Assembly (NCBI GenBank): GCA_019400425.1
Contig: JAFREE010000025.1
Span: 62,001-126,000 of the forward strand
DNA length: 64,000 nucleotides
Source of the DNA: Hymenochaete sp. R1
Lineage: Eukaryota > Basidiomycota > Agaricomycetes > Hymenochaetales > Hymenochaetaceae
Direction: 5' to 3'
Each line of letters starts with the position of its first letter. Position 1 is the first letter of the stretch. This document shows positions 1 through 64,000 of this stretch, piece after piece. Both the position numbers and the translations under genes were made by a program. The notes beneath the pieces were generated by a model. That model made no database searches. It was not told where the DNA came from and was given only the letters and a program-made list of their open reading frames with translations.

Positions 1-351
1 CAGCCGCCCTTCTCTGCCCACGATGGGAGACAAGCGCATTATTCCCAACTGAATGCAGAACAAAAAAAAGAAGGGAAGTCGTCACTGCCTAAATTACTCT
101 TCCTCGCACGCTCACGGCTTCCGTTTCCTAGTTGCCTCCGAATCGTGCATACCACTGACAACATTCCGTGGTCACAAAGTTTCCTCGCAGATACTCTAGT
201 CACCATACCGTGAGGCTCGGCCGACCTTAATCTAATTCCAGCGAAGATTTTGCGAAGACTGATAAAGTGCATTCTCTGCAATACATGCAGTACAATTACA
301 TTGTTGTAAACAAATGGCCTTCATACATGATCAAAGCTTACGCCCGTAAGT
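1..351. other. No gene recognised at the left edge
   Basis: This stretch lies beyond the 3' end of the DUF3429 gene. Its short open frames do not look like protein-coding exons and match nothing I know. It probably holds the 3' untranslated region and terminator of that gene, but no clear polyadenylation signal could be singled out. Confidence 0.4.
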
Positions 352-1877
352 TCATCCAGACTTCTTCTCATCCTCAGGCTTGCTCTCTGACTCTTTCGAT
401 TCGCTATCTTTCGATTCGTCTTTCTTCTCTTTTTCCTCAGGCTTTTCGTGCCTTTTCAACACTACATACCCCTCGGGTGTGTCACCAGCCTCCTTCGCCG
501 GAACAGCTTCGATGTCGCCCTCAATTACCCCTTTGTTCTCTGGTTCCCGCTTCTTCCTCTCGGAGCGAAGGCTGTTCAATTCAATCGTTTCGATACCATG
601 TCCAGCGACGGGCCCATAGTAAGACGTTCCAGCCAAAGACCCGATTATGCTATGACACTTGCGTCAGCAGACATCATTAAAGGTCGCCCAGAAGCAACCC
701 ACCAAGTGCCGACAAGGATGGACAGATAGAATCGATACTGTGAGTACCATCTAGGAGCTAAACTCGACAAGGGTATCAGTCTTCAGTATCCAGCACGTTT
801 GCAATGCAAACTACATTGCCAGGGCGGAATCGGAAGAGCTCACCCCACCCGGCCGTTGTCGCCTTTAGGTCGGCCCACCATAATCCAGTGAACCCAACCC
901 ACTGAACAATGAGCGCGCTGGTCGGATCCAGCGCCAGTGTAGACCAGCCCCATATGACGGGAATAGTCCCCAACATAAGTCGTCGGTATCCTTGCTCCCC
1001 GCCATAACCGACGAACTCCATTCCCCAGTGCAGAGCGCCTTCAGATACAAAAAATCAATCTCAAATGATTTTGTGACATGAAACCGTATCGGAGAGGACA
1101 GCATACCGAGGAAGGAGAGCATTACGGCGCCATAGGTGACCTGAATATTCAGCGCCTGGTCAAGGATGGTGGATGCTACACCAGGGTCCATGCCGACATA
1201 AAGACCTAACGCAAAATTGGTCAAATCATGCGTCGTAAATATTCGAATCGCAAGTTTACCTTGAGTGGCTAGACCTGCTTGCCTGGCGTTGAAAATGACT
1301 GCAGCCGCAGTCCCAATGTACGGCAATCCGCCTGAATAAATGCATCTATGAGTTTTCTTGAAAAATGTTTCCCCAATCCAGACACGCACCAGCGAGACCG
1401 AAGACCATTACGGGCTTCGGCACTTCACTAGCAACGGCGCTTGTAATTCCAATCTATCGTGCACATATACACACGTAAGTCCGCGATGTAGTTTCTTACA
1501 CGGAAAAATAGATTTGTACGAACAAATGAATCATCCTCTGGCCTCGTCGGTTTGACGGAATCAACTGTCACATTCGCACCAGCAATGCTGCGTGCTACAC
1601 TGCCTGCAGTACCCTTGACCTCATCCTTGATATTTGCCGCTGCTTCCGAAGGCGTTTGTGACGCAGGTCTGTGAGAGACATGTTTAGATGAAGAAGTGTT
1701 GGTGTTGTTGCGGATGCCCAGACTCCGAAGCAGCGACTGCGGTTGCGTCCGTGGCCATGTTAGGGCTTTGCAGTATGCTGAGCGGGAGAAAGTAGTGCTA
1801 ATCGATCTTAATGTTGTTGCTTGTTGCGATTGAGAAAGCAGGGTAATCGGTGAACGGCGGATAGCCCTTGGGATCAT
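352..1877 (-). CDS. Mitochondrial inner-membrane DUF3429 (TMEM69-like) protein
   Basis: The protein belongs to the DUF3429 family, which includes human TMEM69 and fungal 'mitochondrial inner membrane protein 1'. Its molecular role is unknown. The chosen start (MIPRAIRRSPITLL) opens a basic, Ser/Thr-rich, acid-poor leader typical of a mitochondrial targeting signal. Several short exons then encode the hydrophobic core: FGLAGGLPYIGTAAAVIF, MDPGVASTILDQALNIQV, SFLGALHWGMEFVGYGG, then TIPVIWGWSTLALDP and YRFYLSILVGTCIIGSLAG. Splicing joins these without breaking the family motifs; for example an intron lies exactly between SFLG and ALHWG. A charged Lys/Glu/Ser-rich tail of about 75 residues ends the protein, probably exposed at one membrane face. 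The estimated length is about 365 residues. The family assignment is firm. The first intron's acceptor has two possible positions. Confidence 0.85.
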
Positions 1878-2367
1878 GGTTTGAAGAGGTGAGGATAACG
1901 TGGAGGGAAAGGACCAAGGCAAGATGGACCCAAACTCTCAGTTATACCATGTGTGACGTCATATATTTATCGGCTAAATTTGGTCCGTTTACTCCGTCGC
2001 TCAGTCGAAGCTTCAATGCCCGACACTCACCGGCGAGTCGAGTTTACTGTCAGGTCTCTCGGAGAATTACAAGGTCAAGGTTCATATTCAGAAGTCACCA
2101 TTAATACAGGAGTTGGTCATACATTATACACGACTATCCATACTATATACTGATAAATATAAGGCTGTTGAGAACAAAGCCAAAAGCTATACGTTTATAA
2201 TCCGAAAAAAAAGGCTAACTAGTCCGCGGAAAGGTCAAATCATCATAGAGGATCAGGCAGAAGACAAGGAACAAGGACATGGTGAAGAAACACACGCATA
2301 GGCGTCGTGGGGCGCGTCGTAGACCAGAAAGGGGAAGGAAACGCAAGGAGGACGGATATGAAAATGC
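1878..2367. other. Intergenic, promoter side of the DUF3429 gene
   Basis: This 490-base stretch holds the upstream region of the minus-strand DUF3429 gene and the 3' flank of the sesquiterpene synthase. I see no gene, RNA or repeat in it. The short frames are not coding-like. Confidence 0.4.
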
Positions 2368-3683
2368 TCATACTGACGCTGCAAGGGTCGTGGTGTCAAC
2401 GTGCTGAATGGCCGCCCTCTTTGGTAGCAGCTTCACATAGCGGGTTTTCTTGATCTCGAGACCGTCTGCTCCAAAGTAGCGCTGGCTCATGAAACTCCAG
2501 TGCATGGACCCCACGACCCAGTCCTGGAGACCTTGCACATATTTTGCAACGTCCTGGTCGAGCTTCGGGCATTTAAATGAAGGCACCCTTGCTTTGTTCG
2601 CAACGAAGTTCTCCATCGTTACCCGACACATCTCGCCCGCGTAGTCCATGGCTTCCTGGAGATCCATTCCATAGAGTGACTGCAAGATGATAACCATGTT
2701 GTGGGTCTCCCCACGAGACTGTTCGACGTTGAATGAGAAAATGTCCTGTTTCAGACGTCAAGGTGTCAGCGGCGGAATTCGGAGAGTTGTTCGAGGTAGT
2801 AACTCACGTTGGACCAGGTCACTAGATCGTTGCTTCCTTGATTGAGCGCCTTGATGATCTGGAAACATATATCAGCCATCATTGTTCATTACTACTTCCC
2901 GAACCGGTCCAGGCACTTACAGGATGCTCATATACGAAAACAGGAAGATCGACATCCATAGCGTATTCAATTAAATCGAATGACGGTTTGCAACCACTTT
3001 CGTCGCGGCGTGCATCGATATACGCTTCGAGGTCTGGGATTTCTTCTGCTTCACGATGGGTGTTCTGAATGTGGACAGCCTCAAGGTATGTTTGAACATT
3101 TTCCTTGAAACGTGCTTGAAGATTGGGGCCAGCATTGACCATGCATCGTTTCCAGAAGCTGTACTTATATTGTGAGAATGCATCTTAAATACAATAAATA
3201 TTGGACGTACTCTCTGATCAATTTTCCCGCGCTGTATTCTTCTGCAGGCATGTTCCCAGTCGGCTTGTACTCGTCCGGGAACCATAAGGCATTCATAATG
3301 ACATCCGATAGGAGATCCGAGTCCTTGGTCTTCATACCATCTGAGATGTTATCGAGGTGAAATAGGTAGTTCAAGAAGTCGCTAACGACACGAAGCCGAT
3401 GCTTGTCGCAGAACGGGTAAGTATACGCCGTTAGCTCTCCAGCGTGCAGGCCATAGAGTGCCTTCCGACCTTTTGGAGTGAGCTCTGGGCAGCCGTTATC
3501 AATCCATTTGTCTGAGTCGGAGGCAATTGAATCGCCATGAGGGTTGTATACAAGGGGGAAGTCGCAACCCCCAACGAGGTCAGGTAGAAGGTAGCCACGA
3601 GGCTCCTCCATGGATGGGACCAGACATCTTTCGGACGATAAAGGAACGGGTGGTGAGGGCGGAGTAGAAGGCATCTTGACCAT
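2368..3683 (-). CDS. Sesquiterpene synthase (class I terpene cyclase)
   Basis: This enzyme should ionise and cyclise farnesyl diphosphate to a sesquiterpene using Mg2+. Four exons (3211-3683, 2921-3158, 2808-2858, 2368-2745) sum to 1140 bases, giving 379 residues in one frame. The aspartate-rich metal motif is DNISD at residues 111-115. The second metal motif NDIFSFNVE (NDxxSxxxE) is at about 254-262 and is split by the last intron. A C-terminal Arg-Tyr pair (SQRYFG) that senses diphosphate is present. The stretch LIRDFWKRC before the middle helices is also typical of basidiomycete synthases. All catalytic motifs are intact, so the gene looks functional. The start was chosen at MVKMPSTPPSP because an upstream in-frame Met would add an atypical leader. 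The product cannot be predicted. No P450 or prenyl-diphosphate synthase lies within the window; the nearest oxidoreductase is the ene-reductase 6.6 kb away. Confidence 0.93.
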
Positions 3684-6600
3684 AATGTTGTTCGAATGGC
3701 ACTGAGTGTGAAGGGCGATTGCCTGAGGGAAGGCGCGAACCCACGAAGGAGTGAGTATGTCGGGGAAAGGATGTGTGGAGGATCGCAGCAATTAGCGAGA
3801 CCAATTTATAGGCTGCAGCAGTACGAGTTCATGACTTTATGTATCACGGTAGACCGGTTACATCCCCATCGTCGATATTGACGTGCTTGTTGCCGGACCA
3901 AAGCCTGTGTTAAATTGTGAATTCCTGTAAGGGAAAGTCACAAATCTTATCCTTACCTTGCCTGAGGCCACCGCCACGGTGTAATGGGTCGCTGAATGAA
4001 AGAAAAAATGGACAGACGGATCGTCTCATTAGTAGGATTAGTGTCTCAATACCAGTTAGAAGCTGTACCGACGAGGCACAGGTCAAGCAGGGATCCGGGC
4101 TACTTTGTGTTTAGACTGTCTCCATGTGCGCCGGCAACGCGTTCCGAACCTTAAAGCAGAAATATTGCATACCACTGGAGAGACGAGCACCTTTACGATA
4201 TCCCCACAACCTCTAAGACTTACCGTGCAGGGCCTTAAATGAGACCTGTTGGGCCAACGGATTGGGGAGTTCCTTTTTGATCGACCATTCACCATGCGCG
4301 AGTACGAGAAATCGTGTGGTGGCGCAGGTTTTGATCCAAGCGCTGAAGTAGTCCGCATCAGGTCATACTTGCCATAGTCCTAGCCACATGCCAAATGAAG
4401 ATTTTTGTATACATCGACATGATCGGGTGGCACACTGTATACGTAGTTGGCACGCCGCTGGACCTAAATGACTCGCCACAGGTGCGGCAAGTGACCGGCG
4501 TTTAGAAACAGTTGTAGTGGCGGAGCTGTCGCTATCTGGCTGTGATACGTTCGGGGATGCAGAGAGCAGACACTTCGGGAGAACCGTAATTATCCCAGAG
4601 AAAGTTGTATGTATCAGTGCAATCCATTTCTGACCTTGACCAACTCTGGAAGGAACAAGATATCGGAGATGATGACTCGACTTGGAGGGCTTCAGGTTTG
4701 ATGGCCATGAAATCTGACACCCCTCGTTAAAGACGTCAAATTAATTTGGTTCTGGAGAACGACACATCGGTCCCCAATCACGGAGCCAAAATCCCGTCGT
4801 CATCTTTTTGGAGTCGAAGACAAGGAAAGAAGTGAAAGTTGTCCGAAAAGATTGAAGTCCGCGTCGAATTCAATGTGTCTCGCCGGCATTCGCCGGGGCC
4901 CGATAAGGAAACCGTATTACTCAGCAATGGTACGCACTCGCTGCAAACCAATCGAGATTTTTCTCCATGATCACTTTTTCTCTTTCTCCCGCCCGATCTT
5001 TTGGAATTTGGTGATTATGCACGGCTTGGATTGAAGTGCAAAAGATCGGTGCTATAATCATCTAGCCAACGTTGGAAGCAACCATTCTTATCTAAAATTG
5101 TTTAGACCTTGTGGGACCCGCGAGGCGGACATGCATAAGCCACATAATTGAGACCATCCCTCAACAGTATCTTATTGGGTCATATTCAAGTTTCAAGATA
5201 TCTCCCAGACGAATCTCAGACTGGACCTGTCTTGGTCATTAGATGTCAGGGGAAGGCTACTGAAAAGATCGGCTTTACGACACTATACAGCGCCAGGACG
5301 CTCTCTGCCGTGCGATCCGGAATTCTCTCTGAATGTATCAGTTGCCATACATGTAGTCGGCGCCCTTTGGATAGCGCAGGTGTGTGGGGAGGAAGTTCAG
5401 CGAGTGGATTGAAACCGCTCGGTGAGTCGGTCAGAAACGGCGCGACATCTTTTGCGCCAAAACACAACAGAGAATGTATGTGCCGTAGTAAGGTAAATGA
5501 GCAAGTCGTTCCAATTCTATGGCACGTAGTGCGGAGACTTGGTAGTTCAACTCGGCGGCCACAGCGTCGGGACCCGTTTTGCACAGGTGGATCCCATGAT
5601 AAGATAAAGTCCGCTCGAAGCCGCTTAATGCGTGCCACTCGTGCTTGAGCAAGCGCGAAGACATCCTCCGCCTCAGCGGAGCTCTCGTCACTTTCGCGGC
5701 TCGGAGAACAAATCTCCGATCGGGCCGCCACTGAATGGTTAGTGCTCAATGAAAGATAAATTTTGAACATAACGAGGACCCGCAAAAGTATACGCTGCTG
5801 GAGAGCTGCCGAGACCTTGATCGCATTTTTTCGCATTACTAGCTCACTAAAAATGCGCATACATGCAGCGTCAGTCATCCTCGAAGACTGATCGCTTGTT
5901 AAGGAAAGAAAAAACCTTGAATATGGCCGGAATGGCATGTCAATTTAGACTTAATCATGCAATCTAACTTGAAATAATATTGCACAGATCTCCATCTCGC
6001 CTCGCTCTACTATCAGTGGATTTCCACCGAACCGAACATTTCGTGACGGAGGAATCTGGAATTTGTCATATAGCAGACGAAACCTCCCGGTTGTCTTGAA
6101 AAGCCCGATACCCAGCCAATCTCATCAGAACAGAGAATGATGCTAATACCCATCACTTCAAGGAATGAAAACATACGAGGACATGAGACCATCAAAGCGA
6201 TGGTCGGCTTGAAACCACTCAAAGATGCTTCAAAGTCATAGCTTTCGAGGCTGTAGTCCGATCAGCGGCTCATGGCAAACCGAAGAGGGGTGGCTGAAGT
6301 TCCAGGAAAATGGTGGCAAGTATGACCTTACGGATAGGTTAACTCGCAGGAATGTAGTATGGTCGGTCTGTACTAGTCACCGCGACCCGGATGCTGAGGT
6401 TTCGAGTCAGCCGACACCCAAGTTAGAGGCCAGGAGCCGACGCCGCGTTGGCGTGCAGAAAAATAAGCAGGGCACTGATTCACCGCTGAATTATTGATAG
6501 ATTGAGACTTTATTGGCAGAACGTTCGATGTCCTTGGTCATCTAATGTACACTCTGGATTGGTACAGCTTGTACGGAGGGAGATGCGTTACGTGAGTTCT

Positions 6601-8049
6601 CACTAGTTATGATCACCACATATGGTCGAATGGAGCTGGCTCGAGTGAAAAGGCTCCAGAGGAACACCAGTATGGGGCAGCACGCTTTGAAACCTTTTCT
6701 TGTGCAATGCACTTGCATAAAGATCGCAAAAAGCGGCCGAAGCAGCAGCGTTGATAAACTTGTTTGAAGGGCGCAAAAGCATTTCGGGAGAAGCAACCAA
6801 GTCAACGAAAAGGCTCGCGGTCCCCGGGCCACTTCGAAACTTGAAGTCTTCTACGTATTGTTGGGAACGGTGATTTAACTGGGCCTTGACCATCTATTTT
6901 TGATTGAACCTGGAACAACATTGGGTCGGGAAGGAGAGGGAAAAGATTATGGGAGCTTCTAAGCTCATTGACCTGAACTGGATGGCTATGGCCGCTAGAC
7001 GTGGCAGAAACGATGACGGGTGTCGAAAGTTGCTCATGGGCAACATTCCAAAACAAGCAAAAGATTTACACGGGCACGTGCAGAATAGCCGAGCATGGTA
7101 TATTTGGTACAAGCGTTGTAGTGACAGTAGTCTGATGCTGAAAGCCAAGCACCAAAATCCGGCACCATGCTCATCGCTCTCATCTTTTCCTCGTAACAAG
7201 CTACTATTCATGTATAACTAAAGGCCATGTCAGCGGCACAGCGGTGCCTTGACTCAAACCAGCCCATCAGTGTCTTTGCACTACTACACTACCGGACCAA
7301 ACCACCCTTTGCGCGTCGCCAACCGAAAACACTTCATCGGCCTCTCGACTTTTCAGCATGTTCAACACGAACATCTGATCCCGCTGAGGCAGTCGGCTAC
7401 TCGATGATGGCAACGGTAAGCCGACCGTCAGGAATTCAAAAGGTGGTGATGGATGCACCGAGGTGCCGCTCTCGCGGTACAGCCTGTCGACTTAGTTGGG
7501 TAGATGATTGTCGCGAGAGTCTCAGGGATGAAGAACTCTATTGTCGCAACGGTCCAATGGCAGAACCGGGGGTTGCCCATTCAGCCTGCGTTTTGTCATA
7601 CTAGTAGCAGGGGTCAGGCGGGCGGTCCATAACTCTAACTCCATCAGTGGGGATTGCGTAGAAGGGACTTTGACTCCCGTACTAAGTGGTTCTGTTGCAT
7701 GCACCGGGATCCAAGATGGCTACATGTCTGTACGCCAATCAAAGTAACTTCCGAACCTGTTCAGCGGGCCGTCCGCCAGCCAGCCTTCAGTGAACACACC
7801 TATGACCACAATATCGTATGGCGGCGCAACGGCTTACGAAGGAACAACTTCTTATGGGTTCCAAACACCACGTCCCGGTTCCATCCCACGTCCAGGGATG
7901 AATCTTCAATGTTCGTCATCAAAACCCTGTAATCTCTGTAGTAAAGTATCAACATCACAGAAACATTGTTCTAGGCTTATGAACAATCATCACATACTAA
8001 TGTTTACCGGCATAATCTGCGAGCAGAATCAAGCAACATTGCAGATTCC
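3684..8049. other. Gene-poor accessory stretch
   Basis: About 4.4 kb without a gene I can name. It contains many 60-230 codon open frames on both strands, for example 5246-5938 minus and 7227-7604 plus. None shows a recognisable domain, a consistent splice pattern or transposon hallmarks such as a reverse-transcriptase YxDD box, integrase or terminal repeats. Some frames (5431-5691 minus, 7522-7704 minus) have protein-like composition and may be remnants of decayed genes or orphan exons. I do not assign functions. Confidence 0.4.
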
Positions 8050-8051
8050 GT

Positions 8052-8500
8052 CTAAACCGCTCTTTGGTGCGAAACATCCGTAGTGTCCGGATGGTACTGC
8101 GAGCCTTTCTCGCCCGAAACGACCTTTTGCTCGACGCTGCATAGATCGTTTCCCGCCGCAAACACAGTTCCGCGCGTGGGAAGCTTTGCCTGGAGGAAGG
8201 AGGTCTGACGAGAAGCTGGGAGAAGGAACTGGTTAAGGCTCGTTCTTCGTAGGCTGTCCATGCGCATTTGGAGTTCATCAGAGGTTGTAGGGAATGAGGC
8301 ACCCGCATCGATGCGAGGCTCAACTTTGCGCTTTTTTTTTTGGCTCGCTTCCTTCGGGCACAAGCACTAGTGTTGGAGTCTCCATACCTGATAGACATGA
8401 GCAATCTTTTGCAAACTGGATTTGAAGTCTGAGTGGGGGGGGGGGGGGGAGGCGAAAAACAGAACGAAGGGTTGGTGTTGGGCCCGCCATCATCCATCGG
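8052..8500 (-). pseudogene. Possible frameshifted gene fragment with a nuclear-localisation-like patch
   Basis: Two minus-strand frames meet at a run of ten T (plus strand, 8332-8341). The upstream frame reads METPTLVLVPEGSEPKKK and then soon hits a stop. The downstream frame continues KKKRKVEPRIDAG and stays open to a stop at 8052. Joined, they would give a basic nuclear-localisation-like patch followed by a Ser/Arg/Leu-rich segment. A run of fifteen G (8435-8449) just upstream could be the pyrimidine tract of an intron acceptor (actcag) on the minus strand. I recognise no family. It may be a decayed gene, an assembly slip in the homopolymer, or chance. Confidence 0.25.
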
Positions 8501-8836
8501 ATCTCAGGAAGGTTGTGATCCAAGCAAAAAAGAGAAGCAACTCAGGCAGCGGCCTTCAGCACTCGCCAATAAAAGAACGCGCCCCGAAACATCCTAGTAC
8601 TGCTCCCACCGAAGCGTGTTATTCTTCGGAACCGCCGCAATAATGCCCTCTAAGTTCTGCAACGGATTACACGAGCCGTCTGCTCCGCTAGCTGAAACAG
8701 TGCTCATGAAGCGTGTGATGAACTCGTGTGTCTATTACTTTCTATGCGCCTCCCGTGCGGTCTTGACGATTACCATATTATTTACAATAATCGATCCACG
8801 CAATACACACGAACGGAGATAACAATCACCATCAAG

Positions 8837-9943
8837 TTAGACCGCTAATGCTGATGTTGGCGCAGCACCCGGCGCAGGAGGGGACGCTGGTGTCGCATTC
8901 GCACCTGCATTCACAGATGTAGCAGGGACAAACATCCACCTATCGGCACATATTGCACTATTAGCAGATGCACCTGTCGTCAAGTTCGCTGATGTCAGGA
9001 GCGTGCACCCATCATTTGCAGTCGCGCTTGAAAATGCAGTCGCAGCGATGCTGCTTACCTTCGCAGAGGATATTGACTGAGTCGAACTGATGGGCAAATC
9101 AGCATCAGAACCGGACGCAGACTCAGAGTCAGATGTCGAGGAGGAGGAGCCGCTGGTGTTGCTAACGACATCGATTGAGTTGTCGAGGAAGTCCATCGTC
9201 GGGCCCGCCATGATGTTCCCGTTGGAGCGGACGCGAGGATTGCTGGCAAGTAGCTAAGATTCGTTAGTGACATATATAGACCGCGACGGGGCCAACGAGG
9301 CCTTGCGGTACGTGATACACTGGTCGAAAGGGATCGTAAGGGAAAACAGTTGGCCACCTGAAGCATCTGGGACGAGAGCTTTGGCGTAGCGTATCAATGA
9401 CTGTGCTGCAGCCCGAGAGTAAGCATCCGGCAATTGGAAGGACTTCCTGGGGCACCAAAGGGATGTGGAAAGCTGCAGGCTGTTCCATTGTTGAGTACAT
9501 TGAGCATTGTTTTGTGACAGGCTTCAATGGTCAGGATACTTCCTGCAGCCGTGAGCAGGACCAGGACTGTCACCAAATAAGCCGCGCCCAGATGCGCTCG
9601 AACACCAACATTTTCAACTAAACGAGTGACAGGGACCATCGTAGAAACGTTGGTAAGCACCGACGAAAAGTTGGATGCGGACGTACTGGGGCGAGGGCGA
9701 GTACCTTAACAGATTCGCCAACGTTGGACGTTGCTGAGAAATGAGAATGAGAAGCCTGCTGGCTGAGCAAGCCACTTCAGGCACGCACCGGGAAACCGTA
9801 TAGCGAATTTTCCTCTCCCAAATTTGGAAGGAGTTAGCTCCCATCGGAAGAAGTAAACGGATCGACAAGCACGCGAAGATGGTCACAAATGATGCTGCTG
9901 GCGAGTATGAATAAGCTTGCTTCATGCCAAGTCTACGAATCAT
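8837..9943 (-). CDS. Candidate hypothetical membrane or secreted protein, Ser/Ala-rich C terminus
   Basis: I do not recognise a family. Reading from 9943, a first frame has a hydrophobic stretch near its start (ASFVTIFACLSIRLLLP) that could be a signal or membrane anchor. A second frame carries a clear hydrophobic segment (AHLGAAYLVTVLVLLTAAG) followed by a Cys-containing region. The last exon follows a plausible acceptor (gaatcttag at about 9253) and encodes MAGPTMDFLDNS, then a long Ser/Thr/Ala-rich tail ending at 8837. Composition fits a cell-surface or secreted fungal protein. The exon joins are uncertain, and the central part needs at least two introns that I could not place convincingly, so both extent and reality are doubtful. 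Confidence 0.3.
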
Positions 9944-10278
9944 ACGAGGATGACCACTAGAAAGTCAACTAAACGCAGAATATTGAACCATTATTAACTT
10001 TTTTTTCTTTCGCCGACGTCAGCGTCCACCCTCACGGTTGCGGCTTGGTAAAGTGGGAAGCTTTCTTTACCAATGCAACTCCCATCAAAGCCTGGATTAT
10101 CGATCGTCCTCACAGAAAATGGCTGACACATCCAGCAACTCATTTCAGGCTTGCCTGGGAACTCTGAAGATAAAAATCGTTTGCTTGGTCCTTTATTATC
10201 TGCATGGTCCTTTATCGTCTGCTTCGGCGCCCATTTTGCCTCCGGACCACTTCCACCTCCCCGCAGATTACAATCAAG
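9944..10278. promoter_or_regulatory. Upstream region of the ene-reductase gene
   Basis: This 335-base gap precedes the ene-reductase start and, if the weak minus-strand gene is real, also serves as its promoter. A pyrimidine-rich tract (ttttttttctttcgcc, about 10000) lies about 270 bases upstream of the ATG, a common fungal promoter feature. I see no TATA box. Confidence 0.3.
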
Positions 10279-11801
10279 ATGTCTATCGCAAATGTTCCAG
10301 CTCCCAACATCCCGTGCGTACCCTTTTACTTTACTCCGTTTCAGTTAGGCGGGAAGCCCTACAGACTACTGACCCGCAACGCCCTAGATATTTCACACCA
10401 GCTCAAATTCCTCCGTCGGGAACCGCTTTAGAGCAGCCAGACGGAAAGGCTGTCCCAAACATATTCAAGCCTATCACGATTCGGGGAGTTGATTTTCATA
10501 ATCGAATTTTCGTGCGTGTCCCCCCATTCATTCACAAGAGAATGTCATTCATGACAAATGATGTCCCATAGCTTTCCCCGTTGTGTCAGTATTCGGCAGA
10601 TAATGGCCGATTGACTGCATGGCACATGGCTCATCGTGAGTCAATCGTTGCACTTCGCGCCTCTACATTGAGCTAATCCAAAATTTATCAGTTGGTGGCA
10701 TAGCTAGTCGCGGACCGGGGTTAATTCTCATCGAAGCAACAGGCGTCACTCCGCAAGGACGCATTACACCGGAAGATGCGGGTCTTTGGTCCGATGACCA
10801 GATCGCACCCATGCGGGAGGTCGTCGACTTTGTCCACTCGCAGGGAACGAAAATTGGAATTCAACTTGCTCATGCTGGTCGCAAAGCATCGACCGTCGCA
10901 CCTTGGCTAAGCTTTAACGAGACAGCGGCTGTGGAGCATGGCGGCTGGCCTGGCGATCTTTGGGCCCCTTCTCCGATCGCATTTGACGAAAACTCCGCTG
11001 TACCAAACGAGCTTACAAAGGAGGGGATACAATTGATTGTGAAAGGCTTCGTCGATGCCGCAAAGCGTTCGCTGAAAGCCGGAATTGATCTTATTGAGAT
11101 CCACAACGCACATGGTTATCTGCTGCACGAATTTTTAAGCCCTTTCTCGAACAAGCGAACGGATGAATACGGCGGATCGTTCGAAAATCGCATACGTTTG
11201 ACGCTTGAAGTTGTTGATGCCATACGGAGAGTGATTCCACAAGATATGCCACTTTTCATTCGGTGAGTCTGCGAGTTCGCATGGTAATGATGGACCTTAT
11301 TATTGACGCTTTCTGCTTGATAGCTTATCCGCTACAGACTGGCTTGAAGAAGTTTTCCCAGACGAGCCTTCTTGGAAGGTTGAAGAGACTATCAAGCTTG
11401 CGGGTATTCTTGCGGAGCATGGTGTCGACTTGATCGATGTTTCATCATCAGGAACGTCACCCAAGCAGAAGATCAAGATGACCACGGATACATACCAGGC
11501 CCCCTTTTCAGAAGCGATCAAGAAAGCTCATGGTGTTGAAACTCCTCGAGGTCTCCTCGTGGGGTCAGTCGGAGGAATTAAGACGGGTCCCCTCGCTGAG
11601 GATGTGCTTGCGAATGGCAGAGCAGACGTCGTCTTCGTTGGTCGGCAGTTCCAAAGGGATCCAGCAACCGTTTGGACATTTGCTGAGCAGCTCGGCGTGA
11701 AGGTCTCTGTGGCGAATCAAATTGGATGGGGCTTTGGCTTGTCAAGGAGCGGACGCGGGAAGAGCAGCCAAGCGCTTCCAAAGGCATCGGAGAAGTCCTA
11801 G
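10279..11801 (+). CDS. NADPH-dependent ene-reductase, Old Yellow Enzyme family (YqjM-like)
   Basis: This is an FMN-containing TIM-barrel oxidoreductase that reduces activated C=C bonds with NADPH. Five exons (10279-10313, 10388-10511, 10572-10635, 10692-11262, 11324-11801) join in frame to 423 residues. Family marks appear in order: FKPITIRGVDFHNRIF, then SPLCQYSADNG, whose Cys is the redox-tuning residue of the YqjM class. Next come WHMAHLGG, QLAHAGRKAS (flavin and substrate contacts) and IHNAHGYLLHEFLSP with the conserved His residues. Then come the NKRTDEYGGSFENR loop, LVGSVGG and FVGRQFQRDP for phosphate binding. Length is normal for fungal members. There is no signal peptide, so it is probably cytosolic. 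The natural substrate is unknown. A role with the terpene synthase 6.6 kb away is possible but unsupported. The first intron was placed by preserving NIPYFTPAQIPPSG. Confidence 0.92.
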
Positions 11802-14198
11802 GGAACGGAGTGGGATCACCTTTAGAAGTTTTAAGGGGCTCGACTTATGTCTAGTTAGAAGTTTGTAAGTTAAAGTTGTGACATCCAATACATCTCAGAT
11901 GTTCTCACCTCGATTTGTGTTTCGTTTGAAACATTAGAAACTCGTGCCTTCCAAGTCGGCTGCTTTGTTCTTTCCTTGCATATCAGACAAGCATTATTTC
12001 CGTTGCCTTGATTAGGGCGGCCTGAACGATTTTGATATCTCCATTATCAACACTAAGTTGCACTACAGCCTACCGATGGGAAGTGAAGCCTGATATGCAG
12101 GCTCAGTCGAAACGTGAAGCAGCTGTAGGCTAAGCAAGAATATCAGAGTCTCACAACTGCCTAAGCAGCCAACTATCTCGACGCATTCAAGCTCGCTTTG
12201 AAGGACATAGGTAAATTATCCACTCACTACTTTTAATCGAACCTGACTGTCACCCGAGTTATACCTTCCGTCATCGTGTCTGAACCCGAACGCTGCCCCG
12301 CGCGGCCATAGCCCACAGCACCAGTCCCGCTTCGTTCATATTCAGTCTCTAAGATGACCCGGGAGTCTGAGTCGGTCTAAGAAAGAAGCGGGACTGATAA
12401 TCAGTCTATTTCGAAACTTTAGTCGGCAACCGTGACGATCACGAGGCTACACGCTCACCCTCATTCTCGATAGGTTAGTTCGCCACATCTGCTTTCCTTA
12501 AGGCTGACTGAATAAATAATCCGCCCCGGGATAAAACTGTCCTCTTTTCTAGTTCAGCCAGAACCATGATAGTCGAAATTGCTCTGCCCATCCTTTGTTA
12601 GCTTCGCTGGCATCGCATTCCATTCATGTCTTGTAGTGCGGACCGACGGTCAGCTCGCTCGAGTAAGTTGTCCATACCCGTTTGCCCATGCCCAAATGTT
12701 GATCTCTGCGACCAGCCTCAACTGCGGTTAGGATTGTATAGTATTTGGTGTCTCCAAGTCGGCTGGCGGTCGAGCTTGAGTCGATTAGTTGGAAGCCGAG
12801 TATTCAGCTTGCCAACCCTCATCGATTTTTGCTTTTCACAAGCAATCAGCCACCCCCAGTCCCGTTCACCTCGTTCGCCCCCCCAAACCATTACAGTTGG
12901 ATTTAGCGCAGTGAGCAGTAATTGTCAGCACGCATAAATGAATACTTATGCTGCGCAAGGCCGACATTCGAAAGCTACTACGGCCAGTCGCTTCGTTGCG
13001 ATCCCGACCATCCGCATCGTCCGACTTAGTGACTTAAGTCTAGCCGAAGATGAGGTTAGCTTTTTAGGCTCATTTAAAACCGAACGCTGTTCATGCCACT
13101 ACCAGCCCATGCCACAGATCAGTACAAAACAGGGAACACGTTACCAGCCCTTCTTCGTTACTCCCTCCTACCATCTTGGTCTTCCCTCTGATCTGCTGTC
13201 TATGCCTTTGCTCTAGGTATCTGGCTTTGGCTCTGGGGCTTGATGTTGGCTACTACGTCCTGGTCTATGAGAAAATCTCTGGCACAAGTATCAGAGTACC
13301 ACGTGAAGTTCTCCCATAATCTCGGTGCTCGTCTCTGGCCTGAGTGGCACTGGCACATACACTACGCTCTCAACTGCAGACTGACTATGACTCTGACACT
13401 GGGCTAGGACCTTCTGCCTGGGTACTTATGCATGCTGATGGATACTCGAAGGCTGCAACTCCTCACTGATTACACACGGCTCTTCTCATCAAGTGGCATA
13501 CCTGGGATCTACATACTTGCCACTGTGTTTCTAACGTCTGAACTAGAACTGGAACAATCTTGAATGCCAAGACGTTTGCATCTCTGGAAGTTTGAATCGA
13601 GCTACTAGTAAATGCTTGACCTGACCTTGGAACACTTCTATTCCTAGCTGCACTGGAAGGCTTCTTCTAGTGACTCGTAGTTTCTAAGGCTTCGTAAAGC
13701 AAAATTGGTGTGTCGAGGCACCACATTGACGACTGTGGGATGTGGGCAGCTTAAGGTCGGTAAGTGTTCGTTATACTTGTATTAACAATGACTAACGGAC
13801 TCAAATCAGAGAAGTTGCAAATTTTAACAGATAATTTGTGGGACTGTGAAGGGCTTGCTCGTAAGCGCAGTCCGTTCAGAGAAAAACTTGGAAATTGTTA
13901 GCGATTGTAAGTAAGAGCAATAATTTATTTGACGTTAATGCTTCGTTACTGATTTTCTTTCTATTATATTATAAAATTTCCTGCGAGCGATTCGAATACA
14001 TGTTGAAGAAGGCCATTCCAACAAAATAAGTGGATTTATTATATTGTTCAGACGAATCTCACAAATATTCTCAAGAACTAGGAATACATTCAATGCCAGT
14101 AGCACATGGAAAATGCATATTTTCTCGCAAAATAAAGGCCCGAACAAATACATACAAAGTGAGTAAACTTGCCTTATTTAGAGCAAATGGCCTGTGCA
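11802..14198. repeat. Repeat-bearing intergenic tract rich in CAGCC words
   Basis: About 2.4 kb with no convincing gene. From about 12.6 to 13.1 kb the plus strand carries many CAGCC/CAGTC words, as in the tract right of BMT2. A diverged copy of a roughly 0.2 kb direct repeat occupies 13078-13300. The last part (about 13.9-14.2 kb) is AT-rich. Open frames such as 12626-12937 match nothing known and overlap the repeat-like sequence. This looks like degraded transposon or minisatellite material. Confidence 0.5.
13078..13300 (+). repeat. Direct repeat copy A
   Basis: This segment is clearly similar, in the same orientation, to 18629-18860. Shared blocks include gggaacacgttaccagccc, ggtcttccctctgatctgct, ggggcttgatgttggctact and the closing caagtatc.gag.acc. 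The two copies differ by substitutions and by a C-run and pyrimidine insertion in copy B. Neither has a coherent open reading frame. It may be a solo terminal repeat or a piece of a dispersed element. Confidence 0.75.
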
Positions 14199-14297
14199 CC
14201 AATCCATCCCTTTGTCTCGCTGTTCAGAAAAAACAAGTGCAAATACTTTCTACTCTCCAACCAATTAGAGCCACGAATCCTTCCCTTTATCTCGCTG
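14199..14297 (+). repeat. Tandem duplication in the zinc-finger promoter
   Basis: Two near-identical 22-base blocks, aatccatccctttgtctcgc at about 14202 and aatccttccctttatctcgc at about 14276, lie about 74 bases apart. Each is followed by an A-rich stretch (ttcagaaaaaacaa and caaaaaaccaa). They sit just upstream of the CCAAT and TATA elements and could be duplicated regulatory sites. Confidence 0.6.
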
Positions 14298-14302
14298 CAA
14301 AA

Positions 14303-14327
14303 AACCAATCCAAGGATGAGATATAAA
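14303..14327 (+). promoter_or_regulatory. CCAAT and TATA elements of the zinc-finger gene
   Basis: A ccaatcc box lies at about 14305 and tataaa at 14322-14327. The TATA box is 110 bases before the start codon at 14437, a plausible fungal core promoter spacing. This rests on sequence match only. Confidence 0.5.
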
Positions 14328-14436
14328 GCTCGGGGGTCAGGATGCTCTCTGAACCACCCCAGCTTCTCTCTACACTGCTTACTTCGAGCCTTACTACCCT
14401 CCGAGTCCTCCACCTCCAATATCCCTCCACTTTGAA

Positions 14437-15459
14437 ATGCCTCGCGCCGTTCCAGTCCATATCTGCCCTTCATGCAACAAAGAGTTCACTCGGTACTTCG
14501 AGTTCAATCGTCATGTCGAGACTCATTCCCGGAATAGGATGTGAGTACCACTACTACTAGTAGTCGCTCTTGTGTGGTCCACTCGTCGTGCTCTATACTG
14601 ACGTCTATTGTGTCTTTGTAGAATGCACAACTGTCCATATCCTGGTTGCCTACACTCGACAAGTCAACAACATAATCTGAAGACTCATTACAATGCGATA
14701 CAGTACGTTCCTCCTTTGAGCCACATACTCGCTCGCTGAGACTAATTCACTCCGTCCAGTCTCAAGGTCAAACTTTACAAATGCCAGATTGATGGATGCT
14801 CGTTTGATAGTGCGGACAATTCATCCCTCATTCGACATGAGAAGAAACGACATGGCTACTATCGGAAGGAAGCGAAACTCACGGCTCGGGCTAAAGCAGG
14901 CGGCAGGAAGTCTACTTCAAGTTCAAGTCGCTCCACCGAGTCCAAACAAAGCTCTCTTATGGATGAGCTCGATGAGTTATGGGCCGAACTATGCACTATA
15001 AACCCTAGCTTGGCATTGATTGGATCGTCCTCGTCACCTTCTACATTATCGTCTGCAGCAGCATCCCCACCGCAGTCGGTGTCGTCGCCGTCTCCGTCGT
15101 CGTCGTCAAGCTCATCACCAGCACAGATGCCCCCGCCGCTATACCTTCCATCCGCACAAGGCTTGATGTCAGAAGAAGAGTTGGCTTTCATCAATTCCTC
15201 ACCACTCTATCCAGCTGTACAGCCTAGTGCTGCTCCCAATGCCACATACGATCTCGACTTCAATGCACTTGGCTTAGGAGTGCCTCAACCGGATCTCTTC
15301 CAATACAATATGCCAATCTCCATTGATACGCTTTCCCAGCAATATCTTCCTCAACCTTTCAACTGCCCCGAGTTGCCACTTCTAGATGTCAACCTTCAAC
15401 CATCTGTATACCCATTTCCGGACGCTTTCAATGCACAACCGTTCTATTTTCAAGTTTGA
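14437..15459 (+). CDS. C2H2 zinc-finger protein with Ser/Pro-rich activation-like tail
   Basis: This is a probable DNA-binding transcription factor. Three exons (14437-14540, 14622-14702, 14760-15459) join to 294 residues. Three consecutive C2H2 fingers occupy about residues 9-83. Finger 1 is CPSCNKEF...NRHVETH (C-x2-C-x12-H-x3-H). Finger 2 is CPYPGC...LKTHYNAIH and finger 3 is CQIDGC...LIRHEKKRH (both C-x4-C-x12-H-x4-H). An intron falls next to each of fingers 1-2 and 2-3. A basic region (KLTARAKAGGRKS) follows finger 3. The rest is a Ser run and Pro/Leu/Asp-rich low-complexity sequence resembling an activation region. No orthologue name can be assigned. Its 3' end is only 0.25 kb from BMT2 on the same strand. 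Confidence 0.88.
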
Positions 15460-15711
15460 CTTTTATTGATCGTGCTTTTCGTATTTGCTTTATTTCGACA
15501 ATATTCTCACATTCAAATCATTATATCTCCACTTCATACACTTGTATATCGTTTCACCCCTAACACTCGAATGATTTGTATTGGAACCTCTAGTGAACAA
15601 ATGTTAGTTGTAAAAGAACCACAAATATTGCGACGCTTCGAGCCACAGCATATTACGTAAGCTTGCTTAAGCATTTCGGTCCGTGACTCCAGATTTCACT
15701 TGAAAGTTGAC

Positions 15712-16836
15712 ATGGGAGCACGACGTCGAAAGATTCCTGTAACCTCATCTGGAACACCAACCCATCATGCATCATCTTCATCGTCACCTTCAAGATGTCC
15801 TGGATCTAATCTGAAACATGGCACTTCAGCAAACCCTCACACATCTGCCCGTGTCATTCGGCGCTTTCATGTCCTCCTCAAGCGCAAGGCACAGCTCAAG
15901 AAACAACTCACGACCCTACCATTCTCAGACAGACGTGGACGTGGAATTAGAGATGATGAAATGATATATGAAGAACAATTGAGGAGAGTTGAGAGTGAGA
16001 TTGAGGAGATGGGTGGATTAGGGGCGTATCAACGAATGTCAACGATCGGACAGGGAAAGGATCGAGGTGGTGGGAGTGAAAGTGTCTTTATCACTTGGCT
16101 TGTTGAGTTGAGTGTCCGGGACGAATTTGAAAGCATTGGAAAAGGAAAGGGAAAGGCTACTAGTAGCAACAAGCTAAGGTAAGCTATTTCACTCGTTGTG
16201 TCCGCAATCGAGAGCTGACTGTTGTTAGCCTCCTCGAAGTCGGTGCTCTCAAACCTGATAATTACATATCATGCTCGAACTGGATGGAAGTCACTCCTAT
16301 TGACCTTCGCTCGAATCATTTCAACATTCTTGAGCAAGACTTTCTGCAGATGGACCTAGAAACAAACTCAAGGAAGTGGGATGCCATTAGCCTGAGCTTG
16401 GTTGTGAATTTTGTACCTGAGCCGAAGGATAGAGGTGTGTCATGTTCTTTATTAGAGGATCAGTTGGTGCTGAATTCAGTGTCGGTTTTGTAGGAAGGAT
16501 GCTGAGATATGCGTATACGATGCTGAAGACTGGCGGATGGCTATTCCTCACAGTAAGCTATTACTCCTCTCGCAATACAGTACCTTGAATCAAGCTAACG
16601 ATTGTAGCTTCCTCTTCCATGTGTTTCAAATTCACGATATCTCACTCAGGACCACCTGTATGAGCTCATGGAAGTAGTCGGGTTCAAGAAGATCCGGTCA
16701 CGCTGGAAAGTGGGAGGGAAGATGGCATACTGGTTGTTCAGGAAGCGTGAAGCATGTACTTCTTTGGACACGATACGATTTGGAAAGAAAACAGTATTGA
16801 GGGAAGGAAAAAGGAATAACTTCTGTATCTTATTGT
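15712..16836 (+). CDS. BMT2: 25S rRNA (adenine-N1)-methyltransferase Bmt2
   Basis: Bmt2 is a nucleolar SAM-dependent enzyme that makes an m1A in domain IV of the large-subunit rRNA (A2142 in yeast). The basic N terminus (MGARRRKIPVTSS) is followed by a helical region RVIRRFHVLLKRKAQLKKQL. Then come family blocks LLEVGALKPDNYISCSNW, TPIDLRSNHFNILEQDFL, DAISLSLVVNFVPEPKDRG, MLRYAYTMLKTGGWLFL and LPLPCVSNSRYLTQDHLYEL. These include the SAM-binding acidic and glycine positions. Three introns are removed by GT-AG sites that keep these blocks intact. An in-frame Met at 15700 adds four residues; the 15712 start is preferred because it opens the basic head. The stop falls at a possible splice donor (ttgtgagt), but using that donor would only create another immediate stop. 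Confidence 0.9.
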
Positions 16837-19809
16837 GAGTACCTTTCGGCATATACTTAGTTTCATGTATTCAATCAGTGTTTCATTCCAGGTAGTGGTC
16901 AGTCGTCATGCTGTGATTTTCTGTTTCTGGCTTCAATCGGTAAGTCAGCCTCCTCAATGCACAGGACCAGTCCCAATTTTCAAACACTCTGCGTCAGCCC
17001 TCGTCGCCTTGAGATGTCTCAGGCGGGCGTTTGGAACGAAAACCGATGTCAGCTGAAGCATACTCTGCGACATCCAGACTAAATTCGAATGTACACCCAT
17101 CCGAGTCGGGGCTAACGTGAAGCTATTCTATCTCGGATTCTGATCTGCGCTGAATGTCAGCCTGAGGATGACAATGGGTTGGCAACGAATCGCGACTGGG
17201 CTCAGGAGACCAGTCTGATTCGGGATATGCGGTGCAGTACGCAGATTCATGAGGGAGGCTGGGGAATGCGTCAGCCGCAACAGTCAGCTCGCGCTTCCTT
17301 CATGAAAGAGATTTAACGTTCCACTCCGATCGATGCTGGCAGTTAGCCGAAATATCGAATATATGGCACCTGGTCTGAACACGAATGCTGGTCTCACCAG
17401 CCTACAAGTGATTATGGTTTCAGCCTCATTCATTACGATGGTCTGGATTTGAATTTCAGTCTTCATCTAAGGACATCCCAAGGACGTGGCAGGCAGATGG
17501 CTGGTCTGGATTTGAACCAGGGTATATGCCAGCCTCAATTCATCTTACCACTACCCTACCAACGGTTGGATGCTCGAGCGACGATCTTAATCGTGACAGA
17601 TTACCGTCTCTATTTGAACGTGTGTCAGCCTCGCATGCATCAATGCGTGGATTTCAATATCACTACATTGAGGCTGGACGATAGCCTGGACTGAGAGCCA
17701 AGCTTGGATGCCGACCTCTCTAACCCAGCCTCGATCGCGCATGGTCCGAACCCAGACATCCAGCTTTGTGCATGCACCAGCCACCCAAGCAGTCCGTGCA
17801 CGTTGTTCAAATGTGGACCGCAAGTGCCGCAGTTGGTGACCAGCCGCTATAAATCCATTCGATTATAGCCCCCAGCCTCACATTTCAGGGCAGTCTGAAA
17901 GGTGTCAGCCCAAGAGTACTGAATGATTCAGTAGATTAATACTAGACTCCGACGTTCAAGTTTTATTCAAGGTCGATGGACGATCATTGCTCTCTTACGA
18001 CTCTCCAGTTCGTGAGACGGATTTGAAACCTCTCGATGTCTTCGTGACTTCCATCGTTTCCCGTGTCCATTCATCGCGATCGAGGCTGCTGAAAGTCAGC
18101 ACTTCCCGATTTCGTCTATCGGGTCAGATACGATCAACAACTCATGCCCGCCAAGCGCCGTCAGTGTCATTCAAGTTCGTGATATTGTTAAGAGCATCCT
18201 TCTTCGATCCAGACGCTAGCCCGTGGATGAGGCTGACAGTAGGGTACGGCGGTCTGTTTGCTCACTGTCTTAGTGATACCAGCCCTGGCTGTGATTTTGG
18301 CTTAGCTCTGACCGATCTCTCAATATGGGCTGACGGAGCTAAACGCAGATCTAGGGAATGTCTAGAATTCAGAGGAGAGAAAGAGACATGCCAGCCTCCA
18401 TTGGTCAGCCCCACGGATTCTGTACCTGCGGATGAGAAGGATATTAGATTCGTCCAAGTGCGCCTGTCCACATATTACACACTTTACTCTTTTGCAGATG
18501 CTAGCCTCAAGAGCAGTTGGGTTTCGTACGTAATCCGCCTTTCCAAGTTGTTTTGCGGCGGTTTCCAGTCCCGGTCAGAATCTCGTACCCCTGGATGGCT
18601 TTTCCCGCTGGTCTCCCCGGGCTGGTCTGAAATCGAACGCAGTCCATGTCAGCCCATCATCAGTACAAAATAGGGAACACGTTACCAGCCCCCCCCCCCC
18701 CTCTCTTCTCTTCTTCGTTACTTTCTCCTGCCACCTTGGTCTTCCCTCTGATCTGCTGTCCATCCCTTTGCTCTGAGTCTCTGGCTTTGGCCCTGGGGCT
18801 TGATGTTGGCTACTGCGCCGTGGACTATGAGGTAACACCCGGCGCAAGTATCGGAGCACCGCTGCAAGACCTTCTGTAATTTTGAAGCTTGACTTTGGTT
18901 TGGTAAGCGGGCGGCACGAGCAACCAAGTCCTCGACGGTCCGTCGTTCTTTTCTTGCGATATGGTAGCCTGAGATCACGACGAACTTGTGAGTTCTTATT
19001 GAAATCTTCGCTTTTTTTTCTTGATACTCGCTACCTCGTTGTTCTAGATCTCAAACATCAAACAGCATGTTCAATCTTGACCTTCCACTTAATGCCTTGG
19101 TGAGCTCTGATCCGGAGTAGGTCCATAGTCTTGTATTGCCGCGGCATATACTTCTGAAAACCAGGAACCCTTGTGTGGTGGCTCTTCTTGGGACTATTTA
19201 GACCAATCTCACTCTCCGCACCTCAGATTGATGCAACGTGCGTTTCTTCTGTGCTTGTTTCGCCTGGGGCATTGCCCTGGCTCACTGTCACTTCCCAGAA
19301 TCCGGATCTGAATCACCGACTTCATCTTGTGCAGTAGTCGACTGTGACTAGGAGGGCAGTGTAGGTTGCAACATCCGTATCCTATCCTATGCTGGCTGGG
19401 CAATAGTAGTAAACAGAGTCTTTTCATGCTAATTTTGCTAAGTCTGTGAACTAAGCGTAGTAGCTGTAACGCGGAGAACGGGTGCCGGATAATAGAGGAA
19501 CCCGGTAGAACAGTGAGGGGTTGGAACTTTTCAGTGTACTGGTAGTTAACTTTTGCAGTAATGAGAATATAATTATGAAAATGCTTTCTTCAAAATTCTT
19601 GTCTGGCAACTTCTTGAGGATGAATGGGGTCCGAAAAGACCGGAGGTGTACTGCTTTCACGGCGACTTTCGGAAAACACGTGCAATCACGGGCCGCCGCC
19701 GGACATTGACGGGCAATATTAACGGCGGCCAACTCAGCCAACTTGAACTGCATTACATTGAGTCTACCATATTGCACTCGCCTTCCTTCGTCTATGAGTC
19801 GGATGCATC
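16837..19809. repeat. CAGCC-rich repeat tract and dispersed repeat before DLD1
   Basis: About 3 kb with no convincing gene. From about 16.94 to 18.70 kb the plus strand is studded with TCAGCC, CCAGCC and GGTCTG words, for example at about 16944, 17157, 17420, 17529, 17624, 17724, 17871 and 18391. Phrases such as ggtctggatttgaa recur twice (about 17440 and 17504). Spacing is close to 100 bases in the middle, suggesting a badly decayed tandem array. A roughly 0.2 kb dispersed repeat closes the tract at 18629-18860. The frame at 17987-18673 is long (228 codons) but lies inside the repeat and has no recognisable domain. From 18.9 to 19.8 kb I see only the DLD1 upstream region. Confidence 0.5.
18629..18860 (+). 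repeat. Direct repeat copy B
   Basis: This is the partner of the copy at 13078-13300, in the same orientation and about 5.55 kb downstream. It contains an added run of thirteen C (18689-18701) followed by a CT-rich stretch. The pair encloses the zinc-finger gene and BMT2. Confidence 0.75.
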
Positions 19810-22228
19810 ATGTTTAGCCGCCTCCTTCATCGACGGGCTAATACCTTTCGACTGCATCGTACGATTACAACATCAAGTGGATTGTCGAAAAATAAGATAG
19901 GCGGTCTGGTGGCAGGTATTGTTTTCTTCAGCCTTGGTTATGCAGCCCACGGGTACCTTCAAGGACGGACTACCACTCTCTCTACTATCACAACGAAGAC
20001 CTGGAGAGACGTAGATTATGGATCACATTCGAATATTAGACGTGCCATTGAGGCTCTAAAAACAGCCCTACCAGATGGTGCAGTTATCACGGTACGAGCT
20101 CAGTGTTGACGTTGTACCTCTATCTATCAAGCTGAAGCTAACGAAATATGCTATACAATGAAGGAACCCGCTGCTCTACAAATATATGGTTTCTCCGATG
20201 CAAGCTATCATCCAAGCTCACCCCATGTCGTCGTCGTAAGGCCAAAAAACACTAAAGATGTCAGCATGATAGTCAAGACAGCGAGCACGTTTAGGGTGCC
20301 TGTGGTGCCGTATGGTGGAGGAACAAGCCTGGAAGGACATTATAGCGGGGTGAGCATGAATGTCAACTTCCTTTAATACATCTCACCCGTAGCTAAATAC
20401 GACAGGTTAAGCCGGGATCTATTTGCATTGACATGGACAGTATGAACCAGATACTCCAAATCAACGGTAAGGGCTGCCACTGATTTCAGGCAAAGTTTCG
20501 TATTTTATTTTCATTTTCGTTTTCGGCAGAGGACGATGGCGATTTAACATGTCAAGCTGGGGCGAGATGGGAAGACATCAACCTTACGCTGAAAGAGAAA
20601 GGGATTCCGTTATTCTTCCCTGTGAATCCTTCCATAACCAGAAAATTGGTAATCTCTGACAAATTATATTAAGCTGGACCCAGGTCCTGGCGCCGTGCGT
20701 TTTGATTCGTTATTTTGAAACCAGATGGACTGATGAACATCGTGGTAGACTATTGGCGGAATGATTGGGACAGGTTGCTCAGGAAGTAAGAGTGACGTCG
20801 TGTATTCTTTGCTATTGATTCTGATTGGCCATAAGCCAATGCTGTTCGATATGGGACTGCAAAGGCCGAATGGTTCTTAAATGTGGTCGGTGAGAATCTC
20901 CAACTCCTCCTTTCTGCGTTTTAACCCAGTAAATTTCCCCAGACCGTTGTATTGCCAAACGGCGAGGTTATAAAAACACGCCGACGGGCTCGTAAGTCCT
21001 CCGCTGGCTTCGATACGACAAAGCTCTTTGTTGGCGCAGAGGGAACCCTCGGGATTGTGACTGAAGGTATTGTCTTTGGAAATTGCGTTTTACAATCAAA
21101 TGAACCATACCGTTTGTACAGCTACGTTAAGGCTGGCGCCGCTGCTTCCAACGAAAGTAGCCCTCGTCCAATTTCCTGATGTCCAACTTGCTGTGAATGC
21201 TGTACAGGAAATCTTGAGATCGCCGTATGGCAACAATATTCGTGCGTATTTAGAACAGCCATGATCCTGCCAACTAAATATCCTACAGAATGCATTGAGC
21301 TTGTTGACGATTTCAGTGAGTTCCTGGTTTTTTATTTATTTATTTCTATCAGGCAGGCGCACTAACCCATTATACAGCCATTGCCTCCATCAACGCGGCA
21401 GGTACGGTGGACCGTACATATCCAGAGAAAGACTCGCTTTTTTTCAAGATCCAAGGTTCAGATGATTCCATTAAAGCGACCGCGAAATCTATACGATCAA
21501 TTGTGGACCGCCACGAAGGAAGTAATTTTCAATTTGCAGCAACAGACGAAGAAGCGAGTTCTCTCTGGGAGGCTCGTAAATATGCGTTAATGTCTGTCAT
21601 TGCTGCTGTAGAGGGAAGTCGAGCGTGGACGACAGATGTCTGGTATGTGTCCGACCTTCAGCTGTTTGGGTGCCGTTTTTTAAAAAAAGAAATTTACAGT
21701 GTACCTGTGTCAAAGCTGCCTCAGCTGGTTCATGAGACAAAGCAAGATATCGCAAGCTGTGGCCTAAAGGCGGGTGTGGTTGGGCATGTCGGAGATGGTA
21801 ATCCAACTTACATCCCTGTATACAATTAAATGTTGATGTTCGACCGCAGGGAACTTCCACGCCTTGATTCTGTTCAAAAATAAGGACGAACTGCAGCTGG
21901 TAAGCGAGTGCGTTCATCGGCTGGTCCATCGGGCTCTAGCATTGGACGGAACTTGTGAGTCTACATTGCCTCATTTCCCTTACAATGTCAAGTTATTCTT
22001 TCAGGTACCGGTGAGCATGGAGTTGGGGTCGGAAAGAAAGAATATCTAGAGGACGAATTAGGAGAGGGGACGGTCGATTTAATGAGGATAGTAAAGAATG
22101 CGATTGACCCTCAGCATATAATGAATCCAGGAAAGGTAAGTCGCTTTGGGTCGACTGTGGAACGACAAAACTCAGATACCTTTCAGCTGTATCCCGACAG
22201 AAAGCACAGTGGCAAATCGAACAAATAG
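19810..22228 (+). CDS. DLD1: D-lactate dehydrogenase (cytochrome c), mitochondrial
   Basis: This FAD enzyme oxidises D-lactate to pyruvate and passes electrons to cytochrome c at the mitochondrial inner membrane. The start [18 protein letters not shown] is an arginine-rich mitochondrial presequence. It is followed by a hydrophobic anchor ([19 protein letters not shown]). The FAD-binding type 4 (PCMH) domain shows [29 protein letters not shown] and [34 protein letters not shown] follows. The C-terminal FAD-oxidase domain has [10 protein letters not shown] joined to FHALILF across an intron, and [14 protein letters not shown], with the conserved His residues. IMNPGKLYPD is near the end. At least ten short introns interrupt the gene, and each junction named here restores a family motif. 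No truncation is seen. Confidence 0.92.
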
Positions 22229-22641
22229 ATGTAAAGAGACACTTCTGAAGAATGGACTAAAGGCTTGCTTTAGGGGACAACTGACTTTAGCACACTATGT
22301 GCTACTCTAAAATGCAAGTTTGAGGAGTCCTATTGATTTACTTTATTTTTTTCTTCCTTTCCATGCTCTTGTCACGCGAGTCTTGCAACTGCTCTCATTT
22401 TTTTTTCAATCTTCGTGTTGTACCATGTTTATATCTGAATTGAACATATATGGCATTCACCTGTCATGAATTTGCCCACAAGTATAGAATTATATGTGAT
22501 GAGTCGTGCAGTCACTTCATCTTTGAGCCGCATTTTACACCGTGCTATCATCCCCGGATGCAGTCTCAAGAGGACCATGCGCCAAAATATCCAGCACGAT
22601 TGTGTGCACAGTAGACATACTTACAAATGATAAGTTATTCT

Positions 22642-22681
<40 letters not shown>

Positions 22682-22702
22682 GAAGGAATGTACAACTAAG
22701 AA
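22229..22702. other. Convergent 3' ends of DLD1 and YME2
   Basis: This 474-base stretch lies between two convergent genes. It is AT-rich and holds an AG microsatellite near its right end. No gene is seen. It should contain both polyadenylation regions. Confidence 0.45.
22645..22674 (+). repeat. (AG)15 microsatellite
   Basis: Fifteen uninterrupted AG units, preceded by TCTC, lie 29 bases beyond the YME2 stop codon. Confidence 0.95.
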
Positions 22703-25700
22703 TTAGACGCTCTTCGCCATCAACTTCTTCAAATCAGCATTGGCCGCCTCCAATTTCTCCACCGTTTTCTCCGCGTCCCTGAGTTTCCTCAACAAGTATC
22801 GGGAACGGTCGGATACGGGATTGCGCCACCAGCTGGATACGACGCTGGAGTTGTTCAATTCGGACAGTTTGCCGAGCTCCTCTTCGCAGGAGCGCACTGT
22901 TGATTCGGCACTAGCAATCTTGGTAGAGTTTGAAGATATCTCTTGGGTAGCTTTGAAGACAGGATCTGGAGCGATTTTGGGGGTCAGACCAACACAATAC
23001 ATTTGTTTAGAGGTAATCTCACCTGCAACGAGCCTCTGGAAGACGTAGCGGTAAACTGGTCTTCCTGCTTTGATTTCAGAGGGCCGGCCTATATACTATT
23101 TAGTACGATGAAGCCTGGAAGTGCCAATCTGAGCCTACTTACCGTTGTGCGTTATGATCGAAATCAATTCTGCGTGCTCCATACTTCGCAACGCAACTTC
23201 GTCACCCTTGAATGGGAACTCAAGGAGCGTCGAATGATAAGTGATCTACGAAGAAATACATAAACATCTCTCATCAAAATAAACCCGAAAAATCCGACAA
23301 ACGTGATTTTTAGTTGCAAGTTGCTTCATAATTGCCCAGGCCTGCTCTCTAGTCCAAGCAAGATTCTTCACATCTTCTGCATCCTCTCCAAACGCATTTT
23401 TCCGAAGTTCGTTGACGCCCCTATTGATGATATCCTCGACGGCGTCATCCACGCTCTGCCCGCTACGCACTTTGTGAACAAGCTAGGAAGCAAGACTGTC
23501 AATGGGAGCGACTGTGGGCTCTACACATAAAATCACTCACTGTCTGCAAGTCGCTGGCGCGACCACCGAGACGCTCGATGGATACTCGATTTTCAGCCGA
23601 GAGACTTTCACTCACTTTCCCCTCTCGTAGTTTTTGCTCAACAAAAGCAAGAGCGCTTGGCGAGTCCGCATCCGAAAGCGCGACAGCGTGCAAGGGCTTT
23701 GAGGGTAGCGCTGAGGACCAGATCACGTTAAAAATTGTTGCGCAACTTCGGAATGATCAACATGAACTTACCTTGCGTCAGAACCTTCGCATTCTCGCGA
23801 TTGTCGCTGACAACAATGACATGTGCGACATTATTCTCAACCAATGTTGCAGCCCATTTCGCCAACACACTGGTCATTTCGTCCCGCCCATGCTTCGTCG
23901 CAAAGTTCTTAATGACGACGATAGGCTTTGCCTGGAGGTCTTGTAGTTCAATTGACGTCATTTGCTGTTTGTTTTGACTTGATTTTTCTGAATCAAGGGC
24001 TCTCTGCTCATTCATCATGATGTCGCCAAAAACACCTTCCGCATCCGCTGAGTTCATGAGTTCATCGCCGATGCCGAGTTCACTCATTATACCGTTCCCT
24101 GCGACGCAGTCTAGGCGCCCATCGTGCCAAGTTCCGCGAATAATCGCGGCACGCCTTTGCGCCTCTTGCCGTCGAAGTTCGTCGGTACGGATAATGCCGT
24201 CCCTTTTATTTTTGGCGTCTTTAATAGCGCGAGTATTAGCTGCTTTCAGCCCCGATCCTACGACCTCGAGCATCTCTTGCACTTGCGTCTCGAGTGAGGT
24301 ACTTAGACCAGCTAGTTGGGAGCCATGAGCATCGTGCAAGACAAGGAGACTGGTACGTAGACAAACCTTTTTGTCCAATGACACCCATGCTCGCTATATC
24401 CACAAGATTGTTGAGTGAGTTGATGAACGGGAAGACAGGCCAGTAGCCGGTTTGACGCGCAAGAGACTTAAGTACGGTCGAGTCTGAGCTTGCCTTGTAA
24501 AGCTCAGAGCAGTCAATCGTTAAAACTGGCCTGGTGACATATGTAAGAAATGTGCTGATACACTTAGCAGACCGAGTACCTTTCATTCTTCTTCAATAAA
24601 GAGAAAAGCATGCTTGACTTTCCACTTCCCTGAGGTCCGTGCACGAAGGTAACAGTATCTGAAAGAGTCATGAAAATGCGCACTATTAGTTGAAAATTTG
24701 CAACATTACTTGGCATATCATTCAGGTAGCTCTGTACTTCTTCTTCAGCATCTCTCCTTTCCTTCCATATATTGGGATCGCTTGACGCTGTATTGTCCTG
24801 ATGGCGGGCTCCAATCGCGAATGTCAATCTTTCAACAGTATTTGATTTCAACCATTGATACGCCGTTGACTCTTTAAGGGAAATCAGGTAACATCCAGAA
24901 AAGTCGTGACGAAACTTACTTCGATAGTCAAACCAGTCAAGGAGTTTCCCTTCAACAGCAAATAATCGGAGCGGGTCGAAAATCTTTAAAGCAAAAGGGT
25001 TAATCCAAAGTCTGAATTCTAGGAACAGAAAAACATTACAGTGTAAGTGAGTGTACCAATAAAGAAAACAAGAACCGGTAGGAAGAGCTTAGGGTGTTTC
25101 GAGATCCAGTCCCGAATGGCATGAGCTTTGATTGGCCGCTCGAATACAGTATTTAATCGCGTGTTTCCAGTCGAGTTCTCTACTCGGAAGCCATGTATAC
25201 AGTTCCGTGCAATTGCGGATGACCGTGCCTGGCGAAAGGTAATTATAGAATATTTCAAAGCTCCGCTTGAACCAGACGTTGGTGGTGTCAAGTCGACAAT
25301 TCTTCCAAAGGGCTAAGGATGATTATGAGATTTGAAGGCGGCGCAGTCGGATATTGAGTGTTTACCCTGAAAACATTGTATAGCTCTTCTTCACGGACAT
25401 CAGGGCCTTCAAATTCGACCCTTAGCATCGGTGAAGCAAACCTATGCAAGTCCTACGCATTTCAATGACGCGCGGATAGCAAAAAAATGGCTGCTGGACT
25501 CACTTCACGCCATGGTTCACCCTTGACCAACCAGACATCTCCAGATACGTGCTTAAATCCCGTCCACGACGGAAACCCATTCTTTGTAGAGGCCGCTTCC
25601 TTCATTGCATCGACGAGTTCATCGAGAGCCTTGCTTGATGTTCCGGAGTAAGTGAAGTCTACGAACACGCCTCCATCTTTGATTCGAGGGTCAAGTGAGA

Positions 25701-26047
25701 CTAGCTTGAAGCCATGGGTGTTCACATCGGACAAAATGGCCTCTATTCGTTGCAAAAGATGCTCCTGTCGGAAAACGCCGATGTAATGTCGAAGACTAGT
25801 TATTTGTGAGCACTTGTAATAAGAAGACAGGTTTTGAGACATACTCCCAAGTACCAAACTTGACCGGGAAGACAGAGTCAATGAAGACACGTCCTCTGAC
25901 CTGTTCAACGGGACTTTGTCCCGAATTTGCCTTTTCAAGGAAAGGCAAAGATGTGCGTAATTGTCTTGAGAAATCGCCCAACAGATATTTCTGTAGAGTT
26001 TGATGCCTTGCTGACTTCCGGAGATGTTTTGAGGTTGATGTGAGCAT
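22703..26047 (-). CDS. YME2: Mitochondrial escape protein 2 (Yme2/RNA12)
   Basis: Yme2 is an inner-membrane protein involved in mitochondrial DNA nucleoid organisation and maintenance. The N terminus is basic and presequence-like. GRVFIDSVFPVKFGTWEY and a conserved HVSGDVWLVKGEPWRE block follow. An RRM-like segment then reads LRVEFEGPDVREEELYNVFRPFGRIVDLTPP. One membrane segment (LFLPVLVFFIGTLTYTIF) separates it from the RNA12 domain. That domain has a Walker A motif (FVHGPQGSGKSSMLFSLL) and PVLTIDCSELYKA. A Walker-B-like KPIVVIKNF and HVIVVSDN follow. The C terminus ends in a coiled coil (LLRKLRDAEKTVEKLEAANA). Many introns interrupt it. The order RRM, TM, P-loop and coiled coil matches the family. 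The start is the first Met of a basic leader; a further 5' exon cannot be excluded. Confidence 0.9.
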
Positions 26048-26354
26048 TGTTCACTACCTACCTAACCAGACATGGCCCACTCCGGCTCTTGAAGAAGAAG
26101 TCGAGTCTTCGGGTCAGGGACCACCGAAATGCACGCAAACAAGTTACGTCATAGTTGTGTCGATCAATCTTCGATCTTTACGTCGATCATTCTTTTTTAG
26201 TACTAATTTTCCCACACCCACCACACGTTGAACTTTAGTTTGGAGGAAAAACTGAGGGCGAGTGTTCTTCCGTCGAGCTCCGGCAGCATTCCGTTTCCCA
26301 TCTCTTCTTCCTCCCCTCGTACACGTTCCCTCGACTCTTGAGGTCACAGCGACC
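26048..26354. promoter_or_regulatory. Divergent promoter between YME2 and the FG-nucleoporin
   Basis: Only 307 bases separate the two start codons on opposite strands, so this gap must hold both promoters. It includes pyrimidine-rich stretches (cccatctcttcttcctcccc) just before the nucleoporin start. No TATA box is evident. Confidence 0.55.
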
Positions 26355-29300
26355 ATGTTCGCTCCTTCTCCTAGGTCTACCCCGGCAGCCAGGCGTCGGC
26401 GGCAGCACGGTCGCACAAACATGCCTCTTTCCCGCTCGGGTTCATTCTTGAATTCCATCAAGAGCTTCGTCACTACCCCTCTCTCTTGGTTCTCTGGGAA
26501 CAATGAAAATGCGGAAGATCTGGGAAAGCGGGTTAGGCAGGACTCTCAGGGCGCTGACAATCTCGAAGAAGAGGGCACTGAACCTAGAACGAAGCGCATT
26601 CGTATCGGAAGTCCAGAATGCGTGCAAGCCCCACCCCCGAAACGCGTCTCTCAGTTGTTTACGGGACAGGGATACCTAGATCCGCCGACATCGAGCCTTC
26701 AACCTATTCAACAAAATGCTAATGCGGGAAGAGGAAGCTCGAACTCGTTTATGCATCATTCGTCCACCTTTGGAAGTCTCCCGTCTTCCATGTCGCGCAC
26801 AATGAGTATCGATCCACCGTTGCAGGGAGCACGCCTGGGCCGCGATCCGTCGATGATGTCCATGTCGTCCCCTTTGGAACCGTCCTTTTCGATGCCTGCT
26901 GCGCCTCGTGAGCTCTCGCGCCAGCCGTCAGCTGGCCCATTAAAGCTACGTAGCTCGCTGACCCCGCAACCTTCAACCAGCAAGCCCCTTCGTCGTGAGG
27001 CATCGGCACCACCTCCTCTGTCGTCGTTGCAATCTCGCCCAGTCTTCGTTAAGGCCCCTGAGGAACAACAAGCGGAAAAGAAAGAGGCCCATGAGATTCA
27101 TGCTCAGAAAACGATGTCCTTAGGGACGCTCGCAGACTTCAATCGTAATGTACGTCGCAGTATGATAGTGTTAATCCGATTTTCTCGCACGCTTACCCTT
27201 CCTCCAGTCTCGTGCCCCAAGCCGGGACCGTATGCTGACCAGTTTTGAGTCAATCCAAAGTATTCCCCCGTTGATGACATCATCTTTCTCCTCTGATGGT
27301 ACGTGAGCATGCCTCTCATACCTATCCACATTAAAATATAATATTTTAAATAGCTCAATTGCAGCCAAGAAGCTCCCAGAGTTTGAGCGAAAAGACATTT
27401 CGCGACTTGGAAATGTACAAGACGCCTATTCTACCATCAAGGTATAAAAGCGCTGGTGCTATTCCTAACTTCCTCAAAATCAAGAAGTCTCACGTGCCTA
27501 TCCCGATGCCGAAGAGGAACAGGAGCTCGAAGCCAAGTCTCGGCCTCCCTTCCATTGAAGAAGACAAGAAATCATCAAAGGCTACTCGACACGTGGGAAA
27601 ACCGTACGCGCGTACAGGCGGGATAGCGAGGGTATTGGCAAAGAGAAAGGCAGAGGAAGAAGACGAGGATTATGGTGGACGGGGTCTTGAAGTCGTAAGA
27701 GAAGATGACGAGATGGAAATGGACACGTATCCTCGTAAACGGGATGTTGGCGTTTCGGCACGTGTGGTCTCAGGATCTGAGGACGAGCGCGCCGCGTCGA
27801 AGGGCAAAGCGGTCTACAATCCAACAGCGTTTGACGCTGACCCATCCGCCTCTTCTTCATTGGATGATCCTTTCAAACGACCAGCATCGACCCAGGTTGG
27901 TGCTCGTCAGCAACCTTATGGACGTGTGGGTCGCCAGCGATTGCGCGATCCTGGCCAACGCTCTGTGCCCTTGGGTAAATCTGCGAACAGATTTTCAGCG
28001 AAGCTCGATGAAGATGATGTTATGGACGACGGAAATCGAAGTGCGGAACTGGGAGAAAGTGAACTCGATTCAGCGAAGATAACCGATGCTCCAGTACCTC
28101 CTGTATACGGGGCTCCGGAAGGGTTTTCCTTTGCTCAAAATGTAAATTTTCTATTTTTGAGGAGAGTTGCATGTTGATTCATTTTTGTCCCAGACTAAGC
28201 CGATTGAACATGAGACGGCGGGGGCAAAGGAACCTCCCCTTCCATCCTTGCCCTTCTCCTTTGGCAAGTCATCTATCGCAGAAGGTCCGGCTTCCGAAAC
28301 TGGCACCGAAACGCAGAAATCTGAAGCTGTATCAGCCTTCAAACCTCTTACATCTGGCGAAGCCAATAAACTGCAAGAGACAAGCGCAAAAGGCGAGCCT
28401 TCAAAGGTCCCTGTAGAAGTTATCACCCAGAAGCCGACTGCATCTTCGAACTTCTTTACAAAGCCTGCTGCATCCACTACGGATAGTAGTGCTGCCTCCA
28501 AAGAGAATAAACCGCCATCCCTACCCAGTTTCGTCGTCGCTTCTCCTCTACTCTCGCAGAAGGAAGCCACTCCATCTCCAGGTGCTGCAGCACAACCGTT
28601 CTCGTTCGGGCAGCCAGTTTCGGGCGCCGCACCCTCCATTCAAGGGGATACAACGCCGAAAGAGAGTGCCTCAACCACCCTTCCAGTCTCGGATAGTGCA
28701 ACGGAGAAGAGCGCAAGCAAGTCATTCTCGCTTGGTGTTAAGTCTCAAGAAAGCGGAGGTACTTTGAATACTGCTCCATTTTCTTTGTTTGGTCAACCAT
28801 CTAAGCCAGCCGAAGCAGCGCCTGCGAACGCCGTTCCCCTGTTCCAATCGCCGGCGTCCAGTGGGCCTTCAAACGCATCGTCTGCCTCTACTCATGCGCC
28901 ATCGACACTGTTCGGGTCATCGACTCAAGCCTTAAAGTCTACGGAATCGACAAGCAGACCTACTTCATCGGGGCAAAGTCCTCTTTTTAATTTCAGTGGT
29001 ACCAGCGTCGCCCCTAAGCCGCTCTTTGGCCTGGGTGGGCCATCTGGTGGGGGTTCCGGTTCCACCACAGCTTCAAATGTTTCGGGTGCTCATTCGACAA
29101 CCTCTACCTTGGAAAACAAATCACCCTTTACTTTCGGTGCTCCGGCCCCTGTGACACCTACGAAGCCTGCAGCTACGTCCAATTCTCATGCGAGTGAAAC
29201 CCTGAGTGCTCCGAAGCCATTGTTCGGCGGTCCTTCCAGCGGTAACTCCATGTTTGCCTTCGGAAACTCTGCAGCTTCCTCCAACTCTACGGCACCTGCT

Positions 29301-30329
29301 GCGCCTGCTCCTGCCATCGAACCGCCGAAAAGTACTCCCAGTCCGTTCCAGTTTGGTGCACCCCCAGCCACGCCTCCCGCCGGACCCGAGCGTACAAGTT
29401 CTCCGTTCACATTTGGCGCACCTCCACCTTCTTCTAGTGGTTCCATGTTTACGTTTGGCGCTGCTTCGAAGCCAGCTAATGCTCCTGCACCATCGGCTCC
29501 TATCCCGGCGACAACGTCCTCTCCCTTTACGTTCGGTCCGCCTCCTCAAAGGCCCATCACACCGCCGTCAAAACCGGACGATGGCATGAATATGGAGGAG
29601 AGTCCAACGCGTATGGACGACGGCAATAAGCCTAATGGTACCATCTCCTTTGGTACCGGACCGACCCCAACCAACCCATTTGGTCAGCCACTGTCCAGTA
29701 CCTCGGCAGCCTCTCCGTTCACTTTCGGGACTCCAACCTCCCATAATGCCCCAGCTGCAAACCCTTTCGCGCCAAAGGTTGAAACACACTTCAATCGAAC
29801 GTCGTCAGCACCTGCACCTACAATTTCGACCGCGTTCTCGTTCGGTGCAAAGAATGATCAACCGACGCCACCGGCCACTGCGTTCGGTAGCTCGTCAAAT
29901 CCTTTTGGTCAACCTCCACCGTCATCTGGGAACGTGTCATCCCCGTTTACTTTCGGACAGCAGTCATCCACCACTAACTCCAATCCGTTTGGTGGCTCTA
30001 CTCAACCAGCAGTGCCTTCTGCTGCCCCGGCTTCGCCTTTCGGTCAAAGTAATACATCTTTCTCATTCGGCGCTCCGGCAAATACGGCGAACACGCCCTT
30101 CTCATTTGGTTCCTCTCCGTCTTCTCCTGCGACCGGCCCGTCAGGGTTGCCTCAATCACCAGCTTCTACTGGCGCTGCCTTTGCGTTTGGTCAATCAAGC
30201 GGGAGTGCCAGCGGAGGCGGCGCTATGTTTAATATTGGCGCCCCACCATCTTCAACGGGACCTGGTGGTACACCTACGAGACAGGTGAAGAAACTTCCAA
30301 ATCGTGCACGTCCCCCGCCAAGAAGATAG
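26355..30329 (+). CDS. FG-nucleoporin, Nup1/Nup60/Nup153-like (nuclear basket)
   Basis: This component of the nuclear pore should bind transport receptors through its FG repeats on the nuclear side. The start MFAPSPRSTPAARRRRQ is basic. It is followed by an amphipathic stretch, SFLNSIKSFVTTPLSWFSG, like the membrane-binding helix of Nup1 and Nup60. A KPYARTGGIARVLAKRKAEEE block lies in the middle. From about 28.2 kb to the end there is a long Ser/Pro/Ala-rich region with dozens of FG motifs, chiefly SPFTFGAP, NPFGQP and SFSFG. The last residues are Arg/Lys-rich (QVKKLPNRARPPPRR). Introns lie at about 27.15-27.21, 27.30-27.36 and 28.14-28.19 kb. An upstream in-frame Met at 26262 would add a non-conserved leader, so 26355 is preferred. 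The exact yeast counterpart cannot be decided from sequence alone. Confidence 0.85.
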
Positions 30330-30827
30330 GATAAGCAGCTTTGCTTATTTTCTTCTTTTTAAATCTCGTCTCTTTTCCTGCAATCCCTTATTAACACATT
30401 TTCCACTGCTATCGATAAATTCCAGAATGCCTTTCCTACCTGATTTATATTCATATCCTGTGTCTCTTTACCGGGATTCCCCCCTGCAATAACATAAATA
30501 CTGTCCCCCATCATCATTTGCATACATTTTGTTGTCGTCGTCACACTTGGTAGGTACTGGCCTTCTTTTTTTTCATTTCTTGGAACATTTGCAGCCTTTA
30601 TTCTTTTTTTCATCGTGTTTCTATTCTCTCAAAAGTACATATACCATCAAGAACGGAAGAAAGAAGTTTGCTTGAACCGCAAGTTGAAGTCTGGAGTTGA
30701 TAAAGGCTGGAATGTGTGACAGGACGCGTGCAGTTTGAGTTTGTCGCGTCACCAGACGCGTTTCGATTGCGCTTGAAGAGCATCCACGATACCCAAAGCC
30801 TCTACAGGTCTGGGCTGAAAACCAGCC
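30330..30827. promoter_or_regulatory. Nucleoporin 3' flank and gamma-tubulin promoter region
   Basis: Nearly 500 bases without a gene. The left part is T-rich and probably the nucleoporin 3' untranslated region. The right part must contain the gamma-tubulin promoter. No defined element is recognised. Confidence 0.4.
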
Positions 30828-32712
30828 ATGCCGCGCGAAATAGTGACAGTACAGCTCGGGCAATGTGGTAATCAAAGTGAGTAAGAGCAAGTACACGGAC
30901 TTGAAATTACATTCTGAGCCGCATATCATTAGTGGGTTCTGTGTACTGGCAACGCCTTTGTGCGGAACACGGCATCAATAATGAAGGGATTCTGGAAGAA
31001 TGGGCAACAGAAGGTGGTGACAGGAAGGATGTATTCTTCTATCAAGCGGACGATGAGCATTACATTCCTCGAGCTATCCTTGTGGACCTTGAACCTCGTG
31101 TGCGTTCCACATCTACTTTGTCTTACTCTAGGAGACAAGAAATAGAAGCTAAAAGGCTTCTCTACCAGGTTATTCACAATATTTTATCCTCGCCATTTGC
31201 CGGACTATACAATCCTGAGAATATTTTCGTGTCGAAAGACGGAGGAGGTGCGGGAAACAACTGGGCGCAGGGATATTCTGCTGGTGAACGAATTTATGAG
31301 GAGGTGATGGAGATGGTGGACCGCGAAGCCGAGGGCAGCGATTCGCTCGAGGTATGGTTCGTAGAACGTTTTCGTGCCGAACTCGGATAAATTTGTTATT
31401 CTACGCGTTCTAGGGCTTCATGATGATGCACTCAATAGCAGGAGGAACGGGCTCAGGGTTAGGCTCCTTCATGCTCGAACGCCTCAATGACAAATTCCCC
31501 AAGAAGCTCATACAGACGTACTCTGTATTCCCTAATGCTCAAGAAGGCGATGTTGTTGTGCAGCCTTATAACTCCCTGCTCACGCTCAAGCGATTGACGA
31601 ATCATGCAGACTCTGTGGTTGTGCTGGATAATGGTGCGCTCGCGCGGTTGGCTGCGGATAGGTTGCATATGCAAACGCCTTCGTTCGATCAGACAAACCA
31701 ACTTGTAAGTAATTAGTTTAGTATCTTTTCTCGGTGTAGTGCTTATCTTAACTAAGGCGTCGACTGTCATTGCTGCAAGCACACAAACACTCCGGTATCC
31801 AGGTTATATGAACAATGACCTCGTCGGTATCATCGCCTCCCTCATCCCTACGCCCCGATGCCATTTCCTCATGACTTCCTACACACCATTCACGAGTGAT
31901 CAAATCGACAAGGCTAGTTTCTACGTGAATTATTGACAAGTGACATATTAATTCATCGCTCGTTACAGGCAAAAACGGTGCGGAGAACGACTGTTCTTGA
32001 CGTCATGCGACGGCTTCTGCAGCCCAAGAATCGGATGGTCTCTACCACGCCGAGCAAGACAGCCTGCTACATCTCTATCTTGAACATCATACAGGGAGAG
32101 GTTGACCCAACCGACGTAAGTCCAGCCATTGATTTCTATCTTTGATAATAAACGAGCGATGGATACGAACAGGTACACCAATCGTTATTGAGGATACGCG
32201 AGCGTCAACTAGCAACGTTCATCCCGTGGGGTCCAGCATCCATCCAAGTTGCCCTGACACGAAAATCACCATACATCACTGCAAATCACCGCGTTAGTGG
32301 CATGATGTTGGCCAACCACACCAGCATTGCGTCTGTATGTCCTTTAACTTTTGAATACGACAACGACACACCACTAATCATTGATGACCTATGTCTCCCA
32401 GTTGTTCAAACGAATGCTGGACCAGTATGATCGGCTGCGACGACGAAACGCTTTCTTGGACCAATACAAAAAGGAGCCGTTATTCCAAAATGACTTGTCT
32501 GAATTCGATGACTCACGGTAAGACTAAGACTGGCGTCATATTATTCAAAGGTTGGACTGACATTTTGTAAAGTGCAACTGTTGATGAACTTTTACGGGAG
32601 TATAAAGCCTGCGAAAGCCCTGATTATATTTCTTACGTGAGTTCGTTGATTGACTGCGCACTGATTAATGTTCATCCATCAATAGGGCTCTGCTGCTGAT
32701 GAAGGTTCTTGA
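30828..32712 (+). CDS. Gamma-tubulin
   Basis: Gamma-tubulin nucleates microtubules as part of the gamma-tubulin complex at the spindle pole body. The start [16 protein letters not shown] is the universal tubulin N terminus. The sequence continues through [20 protein letters not shown] and [19 protein letters not shown]. The GTP-binding signature [10 protein letters not shown] follows, then [11 protein letters not shown] and [20 protein letters not shown]-type positions are represented by [15 protein letters not shown]. Gamma-specific features include [35 protein letters not shown] sequence after the first loop (30980-31075). Eight or more small introns are present. The last exon is only about 27 bases (GSAADEGS). 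Length and motifs are complete. Confidence 0.95.
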
Positions 32713-32923
32713 AGATGTAACTTTTATACGTGTCGTACTACTAACTGTATCGTTGCTTGTTTGTTATTTTTCGTTCTGTATGGATATCTCCTTTCTTATA
32801 GTCATTCTACATATATGCGTGGAAACAAATAGCATTCACATCTAACAACCCGAAACAGTCTAGCATTTAGACAGGCATAAACGGGGTGGCATGATCTGAT
32901 TTGTGGCGAGCGTTGGTCAAAGA

Positions 32924-33640
32924 TCATGCCTTCTTTGGCCCGCCATATGGCAGTCCGATGTCTTTGCCTACGAAGGCTAATAAGCAATTGTTCCTTCTAA
33001 TGGATTATACGTGAAAAGGGGACTTACCACGAAGCTTGACCTTCAATGCACGCTCAAGCTTACCAAGCACCTGCGGATTTGGGATCGCTTTGCCTGCCTC
33101 GTAGTCAGCGATGACGTTCGGCTTTTCGTTCACAAGCTTTGCGACATCTGACTGCTTCATTTTGAGGTCGTCACGGGCCTTCTTCATAGCCTACAGTTTC
33201 AACAAGAAGAGAATGGTCAATATTGACGTCGATGCCACGACAGCGCTGAGAGAGGGGAGGGACGAGGGAATACGACGTACTGTTGCAACAGATGCTTGAA
33301 CCTTTGGTGGCGGCGCGACCTCATTCTCGCGGTCCAACTTTGCAATGCGTTGATGGTCGGGGCCTACGTGGCCCTTGTTGCCAGTTTGTTTCCGGTCGGT
33401 AGCGATAGCTGCACCAGCACGACGTGCCTATGCACATGTTGTGATGAATTGAAGTCGCTTGGGCTACATGAATCAGGACTTACGGCTTTTCGGAGAAAGT
33501 CATGTCAGTAAAGCATGTCATACACTCGCAAATGCACAGGTAATGAACTTACCATTGAGATCGGAGGGCTTCTTAACGGCTGTTGGGCGCTGCGCCTTGG
33601 AACCGATGACCAGCTTGGCATCCCAGTCGACGTTAGACAT
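32924..33640 (-). CDS. MBF1: Multiprotein-bridging factor 1
   Basis: Mbf1 is a coactivator that bridges TBP and bZIP activators such as Gcn4; it also limits ribosomal frameshifting when ribosomes collide. The start [20 protein letters not shown] is the conserved Mbf1 head. It is followed by [17 protein letters not shown] and a Cro-type helix-turn-helix ([21 protein letters not shown], then [23 protein letters not shown]). The protein ends [12 protein letters not shown], an Mbf1-like tail. Three introns (after PSDLN, after VQASVAT and before DIGLP) restore this order. It is convergent with gamma-tubulin, with 211 bases between stops. Confidence 0.94.
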
Positions 33641-33953
33641 GCTATGTTTTCAGGGATTATTCAAAGCAAAGTTCTTAAAGTGATTCACAGAGGCAGCGGA
33701 ATGGGACGACGGGAGACGTCAGAAGTATGAGTTAAACGTTGAGATGGAAGGTGGGTAACTGCAAACGATGAGCGCGGGGTAACTTGTTATATGTGAAGCA
33801 CTGGTTTGATCACGTAATACCCACCTCGGAAGGTTCCGAAAAAGCACAGCACACAAATGACTTGCGTTTCTCATTTTCTGACTCACATTACCACACACCC
33901 TTGAAGACAAATACAACTTATTCGACCTAAAATACATTTCCACAGTTTCCTGT
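33641..33953. promoter_or_regulatory. MBF1 upstream region and 3' flank of the metallophosphatase
   Basis: This 313-base stretch lies between two minus-strand genes. It should hold the MBF1 promoter and the neighbour's terminator. No clear element is seen. Confidence 0.4.
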
Positions 33954-36648
33954 TCATGCACGGCCGACGTCCTTCAATCTGCCATCTTTTACCGGAGAAA
34001 TGACGGGCAAATCCTCGTCTTCGCCTTCGTCATTGGACTCTTCCCGGTCACCTGATCTCATCCTCCTTCCGTTCAAGCAATCGGTACTCGACATATGTTC
34101 TCGGCTTGCGATGTGAAGCGGTGCACGACAATGCGCAGGAGAGTGAACTATAGCTTTAACATGTTCCAGCGTTTGACGCCAATGCGCCTTCGCCCTATCA
34201 GACGCAGTTCTTTCCAACCGTTGCCTGCTCTCTTTAGCAGCCTGAATCATGTGGTCCGTCTCTGGGTGGAGATGATTTGCGATGGAATTTTCAGGCTTCG
34301 GTCTGTTCATTTTGTTGATGTACTTTGATCCTGCAAAGCGATGAGTTCATTCGTTTTTCTTTCTTTTAAAAACGAATAGAGTAAAATCGCACCAAGCAAA
34401 TATTTTCTGACGATCGTACTCATCATCTGACCCTGCTCGTCGTCGATTATCATCTTCTGGCCTTTCAAACAGTCAAATCCATCGTGTCCTTCTGCCATGT
34501 ACTCCCGTGTGATGATGGCATACTTTCGTTCGCCATTTTCTCGTCCAACCTCTTCGTAATCCAAAAGCAAGTTAGGTGTAGAGTCACCTGCTTTATGCGC
34601 GTCTATCTTTCGTTGAGTTTGTAACGCAATGTTGAGTATACGTTGACCTTGGGGCTTCCGCGAGTCCCAGGTTACCCGAAACCCAGATATCACAGGAAAA
34701 CGCCTGAGTGGAGGCTTTCAGAAAACAATGGGACAGGTAAGGTCGGGCACGCACCCTTCTTGAGCTGGCCAGGTGCTAAGACCGGCCTCGAACGCATCCC
34801 ATATGCATTTCCCATCAAGTTCAAGAATCACAATGCTATCTTCGAAAGGAAGGATTTCCATGATGTCCCCCAGAGTAATATTACCTTCAAAAAACATCAA
34901 CATATTTTCTTCGCTCCCAAAAGGTATACTTGCCTGGGCCATAAACGGAATCCCCGCGAAGAGCGCCAGCACAGAGAAAGACGCCATCAGCTCCCTCGTA
35001 GCCCTTGTTCTGTAGTGCGTCGTCGTACGCGTGGCGAATAACATCTGCAAACCAGTTTCCGGAAGCGGACTATAAGCCCCTAAGAGATGCACCTATGGTA
35101 TTATTGGCAATAATCGAACCTCGTCTGTCCGTATAAGTTCGGATCGCAGGTCAAGTGGCGCGTCCGATTTGCATACCGATTTTTTCATGGTGTCGGAAAC
35201 AGAATCAAGTACCTTTGACAGTAGCAGTTTGAGGTCTTGCTGAGACGGTGAGTCGGGGTTGGTTTGATGTCGTTTCCCTTCAGAACGACTTTTTAGAAAT
35301 GAATGAGACACCTTTGATAAAGATAATTACACACCTTTCACGCTTTTTATGACTTTTTGTCTCACGCTCTTTTCTGGAGTTTCCACTACTTCTAACTCCA
35401 ATTCGCTAAGTTCACGGAAGTCTGTACCACTTTTGATTACGAGGACATCGCCTTCATCCAATTCGGCGCCAAGCACTTGCTGTGAGGTATCGTAGCCTTC
35501 CCATGAAGTCACACCTTTTGCTGCGTAGTAGAGGTGATCGTGTCCTCCGAGTATAAGGTCGATGCCGTGAGTTGAAGAAAATGTACCATCCTGGTAATCG
35601 GGGGACAAACACTTGGTAGCCTTTGCTAAACTGATATCCTAGCATATAGTTTAGTACGGTTCAAGCTGAAGGCGAGTAGAAGTACATTTGGTAACCTGCG
35701 ATTAAAAATCATTCAGATGATGCTGGACGTAATATTTTCATACAGAAGCTGTGTGCTCACCGAGCATGTGTCAGTGCAATGACAAGGTCGCAACCGTACT
35801 CCGGAGACGGGGTTCTCAATCGCTCTGCTAATTCCATAGCAACTTCGGCCATATCTTTGTACTTGAAATTGGACGGCCATGATGGAACAGTTGATATCCA
35901 CGCCCTGCAATTCGGTCACAGATAAGCGTGGCGATTCCGTACATCATTGACAACTGCACAACATACTTTTCAACTAGCCCTATGAATCCTATTTTCAATT
36001 CGCATCGTTCCACAATCACGAATTCGTGCAACTTCTCGGGCGTGTGTGAAGTTGTCTCATCGATTATGTTACTGAGAAGCCAAGGCTGTAAAGATAGAAT
36101 CAATGATGTTGTATTCCAGTATAGAATCTTGGAGGATTTAGGCTTACAAACTTTGTGTCATCGATCAATTTTGTAAGGTGCGGATAGCCTAGGATATGGC
36201 TGAACACAGATACCAAGCATGAGGTCTAAACTCATACGGACCGAAGTCGAAGTCGTGATTGCCTCAGTTCCGCATATCGATTAGCGCTTCACGTAGCGGC
36301 TCATAGAACAGCTCTGTGCGTACCAGTCACAGCAACATCAGGAGCTAGAAAGTTGATTACAGGCACCTTGAAAAAAATTGAATTCAACCAGTAATGGTGT
36401 CTGAGAAACTAATGAGCACGAACCATATGGCTTCCACGCGTTATTGAGCTTTCGACAGAAGGTGCAAAGAGATCTCCGGAGAATAATGTGAGGCCATCGT
36501 ATCCGCCATCGCTTCGACGTGGCCAAGTCTTGGAGATTGACTTCATCAAGTATGCGAACTGAGTTACATCGATCGTCCCACCCTGACTCTTCTGAGTATT
36601 GACTCGATAAACGTCGTTGAAATGTAAAATCGGAATCTTAGTCGTCAT
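33954..36648 (-). CDS. 5'-nucleotidase/UshA-type metallophosphatase, intracellular form
   Basis: This is a calcineurin-like phosphoesterase with the two-domain layout of 5'-nucleotidases. Metal-site blocks appear in order: ILHFNDVYRV at the N terminus, LTLFSGDLFAPS, GNHDFDFG (about 36240-36260) and DLILGGHDHLYYA. The C-terminal substrate domain shows DGVFLCAGALRGDSVYGPG, NITLGDIMEILPFEDS and SGFRVTWDSRKPQGQR. The first Met is directly before the catalytic domain, so there is no signal peptide and the enzyme is probably cytosolic, unlike the GPI-anchored animal enzyme. A charged tail of about 115 residues ending at 33954 follows the catalytic part. The join between VYGPG and NITLG needs a 49-base GC-AG intron (34885-34933). 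Substrate is not predictable. Confidence 0.88.
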
Positions 36649-36852
36649 CGTTATGGCCGTTCCGCATTCGAAGCTGTACTAGTTTGGGGGAGATGTGCTT
36701 CGCTGCGAGGTAGAGAAGCGGGTGAAGTAAACTCATTTACTCACTGGCAGACTGAAGAATCGATTGGGTGTCTGTCGATCTCGATCTGGTCGCTGGAAGT
36801 TCAAAGTCGCGGATCCGGTCCACACGCAATGCACACTCTGTTTCCTGCATTC
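36649..36852. promoter_or_regulatory. Divergent promoter: metallophosphatase and DUF4211 gene
   Basis: Start codons on opposite strands are separated by 204 bases, so this interval must contain both promoters. No TATA box is obvious. Confidence 0.5.
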
Positions 36853-38793
36853 ATGTCTTCTCGTACTACCAAAAAATCCCCAAGAAAGTATCGCCAACAA
36901 ACTCTGCTTTCTCAGTTCTTATCAAGCCCTCCCGTATCACCCAATGAGTCTTCACGCAAAGCGGACTCGAAGGGAAAGAAAGGGAACGCGTCGCGACGCG
37001 ACGAATCTCCAAAGCGCCCCTCTTCAGAGATGGAGTCCGACGATGGTGCAAAGCCCGTGAAGCGATCTCAAAACATGAAGACAAGGCCCCTATGTGTCCA
37101 TGATGACGATGACATACGCAATGATAGTGATAGTAGTGACGTTGGAAAGATTAAATTTGAGCCTCAGAAGGTATCTTCGTTTACGACATCCGAGCACTCA
37201 GAGGGTCAAGTTTCAGTCTCAAGTGCAGGCAAACGAAAACGCATCGTAGACTCTGACTCCTCGGGTGACGATGACCCAAAACCCAGACGCCGGCGAGCCC
37301 GTGAGGCGCGACCACTGAGCAGTTCTGAGATTGAGGAACCATCAAGGACGAGCCGAATCACTAAACGAAGGAAACCCGCAGTGGAAAGTGATGAAGAAGA
37401 GGACTTGCTTGATGGCATAGACGAAGATAGTGAGCATGCCAATGCTCACGCTATTCTCAATTACAGAACTCCCCAGAAATTATCGATTCTCGTCTTCGTA
37501 CTCCAATTAAAAAGAGCAGGTTTCAAGAAAACTTAGATAGGATAAAAAGTAAGCAGGAAGATTTACATCTACGATCGTGCTATCTATCTGACGCTTTTTT
37601 TTTTGATATTAGGAAGGAAACAGGGCATCTGGAACAGTGAGCCGGAAGCCGAGTCAGACCTAGAAGACGAAGACGATGAACCATCAGTAATACCTGGAGC
37701 CAGACCTCGCCGAGGTAGCGATGCCTTAGAAGTGTCCGACGCAGAGGGAGGAGGCAGTGATGAGGATGATATCGATAACTTTATCATTGAAGATGAAGAC
37801 GATGGTGTACAGACAGCTATCCTTCCAGCAGAGTTCAGCATGAACTCGCATCAAGATCTTTCACGTCACTTCAAGATCGTTTGCCAATACCTTGTCCACC
37901 TGACAACCACTCCTCTCCAGGTGCGAGCTCGGAAAGCAGATAAACTTTTGAAAGGTACCTGCAAGTTACTTGATTCTATATGACGTTTTTCTTATTATTT
38001 TGCCTCAGACGAATACTTCTCCATGCCATTAAATATCGCAAGACGAAAATTATCAGATCTTCGAGAATCAGTGGCATCATCTGTGTGGAGACCCGACTTT
38101 AGAAAAGCCCTTCAGAAATACCCAATCATGCATATGCTCGGTCTTGATTTCGCTGTTCCTCATTGCGATGCATGTCACTTAGGTGGCCGCTTGGTGAGTG
38201 CCCAATAAATACCGTTTATATTTATAACGCCTGTTAACGATGAGTCTCAAGTCCAAATTTCGAGGACAAATGGACGGTGATCCTTACGACCGCAAAATAT
38301 ATCAGGTAAGGAACATTGTGGAGCGCTCTGCATACACTTTTAACTGTGGAATTACCCAGCCTGAACCTGATCGATCTTCGAGTTGCGATTCAGTCGAAGA
38401 CGAAGAAAGCACAGGTCCCCCGGACTTCCATCTTGGCAGATTCTGCGCAGCAAGGACGCAGATATATCACGAACTCTGTCACTGGGAGGTAATTTTCTTT
38501 GTCTTATCAGTTGTTTCATGTGATTCACATCTTGTTATGTTATTTTCAAGATCGAACTGTTCCGTGTCCTCTCGCAGGAGGTCGATGTACTCCATAATCC
38601 GAATCGTGGTTTCGTAAAGGTCTCATACACCAGAAATGTTTGCCCTCCTGAAGATACTTCCGATGCAGATCAGGTTATGGAGTGGCTGGATGATCGAGGG
38701 ATAATTAATACCGAATGGATGAAGGTAAAGGGGCTGATGACAAAGGCTGCAAATCTGGAGGTCGAAGCGAAGAGGGGATCAGTAGATGATTGA
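36853..38793 (+). CDS. DUF4211-domain nuclear protein (CCDC82-like)
   Basis: The N-terminal half is low-complexity and charged. It has alternating acidic (VDSDSSGDDD, VESDEEEDLLDGIDEDS) and basic (KPRRRRAREARP, TKRRKPA) runs, as in many nuclear chromatin-associated proteins. A second acidic block (DNFIIEDEDDG) leads into the DUF4211 domain. That domain includes FSMNSHQDLSRHFKIVCQYL, SVWRPDFRKALQKYPIMHML, CDACHLGGR and ARTQIYHELCHWE, then VKVSYTRNVCPPEDTSD. The Cys pair CDAC could bind metal. At the start, after MSSRTTKKSPRKY, lies RQQTLLSQFLSSP, which resembles a PCNA-interacting box. Five or more introns interrupt the gene. Function is unknown. A Met at 36829 would add eight residues. Confidence 0.82.
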
Positions 38794-39043
38794 GCTTTCT
38801 TTCTTTACCCGCGATTGCGCTTGCGCTTGTATAAGTTCCATCGATATCGGACGCCAAGTTATTTTGATTTCCCAGCAGTAAAAGCTGTGATGTAGGATAG
38901 TCTGGATTGCATACCATAATAATAATACATGTGTACAGGTCGAATAGTTGCAAAGGGAGGGGAAGGGAATAAGTTAGGTTAATAAAAATATGTAAAATGC
39001 AACAAAGAAAGTCGTGGAAAGGAAAAGAGAGAGTGACGGTCCA

Positions 39044-42000
39044 TCAAGATCGTTCGCTTGGGGGTCTCCTATTTATTCGTCGTAATTCATGCCAAATGTC
39101 CGATCCACCTTTCTCTAATAAACTGGGTTGATTGGAAGTGAGAGTCGGACGTGCTGTCGTGAGCTTGGTCATCCGATGAGCCAACGGCCGACGCCTTGCC
39201 CCAATTTTGGAAGATCCGGTGGTGCTCACCACGTCATCATCTGCGTGGATAGACGTAGGTTTTTCAGATAGAAGCATTTCGGAGACAGCCTTCTCAGAAA
39301 GCTTCTCTTCGGGCATTGGGCTGTCAGTTCGAAGTGTCGTCGTCTTCGCTGTTGTTACTGAAGGAGTTGAACGCAAGGCGCCACGTAAGGCAGAGTGTAC
39401 CGGGAGTGATTTTCGCGGGGCTCCGCTTGGAAGTCGCAGGTATCTTGCACGACTGATAGAAGTCTTAGCCTATGAATGTGAAAAAAAAGAAGGAACGATG
39501 AACGTACGCAACAGCCTTTAGAGCAATTTTTGTCCTGTAAGCCTGTGCCCATTTATCTAGAGCACGACCGAGGGCCCTTCTGCCATCCAGTTTCCTAGCT
39601 TTCCTAGCTTGAAAAGCCTTTGGCATCTGCCCACGCCACTTCCTCCAAATTTTCATCTTAAGCCTCGAAGAATCGAACTGTAAGGCAGGAATAGACTGCA
39701 AAGGAAGAATGATTAATTTCAAACATGGCGGCATACACACAAGGGCACACCTTGGTTCTTGAATGCCAGATCAGATACGCTTCGTACACGCGGTTCTTTT
39801 GGTTCTGCGCAGCAAAGATTTGTTCCTGGAGAGACAGTGAGGGATCGAATATTGTATAAAAGCGGCAATCATACCAGAGGCCGGAGCCGTTCAGCCTTGA
39901 AACGTTCACGCCAACCGTCCCAAGACCTTTCAACGAGCGCCAGCTTGAACTCCTCTTCTCTCTCCTGGAGTACCACTTTCCGATGTCGGCTGGTCTTTGT
40001 GAGAGCGTACCACCTGGAAAACATTCTCCTTAAAGTTTCTAGGGAAAAGGTTATAATTATGAACCCTTTGACCAAATATATGTCATACCTTCGCGCTTCA
40101 CGTATTGATAACTTTGCAAGAGACGTAGATCATCCGAATGACGTTTCGAGATTGCTTTCCACTGCTCATAAGAGTGACTAATCTATTGGTAAGCAGCAGA
40201 ATCAAATAATTTAGAAGGAGACAATCATGCGTACTTCAGAATGTTTAGATCGTGTCTTTCCGTAACCTCGAGTTCCCTGAGTTTTATTGCAATCACTCGG
40301 TTCGTCCAAGTACCCAAAGTTTTCCTCAGTAAACACTACACGAAAATTGTATTAGTCAGATTCAATAAAGTAGACCGGCACGCACAGCCGAGGAAAATTC
40401 TTGGAATTGTTGAAGAGCATTTTGAACGGCTCTCGTACGAAGGGCTTTCGAGCGCCAGCCTACCCAGACAAAAGATATTAGTCTGTAAATACCAACAACA
40501 CAGACACGAACTTAACTCACAGTCAAAGCTCTTCTTCAGAGATTTCAGGTTCACGACCTGCACCTTTGATTCCCTCTTCTTCGCCTCGACCATATCTTTC
40601 CATCTCTGCCACCCGTTTTTCAGCAGAAGATATTTCCGAGCAACTTTCGCGTGCTTTGCCATTTTCAATTTGATCCGAAGCTGCACACGCCAAACTAGTA
40701 GGAATCTATGGACTAGAATATCTTCATCGTATCGAATAGCCTGCAGCTGTAAGTTACACTTCATGGCAAAGTGATGTCGCCAACGATCGAAGGCGAGTCG
40801 AGTGAGGACGGACGATGGCCGATTTCTGAACGCTATGGCTCGTGCTGTTGCCAGCTATTTAGTATCAAGCGTTCTTACATGCAGAGTGAAGACATACATT
40901 CATTCGTTTTGTTCTCAACCAATCTCAACTTCAATTTGGTCCATGCGGCGAGCAAAGTTCGATTGCTCATAGCTCGATCCATGAGCCGACCACGTTCTCG
41001 AGCAATCCACACACGGAAGATGGCTATTAAAAGAATGCCGTCCTGACGTATCCTGTACTTATCGGCTTTGTGTTCCAGTTCCTACTGGATGTGTTAGTGA
41101 CTTCACACTCGGGAACCATGTTGGTCCTCTTACCCGATGACGAAATTGCTTTATTTTCCATAATCGATAAATTTCTTTTTTGATTACGCGATCGCGGAAC
41201 TGATCTGCCTTGTGGTTTACAGACCTGTGAAAGGATATCACCATCAGCCATCGCTATCGCTGCATGAGTTCTTAGCCACAGAGCTTTAGAAACTCACATC
41301 CTCCGCTGCCAGATTTGCAGTGCAGTACCTTTCAGACGTACATCCACTGTCGCGCTCAACGCCCGTTCTTTCTCATTTAGAGTCGTCTTCAACTTCCAAA
41401 GCTCCCAGAGACGATAGACCTGATTACCCTCTTGGTTTTGAAGAAGTTGATTTGCGACTAGTTCTTGATGATCTATCTTGACTAAAGCCCTTGACCAGGT
41501 ATGCAGCATTTTGTAAACGAGTCTTCGTTCATAACGCATGTCAGCGATTTGAATTTCGTGTCCTCTTCGCCAGATCTGATAAAGTCTCAATCACGTCAAG
41601 CCCATCATCAAAATTGTTCTGCTTACCATCCAAGCATTGCTTGTGATCCTCCTATCCCGTTTCTTCTTCATAAAAGCCATCCGACGTCTCATGTCGTCTT
41701 TCCATTTTGAAGTCTGACGCGACATCATCTTCCTTTGCCAACGAGCAAGCATACGACGCATAATGTACGTATCATGCATTCTTTCTATTTCCAGGTAGCC
41801 CTGCTGACGTTTCTCGTGGTGGGTTTTCCATTTGTGGAAGCTAGTCTCAACAAGAGACACGTCGTATTCTTCTGAAACCCTTTCATTCATAGTCTAATGT
41901 ATAGTTAGTAAGTCAAATCCTAGCACTTGAAAAAAGGACTCACGTGGACCCATCGTAATGCTGAAACCCATACTTGCCAGCAACGCTCGAGGAGCATCAC

Positions 42001-43176
42001 TTCCCGAAATCTATCTGCCTCCTTCTCGTCGCGCACGGCCTTGACCTTGTTCCACGTTTCTTCATCGTCTTTGGTTTCGTCTTGTGATTCGTCCAACCTG
42101 GGAGTGGGCTTAACTCGAGAAACGCCTTTTAATTTGGAGGTATCTTTCTGGAGTGGGTATGAGGATGTAATTTGTGCATGCTTCTGCGGAGGCGGCGGCG
42201 TAGATGTGCGAGTAAGCAAGTCGTTCGAAAACTCCGAACCACCGTTCAAAATCGTTTGGGGTCTCCTCGCCCTCACAGGCAGGAATTGAGAAATTGAGGG
42301 CATAGGCAACTTTGAGGAGTCGGCAAGCATTTTTTGAAGGCCCACCTTCGTAGCTCTTGATGGCGGTGGATCTCTATGTGCGAATCTCTGCGGCCCGGTT
42401 GTAGAATCTGAGGCCCCCGTCTCGGCATCGTCGTCGTCCGCTTTTTGAGTCCCGTCGCTCTCAGTTTCCGTAGCCTCCGACTGTCCGTCCGCAGTCTGCT
42501 CCTCTGAATGTTCCTGCTCCGAATGGGAACTGGACAGCTGCGACGAATCGTCATCGTGTGAATGTACGGTCAAGGCGTCTCGATCGTACACAGAAAGAGG
42601 CTCCTTCGATGGGCCGGGTCTCCCGAGTCCAGCTCTCCTTTGACCAAAAGTTTGCAAACCAACGTATGCGCCAGATTCTGGTTCATTCCTTAGAGACTTT
42701 TGCCTCGCGACATGAAGGTTTGACATAGCTTGACGCGATAATCTAGCAGGCCGTGGCTGCGAGCTCTGCGCACTGGAGAATGATTCGTCCATAGTGTTAT
42801 CTTGTTTCGAGATCCCACCATATCCCTGTTGAGCCTTTATCGTATCCCACTTGGTTCCCCAGTCATGGCCCCTCACCACACCCAGCTTCAGCAAAATTTT
42901 GTAGTATATCACGTCGTTCGACGCGTCCATGCCCTTCTCATGCAGGACCTCGTTGTAGGCCTTGAAGACCGTAAGGAAGGTCGTTGCAGACCTCGGAGAT
43001 CGACCAATGATTTCGTCGATAAGAGCGACATCCCTCTGCGTGAGACCAGTCAATGCAGCAGACACAGATGAAATGGCACTGGAAGTGGTTATGTCGATAG
43101 AGTTCAGATTTGGTGCAGTAGTCCGAGGTCTGGGAGTACTACGGGGAGAAGCGCGAGCGGTGTAAAAGGTCGACAT
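39044..43176 (-). CDS. SFI1: Sfi1-type spindle pole body / half-bridge protein
   Basis: Sfi1 forms long centrin-binding filaments in the half-bridge of the spindle pole body. The N-terminal 400 residues are mostly disordered. They contain an ordered segment (TQRDVALIDEIIGRSPRSAT, then TFLTVFKAYNEVLHEKGMD). From about 42.0 kb leftwards, successive exons encode repeated short helices with the Sfi1 pattern of a conserved Leu, Phe or Trp and Trp-Lys/Arg. Examples are CWQVWVSALRWVHV, SFHKWKTHHEKRQQ, MLARWQRKMM, LWKIKQFRHRVR, GWQRWKDMVEAKKR and SWDGWRERFKAERL. The C terminus is Ser/Thr-rich and ends RRINRRPPSERS. The repeat motifs support the call. The number of centrin sites cannot be counted exactly because many of the introns were not placed. 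Confidence 0.83.
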
Positions 43177-43565
43177 TCCTGAGCTTTCATGGATGAGGCT
43201 CTACGCTTGACCTTGACGCTGTGGTGCACGTGCGAGAAAGAAGTAAGCAGAAGAAAAGTCGAGACGAGAATTTGGAAGTGGGGAAGGGAAGGAAGGACAG
43301 GAAGGACTCAAGAGGGAGACTGCCACGCGCACGCGCTAAGTTAAGCCGGTGTAGCCACGCCAGTCGCGCCATCACGTGCGTAATTACGATTCGATTTACG
43401 AAATAAAATATCGTTGAAATTTGAAAACAAGACAACTTGAGCAATCGCATACAGATGAAAGGTGCAGGTACAACATAGAAGGCGCGAGCATAAATTTGAA
43501 CTACAATTACGGAGAATTTTTAAATAAAGGTTCACGTAGAAAAAGGATATACGCCATGTATTATG
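43177..43565. promoter_or_regulatory. SFI1 upstream region
   Basis: This 389-base stretch lies upstream of SFI1 and downstream of the zinc-finger/coiled-coil gene. It should include the SFI1 promoter. The part nearest the latter's stop is AT-rich. No element is recognised. Confidence 0.35.
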
Positions 43566-46138
43566 CTATAAATGCCTGAGTGAATTAATGTATGAATCCT
43601 TATTGATAGGGTTTGTGCGACGTGCTTTATCCAAGGGCGGTCGTGGAAGGATCCCTTTTCGTTCTAAATCAGTTCGTTTTTCGCGTATGGCGGTGCTCAT
43701 ACCAACTGCAAAAGGTAAAAGGCATTGGGTAAGATTATTTACCACCTCTTCCAGAGCTGCTGGTACGTTATCTTCCACGTTTTTGGAGGTAGCGACGGCG
43801 TCGCTCAGTGCGGCCTTACGGATCGTCGGTAGTATGTGTTCCGCGATCGAATCGATAAGGGTATCCAGTCCGGCTGTCCGATTCTCGTCAGATTGGCGTT
43901 GCAGGTCATGAACCTGAGCCCTGATCTCTTCCAATTTCGCAGTTGTAATTTTGTACAGTTGCATTAGATGTTGCAACTGTATTTCCCGTTTGGTCCACAT
44001 ACCATCAATCTTGCCAAAAAGATGAGTATAAGGTCACCAAAAGTTTGAGGTCGAAATCACCTGTTGTCTTCCTGCATAAAGTTCCCTCATAACCTCGCCC
44101 CATCTCGCCCTCTCAGCCATCATAGTGTATACATCTCCCAGAGTATCACCTAAAATGCCAATATCGTTGGATAGTGTCGCCTGCTTGCCTTGAAAACCGT
44201 CGAGTTGAGTGGAAATCGCTTGTAACATCCCTTCTTTGAGCAAACTTTCCTCAAATACGCTCGGACGGCCTCGCAATATATCTTGAGAAATATCCGTTTC
44301 CAGCCTGTCGGAAAGGTCGTTTTTCCTCTCTTCGATAGCTGATAGTTTTGATTGCAACTCGTTCCAGGCACTTGTCTGCCTTTCAGACTCGGCTTCCTCT
44401 CCGGAATCTGTTTCTGTATCCGATGCAGCCATAGCCTTTAGAAAAATGGTTAAGGGATCTTGGGCTTACTGAAATTAATGTACTGACCATGTGGTCCACA
44501 ACCTCCCTTAGTTCGTCCAGTCGCTTTTTCATTTGCTCCAATTGTTGCTCAATAGACATCAGCTCGCTACTCTGGCCCTGTCGCATTGGAACATCTTCCA
44601 ACATGCCCACAGGGAAACCAAGTCCCTGCTCAAATCCCTTCAATTCTGAAAGGGCTCGTTCAAATAGCTGGCATTGGCGCTCATCACGCCGTTTCAGCTT
44701 TCCTTTTGAATTTTCCAAAAGTCGATGGCCTCCTTGTGCCGTTTTTGTATATATGCTTGAAGTTTGTGCGGCACGAAAGTCCCTAGTCTCAAGTCGAGAT
44801 CTCGCTGAGCGTTCCTGTGTTTCCAATGCACGAATTATCAAGCTATGTTTCGTTAGATTCTCAATCTTAGCTGAGAGAATCCACAATAACTCACCGCACG
44901 TACCGATCCCATGTACGTTTCACATCTCGACACGAAGCAGAGCTCCGCGCACTCACAGACGGACTTCTACTATAAATGAGAGGCGTGTTCTGGCGGAGTG
45001 GTGAGCCCTTAGGAAGGAAGAGGGGTGTACTCGGAGCCGTTGTTTCCCTCTCAAACCTCCGGTCTAGTTTCATTGTAGCTGGCACATCATCCAAAATCAA
45101 GGGAGAATCGCAGACTGTCCCGGATGTGATCATGACGTTTTCATCTGTAGTTGAGAGCGGACTTTCCAAATCCAATCGAATCCGTTTATTAGGAATTGAA
45201 AGAGGCTGCAAGTCTGTATCAGGACGTTTGAATGGGAGATTTTTTCCTCGAGAAACTGCAACAGGCACTTGAGGGACGGTGATGTCGATTTCTGAGTCGC
45301 CGGTAGGAACATTGAAAATATTGGCCTGGACATCTGTACTTTCATTGAGCACGGGATTCTCCGGGTCTGCCCACGAATCCTGGTTCGAATCTGAATGAAG
45401 ATCATAAGGGAAATCAAGGTAAGAGGCAAAGTTCAAGTGCACATACCCGGTGGCGATGCATCTCGATGGATTGCTGATTTAGTGATTAACAATTTAATTC
45501 CGCATAAGCGTCACAGTGATACATAGATACAGATGCTTACAACCAGGTTCATCGGAGGGATACGACAAGGACATGTCACTGCTGCATGATGCCATACGGG
45601 TTGAAGAAGCTTGTGCCTTCGATTGAACCTTACTGGGGACAAATTTGATCTTGGATGGTTTAGATAAAACGGCGATGGCGACAGGTTCGGCAGCTTCAAC
45701 TGCTGTTCGAAGTTGGACTCGGGTACTGATTTTCGCCCCCTCACTGCAAGGCACCGGTTCAGCCCGCGTAGAGCCAATATCAACAGGTGGACGTCGGGAC
45801 GGGGCGGTAGACTCATTCCAAGCAGGCTTGGTCCTAGAGCGTCCTTGGAAGCCCTTCTGGGTGTTTATAGGCAAGGGTGTCAGAGACAGATATAGATCGA
45901 AAGATCCGACATACGCACTGAAGTTCCTTTCTTCTCCTTCTCTGAGCTCGGTGCAATGCTCCACTTGGGTTCACTGGGATGTACAAATGCGCATCCACAA
46001 CCAAGCTTCGGACATCCATAACCGACAACGGAGCCGTCATCATTGTAATGCTGGGATAAATAATGTGATTCAGCCTTTCTGCCACTCGCTTAACACAAAC
46101 TTGAACCTGAAGCTCACCCGGCAGCGTATAAGCGGCAT
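43566..46138 (-). CDS. Hypothetical protein with CCCH-like N terminus and long coiled coil
   Basis: I do not recognise the full-length family. The start MPLIRCR, spliced to HYNDDGSVVGYG, leads into CPKLGCGCAFVHPSEPKW, which resembles a CCCH zinc finger with its typical FVHP and trailing Trp. The spacing (about C-x13-C-x6-C-x3-H) is longer than the common form. A disordered middle of about 300 residues contains KPSKIKFVPSKVQSK and PNKRIRLDLESPL, possible nuclear-localisation sequence. From about 44.9 to 43.6 kb the protein is strongly helical and coiled-coil (LMSIEQQLEQMKKRLDELRE, TAKLEEIRAQVHDLQRQSDE). It ends GILPRPPLDKARRTNPINK and a short tail. At least six introns were inferred. The layout suggests a nuclear scaffold or RNA-binding adaptor, but that is inference only. 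Confidence 0.7.
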
Positions 46139-46630
46139 CGCGTCTTAGAAAGTAGCAGACAGCGCGACGAATGCACAGTTCGATGCGCACCACAAAATAT
46201 CTATAGCAGACAGGGAAGTGATGATGAAAGGGAAGACTGAGCGACTGCTATTTATGAGGAGAGGAGGAGCCAATTTAGTGCGCGACGCGATGCTCTTTGT
46301 ATGCTTTTATTTGTTCGCGTGTATCTTGATCGGCGTAAGAAGTGGCTGAACAGTCGAATTCCGTGATTGTTCGACTCAAAGTTGATTGGATAGCGTTCAC
46401 AAATGCTGCGTCGAAGCCACGTGTTTTCAAATCCCAGGATACCCGAAACATTATAGCGATTAAAACGATAACAATCACGGTGTGAGGTGCACAATGCCTT
46501 TCACGTCGACGACTAATGAAGCTTAGAAAAACGCAAACAATACAAATCCAAGAACTCGGCTTCTTACAAAGAGAATACCACTTAAATGCTATAACTACAC
46601 ATTATAATCATACAATCAAAAGGTTTGTGC
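46139..46630. other. Intergenic between RMD5 and the CCCH-like gene
   Basis: Nearly 500 bases between two minus-strand genes. It should hold the RMD5 3' untranslated region and the next gene's promoter. A minus-strand frame (about 46275-46478) reads like a short membrane protein but has no ATG at a sensible place, so it is not called as a gene. Confidence 0.4.
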
Positions 46631-48142
46631 CTAAAAATGAACCTCAAGAGCTGTACTCTGCTGGAATTCTTGTGGACAGTATGGGCATTTCGCTCGCCTA
46701 TGGGGTACTTCAGTGTGACACGTTGCTTAATCAAGCAAATTTAATGACTTACCCTTGAGGCTTCGCGAGCTTCGCCAAGCTATCCTTTGCAACGACATGG
46801 CCGCATGTTAGCATCATCGGGGGATTCTGTGCCGTAGCTTGTTCTTTCGAGACTGGACACGCGAAGATTGAGTGATAACGATTCTCCGCATTGAGTGGTA
46901 TCTCAATCTGGACCATCATAAGCATGAGCTAGCAGCGTGTTTGATTAGAATTGAAGACTCACGGGTAGTTCGTCGGTCTGCGTCCATTCACTCTTCCTTT
47001 CACGCATGACTTTCCTACCTTTCTCAATCCGTGCGAGTGCGCCTCCAGCCCCTATGTCGCCAACTATCCGCAAAGGTACTTGACGGCTCATACCAAGGCT
47101 CGCGCAATATTCTTTCGCAAACATGGGTTCCAGTTCCAAATGTAATGAAGGAGACGCGAGGTCAGCATATGGCGATTTCTCTCGTAGCTGAGTGCCTCGC
47201 ATAAAGGCCATGCTCGTGAAAAGACGGCTGATTTCCGGCCCATACGTCGGGTAAAATGGCTGCAAGAAAGCGCGACCATAGATGATCGCATGATGGGCAC
47301 TTCCAGATAATAAAAGACGCATGAACTGCGAGCGATGCAAGGAGAATTCCAGGGGCGACCTTCTCTTCTCTAAGAAGACTTTATTTCGTTTGCACCATCT
47401 GCACAACGATGAATGCACTATATTTGTGATAGGAGAGGGGACGCGTACTCTAGTGCTGGTCCTATATCTTGACTTCTCAGCGCAGTGAGGATGCGATGTA
47501 ATCCTTGAAACCGCGACGAAAGCTCGGCAGTTATCTCGACGTTCGATTCCTACAATGCTGTATCAGAAATAGTGGACCTTTAGAGACCAACCCAACTAAC
47601 GTTTATAAACGTCTCGGCCGTCTCAAATTGTCCCGTACGAAGAAAATGCAGTGCGATAGAGCGTTTCAACGCCATATGTGTTTCGTCTGATGCAAAGAGA
47701 GGCGGCAGCTCTGGGAGTGGATTAGAGAATTTCTATCAACAAGACATAGCTCTTCAGATTATTCAAGCGCAGCTTCGATACGATGAAACGTGCATGTTAC
47801 CTTGTCCAATGCCTTCCCGATCCGACCGAGTGAGCCATGAATTTCCTTCTGTCTATCGTCCACATCCTTCCGACGTTCTTCAATGATCTTCGTTAAGTTG
47901 GCCACATCCAAGTCACTTGCAGTCCCAGCTTCTACTCTCTCCTTGATATCACGGAGCGACGCAAGCAATCCATCGAGTGTGTCGCAGATGCCTACCGTCT
48001 GTTTGCCTTTCGTTGTCGATGATGTTGTTAATGTAGAAGGCGAGAGGAGAGATATCGAGGAGTTTGCATGACGGGAGTTGGGAATAAAAGAAGTGAGCTT
48101 CTGTAGCTTGTCAAGCTCCTTGAGCTGGGCCTGCGTGGACAT
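46631..48142 (-). CDS. RMD5: E3 ubiquitin ligase subunit Rmd5/Gid2 (GID/CTLH complex)
   Basis: Rmd5 is a RING subunit of the GID/CTLH complex, which in yeast targets gluconeogenic enzymes. The start MSTQAQLKELDKLQK opens a coiled-coil N terminus. Next come the LisH/CTLH-like part (HMALKRSIALHFLRTGQFETAE), a CRA-type helical region (LEWARKN, LEFSLHRSQFMRLLL) and FTSMAFMRG. The C-terminal RING reads FACPVSKEQATAQNPPMML, then TCGHVVAKDSL and CPYCP. As in known Rmd5/RMND5 proteins the RING is incomplete: the first half has CPVS in place of a normal Cys pair. The final exon is spliced at REAS/RRAKCPYC and ends at 46631. The gene is divergent from NSA1. Confidence 0.92.
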
Positions 48143-48310
48143 CGGCGAGTCAGAGAGAGATGAGTCGCGGCAATCCGGAAATAAGGCGGGGTCATAGCGC
48201 GCGCAGATCACGCACGGTCGGTGTATATTTCTTTCTTTCTGCCGACACCCTACTGACAAATTCAAGTCAAGGCACTTGCGTCAACTCACGTTTGGCCCTC
48301 TGGTATCAAG
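48143..48310. promoter_or_regulatory. Divergent promoter: RMD5 and NSA1
   Basis: Start codons on opposite strands are 168 bases apart, so both promoters must fit in this short gap. It includes the near-palindromic atagcgcgcgcagatcacgc region at about 48195. No TATA box is seen. Confidence 0.5.
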
Positions 48311-49855
48311 ATGGCTACCTTCTTGACTGGAGACGAGCTGGGAAACATTAAACGCATCAGCTGCAGTCGGAGTAGCGAAACTGATTGGAAACTGGAAGAC
48401 ACGATCTTGCATACCCCAGCAGAGCTCACTGGAGTTCTCTCTGGTAAGAGCGATGTGAGGCATGTGCACGATGTAGGGAAACAACCAGTACAAAAGCTGT
48501 CACTCTTCGACTGTGGCCGGAAGCAGCTGGTACGACTTCATTTCCTCTACCCGCTCTGTCGCGAGGATGCTCAACTGAATCTCAAGGGAAGCTTACTGCA
48601 GCATATTCCAGCGCCGATGTAAAGCTGTTCACCCTGGATCCCGATCGCAGTCGTCTCAGCACTTTGCACACATGGAAGGGACGTCTATCGACTATAAGTG
48701 ACCGCTTTGTTGGGCTTTCTTTGTCAGATGAGTGAGTGACAAAAATTTGCACATCAGGCTTCAACATTGAACCAAATCATTTGTAAGGCGCATTTTCTGG
48801 TGCACTTCAAACGGCGCCGCTGCAGTGATAAAGCTTTCCGATGATATCTCCAAATCGTATACCCCTCCTGTCATACAAACGAGCTTGCCTATGAGATTAA
48901 ATGCATGGCATGTTTCTTCCGACGCAACTACTTTCGCGTATGGTGGGAACGAAGTCGATTTATCTATGTGGGACACCGAGCGTGCATTTCAGACAAACCA
49001 GAGTGGTGGTGTCGCTCATGCACAAGCGGAGTCAAGGAAAAGGAAACGAGATGCTTTACTACCCGGGGAGATATGGAGGGCGAAGAATGTACGCCATTCT
49101 ATTTTTCGTGAGAGTTTTGATATTGACATTGTTGATACTTGCTAGCTACCAAACGATAGCTTGAACCTTCGTCAACCCATCCATATAACATCGCTATCCT
49201 ATCTCAAAACACCGTCGCCCTCAAACTCGGAAGCCCATATTGTGACGGGTACTCAACATGGGCACGTTCGGCGGTACGATACACGTACCGCTCGCAAACC
49301 CGTATCAAACTGGACGGATCTCGTGAATGAGGCAGCCATCATGGCTATTGGAACCGGAGCATCTGAGAAGTTGGTTCAGTCTTCGTATTTCTTGATTGGA
49401 GTGAATCGCTTATAACTTTGCAGTGAGTTATTCATATCAGATAACAGGACTAATCTGAGTGCGGTTGATCTGAGGAATGGCCGCAAAATTTACTCGTATA
49501 AAAGTATGCTATCATTCTTCCAAGATCGGCTACAAAACTGAGAGTTCTCGCAGAAATTCAAGGTACTATATCCGCCTTTTGCCCTACGTTTGGCAGGCTC
49601 CTGGGCTCGACGGCACAGGACAGGTATTTCCGCTTGCACTCGACCTTCCCACCCGACGAAGCATGCCGTAACCAAACTGGTCGAGGCGAAGTTTTAGGCA
49701 GTCTTTACATGAAGTCCGTTCCAACAGCCATAATAGAGGCATCCTCATTTGGCCTTCGTAGTAGTAAAGCGGGCCCCGAAAGCGGACAGGAGGCTGGAGC
49801 TGATGACGTCTGGAAGGAGATGGAGGATGTTGAGAGTGATTCTGATGTAAATTAA
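48311..49855 (+). CDS. NSA1: Ribosome biogenesis WD-repeat protein Nsa1 (WDR74)
   Basis: Nsa1 is a seven-bladed WD propeller that associates with Rix7/Rpf1-type pre-60S particles in the nucleolus. The start MATFLTGDELGNIKRISC is the family head. Recognisable pieces follow: KLFTLDPDRSRLSTLHTW, LNAWHVSSDATTFAYGGNE, VDLSMWDTERAF and KRKRDALLPGEIWRAKN. LPNDSLNLRQPIHITSLSY and HIVTGTQHGHVRRYDTRTAR, the most conserved block, come next. SAVDLRNGRKIYSYK and DRYFRLHSTFPP close the propeller, and an acidic tail (VWKEMEDVESDSD) ends the protein. Five or more introns. WD Trp-Asp pairs are mostly degenerate, as is normal for this family. Confidence 0.9.
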
Positions 49856-49949
49856 AAGGTGGTATTATGTCCACTTAAATTCGATATATTATATATCTTG
49901 CAAAGTTAGATATCCGAAATCGAACATGACCTGACTATATGGCCTTCAT

Positions 49950-51547
49950 TCATAGACCTCCTATCTCGCTCTTCCACGATTGCGATTTTTCGAAGCCGTT
50001 CTGTGCGAGTTGATCTATCAGACATATTATCAGTACTCTTCTTACATAAAGCTACCAGATGCTCACAGTCAATGAAGGTTTTCTGGATTTCTTCGACACT
50101 GGTCATTACGAAAGGTCCGTATTGAACGACCGGTTGGTCTAAAGGCTCCCCCGCAACCTGAATAACGGCATATGTTAAAAAAAAATGAGGAGCCATCCAG
50201 CTTTTTCGAACGTGAAGCTCACCAGCACAAGTTCTGTGTTGTCCTGTAGTGAAGTCAACTGAACGCCAGTCTCATTCGCGTTCGCTGACATGACCACAGT
50301 ATGGAAAGCATCGAGTGCATCCCGTTCGGATCCAACTTTGATGGAACCCTTAAATACTAGTTGGCTATCAGCAACGCACGTTGCCTTCGATCTCACACCG
50401 ACTTACTGTAGAAGAACGCGGTCCACCCAGGTGCTGAGGCGGGATAAGATTTTTCATTCGAATACTAATGGAGTATATGCACATACGGATGCTTTGGAAA
50501 ACAGTCTTCTGCGCGTCTTTGAGCTTCACATGGAAGAACCAACACCCTCCAAGAGGCCTGACAGGAGATTCGATACCAAAACTTTCACCACTAATGACCT
50601 TGACACCGCCTTCAGGTCCTTCGGGGAAAGCACTCGGTATACTGGGTGCAGGTCAGTATCATAAAAAGCAAGTCGCTGAGTAAACCAACCCTTCAGGCCC
50701 GAGCTCTTGGTAAGAGGGGTCCACCATCTTGTACTTGAAGTTTAAACCGTTAGCAGATGCATAAATATTTGACTAAAGGGCGTGACGTACTTGCTTGGGA
50801 AGATCAACCCATAGCTGGAGTCCATGAGGATCAGGCTGGCCTTCGACATGCACGGGCATCTCAGCATGGATGACTGAGAAAAATCGAATGAGAATCTTTC
50901 ACATTATGTCGAAACTCGGTAGCGTATACTCACTCCCTTTCCCTGCACACATCCATTGCACACCTCCCGAAACAATAGTGCCCCTATGCCCCGCCGAGTC
51001 TTCGTGATTGCTTGAGCCCTCTAGCATATATGTCACTGTTGCCTATGAGACGTGATCGATTGAAAAAAGTCTCTACTCGATGGATAGTCAGTTAACTTAC
51101 TTGACCTCTGTGAGGATGATCAGGGAAGCCCTTCACAATTAACAAATGTTCAAGAACATGAGCTATTTTTCAAGGTGCACGACTAGAGCAGAAACTTACT
51201 GCTCCTTTCCCGATCTTGAAGTTGTCCAGCATGAGAAAAGGCGTTAGGTTCTTTAGTCCGGCCGTTCCGATGGACCTTCGAACGCGAGCACCTGCTCCCT
51301 TGGAATTGTTCAACATAAGGTCAAGGATAGTATCCTGTAGACCCACCTCATCCTGTTCGATGGCAAGGACCTTCTTTACCGAGCTTCGTGAGACCTGCTG
51401 CATTGACACGATTGAATATGACACAGCGCGCTTAGGAAATCCAATAGGGGAGAGTAACTTGAAGTCAATCGGAAAAGGAGAGTAACTCGAAGCAAGAAAG
51501 GAGGCTACGACGACAATGAATGAGATTGTTGCCAGATATTTAAACAT
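49950..51547 (-). CDS. Pirin-family cupin protein with hydrophobic N-terminal extension
   Basis: Pirins are iron-binding double cupins; human pirin is a nuclear redox-sensing NF-kB cofactor and some members have quercetinase activity. The metal-site block is FPDHPHRGQATVTYMLEG, followed by HEDSAGHRG and the third region GIIHAEMPV. ARVRRSIGTAGLKNLTPFLM opens the domain. The C-terminal cupin includes GEPLDQPVVQYGPFVM and ends with FEKSQSWKSEIG. The metal His residues and a Glu (HAE) are present, so activity is plausible. The open frame extends upstream of the likely core (from MQQVSRSSVKK at 51403) by 48 residues, with a hydrophobic stretch YLATISFIVVVASFLASSY. If translation starts at 51547 the protein would carry a signal anchor or targeting segment; if at 51403 it is a plain pirin. 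Confidence 0.9.
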
Positions 51548-51994
51548 TCAAAAGATGATGGAGAAAGACCAAGCACGTTCTGGAACGTTATTTAGCCATG
51601 TATACCGTGAGGGCGCGAATCGGAGAGGCTGACATTGAGCTTAGTTGAGCTTGGTCGGGAAGGGTTCAGAACAGAACAGGGGGAGGTGAGCGAGAGACAA
51701 AGTTGACAAATGAGGAAGTCGGAGAAATCGTTTACACCAAATTAGGCTTCCTCCGAACAACTCATTGCCAAACACCAATCTGGGAATATCCTGCCTGAGA
51801 CACGCAGATGAGCGACTGGGAACATCCATACTTATCTCGAGGCTGGAAAAAGGCATGAACACACACAGGTGAGCCTGAAGACAAGATCTTGAGTCTCGCT
51901 TTTTATCATCCCTCCGACACCTGACAAGTACGAAATGTACAAAAAAAAGATAATATTCCACGTATCCACAATCAAAATCCAGAAAAACAGAAGG
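51548..51994. promoter_or_regulatory. Pirin upstream region
   Basis: This 447-base stretch lies upstream of the pirin start and includes the 3' flank of the isomerase gene. Short frames here are not protein-like. No specific element was found. Confidence 0.35.
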
Positions 51995-53334
51995 TTATAA
52001 TTTATGTTTGATCTCTTTGTTAGCAATCTGAGCGAACCGTCGTTGAGGAACCCCGCTCGCGAATCGTTCTGCTTGGGCATAGCTTTCGCGGAGATTCGTC
52101 CCATCTTTGGAGTTCTTGTCATTCAGTCCATCCTGAATGAGGCGCTTGATTGTCAAAACCGCTGTGGGATCAAGGCCTACTAGTTGCTCTTTGACCAGTT
52201 CGTGCACAGCAGCGTGAAACGTCTCGCAGGACTGATCCGGAAAGGTTTTGCTGAAAGTAAGAGAAAGCAAGGCCACAGGTCAAGCAACTTCTCGTCAAAC
52301 AATCCGGTCGAGACTTACTTAACAAATCCACTTGATAACAACTCCTGAGAAGTCATCGTCTTACCAAAAATCAACACTTCATTCGCCCTTGCAAGACCCA
52401 CTAGGAAACGGCAAGTTCAGTTTCCATAGATGTTGGCATGCGCAAGATCTTACTTCGATTGACAAATGACACGCTTGAGCCTGCCTCGGAGATAATACCT
52501 GCGAGGAGATCATGGTTCAGTTTTATTCTGAAATTGATCTCGGATGGACGTACCAATAAACGAGAATGGCACTGAAAGCCAGGCACTCTCCACGCAGTAG
52601 ATAAAGTCAAAGTGTCCAAGAAACGCTGCGCGTTCTCAGATTGTACTCGAAAATCAAACGATAGCTAATGCACACCTGATGCAATTCCTACAGTACTTAT
52701 GACTTAGCGTCCGTGACGAGTATCGGTCATTAAACTGGACCTACCCATGACAGGTCCGTTCAAAGCAGCTACTAGAATTTTACTATGTGAATACAGCTGC
52801 GCCAGGCAAGGCGTCAGACCGAGTTATTACGATACGAACATAGTCGGGACGTCTCACAGCTTTACTGGTGTCGGTATTGAATGCAACGACGCGACCCAAA
52901 AAGTTTTCCCGAATGGTGTTAAGAGGCCGGTCATCAGTTCCAGCTGACTTGACATCTGTGCCTCTGGTTGGCAGACGTGGTAGTAGGTGAAGATTAGCAA
53001 CTATCACAAAAGGAAGCTCGTGAGCGTACTCACGCGCAGAACCACTTTCCCGTAGCTAAACCCGCGACCTTAGCTACCAGCGGTAATTGGCCAAAATTAA
53101 AAGGTACCTTGAAGTACTGTCGCGACAACATCGTCCCGCTTGTCAATCTGTCTTAGGCTTTCGGCGAGGGCATTATAATCTAAATGCGAAGACAGGAATA
53201 AGCATCGGTTTACCAGCTAAAGCGTGTAAAAATTCCAAAAATATACCTTCGATGGTAATCGCATTTAACGAGCGTGGACGATTCAAAGTCAATGTCGCAA
53301 TACTATCTGAGACGCTAAGACTCAAGGTGCTCAT
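51995..53334 (-). CDS. Peroxisomal enoyl-CoA delta-isomerase / hydratase family (Eci1-like)
   Basis: This crotonase-fold enzyme most likely shifts double bonds of unsaturated enoyl-CoAs during peroxisomal beta-oxidation. Domain marks run from LSVSDSIATLTLNRPRSLNA near the N terminus, through ATGKWFCAGTDVKSAG (oxyanion hole, CAGTD) and AALNGPVMG. Next comes the catalytic region SVPFSFIGIISEAGSSVSFV, where the Glu matches the isomerase position. RANEVLIFGKTMTSQELLSSGFVNK follows. The last three residues are HKL, a type 1 peroxisomal targeting signal variant close to the HRL of yeast Eci1. The start was chosen at MSTLSLS (53334) because the upstream frame has no ATG. About six introns. A plain hydratase remains possible, but the Glu placement favours isomerase. 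Confidence 0.88.
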
Positions 53335-53739
53335 GTTCGAGGTTGAGGATGAAGTGAAGTCTAGGAGCAGACTCTGAGGCAAGTAATGGTCGGTTAGAAC
53401 AAGAAATCACGCGACATTGACAATGCCCCGGCTACTTGGACGAGGCGATCGTTTATTTGCTTATTCAGCCAGTTTCGAAGCGGAAAAAGAGAGCAATATT
53501 TTCTATAATTTACGTTCACCAAGATCAGACCTTGCAAGAGGAGCAGGCAGTTGATGCCCATCGAAAAATAATTTAATAAACGAAACAACAGCAATTGACA
53601 TTAAGTGTTACACAATCAACACGTTCTGGATAACCAAAGGGATTAGTCACAGAAAATCATAGTCAGCTACCGCACTCATTTCGTCTACGGATGTGTCGTA
53701 AAATTTCGTGATAATGAAGGGCACACGCCTCCGACGACA
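53335..53739. promoter_or_regulatory. Isomerase upstream region
   Basis: About 400 bases between two minus-strand genes, AT-rich in the middle. It should include the isomerase promoter and the neighbour's 3' end. No element is recognised. Confidence 0.35.
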
Positions 53740-56320
53740 TCACGGCCATGTGTTCAGTGCCTTCTGCGCTGCTGTGGATAATACGAGTGAGTCAGGCGTG
53801 GCCTTCGTTTGGTCCAACATTGGTCGTAACTCGTTGATGAGGCGATTGGCCTTGTCCTTTCTTTCTCCCTCATTCGATATGCTTTGTCCGATATTGGTGA
53901 GCAACGTGCATAAATTCGCACGCAATTCCACGGGAAACTTTCCATCCTCGTTTTTCAATATTGTTACGAGCATATCCAATGCGGTCCGAGGCCCTTCCTG
54001 AACCTCGTTAGTCCCATTTGACGTAGCTACCTCTGCATCTAAGCTGTTTTGGCGAGAAGGCGGCGACACCTCTTTGGGGAGGTCGGCGAGGAGGGCGTCC
54101 AAAACGTACGACGCTAAACAAATTGATAAGAACCATGAAATTTGTTGTAAACCAATGATCTGCCGAACCTCCTTCCGGTTTCAAGGAAAGCAAACAAAGC
54201 GCAACAATCGATTCATTGAGAAGAATACCATGCTTCCTGCTCCTTCCTAGCAGCTGAGCAAGGATGACGGCGTTGTTTGCACTCGTGACCACTCCAATCG
54301 CTGATTGCCTTTCGGGATCTTGTATGTTTTCGGTGTTGGAGCATAACGACCTGACGACGTTAACCAAAACTCGTGCACCCTCGCTTTTGACATGCACCGA
54401 GTCGGAACGTCGAGAAAGAGCTAGAACTTGATTCAAACACGTCGATGTGACATCAGCGTCATCCTTGTCCATCGCGCAGTCGATAGAATTGCGAACTTCG
54501 AAATGTTAATCAGTAATGCTCACACGGACTCTCCGCGACACATTTCGACTTACCGTTGTAGGTACACATATGCTTTGTCAAGTTGATAGCAGACATTTGC
54601 ACTATGAGGGAGATGTCTGAAGTAGAAGAAAAGACTTGGGAGGAACGCAGAGCCTGCAAAACACGGGCCTCGCCTAAAACCGGACGTGTCGATGCGGTCT
54701 GGGAGATGTGTTTCAGCAGCCCAATGACACCATGCTTGAGTTTGAGGTCGCTTTTTGGAGTTAGATGCTTGACGAGGATAGGGGCAATCTCGACTGGGGG
54801 GCTTGTGAGGGCATGGGCCTGAGTTTCTAGAGGTCACCGTGAGGTAGATTCTCATCATTCACAACAAGAGCTCACCTCCGCGTACCAAATTCCCAAGGCA
54901 AAGACTTGCACAAATTATCAGATCATCGCGGACGTTGCTCTCGGAGATTCTGATCCATCCTAGTAATCGTTGCACGAAGGATCCTTCAGGTTTGTCGATA
55001 TCCCAGAGAATAGTCAAATTATCATCTTCTCCCGACAACTCCACGATCGCTCTGATAACGGCGGTCTTGCAGAGATCCACTGCTCGCTTACATTTCACAA
55101 CATCTTCGGTAACGGTAGCATCTTGCCATTCCGGCGGATATTCTGCCTTTTCAACAAAGTCAAGCATTGTTGAAAGACAGTGAGGGGTATCATTCGCGGC
55201 GAACCCACGGGCCAACATAATCCGGATGTCCTCGACGTCCATCGTCACCGATTCCAGCAGCTCACAGACCTCTTCCAGTACATCGATGTCAGTGCTTAGA
55301 AGAGCATCGCAGGTGTCAGCACCGAGTGCATCTATATTGCTCGCTTGTATGGGAGGAATCAACGACTTTAAGGGGTAAGTCATGAACGGTAGAGACTCAG
55401 GTCCAAATATGGGTTGTTTAGCCTCTTGACAAAAATTAACTAAGAATGTCATTGGGAGCATTTAAATTTACATACGATTGTCCTTGAAATTTGCGATGGC
55501 CCGTAATGACCAATCACTGGTAACTTTTCGTATCATCCACTCGTCTGCAGTGGATGCAGCAATGTCCATCTGACGCCAAGAGCCTGGGGGGTATAGGGAT
55601 ATTGATAGTCGAAGCAGCGTAGATGGAACTTCCAAGGACATTAATTCGGTCTGAATTGGCTCTGAAACGGTATGAATAACCCCATGCAATAAGAGACAGG
55701 AGAGTTACGCACCATAATCCGTTGTAAGATTCAAAATGGCCCCGAAAGCGGTTCTGATAATCTTTAGATGGATTCCTGTCAGGGGAAATGGAGTTGACGA
55801 TGGATACTCCGGCATTGTTTCAAGGTAGTTTTCCATAAGTTCAGCTATCTCTTGGGGCATCCCGGCGTCGAGGAGATAACCTCGGTTTTCGTCTGGATTC
55901 AAATGAGTTACATCTGAATGGGCAAGGGACAGAGTTTTCCCTTACTGTGGTCCATACAGAGATTTGCGCCAGCTCGGAGAAGCTCAAAAACAGGAGATGC
56001 TCTGGCTTCATCCGGTAGACTGGAGTCGTGAAGCGCTGCTTTCAAGAGAGACGTCAAAGTGTGAGGTAGTAGCGTTCTCCCTAACAATGTTCTATCGTCG
56101 ACTTATCGCGGGGGCGGAGAAGCGATGAGCATTAGTTCACAGTATCATCGGAGCGGACCGACACACCGTCACCAATCTGCATTCGTAGTTCATTAGCTAA
56201 GAATTGCGCAGTGACTTCGACAGTTGACCAATCCGGTTGGACCTCGATGCTTGCGAAGAGATCACCGAGCTTGCTCGCAGCCCTTTGAGCAGCAGTTACC
56301 ACAGCCTCAGAACTATCCAT
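53740..56320 (-). CDS. SmgGDS-like armadillo-repeat protein (RAP1GDS1 family)
   Basis: Animal SmgGDS binds small GTPases with C-terminal polybasic tails and helps their prenylation and nucleotide exchange. This protein is all-helical with armadillo-like repeats over its length. The start MDSSEAVVTAAQRAASKL is followed by FGAILNLTTDYGA. PEGSFVQRLLGWIRISESN then leads into DDLIICASLCLGNLVRGG, which parallels the family's FxQRxLxWIP and NLAR-type repeats. LKHGVIGLLKHISQTA, EGARVLVNVVRSLC and ESIVALCLLSLKPEGG are further repeats. It ends QKALNTWP. Six to eight introns were inferred. Family assignment rests on repeat pattern and recognisable blocks, not on a catalytic site. A more general armadillo annotation is possible. 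Confidence 0.75.
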
Positions 56321-57442
56321 CGATCTTAATGGCGCGCTTAATCCGGGAGGCGGATGGTGGAGAGAACGCAAGTGCAATTCCGAGTTTGCATGGTGTTCGA
56401 AAGGGGAGCGTTGATGGTGATGAAAGGTTCGTAAATGCACACGTGATAATACGAGGTTAGAAAAAGTGGGATTCCTCAGATTCCTCTTCCTTAAGCTTCC
56501 AGCCCTTCCAGCAAGCTCAGCTCTACCATCTCATGATTAAATTTCCTGATGTATTCTTGCATGCCGCAAGTAATAGACTGGCATTCTGGAGTCGCTGAAA
56601 ACCGACACAGTATAGCTAAATTGAAAGTCGATGCTATAGCGTATCCCGCGACTCGGTCAGTCCTTCTATCCGGCCGTACCAATCGTCGTTTTACATACTA
56701 ACCAACACACACAGCAACAGTGATAAGAGCGACCTGTTGCAACTACTCAGCTTCTCTTCGTTTCTTCTCGTGGCTGGCCTCCATTAGTGTTGGACAAAGA
56801 GATGCAGATATTGCTTGAAGTGCCTATGGAGAGATATGGATGTGAATGCTACGGGCTTTGTCTGCCTCTCTTGGTTATTAGCGCGACTTCCAGCACCGGA
56901 GCTTACTATGAGCCGGAATGATAACCTCTATTCTCAGACGAGGCTGTGTAAATGCAAAGTTTCGTTCGGGTTCATTGCAGATTTGCAAGGTTTTTTTGCG
57001 CAAGTATCTCGCGTCCCGTCTCGCAATGAAGGTGAAGGCCATATACCGTGCACGCTCGGATTAACTTCTACTTCAAGCCAACGTCCTGTCACTTACATTT
57101 CAATTGAATGCCTATGCAGCTCAGCTGCTTCCCGTGGATGATAGGCTTTGTCCTGCATGTCTTCTCCGCGCGTGGCAGAGAATGAGTGGTTGCCTGCCGA
57201 TGAGCAAATGTCCATTTTAGGACATCATAATTGGTTGACTCAACGCACACAATGCACGTACGTACATTCCGTTTTTTTTGAAGACATTAGCTCTCCTATT
57301 GTTCGTTCTTCCGAATCCGCGGTCTCTGTTGCGACAAAATCAGTATTTAAGTGGCAATTGAATTTTTTTGCTTCCCCTCAGAAACGACCCCCTTACGTTC
57401 ACGACTGTTTCAGCAGGGACTTGAAGCTTTCAGCCCTTACCC
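56321..57442. other. Intergenic upstream of the pheromone-precursor gene
   Basis: About 1.1 kb. A minus-strand frame at 56491-56682 ends in CRFSATPECQSITCGM and ELSLLEGLEA and could be the last exon of a small protein. A nearby minus-strand ATG (encoding MEASHEKKRREAE) cannot be spliced to it in frame, so I do not call a gene. Three ACAAAG words, the core bound by HMG-box mating regulators, lie at 56794-56799 (plus) and at 56856-56861 and 57146-57151 (minus). The last 100 bases hold the pheromone gene's TATA-like box. Confidence 0.4.
57344..57350 (+). promoter_or_regulatory. TATA-like box of the pheromone-precursor gene
   Basis: The heptamer tatttaa lies 99 bases before the ATG at 57443, a typical fungal TATA distance. 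It is a sequence match only. Confidence 0.4.
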
Positions 57443-57586
57443 ATGGACACCTTCGCTTTATTCAATAACCTCTTTTCGTCACTCTCGCCAAGCGCGCAGG
57501 ATCGCGATGCCGAGTCATCCATACCCACAAATGCAGAAGTTCAAGGGAGCGGTAATGCCTGTGCAGCGTACTGTGTAATCGCGTAG
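57443..57586 (+). CDS. Mating-type pheromone precursor (CaaX, farnesylated lipopeptide)
   Basis: This is a single 47-codon exon that I read from the raw sequence. Its plan matches basidiomycete a-factor-like pheromone precursors, which activate STE3-type receptors. It begins MDTFALFNNLFSSLSP, the Met-Asp-(Ser/Thr)-Phe start usual for these precursors. A short polar spacer with charged pairs (QDRDAE) follows, then PTNAEVQGSGN. It closes with AAYCVIA directly before TAG. The last four residues Cys-Val-Ile-Ala form a CaaX box, so Cys44 should be farnesylated, the VIA removed and the end carboxymethylated. An aromatic residue just before the Cys is also common in mature pheromones. The N-terminal cut probably lies near the Asn-Ala-Glu (residues 30-32), giving a mature peptide of about 12-14 residues; this is inference. 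No STE3-like receptor or second precursor is visible nearby. Confidence 0.85.
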   Translation: MDTFALFNNLFSSLSPSAQDRDAESSIPTNAEVQGSGNACAAYCVIA

Positions 57587-58804
57587 TCTGGCAAAGCAAA
57601 GCCCGAGGTACGCTCAAGCAAAGTCATGAATATCCCATAACAAATCATTTCTGATCACCTTTAAAAGATCTCTGTAAACCCTTACTTATCTACGACACGG
57701 CTGGCCTGTCAATTTACCGTACGGCGAAGCTGCCCGACATTCGACGTTCCTTTCTTTCGCTCTTTATCTTGTGGACATTTATTGTGAGTTGCCTTCAATC
57801 GCTTTTTAACTGCAATCGGAAGCTTACAAAAATTGCTTTGATCTCAGACACTGAAATGCACCTGCGATTGCAGGGGGTCGTTTTGTGACAGTGTGGACTG
57901 TGATCATCCTCATTCTCTGTAATATACACAATGGAATATATTTGTTTTCCTAAATTTTGCTTGCGAGTGTGATGACTGAATGGACCTAGATGATGCATAG
58001 AAAATAATAGAGCTGTGAGTTCAAGGATGCTTGTGGAACTAAGTACCATTGACTTGAAGTTGTACATCAGTCCAAATTCCTGAAATAAAGTATAGCTAAT
58101 TAGATGTAATTTGAGACCGGAAGAAAGGGTAAAAAATGCCGTTTCGAATACCAGGTGACCAACAGTAACGTCGACAATGAGAGTGCAAGAGGATGGTTCA
58201 AACGGAAAGTGTAGTGTTGCTAGTATCGCCCTGAGTCGAGCTCGAGCTCGACTCAAAAGTAATTCCGTAGATCTTTTCATGAAGTTAAAACGCCGGTGAG
58301 CTAGGTATATTGTCGAGCAGGCTTGTATCGAGCGAACGATATAGCAACATACGCCTAAGTGGGTTCAACAGTCGTGGATGAAAAGAGAAAAAGAGGCGGT
58401 ATTAGTCTGTCATTCGACACCGTAGATGTGGCTAAAGGACGGAATATTGTGTTCTAGACAGATCATCCCTTTGTGGTAGTTCATTGCACACATTTCTGTG
58501 ATGGAAATACGGCGAATAAACGCGATTAGCACTCCCTCTTTGAAGGACTTGGACCTTAATGTTGAAGATGCAGTCAGAGTGTCTTGAGCACATAACTTGA
58601 AGGACAACCTCCAGATGATCGACGCGATCTTCATAATCACCGCACCAATCCAAAACGGCCACCGTCGGCCCTCTACCCTCCCTTGTCATACGGACCACTC
58701 CTCATCCACCAAGTCCCAATAACAACTCAAGCCTTCTGTTGAAGGGCTTGTACACCTGGACACAGAGACACCCGTTATAGCGCGTAAATCGCGTCAACAC
58801 AGCT
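57587..58804. other. Intergenic between the pheromone precursor and CRM1
   Basis: About 1.2 kb. Minus-strand frames at 57795-58280 and 58410-58698 are open for 160 and 88 codons but have no recognisable domain and no convincing splice context. There is no seven-helix receptor here. The CRM1 promoter must lie at the right end. A 24-base perfect palindrome lies at 58232-58255. Confidence 0.4.
58232..58255. repeat. 24-base perfect palindrome
   Basis: The half-site TGAGTCGAGCTC is followed directly by its reverse complement. The outer ends give TGAGTC and GACTCA, close to the bZIP (Gcn4/AP-1) consensus, and the centre is a SacI/XhoI-like GAGCTCGAGCTC alternation. It could be a protein-binding site or a hairpin. 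Confidence 0.8.
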
Positions 58805-61800
58805 ATGGAGGTTTGTTTCCTTCTCTTCAACGGAATTGGATGAATGCGCGCCCTCGCGGATGACGGATGTCATTGTTGCTCATGCACTCCTCAATCTCTG
58901 TAGGCTCTTTTGGATTTTTCGCAGGAAAGTTTTGATGTCTCGCTCCTGGATCGCGTCGTGATGTCTTTCTATTCCGGTGCGGGCTCGGAGGTCCGTATAC
59001 ATCGTTGCGTTTCGAAGTCGTTGATTAATGTTGATGCCGTTGTCCATGTATTACAGCAACAAATGGCGCAACAGGTCCTTACGCAGTTTGAAGAACATTC
59101 CGACTCGTGGTCTCGTGTGCCAGATATTTTGGAAAAGTCGTCGTTTCCGCAATCCAAGGCGAGCCAATCAGTTACTAAGGAGCCAAATCGAAAGTATTGA
59201 CGCGCCTCTTAGTACATCGGGTTGCAAATCCTGGAGAAACTAGTTCAGACACGATGGAAGATGCTACCCGAAGGTCAACGGCAGGGTAAGCCTCTGACAT
59301 CTGAAACTTGGATCCTGGCTGACCGTAGGTTTTAGGTATACGTAACTTTATCGTTGGCGTTGTGGTGAAGGTCTCTTCGGACGAAACGACAATGCGACGC
59401 GAGAAGTCGTACGTGAATAAGCTTAATCTTGCATTAGTTCAAGTATGCCTTCACAATTCAATTATCCGAGTGTACGGATTCTCACTGCTCCCAGATCCTA
59501 AAGCAAGAATGGCCACACAATTGGCCAACATTCATTCCGGAACTCGTCGAATCTTCCAAGACTAACCTCTCCCTATGCGAAAACAATATGGTCATTTTGA
59601 AGCTCTTATCCGAGGAAATTTTCGATTTCTCTGCCGAGCAAATGACACAAGCGAAAACAAAGCATCTGAAAAATCAAATGTGCGGGGAGTTCTCCGAAAT
59701 CTTCAAACTCTGCTCAGAGATTTTGGAGGAAGCGCAGAAGACGTCTCTCATAAAGGCAACACTGGAGACGTTATTGCGTTTCCTTAATTGGATCCCGTTA
59801 GGATATATCTTTGAGACGACAATCATTGACCTATTGATGACTCGGGTGAGTTTACTTGAAATGATCCGCTGACCTCATCTAACTCTTCACCCAGTTTCTC
59901 GAAGTTGCCGAGTTCCGAAATGTCACGTTGAAGTGTCTAGCGGAAATTGCAGCTCTGAACGTTGGTCCGGAATATGACCCGAAGTTTGTTATTTTATTCG
60001 CAATGGTCATGACGTCGGTCAACCGCATGATTCCTCCAAACACGAATATTGCGGAAGCATATGCGAATGCGAATGACTCGGGACAGGAGCTTGTTCTTAA
60101 CCTCGCCTTATTCCTCACGAACTTCCTGTCAAATCATCTGCGTGCCGTCGAGACGGAGCAAAATCGTGATGTCCTTTTGAACGCACATTTATACATGGTG
60201 AAGGTGTCGCAAGTAGATGAACGGGAGATATTCAAAATCTGCTTGGAGTATTGGCTTAAGCTTGTTGCTGAGCTCTACGAAGAAATTCAGAGTTTACCCA
60301 TCGGCGAGTCCGGGCTGCTCATGGGGCTTAATCTTGGTGGCGCTTCAACCATGCTATCAGGTGTATCCTTGAGAAAGAATATCTACGGCGATGTGCTTTC
60401 AAATCTCAGATTAGTCGTCATTGAAAAGATGGTAAAACCCGAGGAGGTAAGTATATAATTACTTTCCCCCTTCATTTATAGGCTTCACGAGCTTTTCATC
60501 AGGTGTTGGTTGTGGAAAATGACGAAGGCGAAGTCGTCCGAGAGTTCATGAAAGAAAGCGATACCATCGTTTTATACAAGTCAATGCGTGAACTGCTTGT
60601 TTACTTGACACATTTGGACGTCCTCGATACCGAAACAATTCTTACGGAGAAACTCAGCAAGCAAGTGGATGGTAGCGAATGGTCTTGGAACAACTTGAAC
60701 ACGCTTTGTTGGGCGATCGGCTCCATATCAGGAGCTATGAGTAAGTCTTCGTGGGATGTCCTTGGTACTAGTGATTCACCATATCTTAGATGAGGAGACT
60801 GAAAAGCGGTTCCTTGTTACCGTCATCAAGGAGTTACTGGGACTCGTCGAGATGAAACGTGGGAAGGACAACAAAGCCATCGTCGCATCAAATATAATGT
60901 ATATCGTTGGCCAATACCCCCGTTTTCTGAAAGCACATTGGAAGTTCCTAAAAACGGTAGTGAACAAACTCTTCGAATTCATGCACGAAACGCATGAGGG
61001 AGTGCAAGATATGGCCTGCGACACCTTCATCAAAATTGCACAGAAATGTAGACGTCATTTCGTCATGCAACAGTCGGGTGAAACTGAGCCATTCGTCGAC
61101 GAGATTCTGCGTTTGCTGCACCGTATCACTGTTGACCTTTCACCTCAGCAAGTCCATACATTCTATGAGGCGGTTGGCTATATGATTTCAGCTCAACCCA
61201 ACAAACCGCAACAGGAAAAATTGATCTCTAGGCTCATGGAGATACCAAATAATGCCGTACGTCGTTGTACCTAAATCGGCTTCCCACAGACATCTCTAAT
61301 GCACTGTAAATTGGCTTTGTAGTGGGATTCGCTCATGTCGCAAGCTGCACAAAACATGGACGTGCTTAGCAGTGTCGACAACATCAAAGTGCTAGCAAAC
61401 GTACTAAAGACAAACGTTGCTGCCTGTACTTCGATAGGGAGCTTCTTCTTACCTCAGTTGGGACGGGTTTTTATGGACATGCTGGGCCTTTACAAGGCTG
61501 TAAGCGGAATCATCAGCGCATCAGTAGCCAGGGAAGGTGAGTTAATTCTAGCTGAATTCGTGTTTCCTCATTTGAACAATACTGTCCTTTCCTTAGGTAC
61601 AATTGCTACGAAGACTCCAAAAGTGCGACAGTTACGGACGGTCAAGAAGGAAATATTACGGTTAATGGAAACGTACATCAAGAAAGCAGAGGATTTAGAT
61701 GCTGTCTACAACAATTTCATTCCCCCGCTACTTGATGCTATACTTGGCGACTACCAAACAAACGTTCCAGCTGCCCGCGACGCAGAAGTCCTCAATGTAA

Positions 61801-62837
61801 TGTCGACTATAACTTCACGGTTAGGGGTAGGTGATAGCTATATCCGTATCCTTTTTTTTAAAAGTCTGACTTCCCCCTCAGTCTCTTTTAACGCCTCAAG
61901 TACCACCGATCCTAGATGCAGTCTTTGAACCGACGCTTAGTATGATTAATCAAGACTTCTCGGAATATCCAGAGCATCGGGTTGGTTTCTTCAAGTTACT
62001 GAGAGCGATTAACTTGAACTGTTTCCCAGGTAAAATAATTTACTTCTATTCATCTTAACGGTCTAACTATAGATGTTTCAGCATTACTTGGTATTCCTCC
62101 GCCCATGTTCAAGACATTTATGGACAGCATCATCTGGGCAATTAAGCACACGATGCGCGACATCGCCGACATGGGCTTGAATTGTACGTGGAAATATTGT
62201 TTCTTTGTTTTGTATATCGACGCTTCGTTAGTGTGCCTGGAGGTCGTAAATAACTTCGCCGTGGCGGACCCTCAAGTTTCGAGCGCATTTTTCCAACAGT
62301 TCTTCCTAAGCATCACACAAGATATCTTCTATGTTTTAACGGATGCAGATCATAAGAGCGGTTTCAAGTTACAAAGCGCTCTTCTTGCTCGAATGTTTCA
62401 ACTGGTAGAGACGAACACGATACCGTCACCGTTATTCGAACCTGGGTCGGTCCCCGACCCGAGCATCAGCAATTCTGTATACGTCCGCGAATACTGCTGT
62501 AATCTGTTACTTTCAGCCTTTCCTCACATGCAAACGTAAGTAACAACCCTCTCTCTTCTATCGATAGAAAGCATGCTAAATGTTTAGCTCCAGTGCACAA
62601 GTACAGTCGTTCGTTGTCAGTCTGGGTGAATTACACTCGGACATCAACCGGTTCAAATTGGCACTGCGCGATTTTCTTATTCAACTCAAGGAATTCTCTG
62701 GTGACAACGCGGAATTATTTTTGGAGGAAAAAGAGACCGAGGCACAAAAGAAAGCGGAGGAGGAACGCGAAACTGCCATGCGCATCCCGGGCATGCTCAA
62801 ACCCTCGCAAATAGAGGATAAGGACGAGGACATTTGA
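58805..62837 (+). CDS. Exportin-1 (CRM1) nuclear export receptor
   Basis: CRM1 exports proteins with leucine-rich nuclear export signals together with Ran-GTP. The first exon is only ATGGAG; after an intron the protein continues [20 protein letters not shown]. Conserved HEAT-repeat blocks follow: [82 protein letters not shown] and [20 protein letters not shown]. Then come [20 protein letters not shown] and [21 protein letters not shown]. The C terminus is acidic and ends [17 protein letters not shown]. The protein is complete, with about fifteen introns. At the position of human Cys528 (in LLGLCEQ) this protein reads LLGLVEM, with the Val codon at 60846-60848. Without that cysteine, leptomycin B should not bind covalently. 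Confidence 0.95.
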
Positions 62838-63192
62838 ACTCTGTGGCTAATGTGAAAGGTTCTGGAGGCCACGCGTCGTTTCCTGGTGTTGGTCTATTTT
62901 AGAATGTACTGCTTGTTATTTGCTTTTCTGCGCTTAGCTTATGTTCTCTTCCCCTTTTCGCCTTGTGTATACCGTTTTATTTCCTTGCGCCGTGGTGTGT
63001 TAAATGTAAAGTATCGTAGCAAAATCGGAGGTTTGAGTACTTGACTATTCCTCTGAAATACACAATTGGATTTCCAAAGAGAAAATGTGTAAGTTGAAGG
63101 GGATCGACAATACCGATCCTCGCGATAAGATTGCTGTCCCCCAGGACTAAGTCGGCGTGCTTCAGTCTTATTTCCGTTCACACATACACAAG
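62838..63192. promoter_or_regulatory. CRM1 3' flank and TMA20 promoter
   Basis: This 355-base stretch lies between two genes on the plus strand. It should contain the CRM1 polyadenylation region and the TMA20 promoter. No defined element is seen. Confidence 0.4.
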
Positions 63193-63929
63193 ATGTTCAA
63201 GAAGTACATTCCTCGTATATGCTCGCTGAAGTGACAATCAATCAAGTCTTAGGTTCTCGCAATCAGAGGTTACGGGACAGTCGATCATCAAATCCTCGGT
63301 TCAACGTGCCATCCGGTCTGACCTCCTTGAGCACCTTAAAGTGAACCCAGAAACTCTAGAGCAAATCTGGCCCAAGAAAGAGCCTCTAGTGCAAGTTAAA
63401 TGGTAAGCTGAAGCATCGATTCTGTGTCTCCTCGATAATCAATTTCTTGGTCCTCGTAGCAAGGAACGCATAATCATCTACACACTACAAGACGGTGATC
63501 CTCTGTTCTTCCAGCAGGACGGAGGCCCGCTATTCCCAACCCTACTACTCTTACATAAATGTGAGTTGGCGTATGAATTCTACTATCTTCGTTTCTCAGT
63601 GACTCGTCCCTAACCATACTGTTATAGATCCCTCAATTCTACCACTTGTCAAGGTTGACCGTGGTGCAATCCGGTTCCTTCTCGCGGGTGCACATATGAT
63701 GTGCCCTGGATTCACATCTAAGGGCGGATACCTGCCTCCAGAGGATGAACAACTGGCAGCCGAAACGCCTGTGGGAATTTTCTGCGAAGGGAAGCAACAT
63801 GCTGCAGCTATTGGTACAATGAAGCTCGGGTCGGAGGAGATTAAGAACGTAAATAAAGGAGTAGGAGTGGAGGTGAAGGCATACCTAGGCGATGGATTGT
63901 GGGCAACACCAAACATGGGAAAACGCTAG
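63193..63929 (+). CDS. TMA20: Translation machinery-associated protein 20 (MCT-1 family, PUA domain)
   Basis: Tma20 pairs with Tma22 (DENR) to recycle 40S subunits and to aid re-initiation. Four exons (63193-63203, 63253-63402, 63460-63560, 63628-63929) join to 187 residues. The first exon is just MFKK, spliced to FSQSEVTGQSIIKSSVQRAI. A conserved stretch EQIWPKKEPLVQVKCKERII follows. The PUA domain occupies the C-terminal half: PLFPTLLLLHKYPSILP, VDRGAIRFLLAGAHMMCPG and PVGIFCEGKQHAAAIG. It ends GDGLWATPNMGKR. Length and motifs are those of the family and nothing is missing. Confidence 0.94.
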
Positions 63930-64000
63930 GTGCAAAGCTGTATGTAAAGATTTGCCTCTCGTGTTCGAACCCTACAATGACTTACGTTGCTACAGAATTA
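63930..64000. other. Right edge, TMA20 3' flank
   Basis: These 71 bases lie after the TMA20 stop and show no gene. Confidence 0.4.

Follow-up and report, generated by a model that had tools for sequence, protein, structure and literature searches.

Background

Published accounts of pheromone processing (PMC8305134, PMC5100862) describe farnesylation of the CaaX cysteine, removal of the aaX residues and carboxymethylation, together with N-terminal trimming at a charged dipeptide that lies 10-15 residues from the end. For non-mating-type peptides the consensus GGGSGNGAYC / GGGSGNNAYC, drawn from C. cinerea and L. bicolor, has been given (PMC8305134), and four of the seven precursors of Pycnoporus cinnabarinus are said to resemble presumed non-mating-type peptides (PMC4101180). 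The gene for a PAK kinase flanks MATB in Trichaptum, a genus of the Hymenochaetales (PMC8970355), and linkage of CLA4 to the B locus was reported for other mushrooms (PMC3140503). Gene predictors often overlook pheromone genes (PMC5473757), and a large study discarded, as false positives, pheromone hits distant from STE3 genes (PMC8970355).

Here we describe a pheromone-precursor gene of Hymenochaete sp. R1, located in a 64-kb stretch of DNA (the window, C168:62001-126000) and compared with the whole genome assembly (27.8 Mb, 336 contigs). We estimate at about 75% the probability that this is a functional single-unit gene for a farnesylated pheromone, whose product most likely serves as a general pheromone-like signal and does not determine mating type.

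The precursor gene and its surroundings

The genes on either side of the precursor interval are divergent, each with its 5' end towards it. The relevant features (window positions) are:

53740-56320, - strand: SmgGDS-like ARM-repeat gene (704 aa in our own splice model, with uncertainty at some junctions)
57344-57350, + strand: TATTTAA, probable TATA box, 99 bases before the ATG
57443-57586, + strand: pheromone-precursor ORF MDTFALFNNLFSSLSPSAQDRDAESSIPTNAEVQGSGNACAAYCVIA, 47 aa plus TAG stop, supported by PF08015 and profile scores
57443-57454, + strand: Met-Asp-Thr-Phe start motif (MDxF is common to all seven genes described below)
57539-57574, + strand: predicted mature peptide VQGSGNACAAYC, after Glu32 (putative cleavage site)
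57572-57583, + strand: CaaX box Cys-Val-Ile-Ala, directly before the stop
59588-60455, + strand: CRM1/exportin-1, two exon stretches (59588-59869, Xpo1; 60003-60455, CRM1 repeats)

The first-pass annotation had reported a frame of 47 codons, beginning with Met-Asp-Thr-Phe and stopping directly after Tyr-Cys-Val-Ile-Ala, and on re-reading all of this proved exact. In its size and start (47 aa, MDTF) the precursor falls within the range of the family (about 40-100 aa, MDxF), and it ends, as expected of the family, with a C-terminal CaaX box (CVIA-stop). The position of the charged dipeptide reads N-A-E-V, i.e. it retains the invariant Glu, 15 residues from the end, and contains no ER, EH or EE.

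The TATTTAA box claimed 99 bases upstream is indeed present. A TATAWA motif lies 98-210 bases before the ATG in all six paralogues (searched within 260 bases), compared with 5.5% of random 170-base segments (5.8% if either TATAWA or TATTTAA is accepted). An in-frame stop is found six codons upstream of the precursor start. The leader, counted from TATA+30 to the start codon, is ATG-free, which is weak evidence because the same is true of 31% of random 69-base segments; leaders defined in this way are ATG-free in six of the seven pheromone genes, and the seventh has one ATG exactly at TATA+30. On the 3' side, a strict criterion predicted a canonical 3'-UTR intron in three of the seven genes (4.9% of random segments), and by the same criterion none was found for the precursor at 57443-57586.

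The absence of a charged dipeptide, the extra Cys40 and a third-position GC content of 0.53, which is lower than in five of the six paralogues (0.59-0.73; the sixth, 0.44) though like that of the CRM1 exon (0.55), could be taken as signs of a decaying relic, i.e. an intact-looking frame whose expression or processing has been lost. We consider such decay very unlikely, as the precursor keeps an intact start motif, CaaX box and set of invariant core residues, and the TATA-like box is in place.

Concerning the neighbouring genes, the CRM1/exportin-1 assignment of the first-pass annotation was confirmed, and its SmgGDS-like label for the left neighbour is plausible, with no support from Pfam (three ORF pieces) or PDB (one piece). 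Of 7991 candidates scored with the spliced ARM-repeat model, 63 proteins matched. Those with names come exclusively from fungi, and they include several “ARM-repeat” proteins, one “putative small GTPase mediated signal transduction” protein and one “GTP binding protein”. Identity reaches 53% with the proteins of Fomitiporia mediterranea and Coniferiporia weirii, 51-52% with Sanghuangporus and 44% with Rickenella, compared with about 36-42% for Polyporales and others, an order of similarity that points to an Agaricomycete, probably a member of the Hymenochaetales. A Fomitiporia pheromone-like peptide was considered as a positional counterpart of the precursor and rejected, the peptide and the Fomitiporia SmgGDS-like protein being on different contigs.

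Membership of the pheromone family

With the Pfam model PF08015 (fungal mating-type pheromone) the precursor scores 23.8 bits, the gathering cut-off being 22. A second profile was built from the first units of 19 of 20 database homologues (P0008 was outside the length limit), with the precursor and its paralogues excluded. This profile placed the precursor first among 1678 window ORFs (29.5 bits, E 8.3e-8; runner-up, E 2.2), a result to be read with the caveat that the homologues had originally been retrieved using an alignment that included the precursor. The ORFs were taken from stop to stop (25 aa or more), and in the control, which consisted of 40 first-order Markov resamplings of the 64-kb window, the best of 72662 ORFs obtained 10.0 bits. 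A single instance of the motif M[DE]xF...CaaX is present in the window, and the 40 randomised 64-kb sequences have none.

A homologue search with the precursor sequence alone gave no match; a profile of the seven sequences retrieved 20 homologues with E values no higher than 1, 11 of them no higher than 1e-3. The genome search with PF08015, in which scoring is restricted to candidates from its own first look, reported five genes, among them neither the precursor nor the C68 gene, and the pairwise searches among pheromone regions returned no entry for the precursor. It is therefore through profiles alone that the precursor is linked to the family, since single-sequence and pairwise searches gave nothing. 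The shortness of the frame and the lack of a homologue in the single-sequence search are what might be expected of a chance ORF; we regard such an origin as scarcely credible in the face of the profile E value, the absence of the motif from all the randomised windows and a score above the Pfam cut-off.

The proposal of a small CaaX pheromone-precursor gene is thus upheld by the PF08015 score, the profile test, the paralogues and the database homologues. As for the orthologues with conserved CaaX and MD(S/T)F ends whose search had been recommended, such conservation was found at the level of the family.

Paralogues across the genome

Searching the genome for the pattern YCV[IMV][AST]-stop gave eight matches, against two for the reversed control. 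An in-frame MDxF start is present in seven of the eight, with frames of 40-73 aa. These are seven pheromone-precursor genes distributed over six contigs: C168 (the gene at 57443-57586), C68, C325, C52, C295 and C293 (two genes). All except the C68 gene (18.1 bits) pass the PF08015 cut-off, i.e. six of the seven, and nine positions are invariant in the seven-sequence alignment: M1, D2, F4, P28, E32, G37, Y43, C44 and V45. The eighth match, YCVVT-stop on C328, belongs to a long frame which, judged by eye, has no pheromone features, and it was rejected. A looser pattern, without Tyr, gave 119 matches against 120 in the control, i.e. no signal. Seven genes is therefore a minimum, because looser patterns are uninformative and pheromones not ending in YCV are uncountable by pattern.

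An origin of the pheromone genes by segmental or transposon-borne duplication was also considered and rejected, as blastn found no similarity between the regions, each 3 to 40 kb long. Translated matches between the regions fell on the pheromone frames or, once, on the opposite strand of one of them; outside these frames the regions showed no similarity, and the C168 precursor region matched no other in pairwise comparison.

Two further observations were made. The extra cysteine of the precursor lies four residues before the CaaX cysteine, in an Ala-Cys-x-x-Tyr-Cys arrangement (window 57557-57574) which is also present in the first unit of the C295 gene. Moreover, contig C168 carries two near-identical 56-aa frames ending in NNFCILL, in opposite orientation (window 16668-16838, + strand; L022:6758-6928, - strand), which form an apparent inverted duplication.

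Position relative to the mating-type loci

In a genome search whose counts are lower bounds, matches to STE3 receptors were found on C293 only, as five exon matches which we read as two genes (208.9-209.9 and 211.6-212.3 kb). A PBD-plus-kinase gene (PAK/CLA4-like) lies on the same contig at 227-229 kb, about 15 kb from the STE3 matches. Among the published Trichaptum MATB flanking genes, the PAK kinase alone was recognised on C293 (nine ORFs scanned with Pfam). The two-unit gene C293:192827-193042 is 16 kb from the STE3 matches and the other pheromone gene of this contig 69 kb; just one of the six paralogues is thus within 16 kb of them. A homeodomain pair and MIP occur together on C201, the arrangement expected of an A locus, and C68 has a further homeobox gene, at a distance of 134 kb from its pheromone gene. 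No STE3, homeodomain or MIP match was found on the 210-kb contig C168, on which the precursor is flanked by 119 kb and 90 kb of sequence.

The first-pass annotation had left two options for the gene, a B mating-type element or a dispersed pheromone-like gene. By linkage within contigs it is not a B-locus gene, because the STE3 matches are confined to C293 and none was found on C168. The second option is supported, with at least seven genes on six contigs and the precursor unlinked to the receptors found. A true B mating-type pheromone, belonging to a rearranged or distant PR sublocus and helping to decide mating compatibility, would nevertheless have the same precursor architecture, and the core of the peptide is not strongly Gly-rich. 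In addition, the contigs are fragments (C168 and C293 could belong to the same chromosome), and a distance as large as 177 kb between PR subloci has been reported in F. velutipes (PMC3140503). We judge this explanation unlikely, considering the lack of any STE3 match over the whole of C168, on both sides of the gene, and the presence in the core of GSGN and AYC, in common with non-mating-type peptides. A general pheromone-like role is the most likely, because neither the receptors found nor the homeodomain/MIP locus shows linkage to the gene on the assembly.

The presence of a clear family member away from the receptors suggests that distant matches of the kind discarded in the large study mentioned above can be genuine, and that pheromones are undercounted in genomes.

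Two-unit precursors

A less expected side observation concerns two paralogues of the precursor gene, which encode two-unit precursors, in each case with both units in one frame:

L018:2827-3042 (G000:C293:192827-193042), - strand: two-unit precursor, 16 kb from the STE3 matches
L026:5425-5646 (G000:C295:103425-103646), + strand: two-unit precursor

In this layout, an internal YCVVA or YCVVS unit is followed by a short spacer and by a second unit with the terminal CaaX box. Two of the seven precursors of the genome have two units; the one at 57443-57586 has a single unit. Among the database homologues the same layout was found in 15 of 20 (E no higher than 1) and in 9 of the 11 at E up to 1e-3, the named ones being from Phellopilus, Hypholoma and Tricholomella. 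Phellopilus belongs to the Hymenochaetales, and Hypholoma and Tricholomella to the Agaricales.

Over the nine residues that lead up to and include the Cys, the internal and the terminal unit agree completely in 10 of 17 two-unit precursors (15 from the database and two from this genome), compared with 4.4% of comparisons between different precursors. Mean core identity is 0.86 within a precursor and 0.55 between precursors (none of 10000 permutations reached the within value), these statistics being biased by sequence relatedness, by gene predictors favouring longer frames and by the two two-unit members in the query profile. Of the two genes described here, the exception is that on C295 (core identity 0.33). 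One two-unit homologue, P0011, ends with CVVAW, where a Trp follows the CaaX box as it does in the published FvPP1 of F. velutipes.

It is possible, and we propose it tentatively, that the pheromones of this fungus are largely uncoupled from the B locus (at least seven genes on six contigs) and that part of them belong to a widespread Agaricomycete class of two-unit precursors whose internal YCV(V/I)x unit often (10 of 17) has the same core as the terminal unit. If this were true, the internal copy would also be released and prenylated, by means of an endoproteolytic step, and each precursor would yield two lipopeptides, while the precursor at 57443-57586 would be a single-unit member of the dispersed set. 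We know of no mushroom in which an endoproteolytic step releasing such an internal unit has been described. The two-unit precursors therefore pose a concrete question, namely how the internal CaaX-like unit is processed. Two lipopeptides per precursor would match what has been proposed for rhodotorucine A, and a similar architecture has been published for rhodotorucine A and for the h-type precursors of Trichoderma. For mushrooms, no two-unit precursor was mentioned among the literature matches listed, in a search which left subscription journals mostly outside.

Proposed maturation and role

We infer expression of the precursor, as well as its processing, receptor and role, along the following lines. 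The 47-aa precursor would be farnesylated at Cys44, VIA would then be removed and the cysteine methylated; the genome has genes matching the ICMT and prenyltransferase families. N-terminal cleavage near Glu32 would give approximately VQGSGNACAAYC-farnesyl methyl ester (or a product one residue shorter), the cleavage point being uncertain because there is no charged dipeptide, despite an invariant Glu32 at the right distance. The lipopeptide would be exported and read by a STE3-type receptor. As a general signal, it might act in nuclear migration, clamp fusion or hyphal communication.

Comparison with known systems

Comparison of the predicted core with the non-mating-type consensus revealed GSGN and AYC in common. 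The sequence link to this class is weak, because the core has just two Gly among its 12 residues and aligns with the consensus only if an insertion of two residues is allowed. The precursor most likely belongs to the known dispersed pheromone-like class, mainly by its place; its sequence fits in part.

The genes described for A. bisporus (PMC8305134) are alike in encoding precursors of 44-54 aa with an MD(S/A)F start, a CaaX end and a core ending in AYC, and in their position, with only loose linkage to the mating-type locus or, for one of the four, a location on another chromosome. The precursor of Hymenochaete differs from them in having a less Gly-rich core, the two-residue insertion, a second Cys and no charged dipeptide. 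According to the same source, at least three of the four A. bisporus genes are expressed. The 3'-UTR intron reported for the A. bisporus genes is not evident in the Hymenochaete gene by the criterion used.

The B-locus precursors of Rhizopogon (PMC5473757) and Trichaptum (PMC8970355) resemble the gene at 57443-57586 in size, MD start, CaaX box and acidic residue at the maturation site. They are placed, however, beside or between STE3 genes, unlike this one.

Two other fungi can be likened to the present case by description: (i) Pycnoporus cinnabarinus (PMC4101180), with seven potential precursors of 39-65 aa, an MDA/DF start and a CaaX end, and (ii) Pleurotus tuoliensis (PMC5755439), for which two pheromone-like peptides were reported on scaffolds other than the two of matB. 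The gene is more likely to be a further example of the already known dispersed pheromone-like signals than a gene setting mating type.
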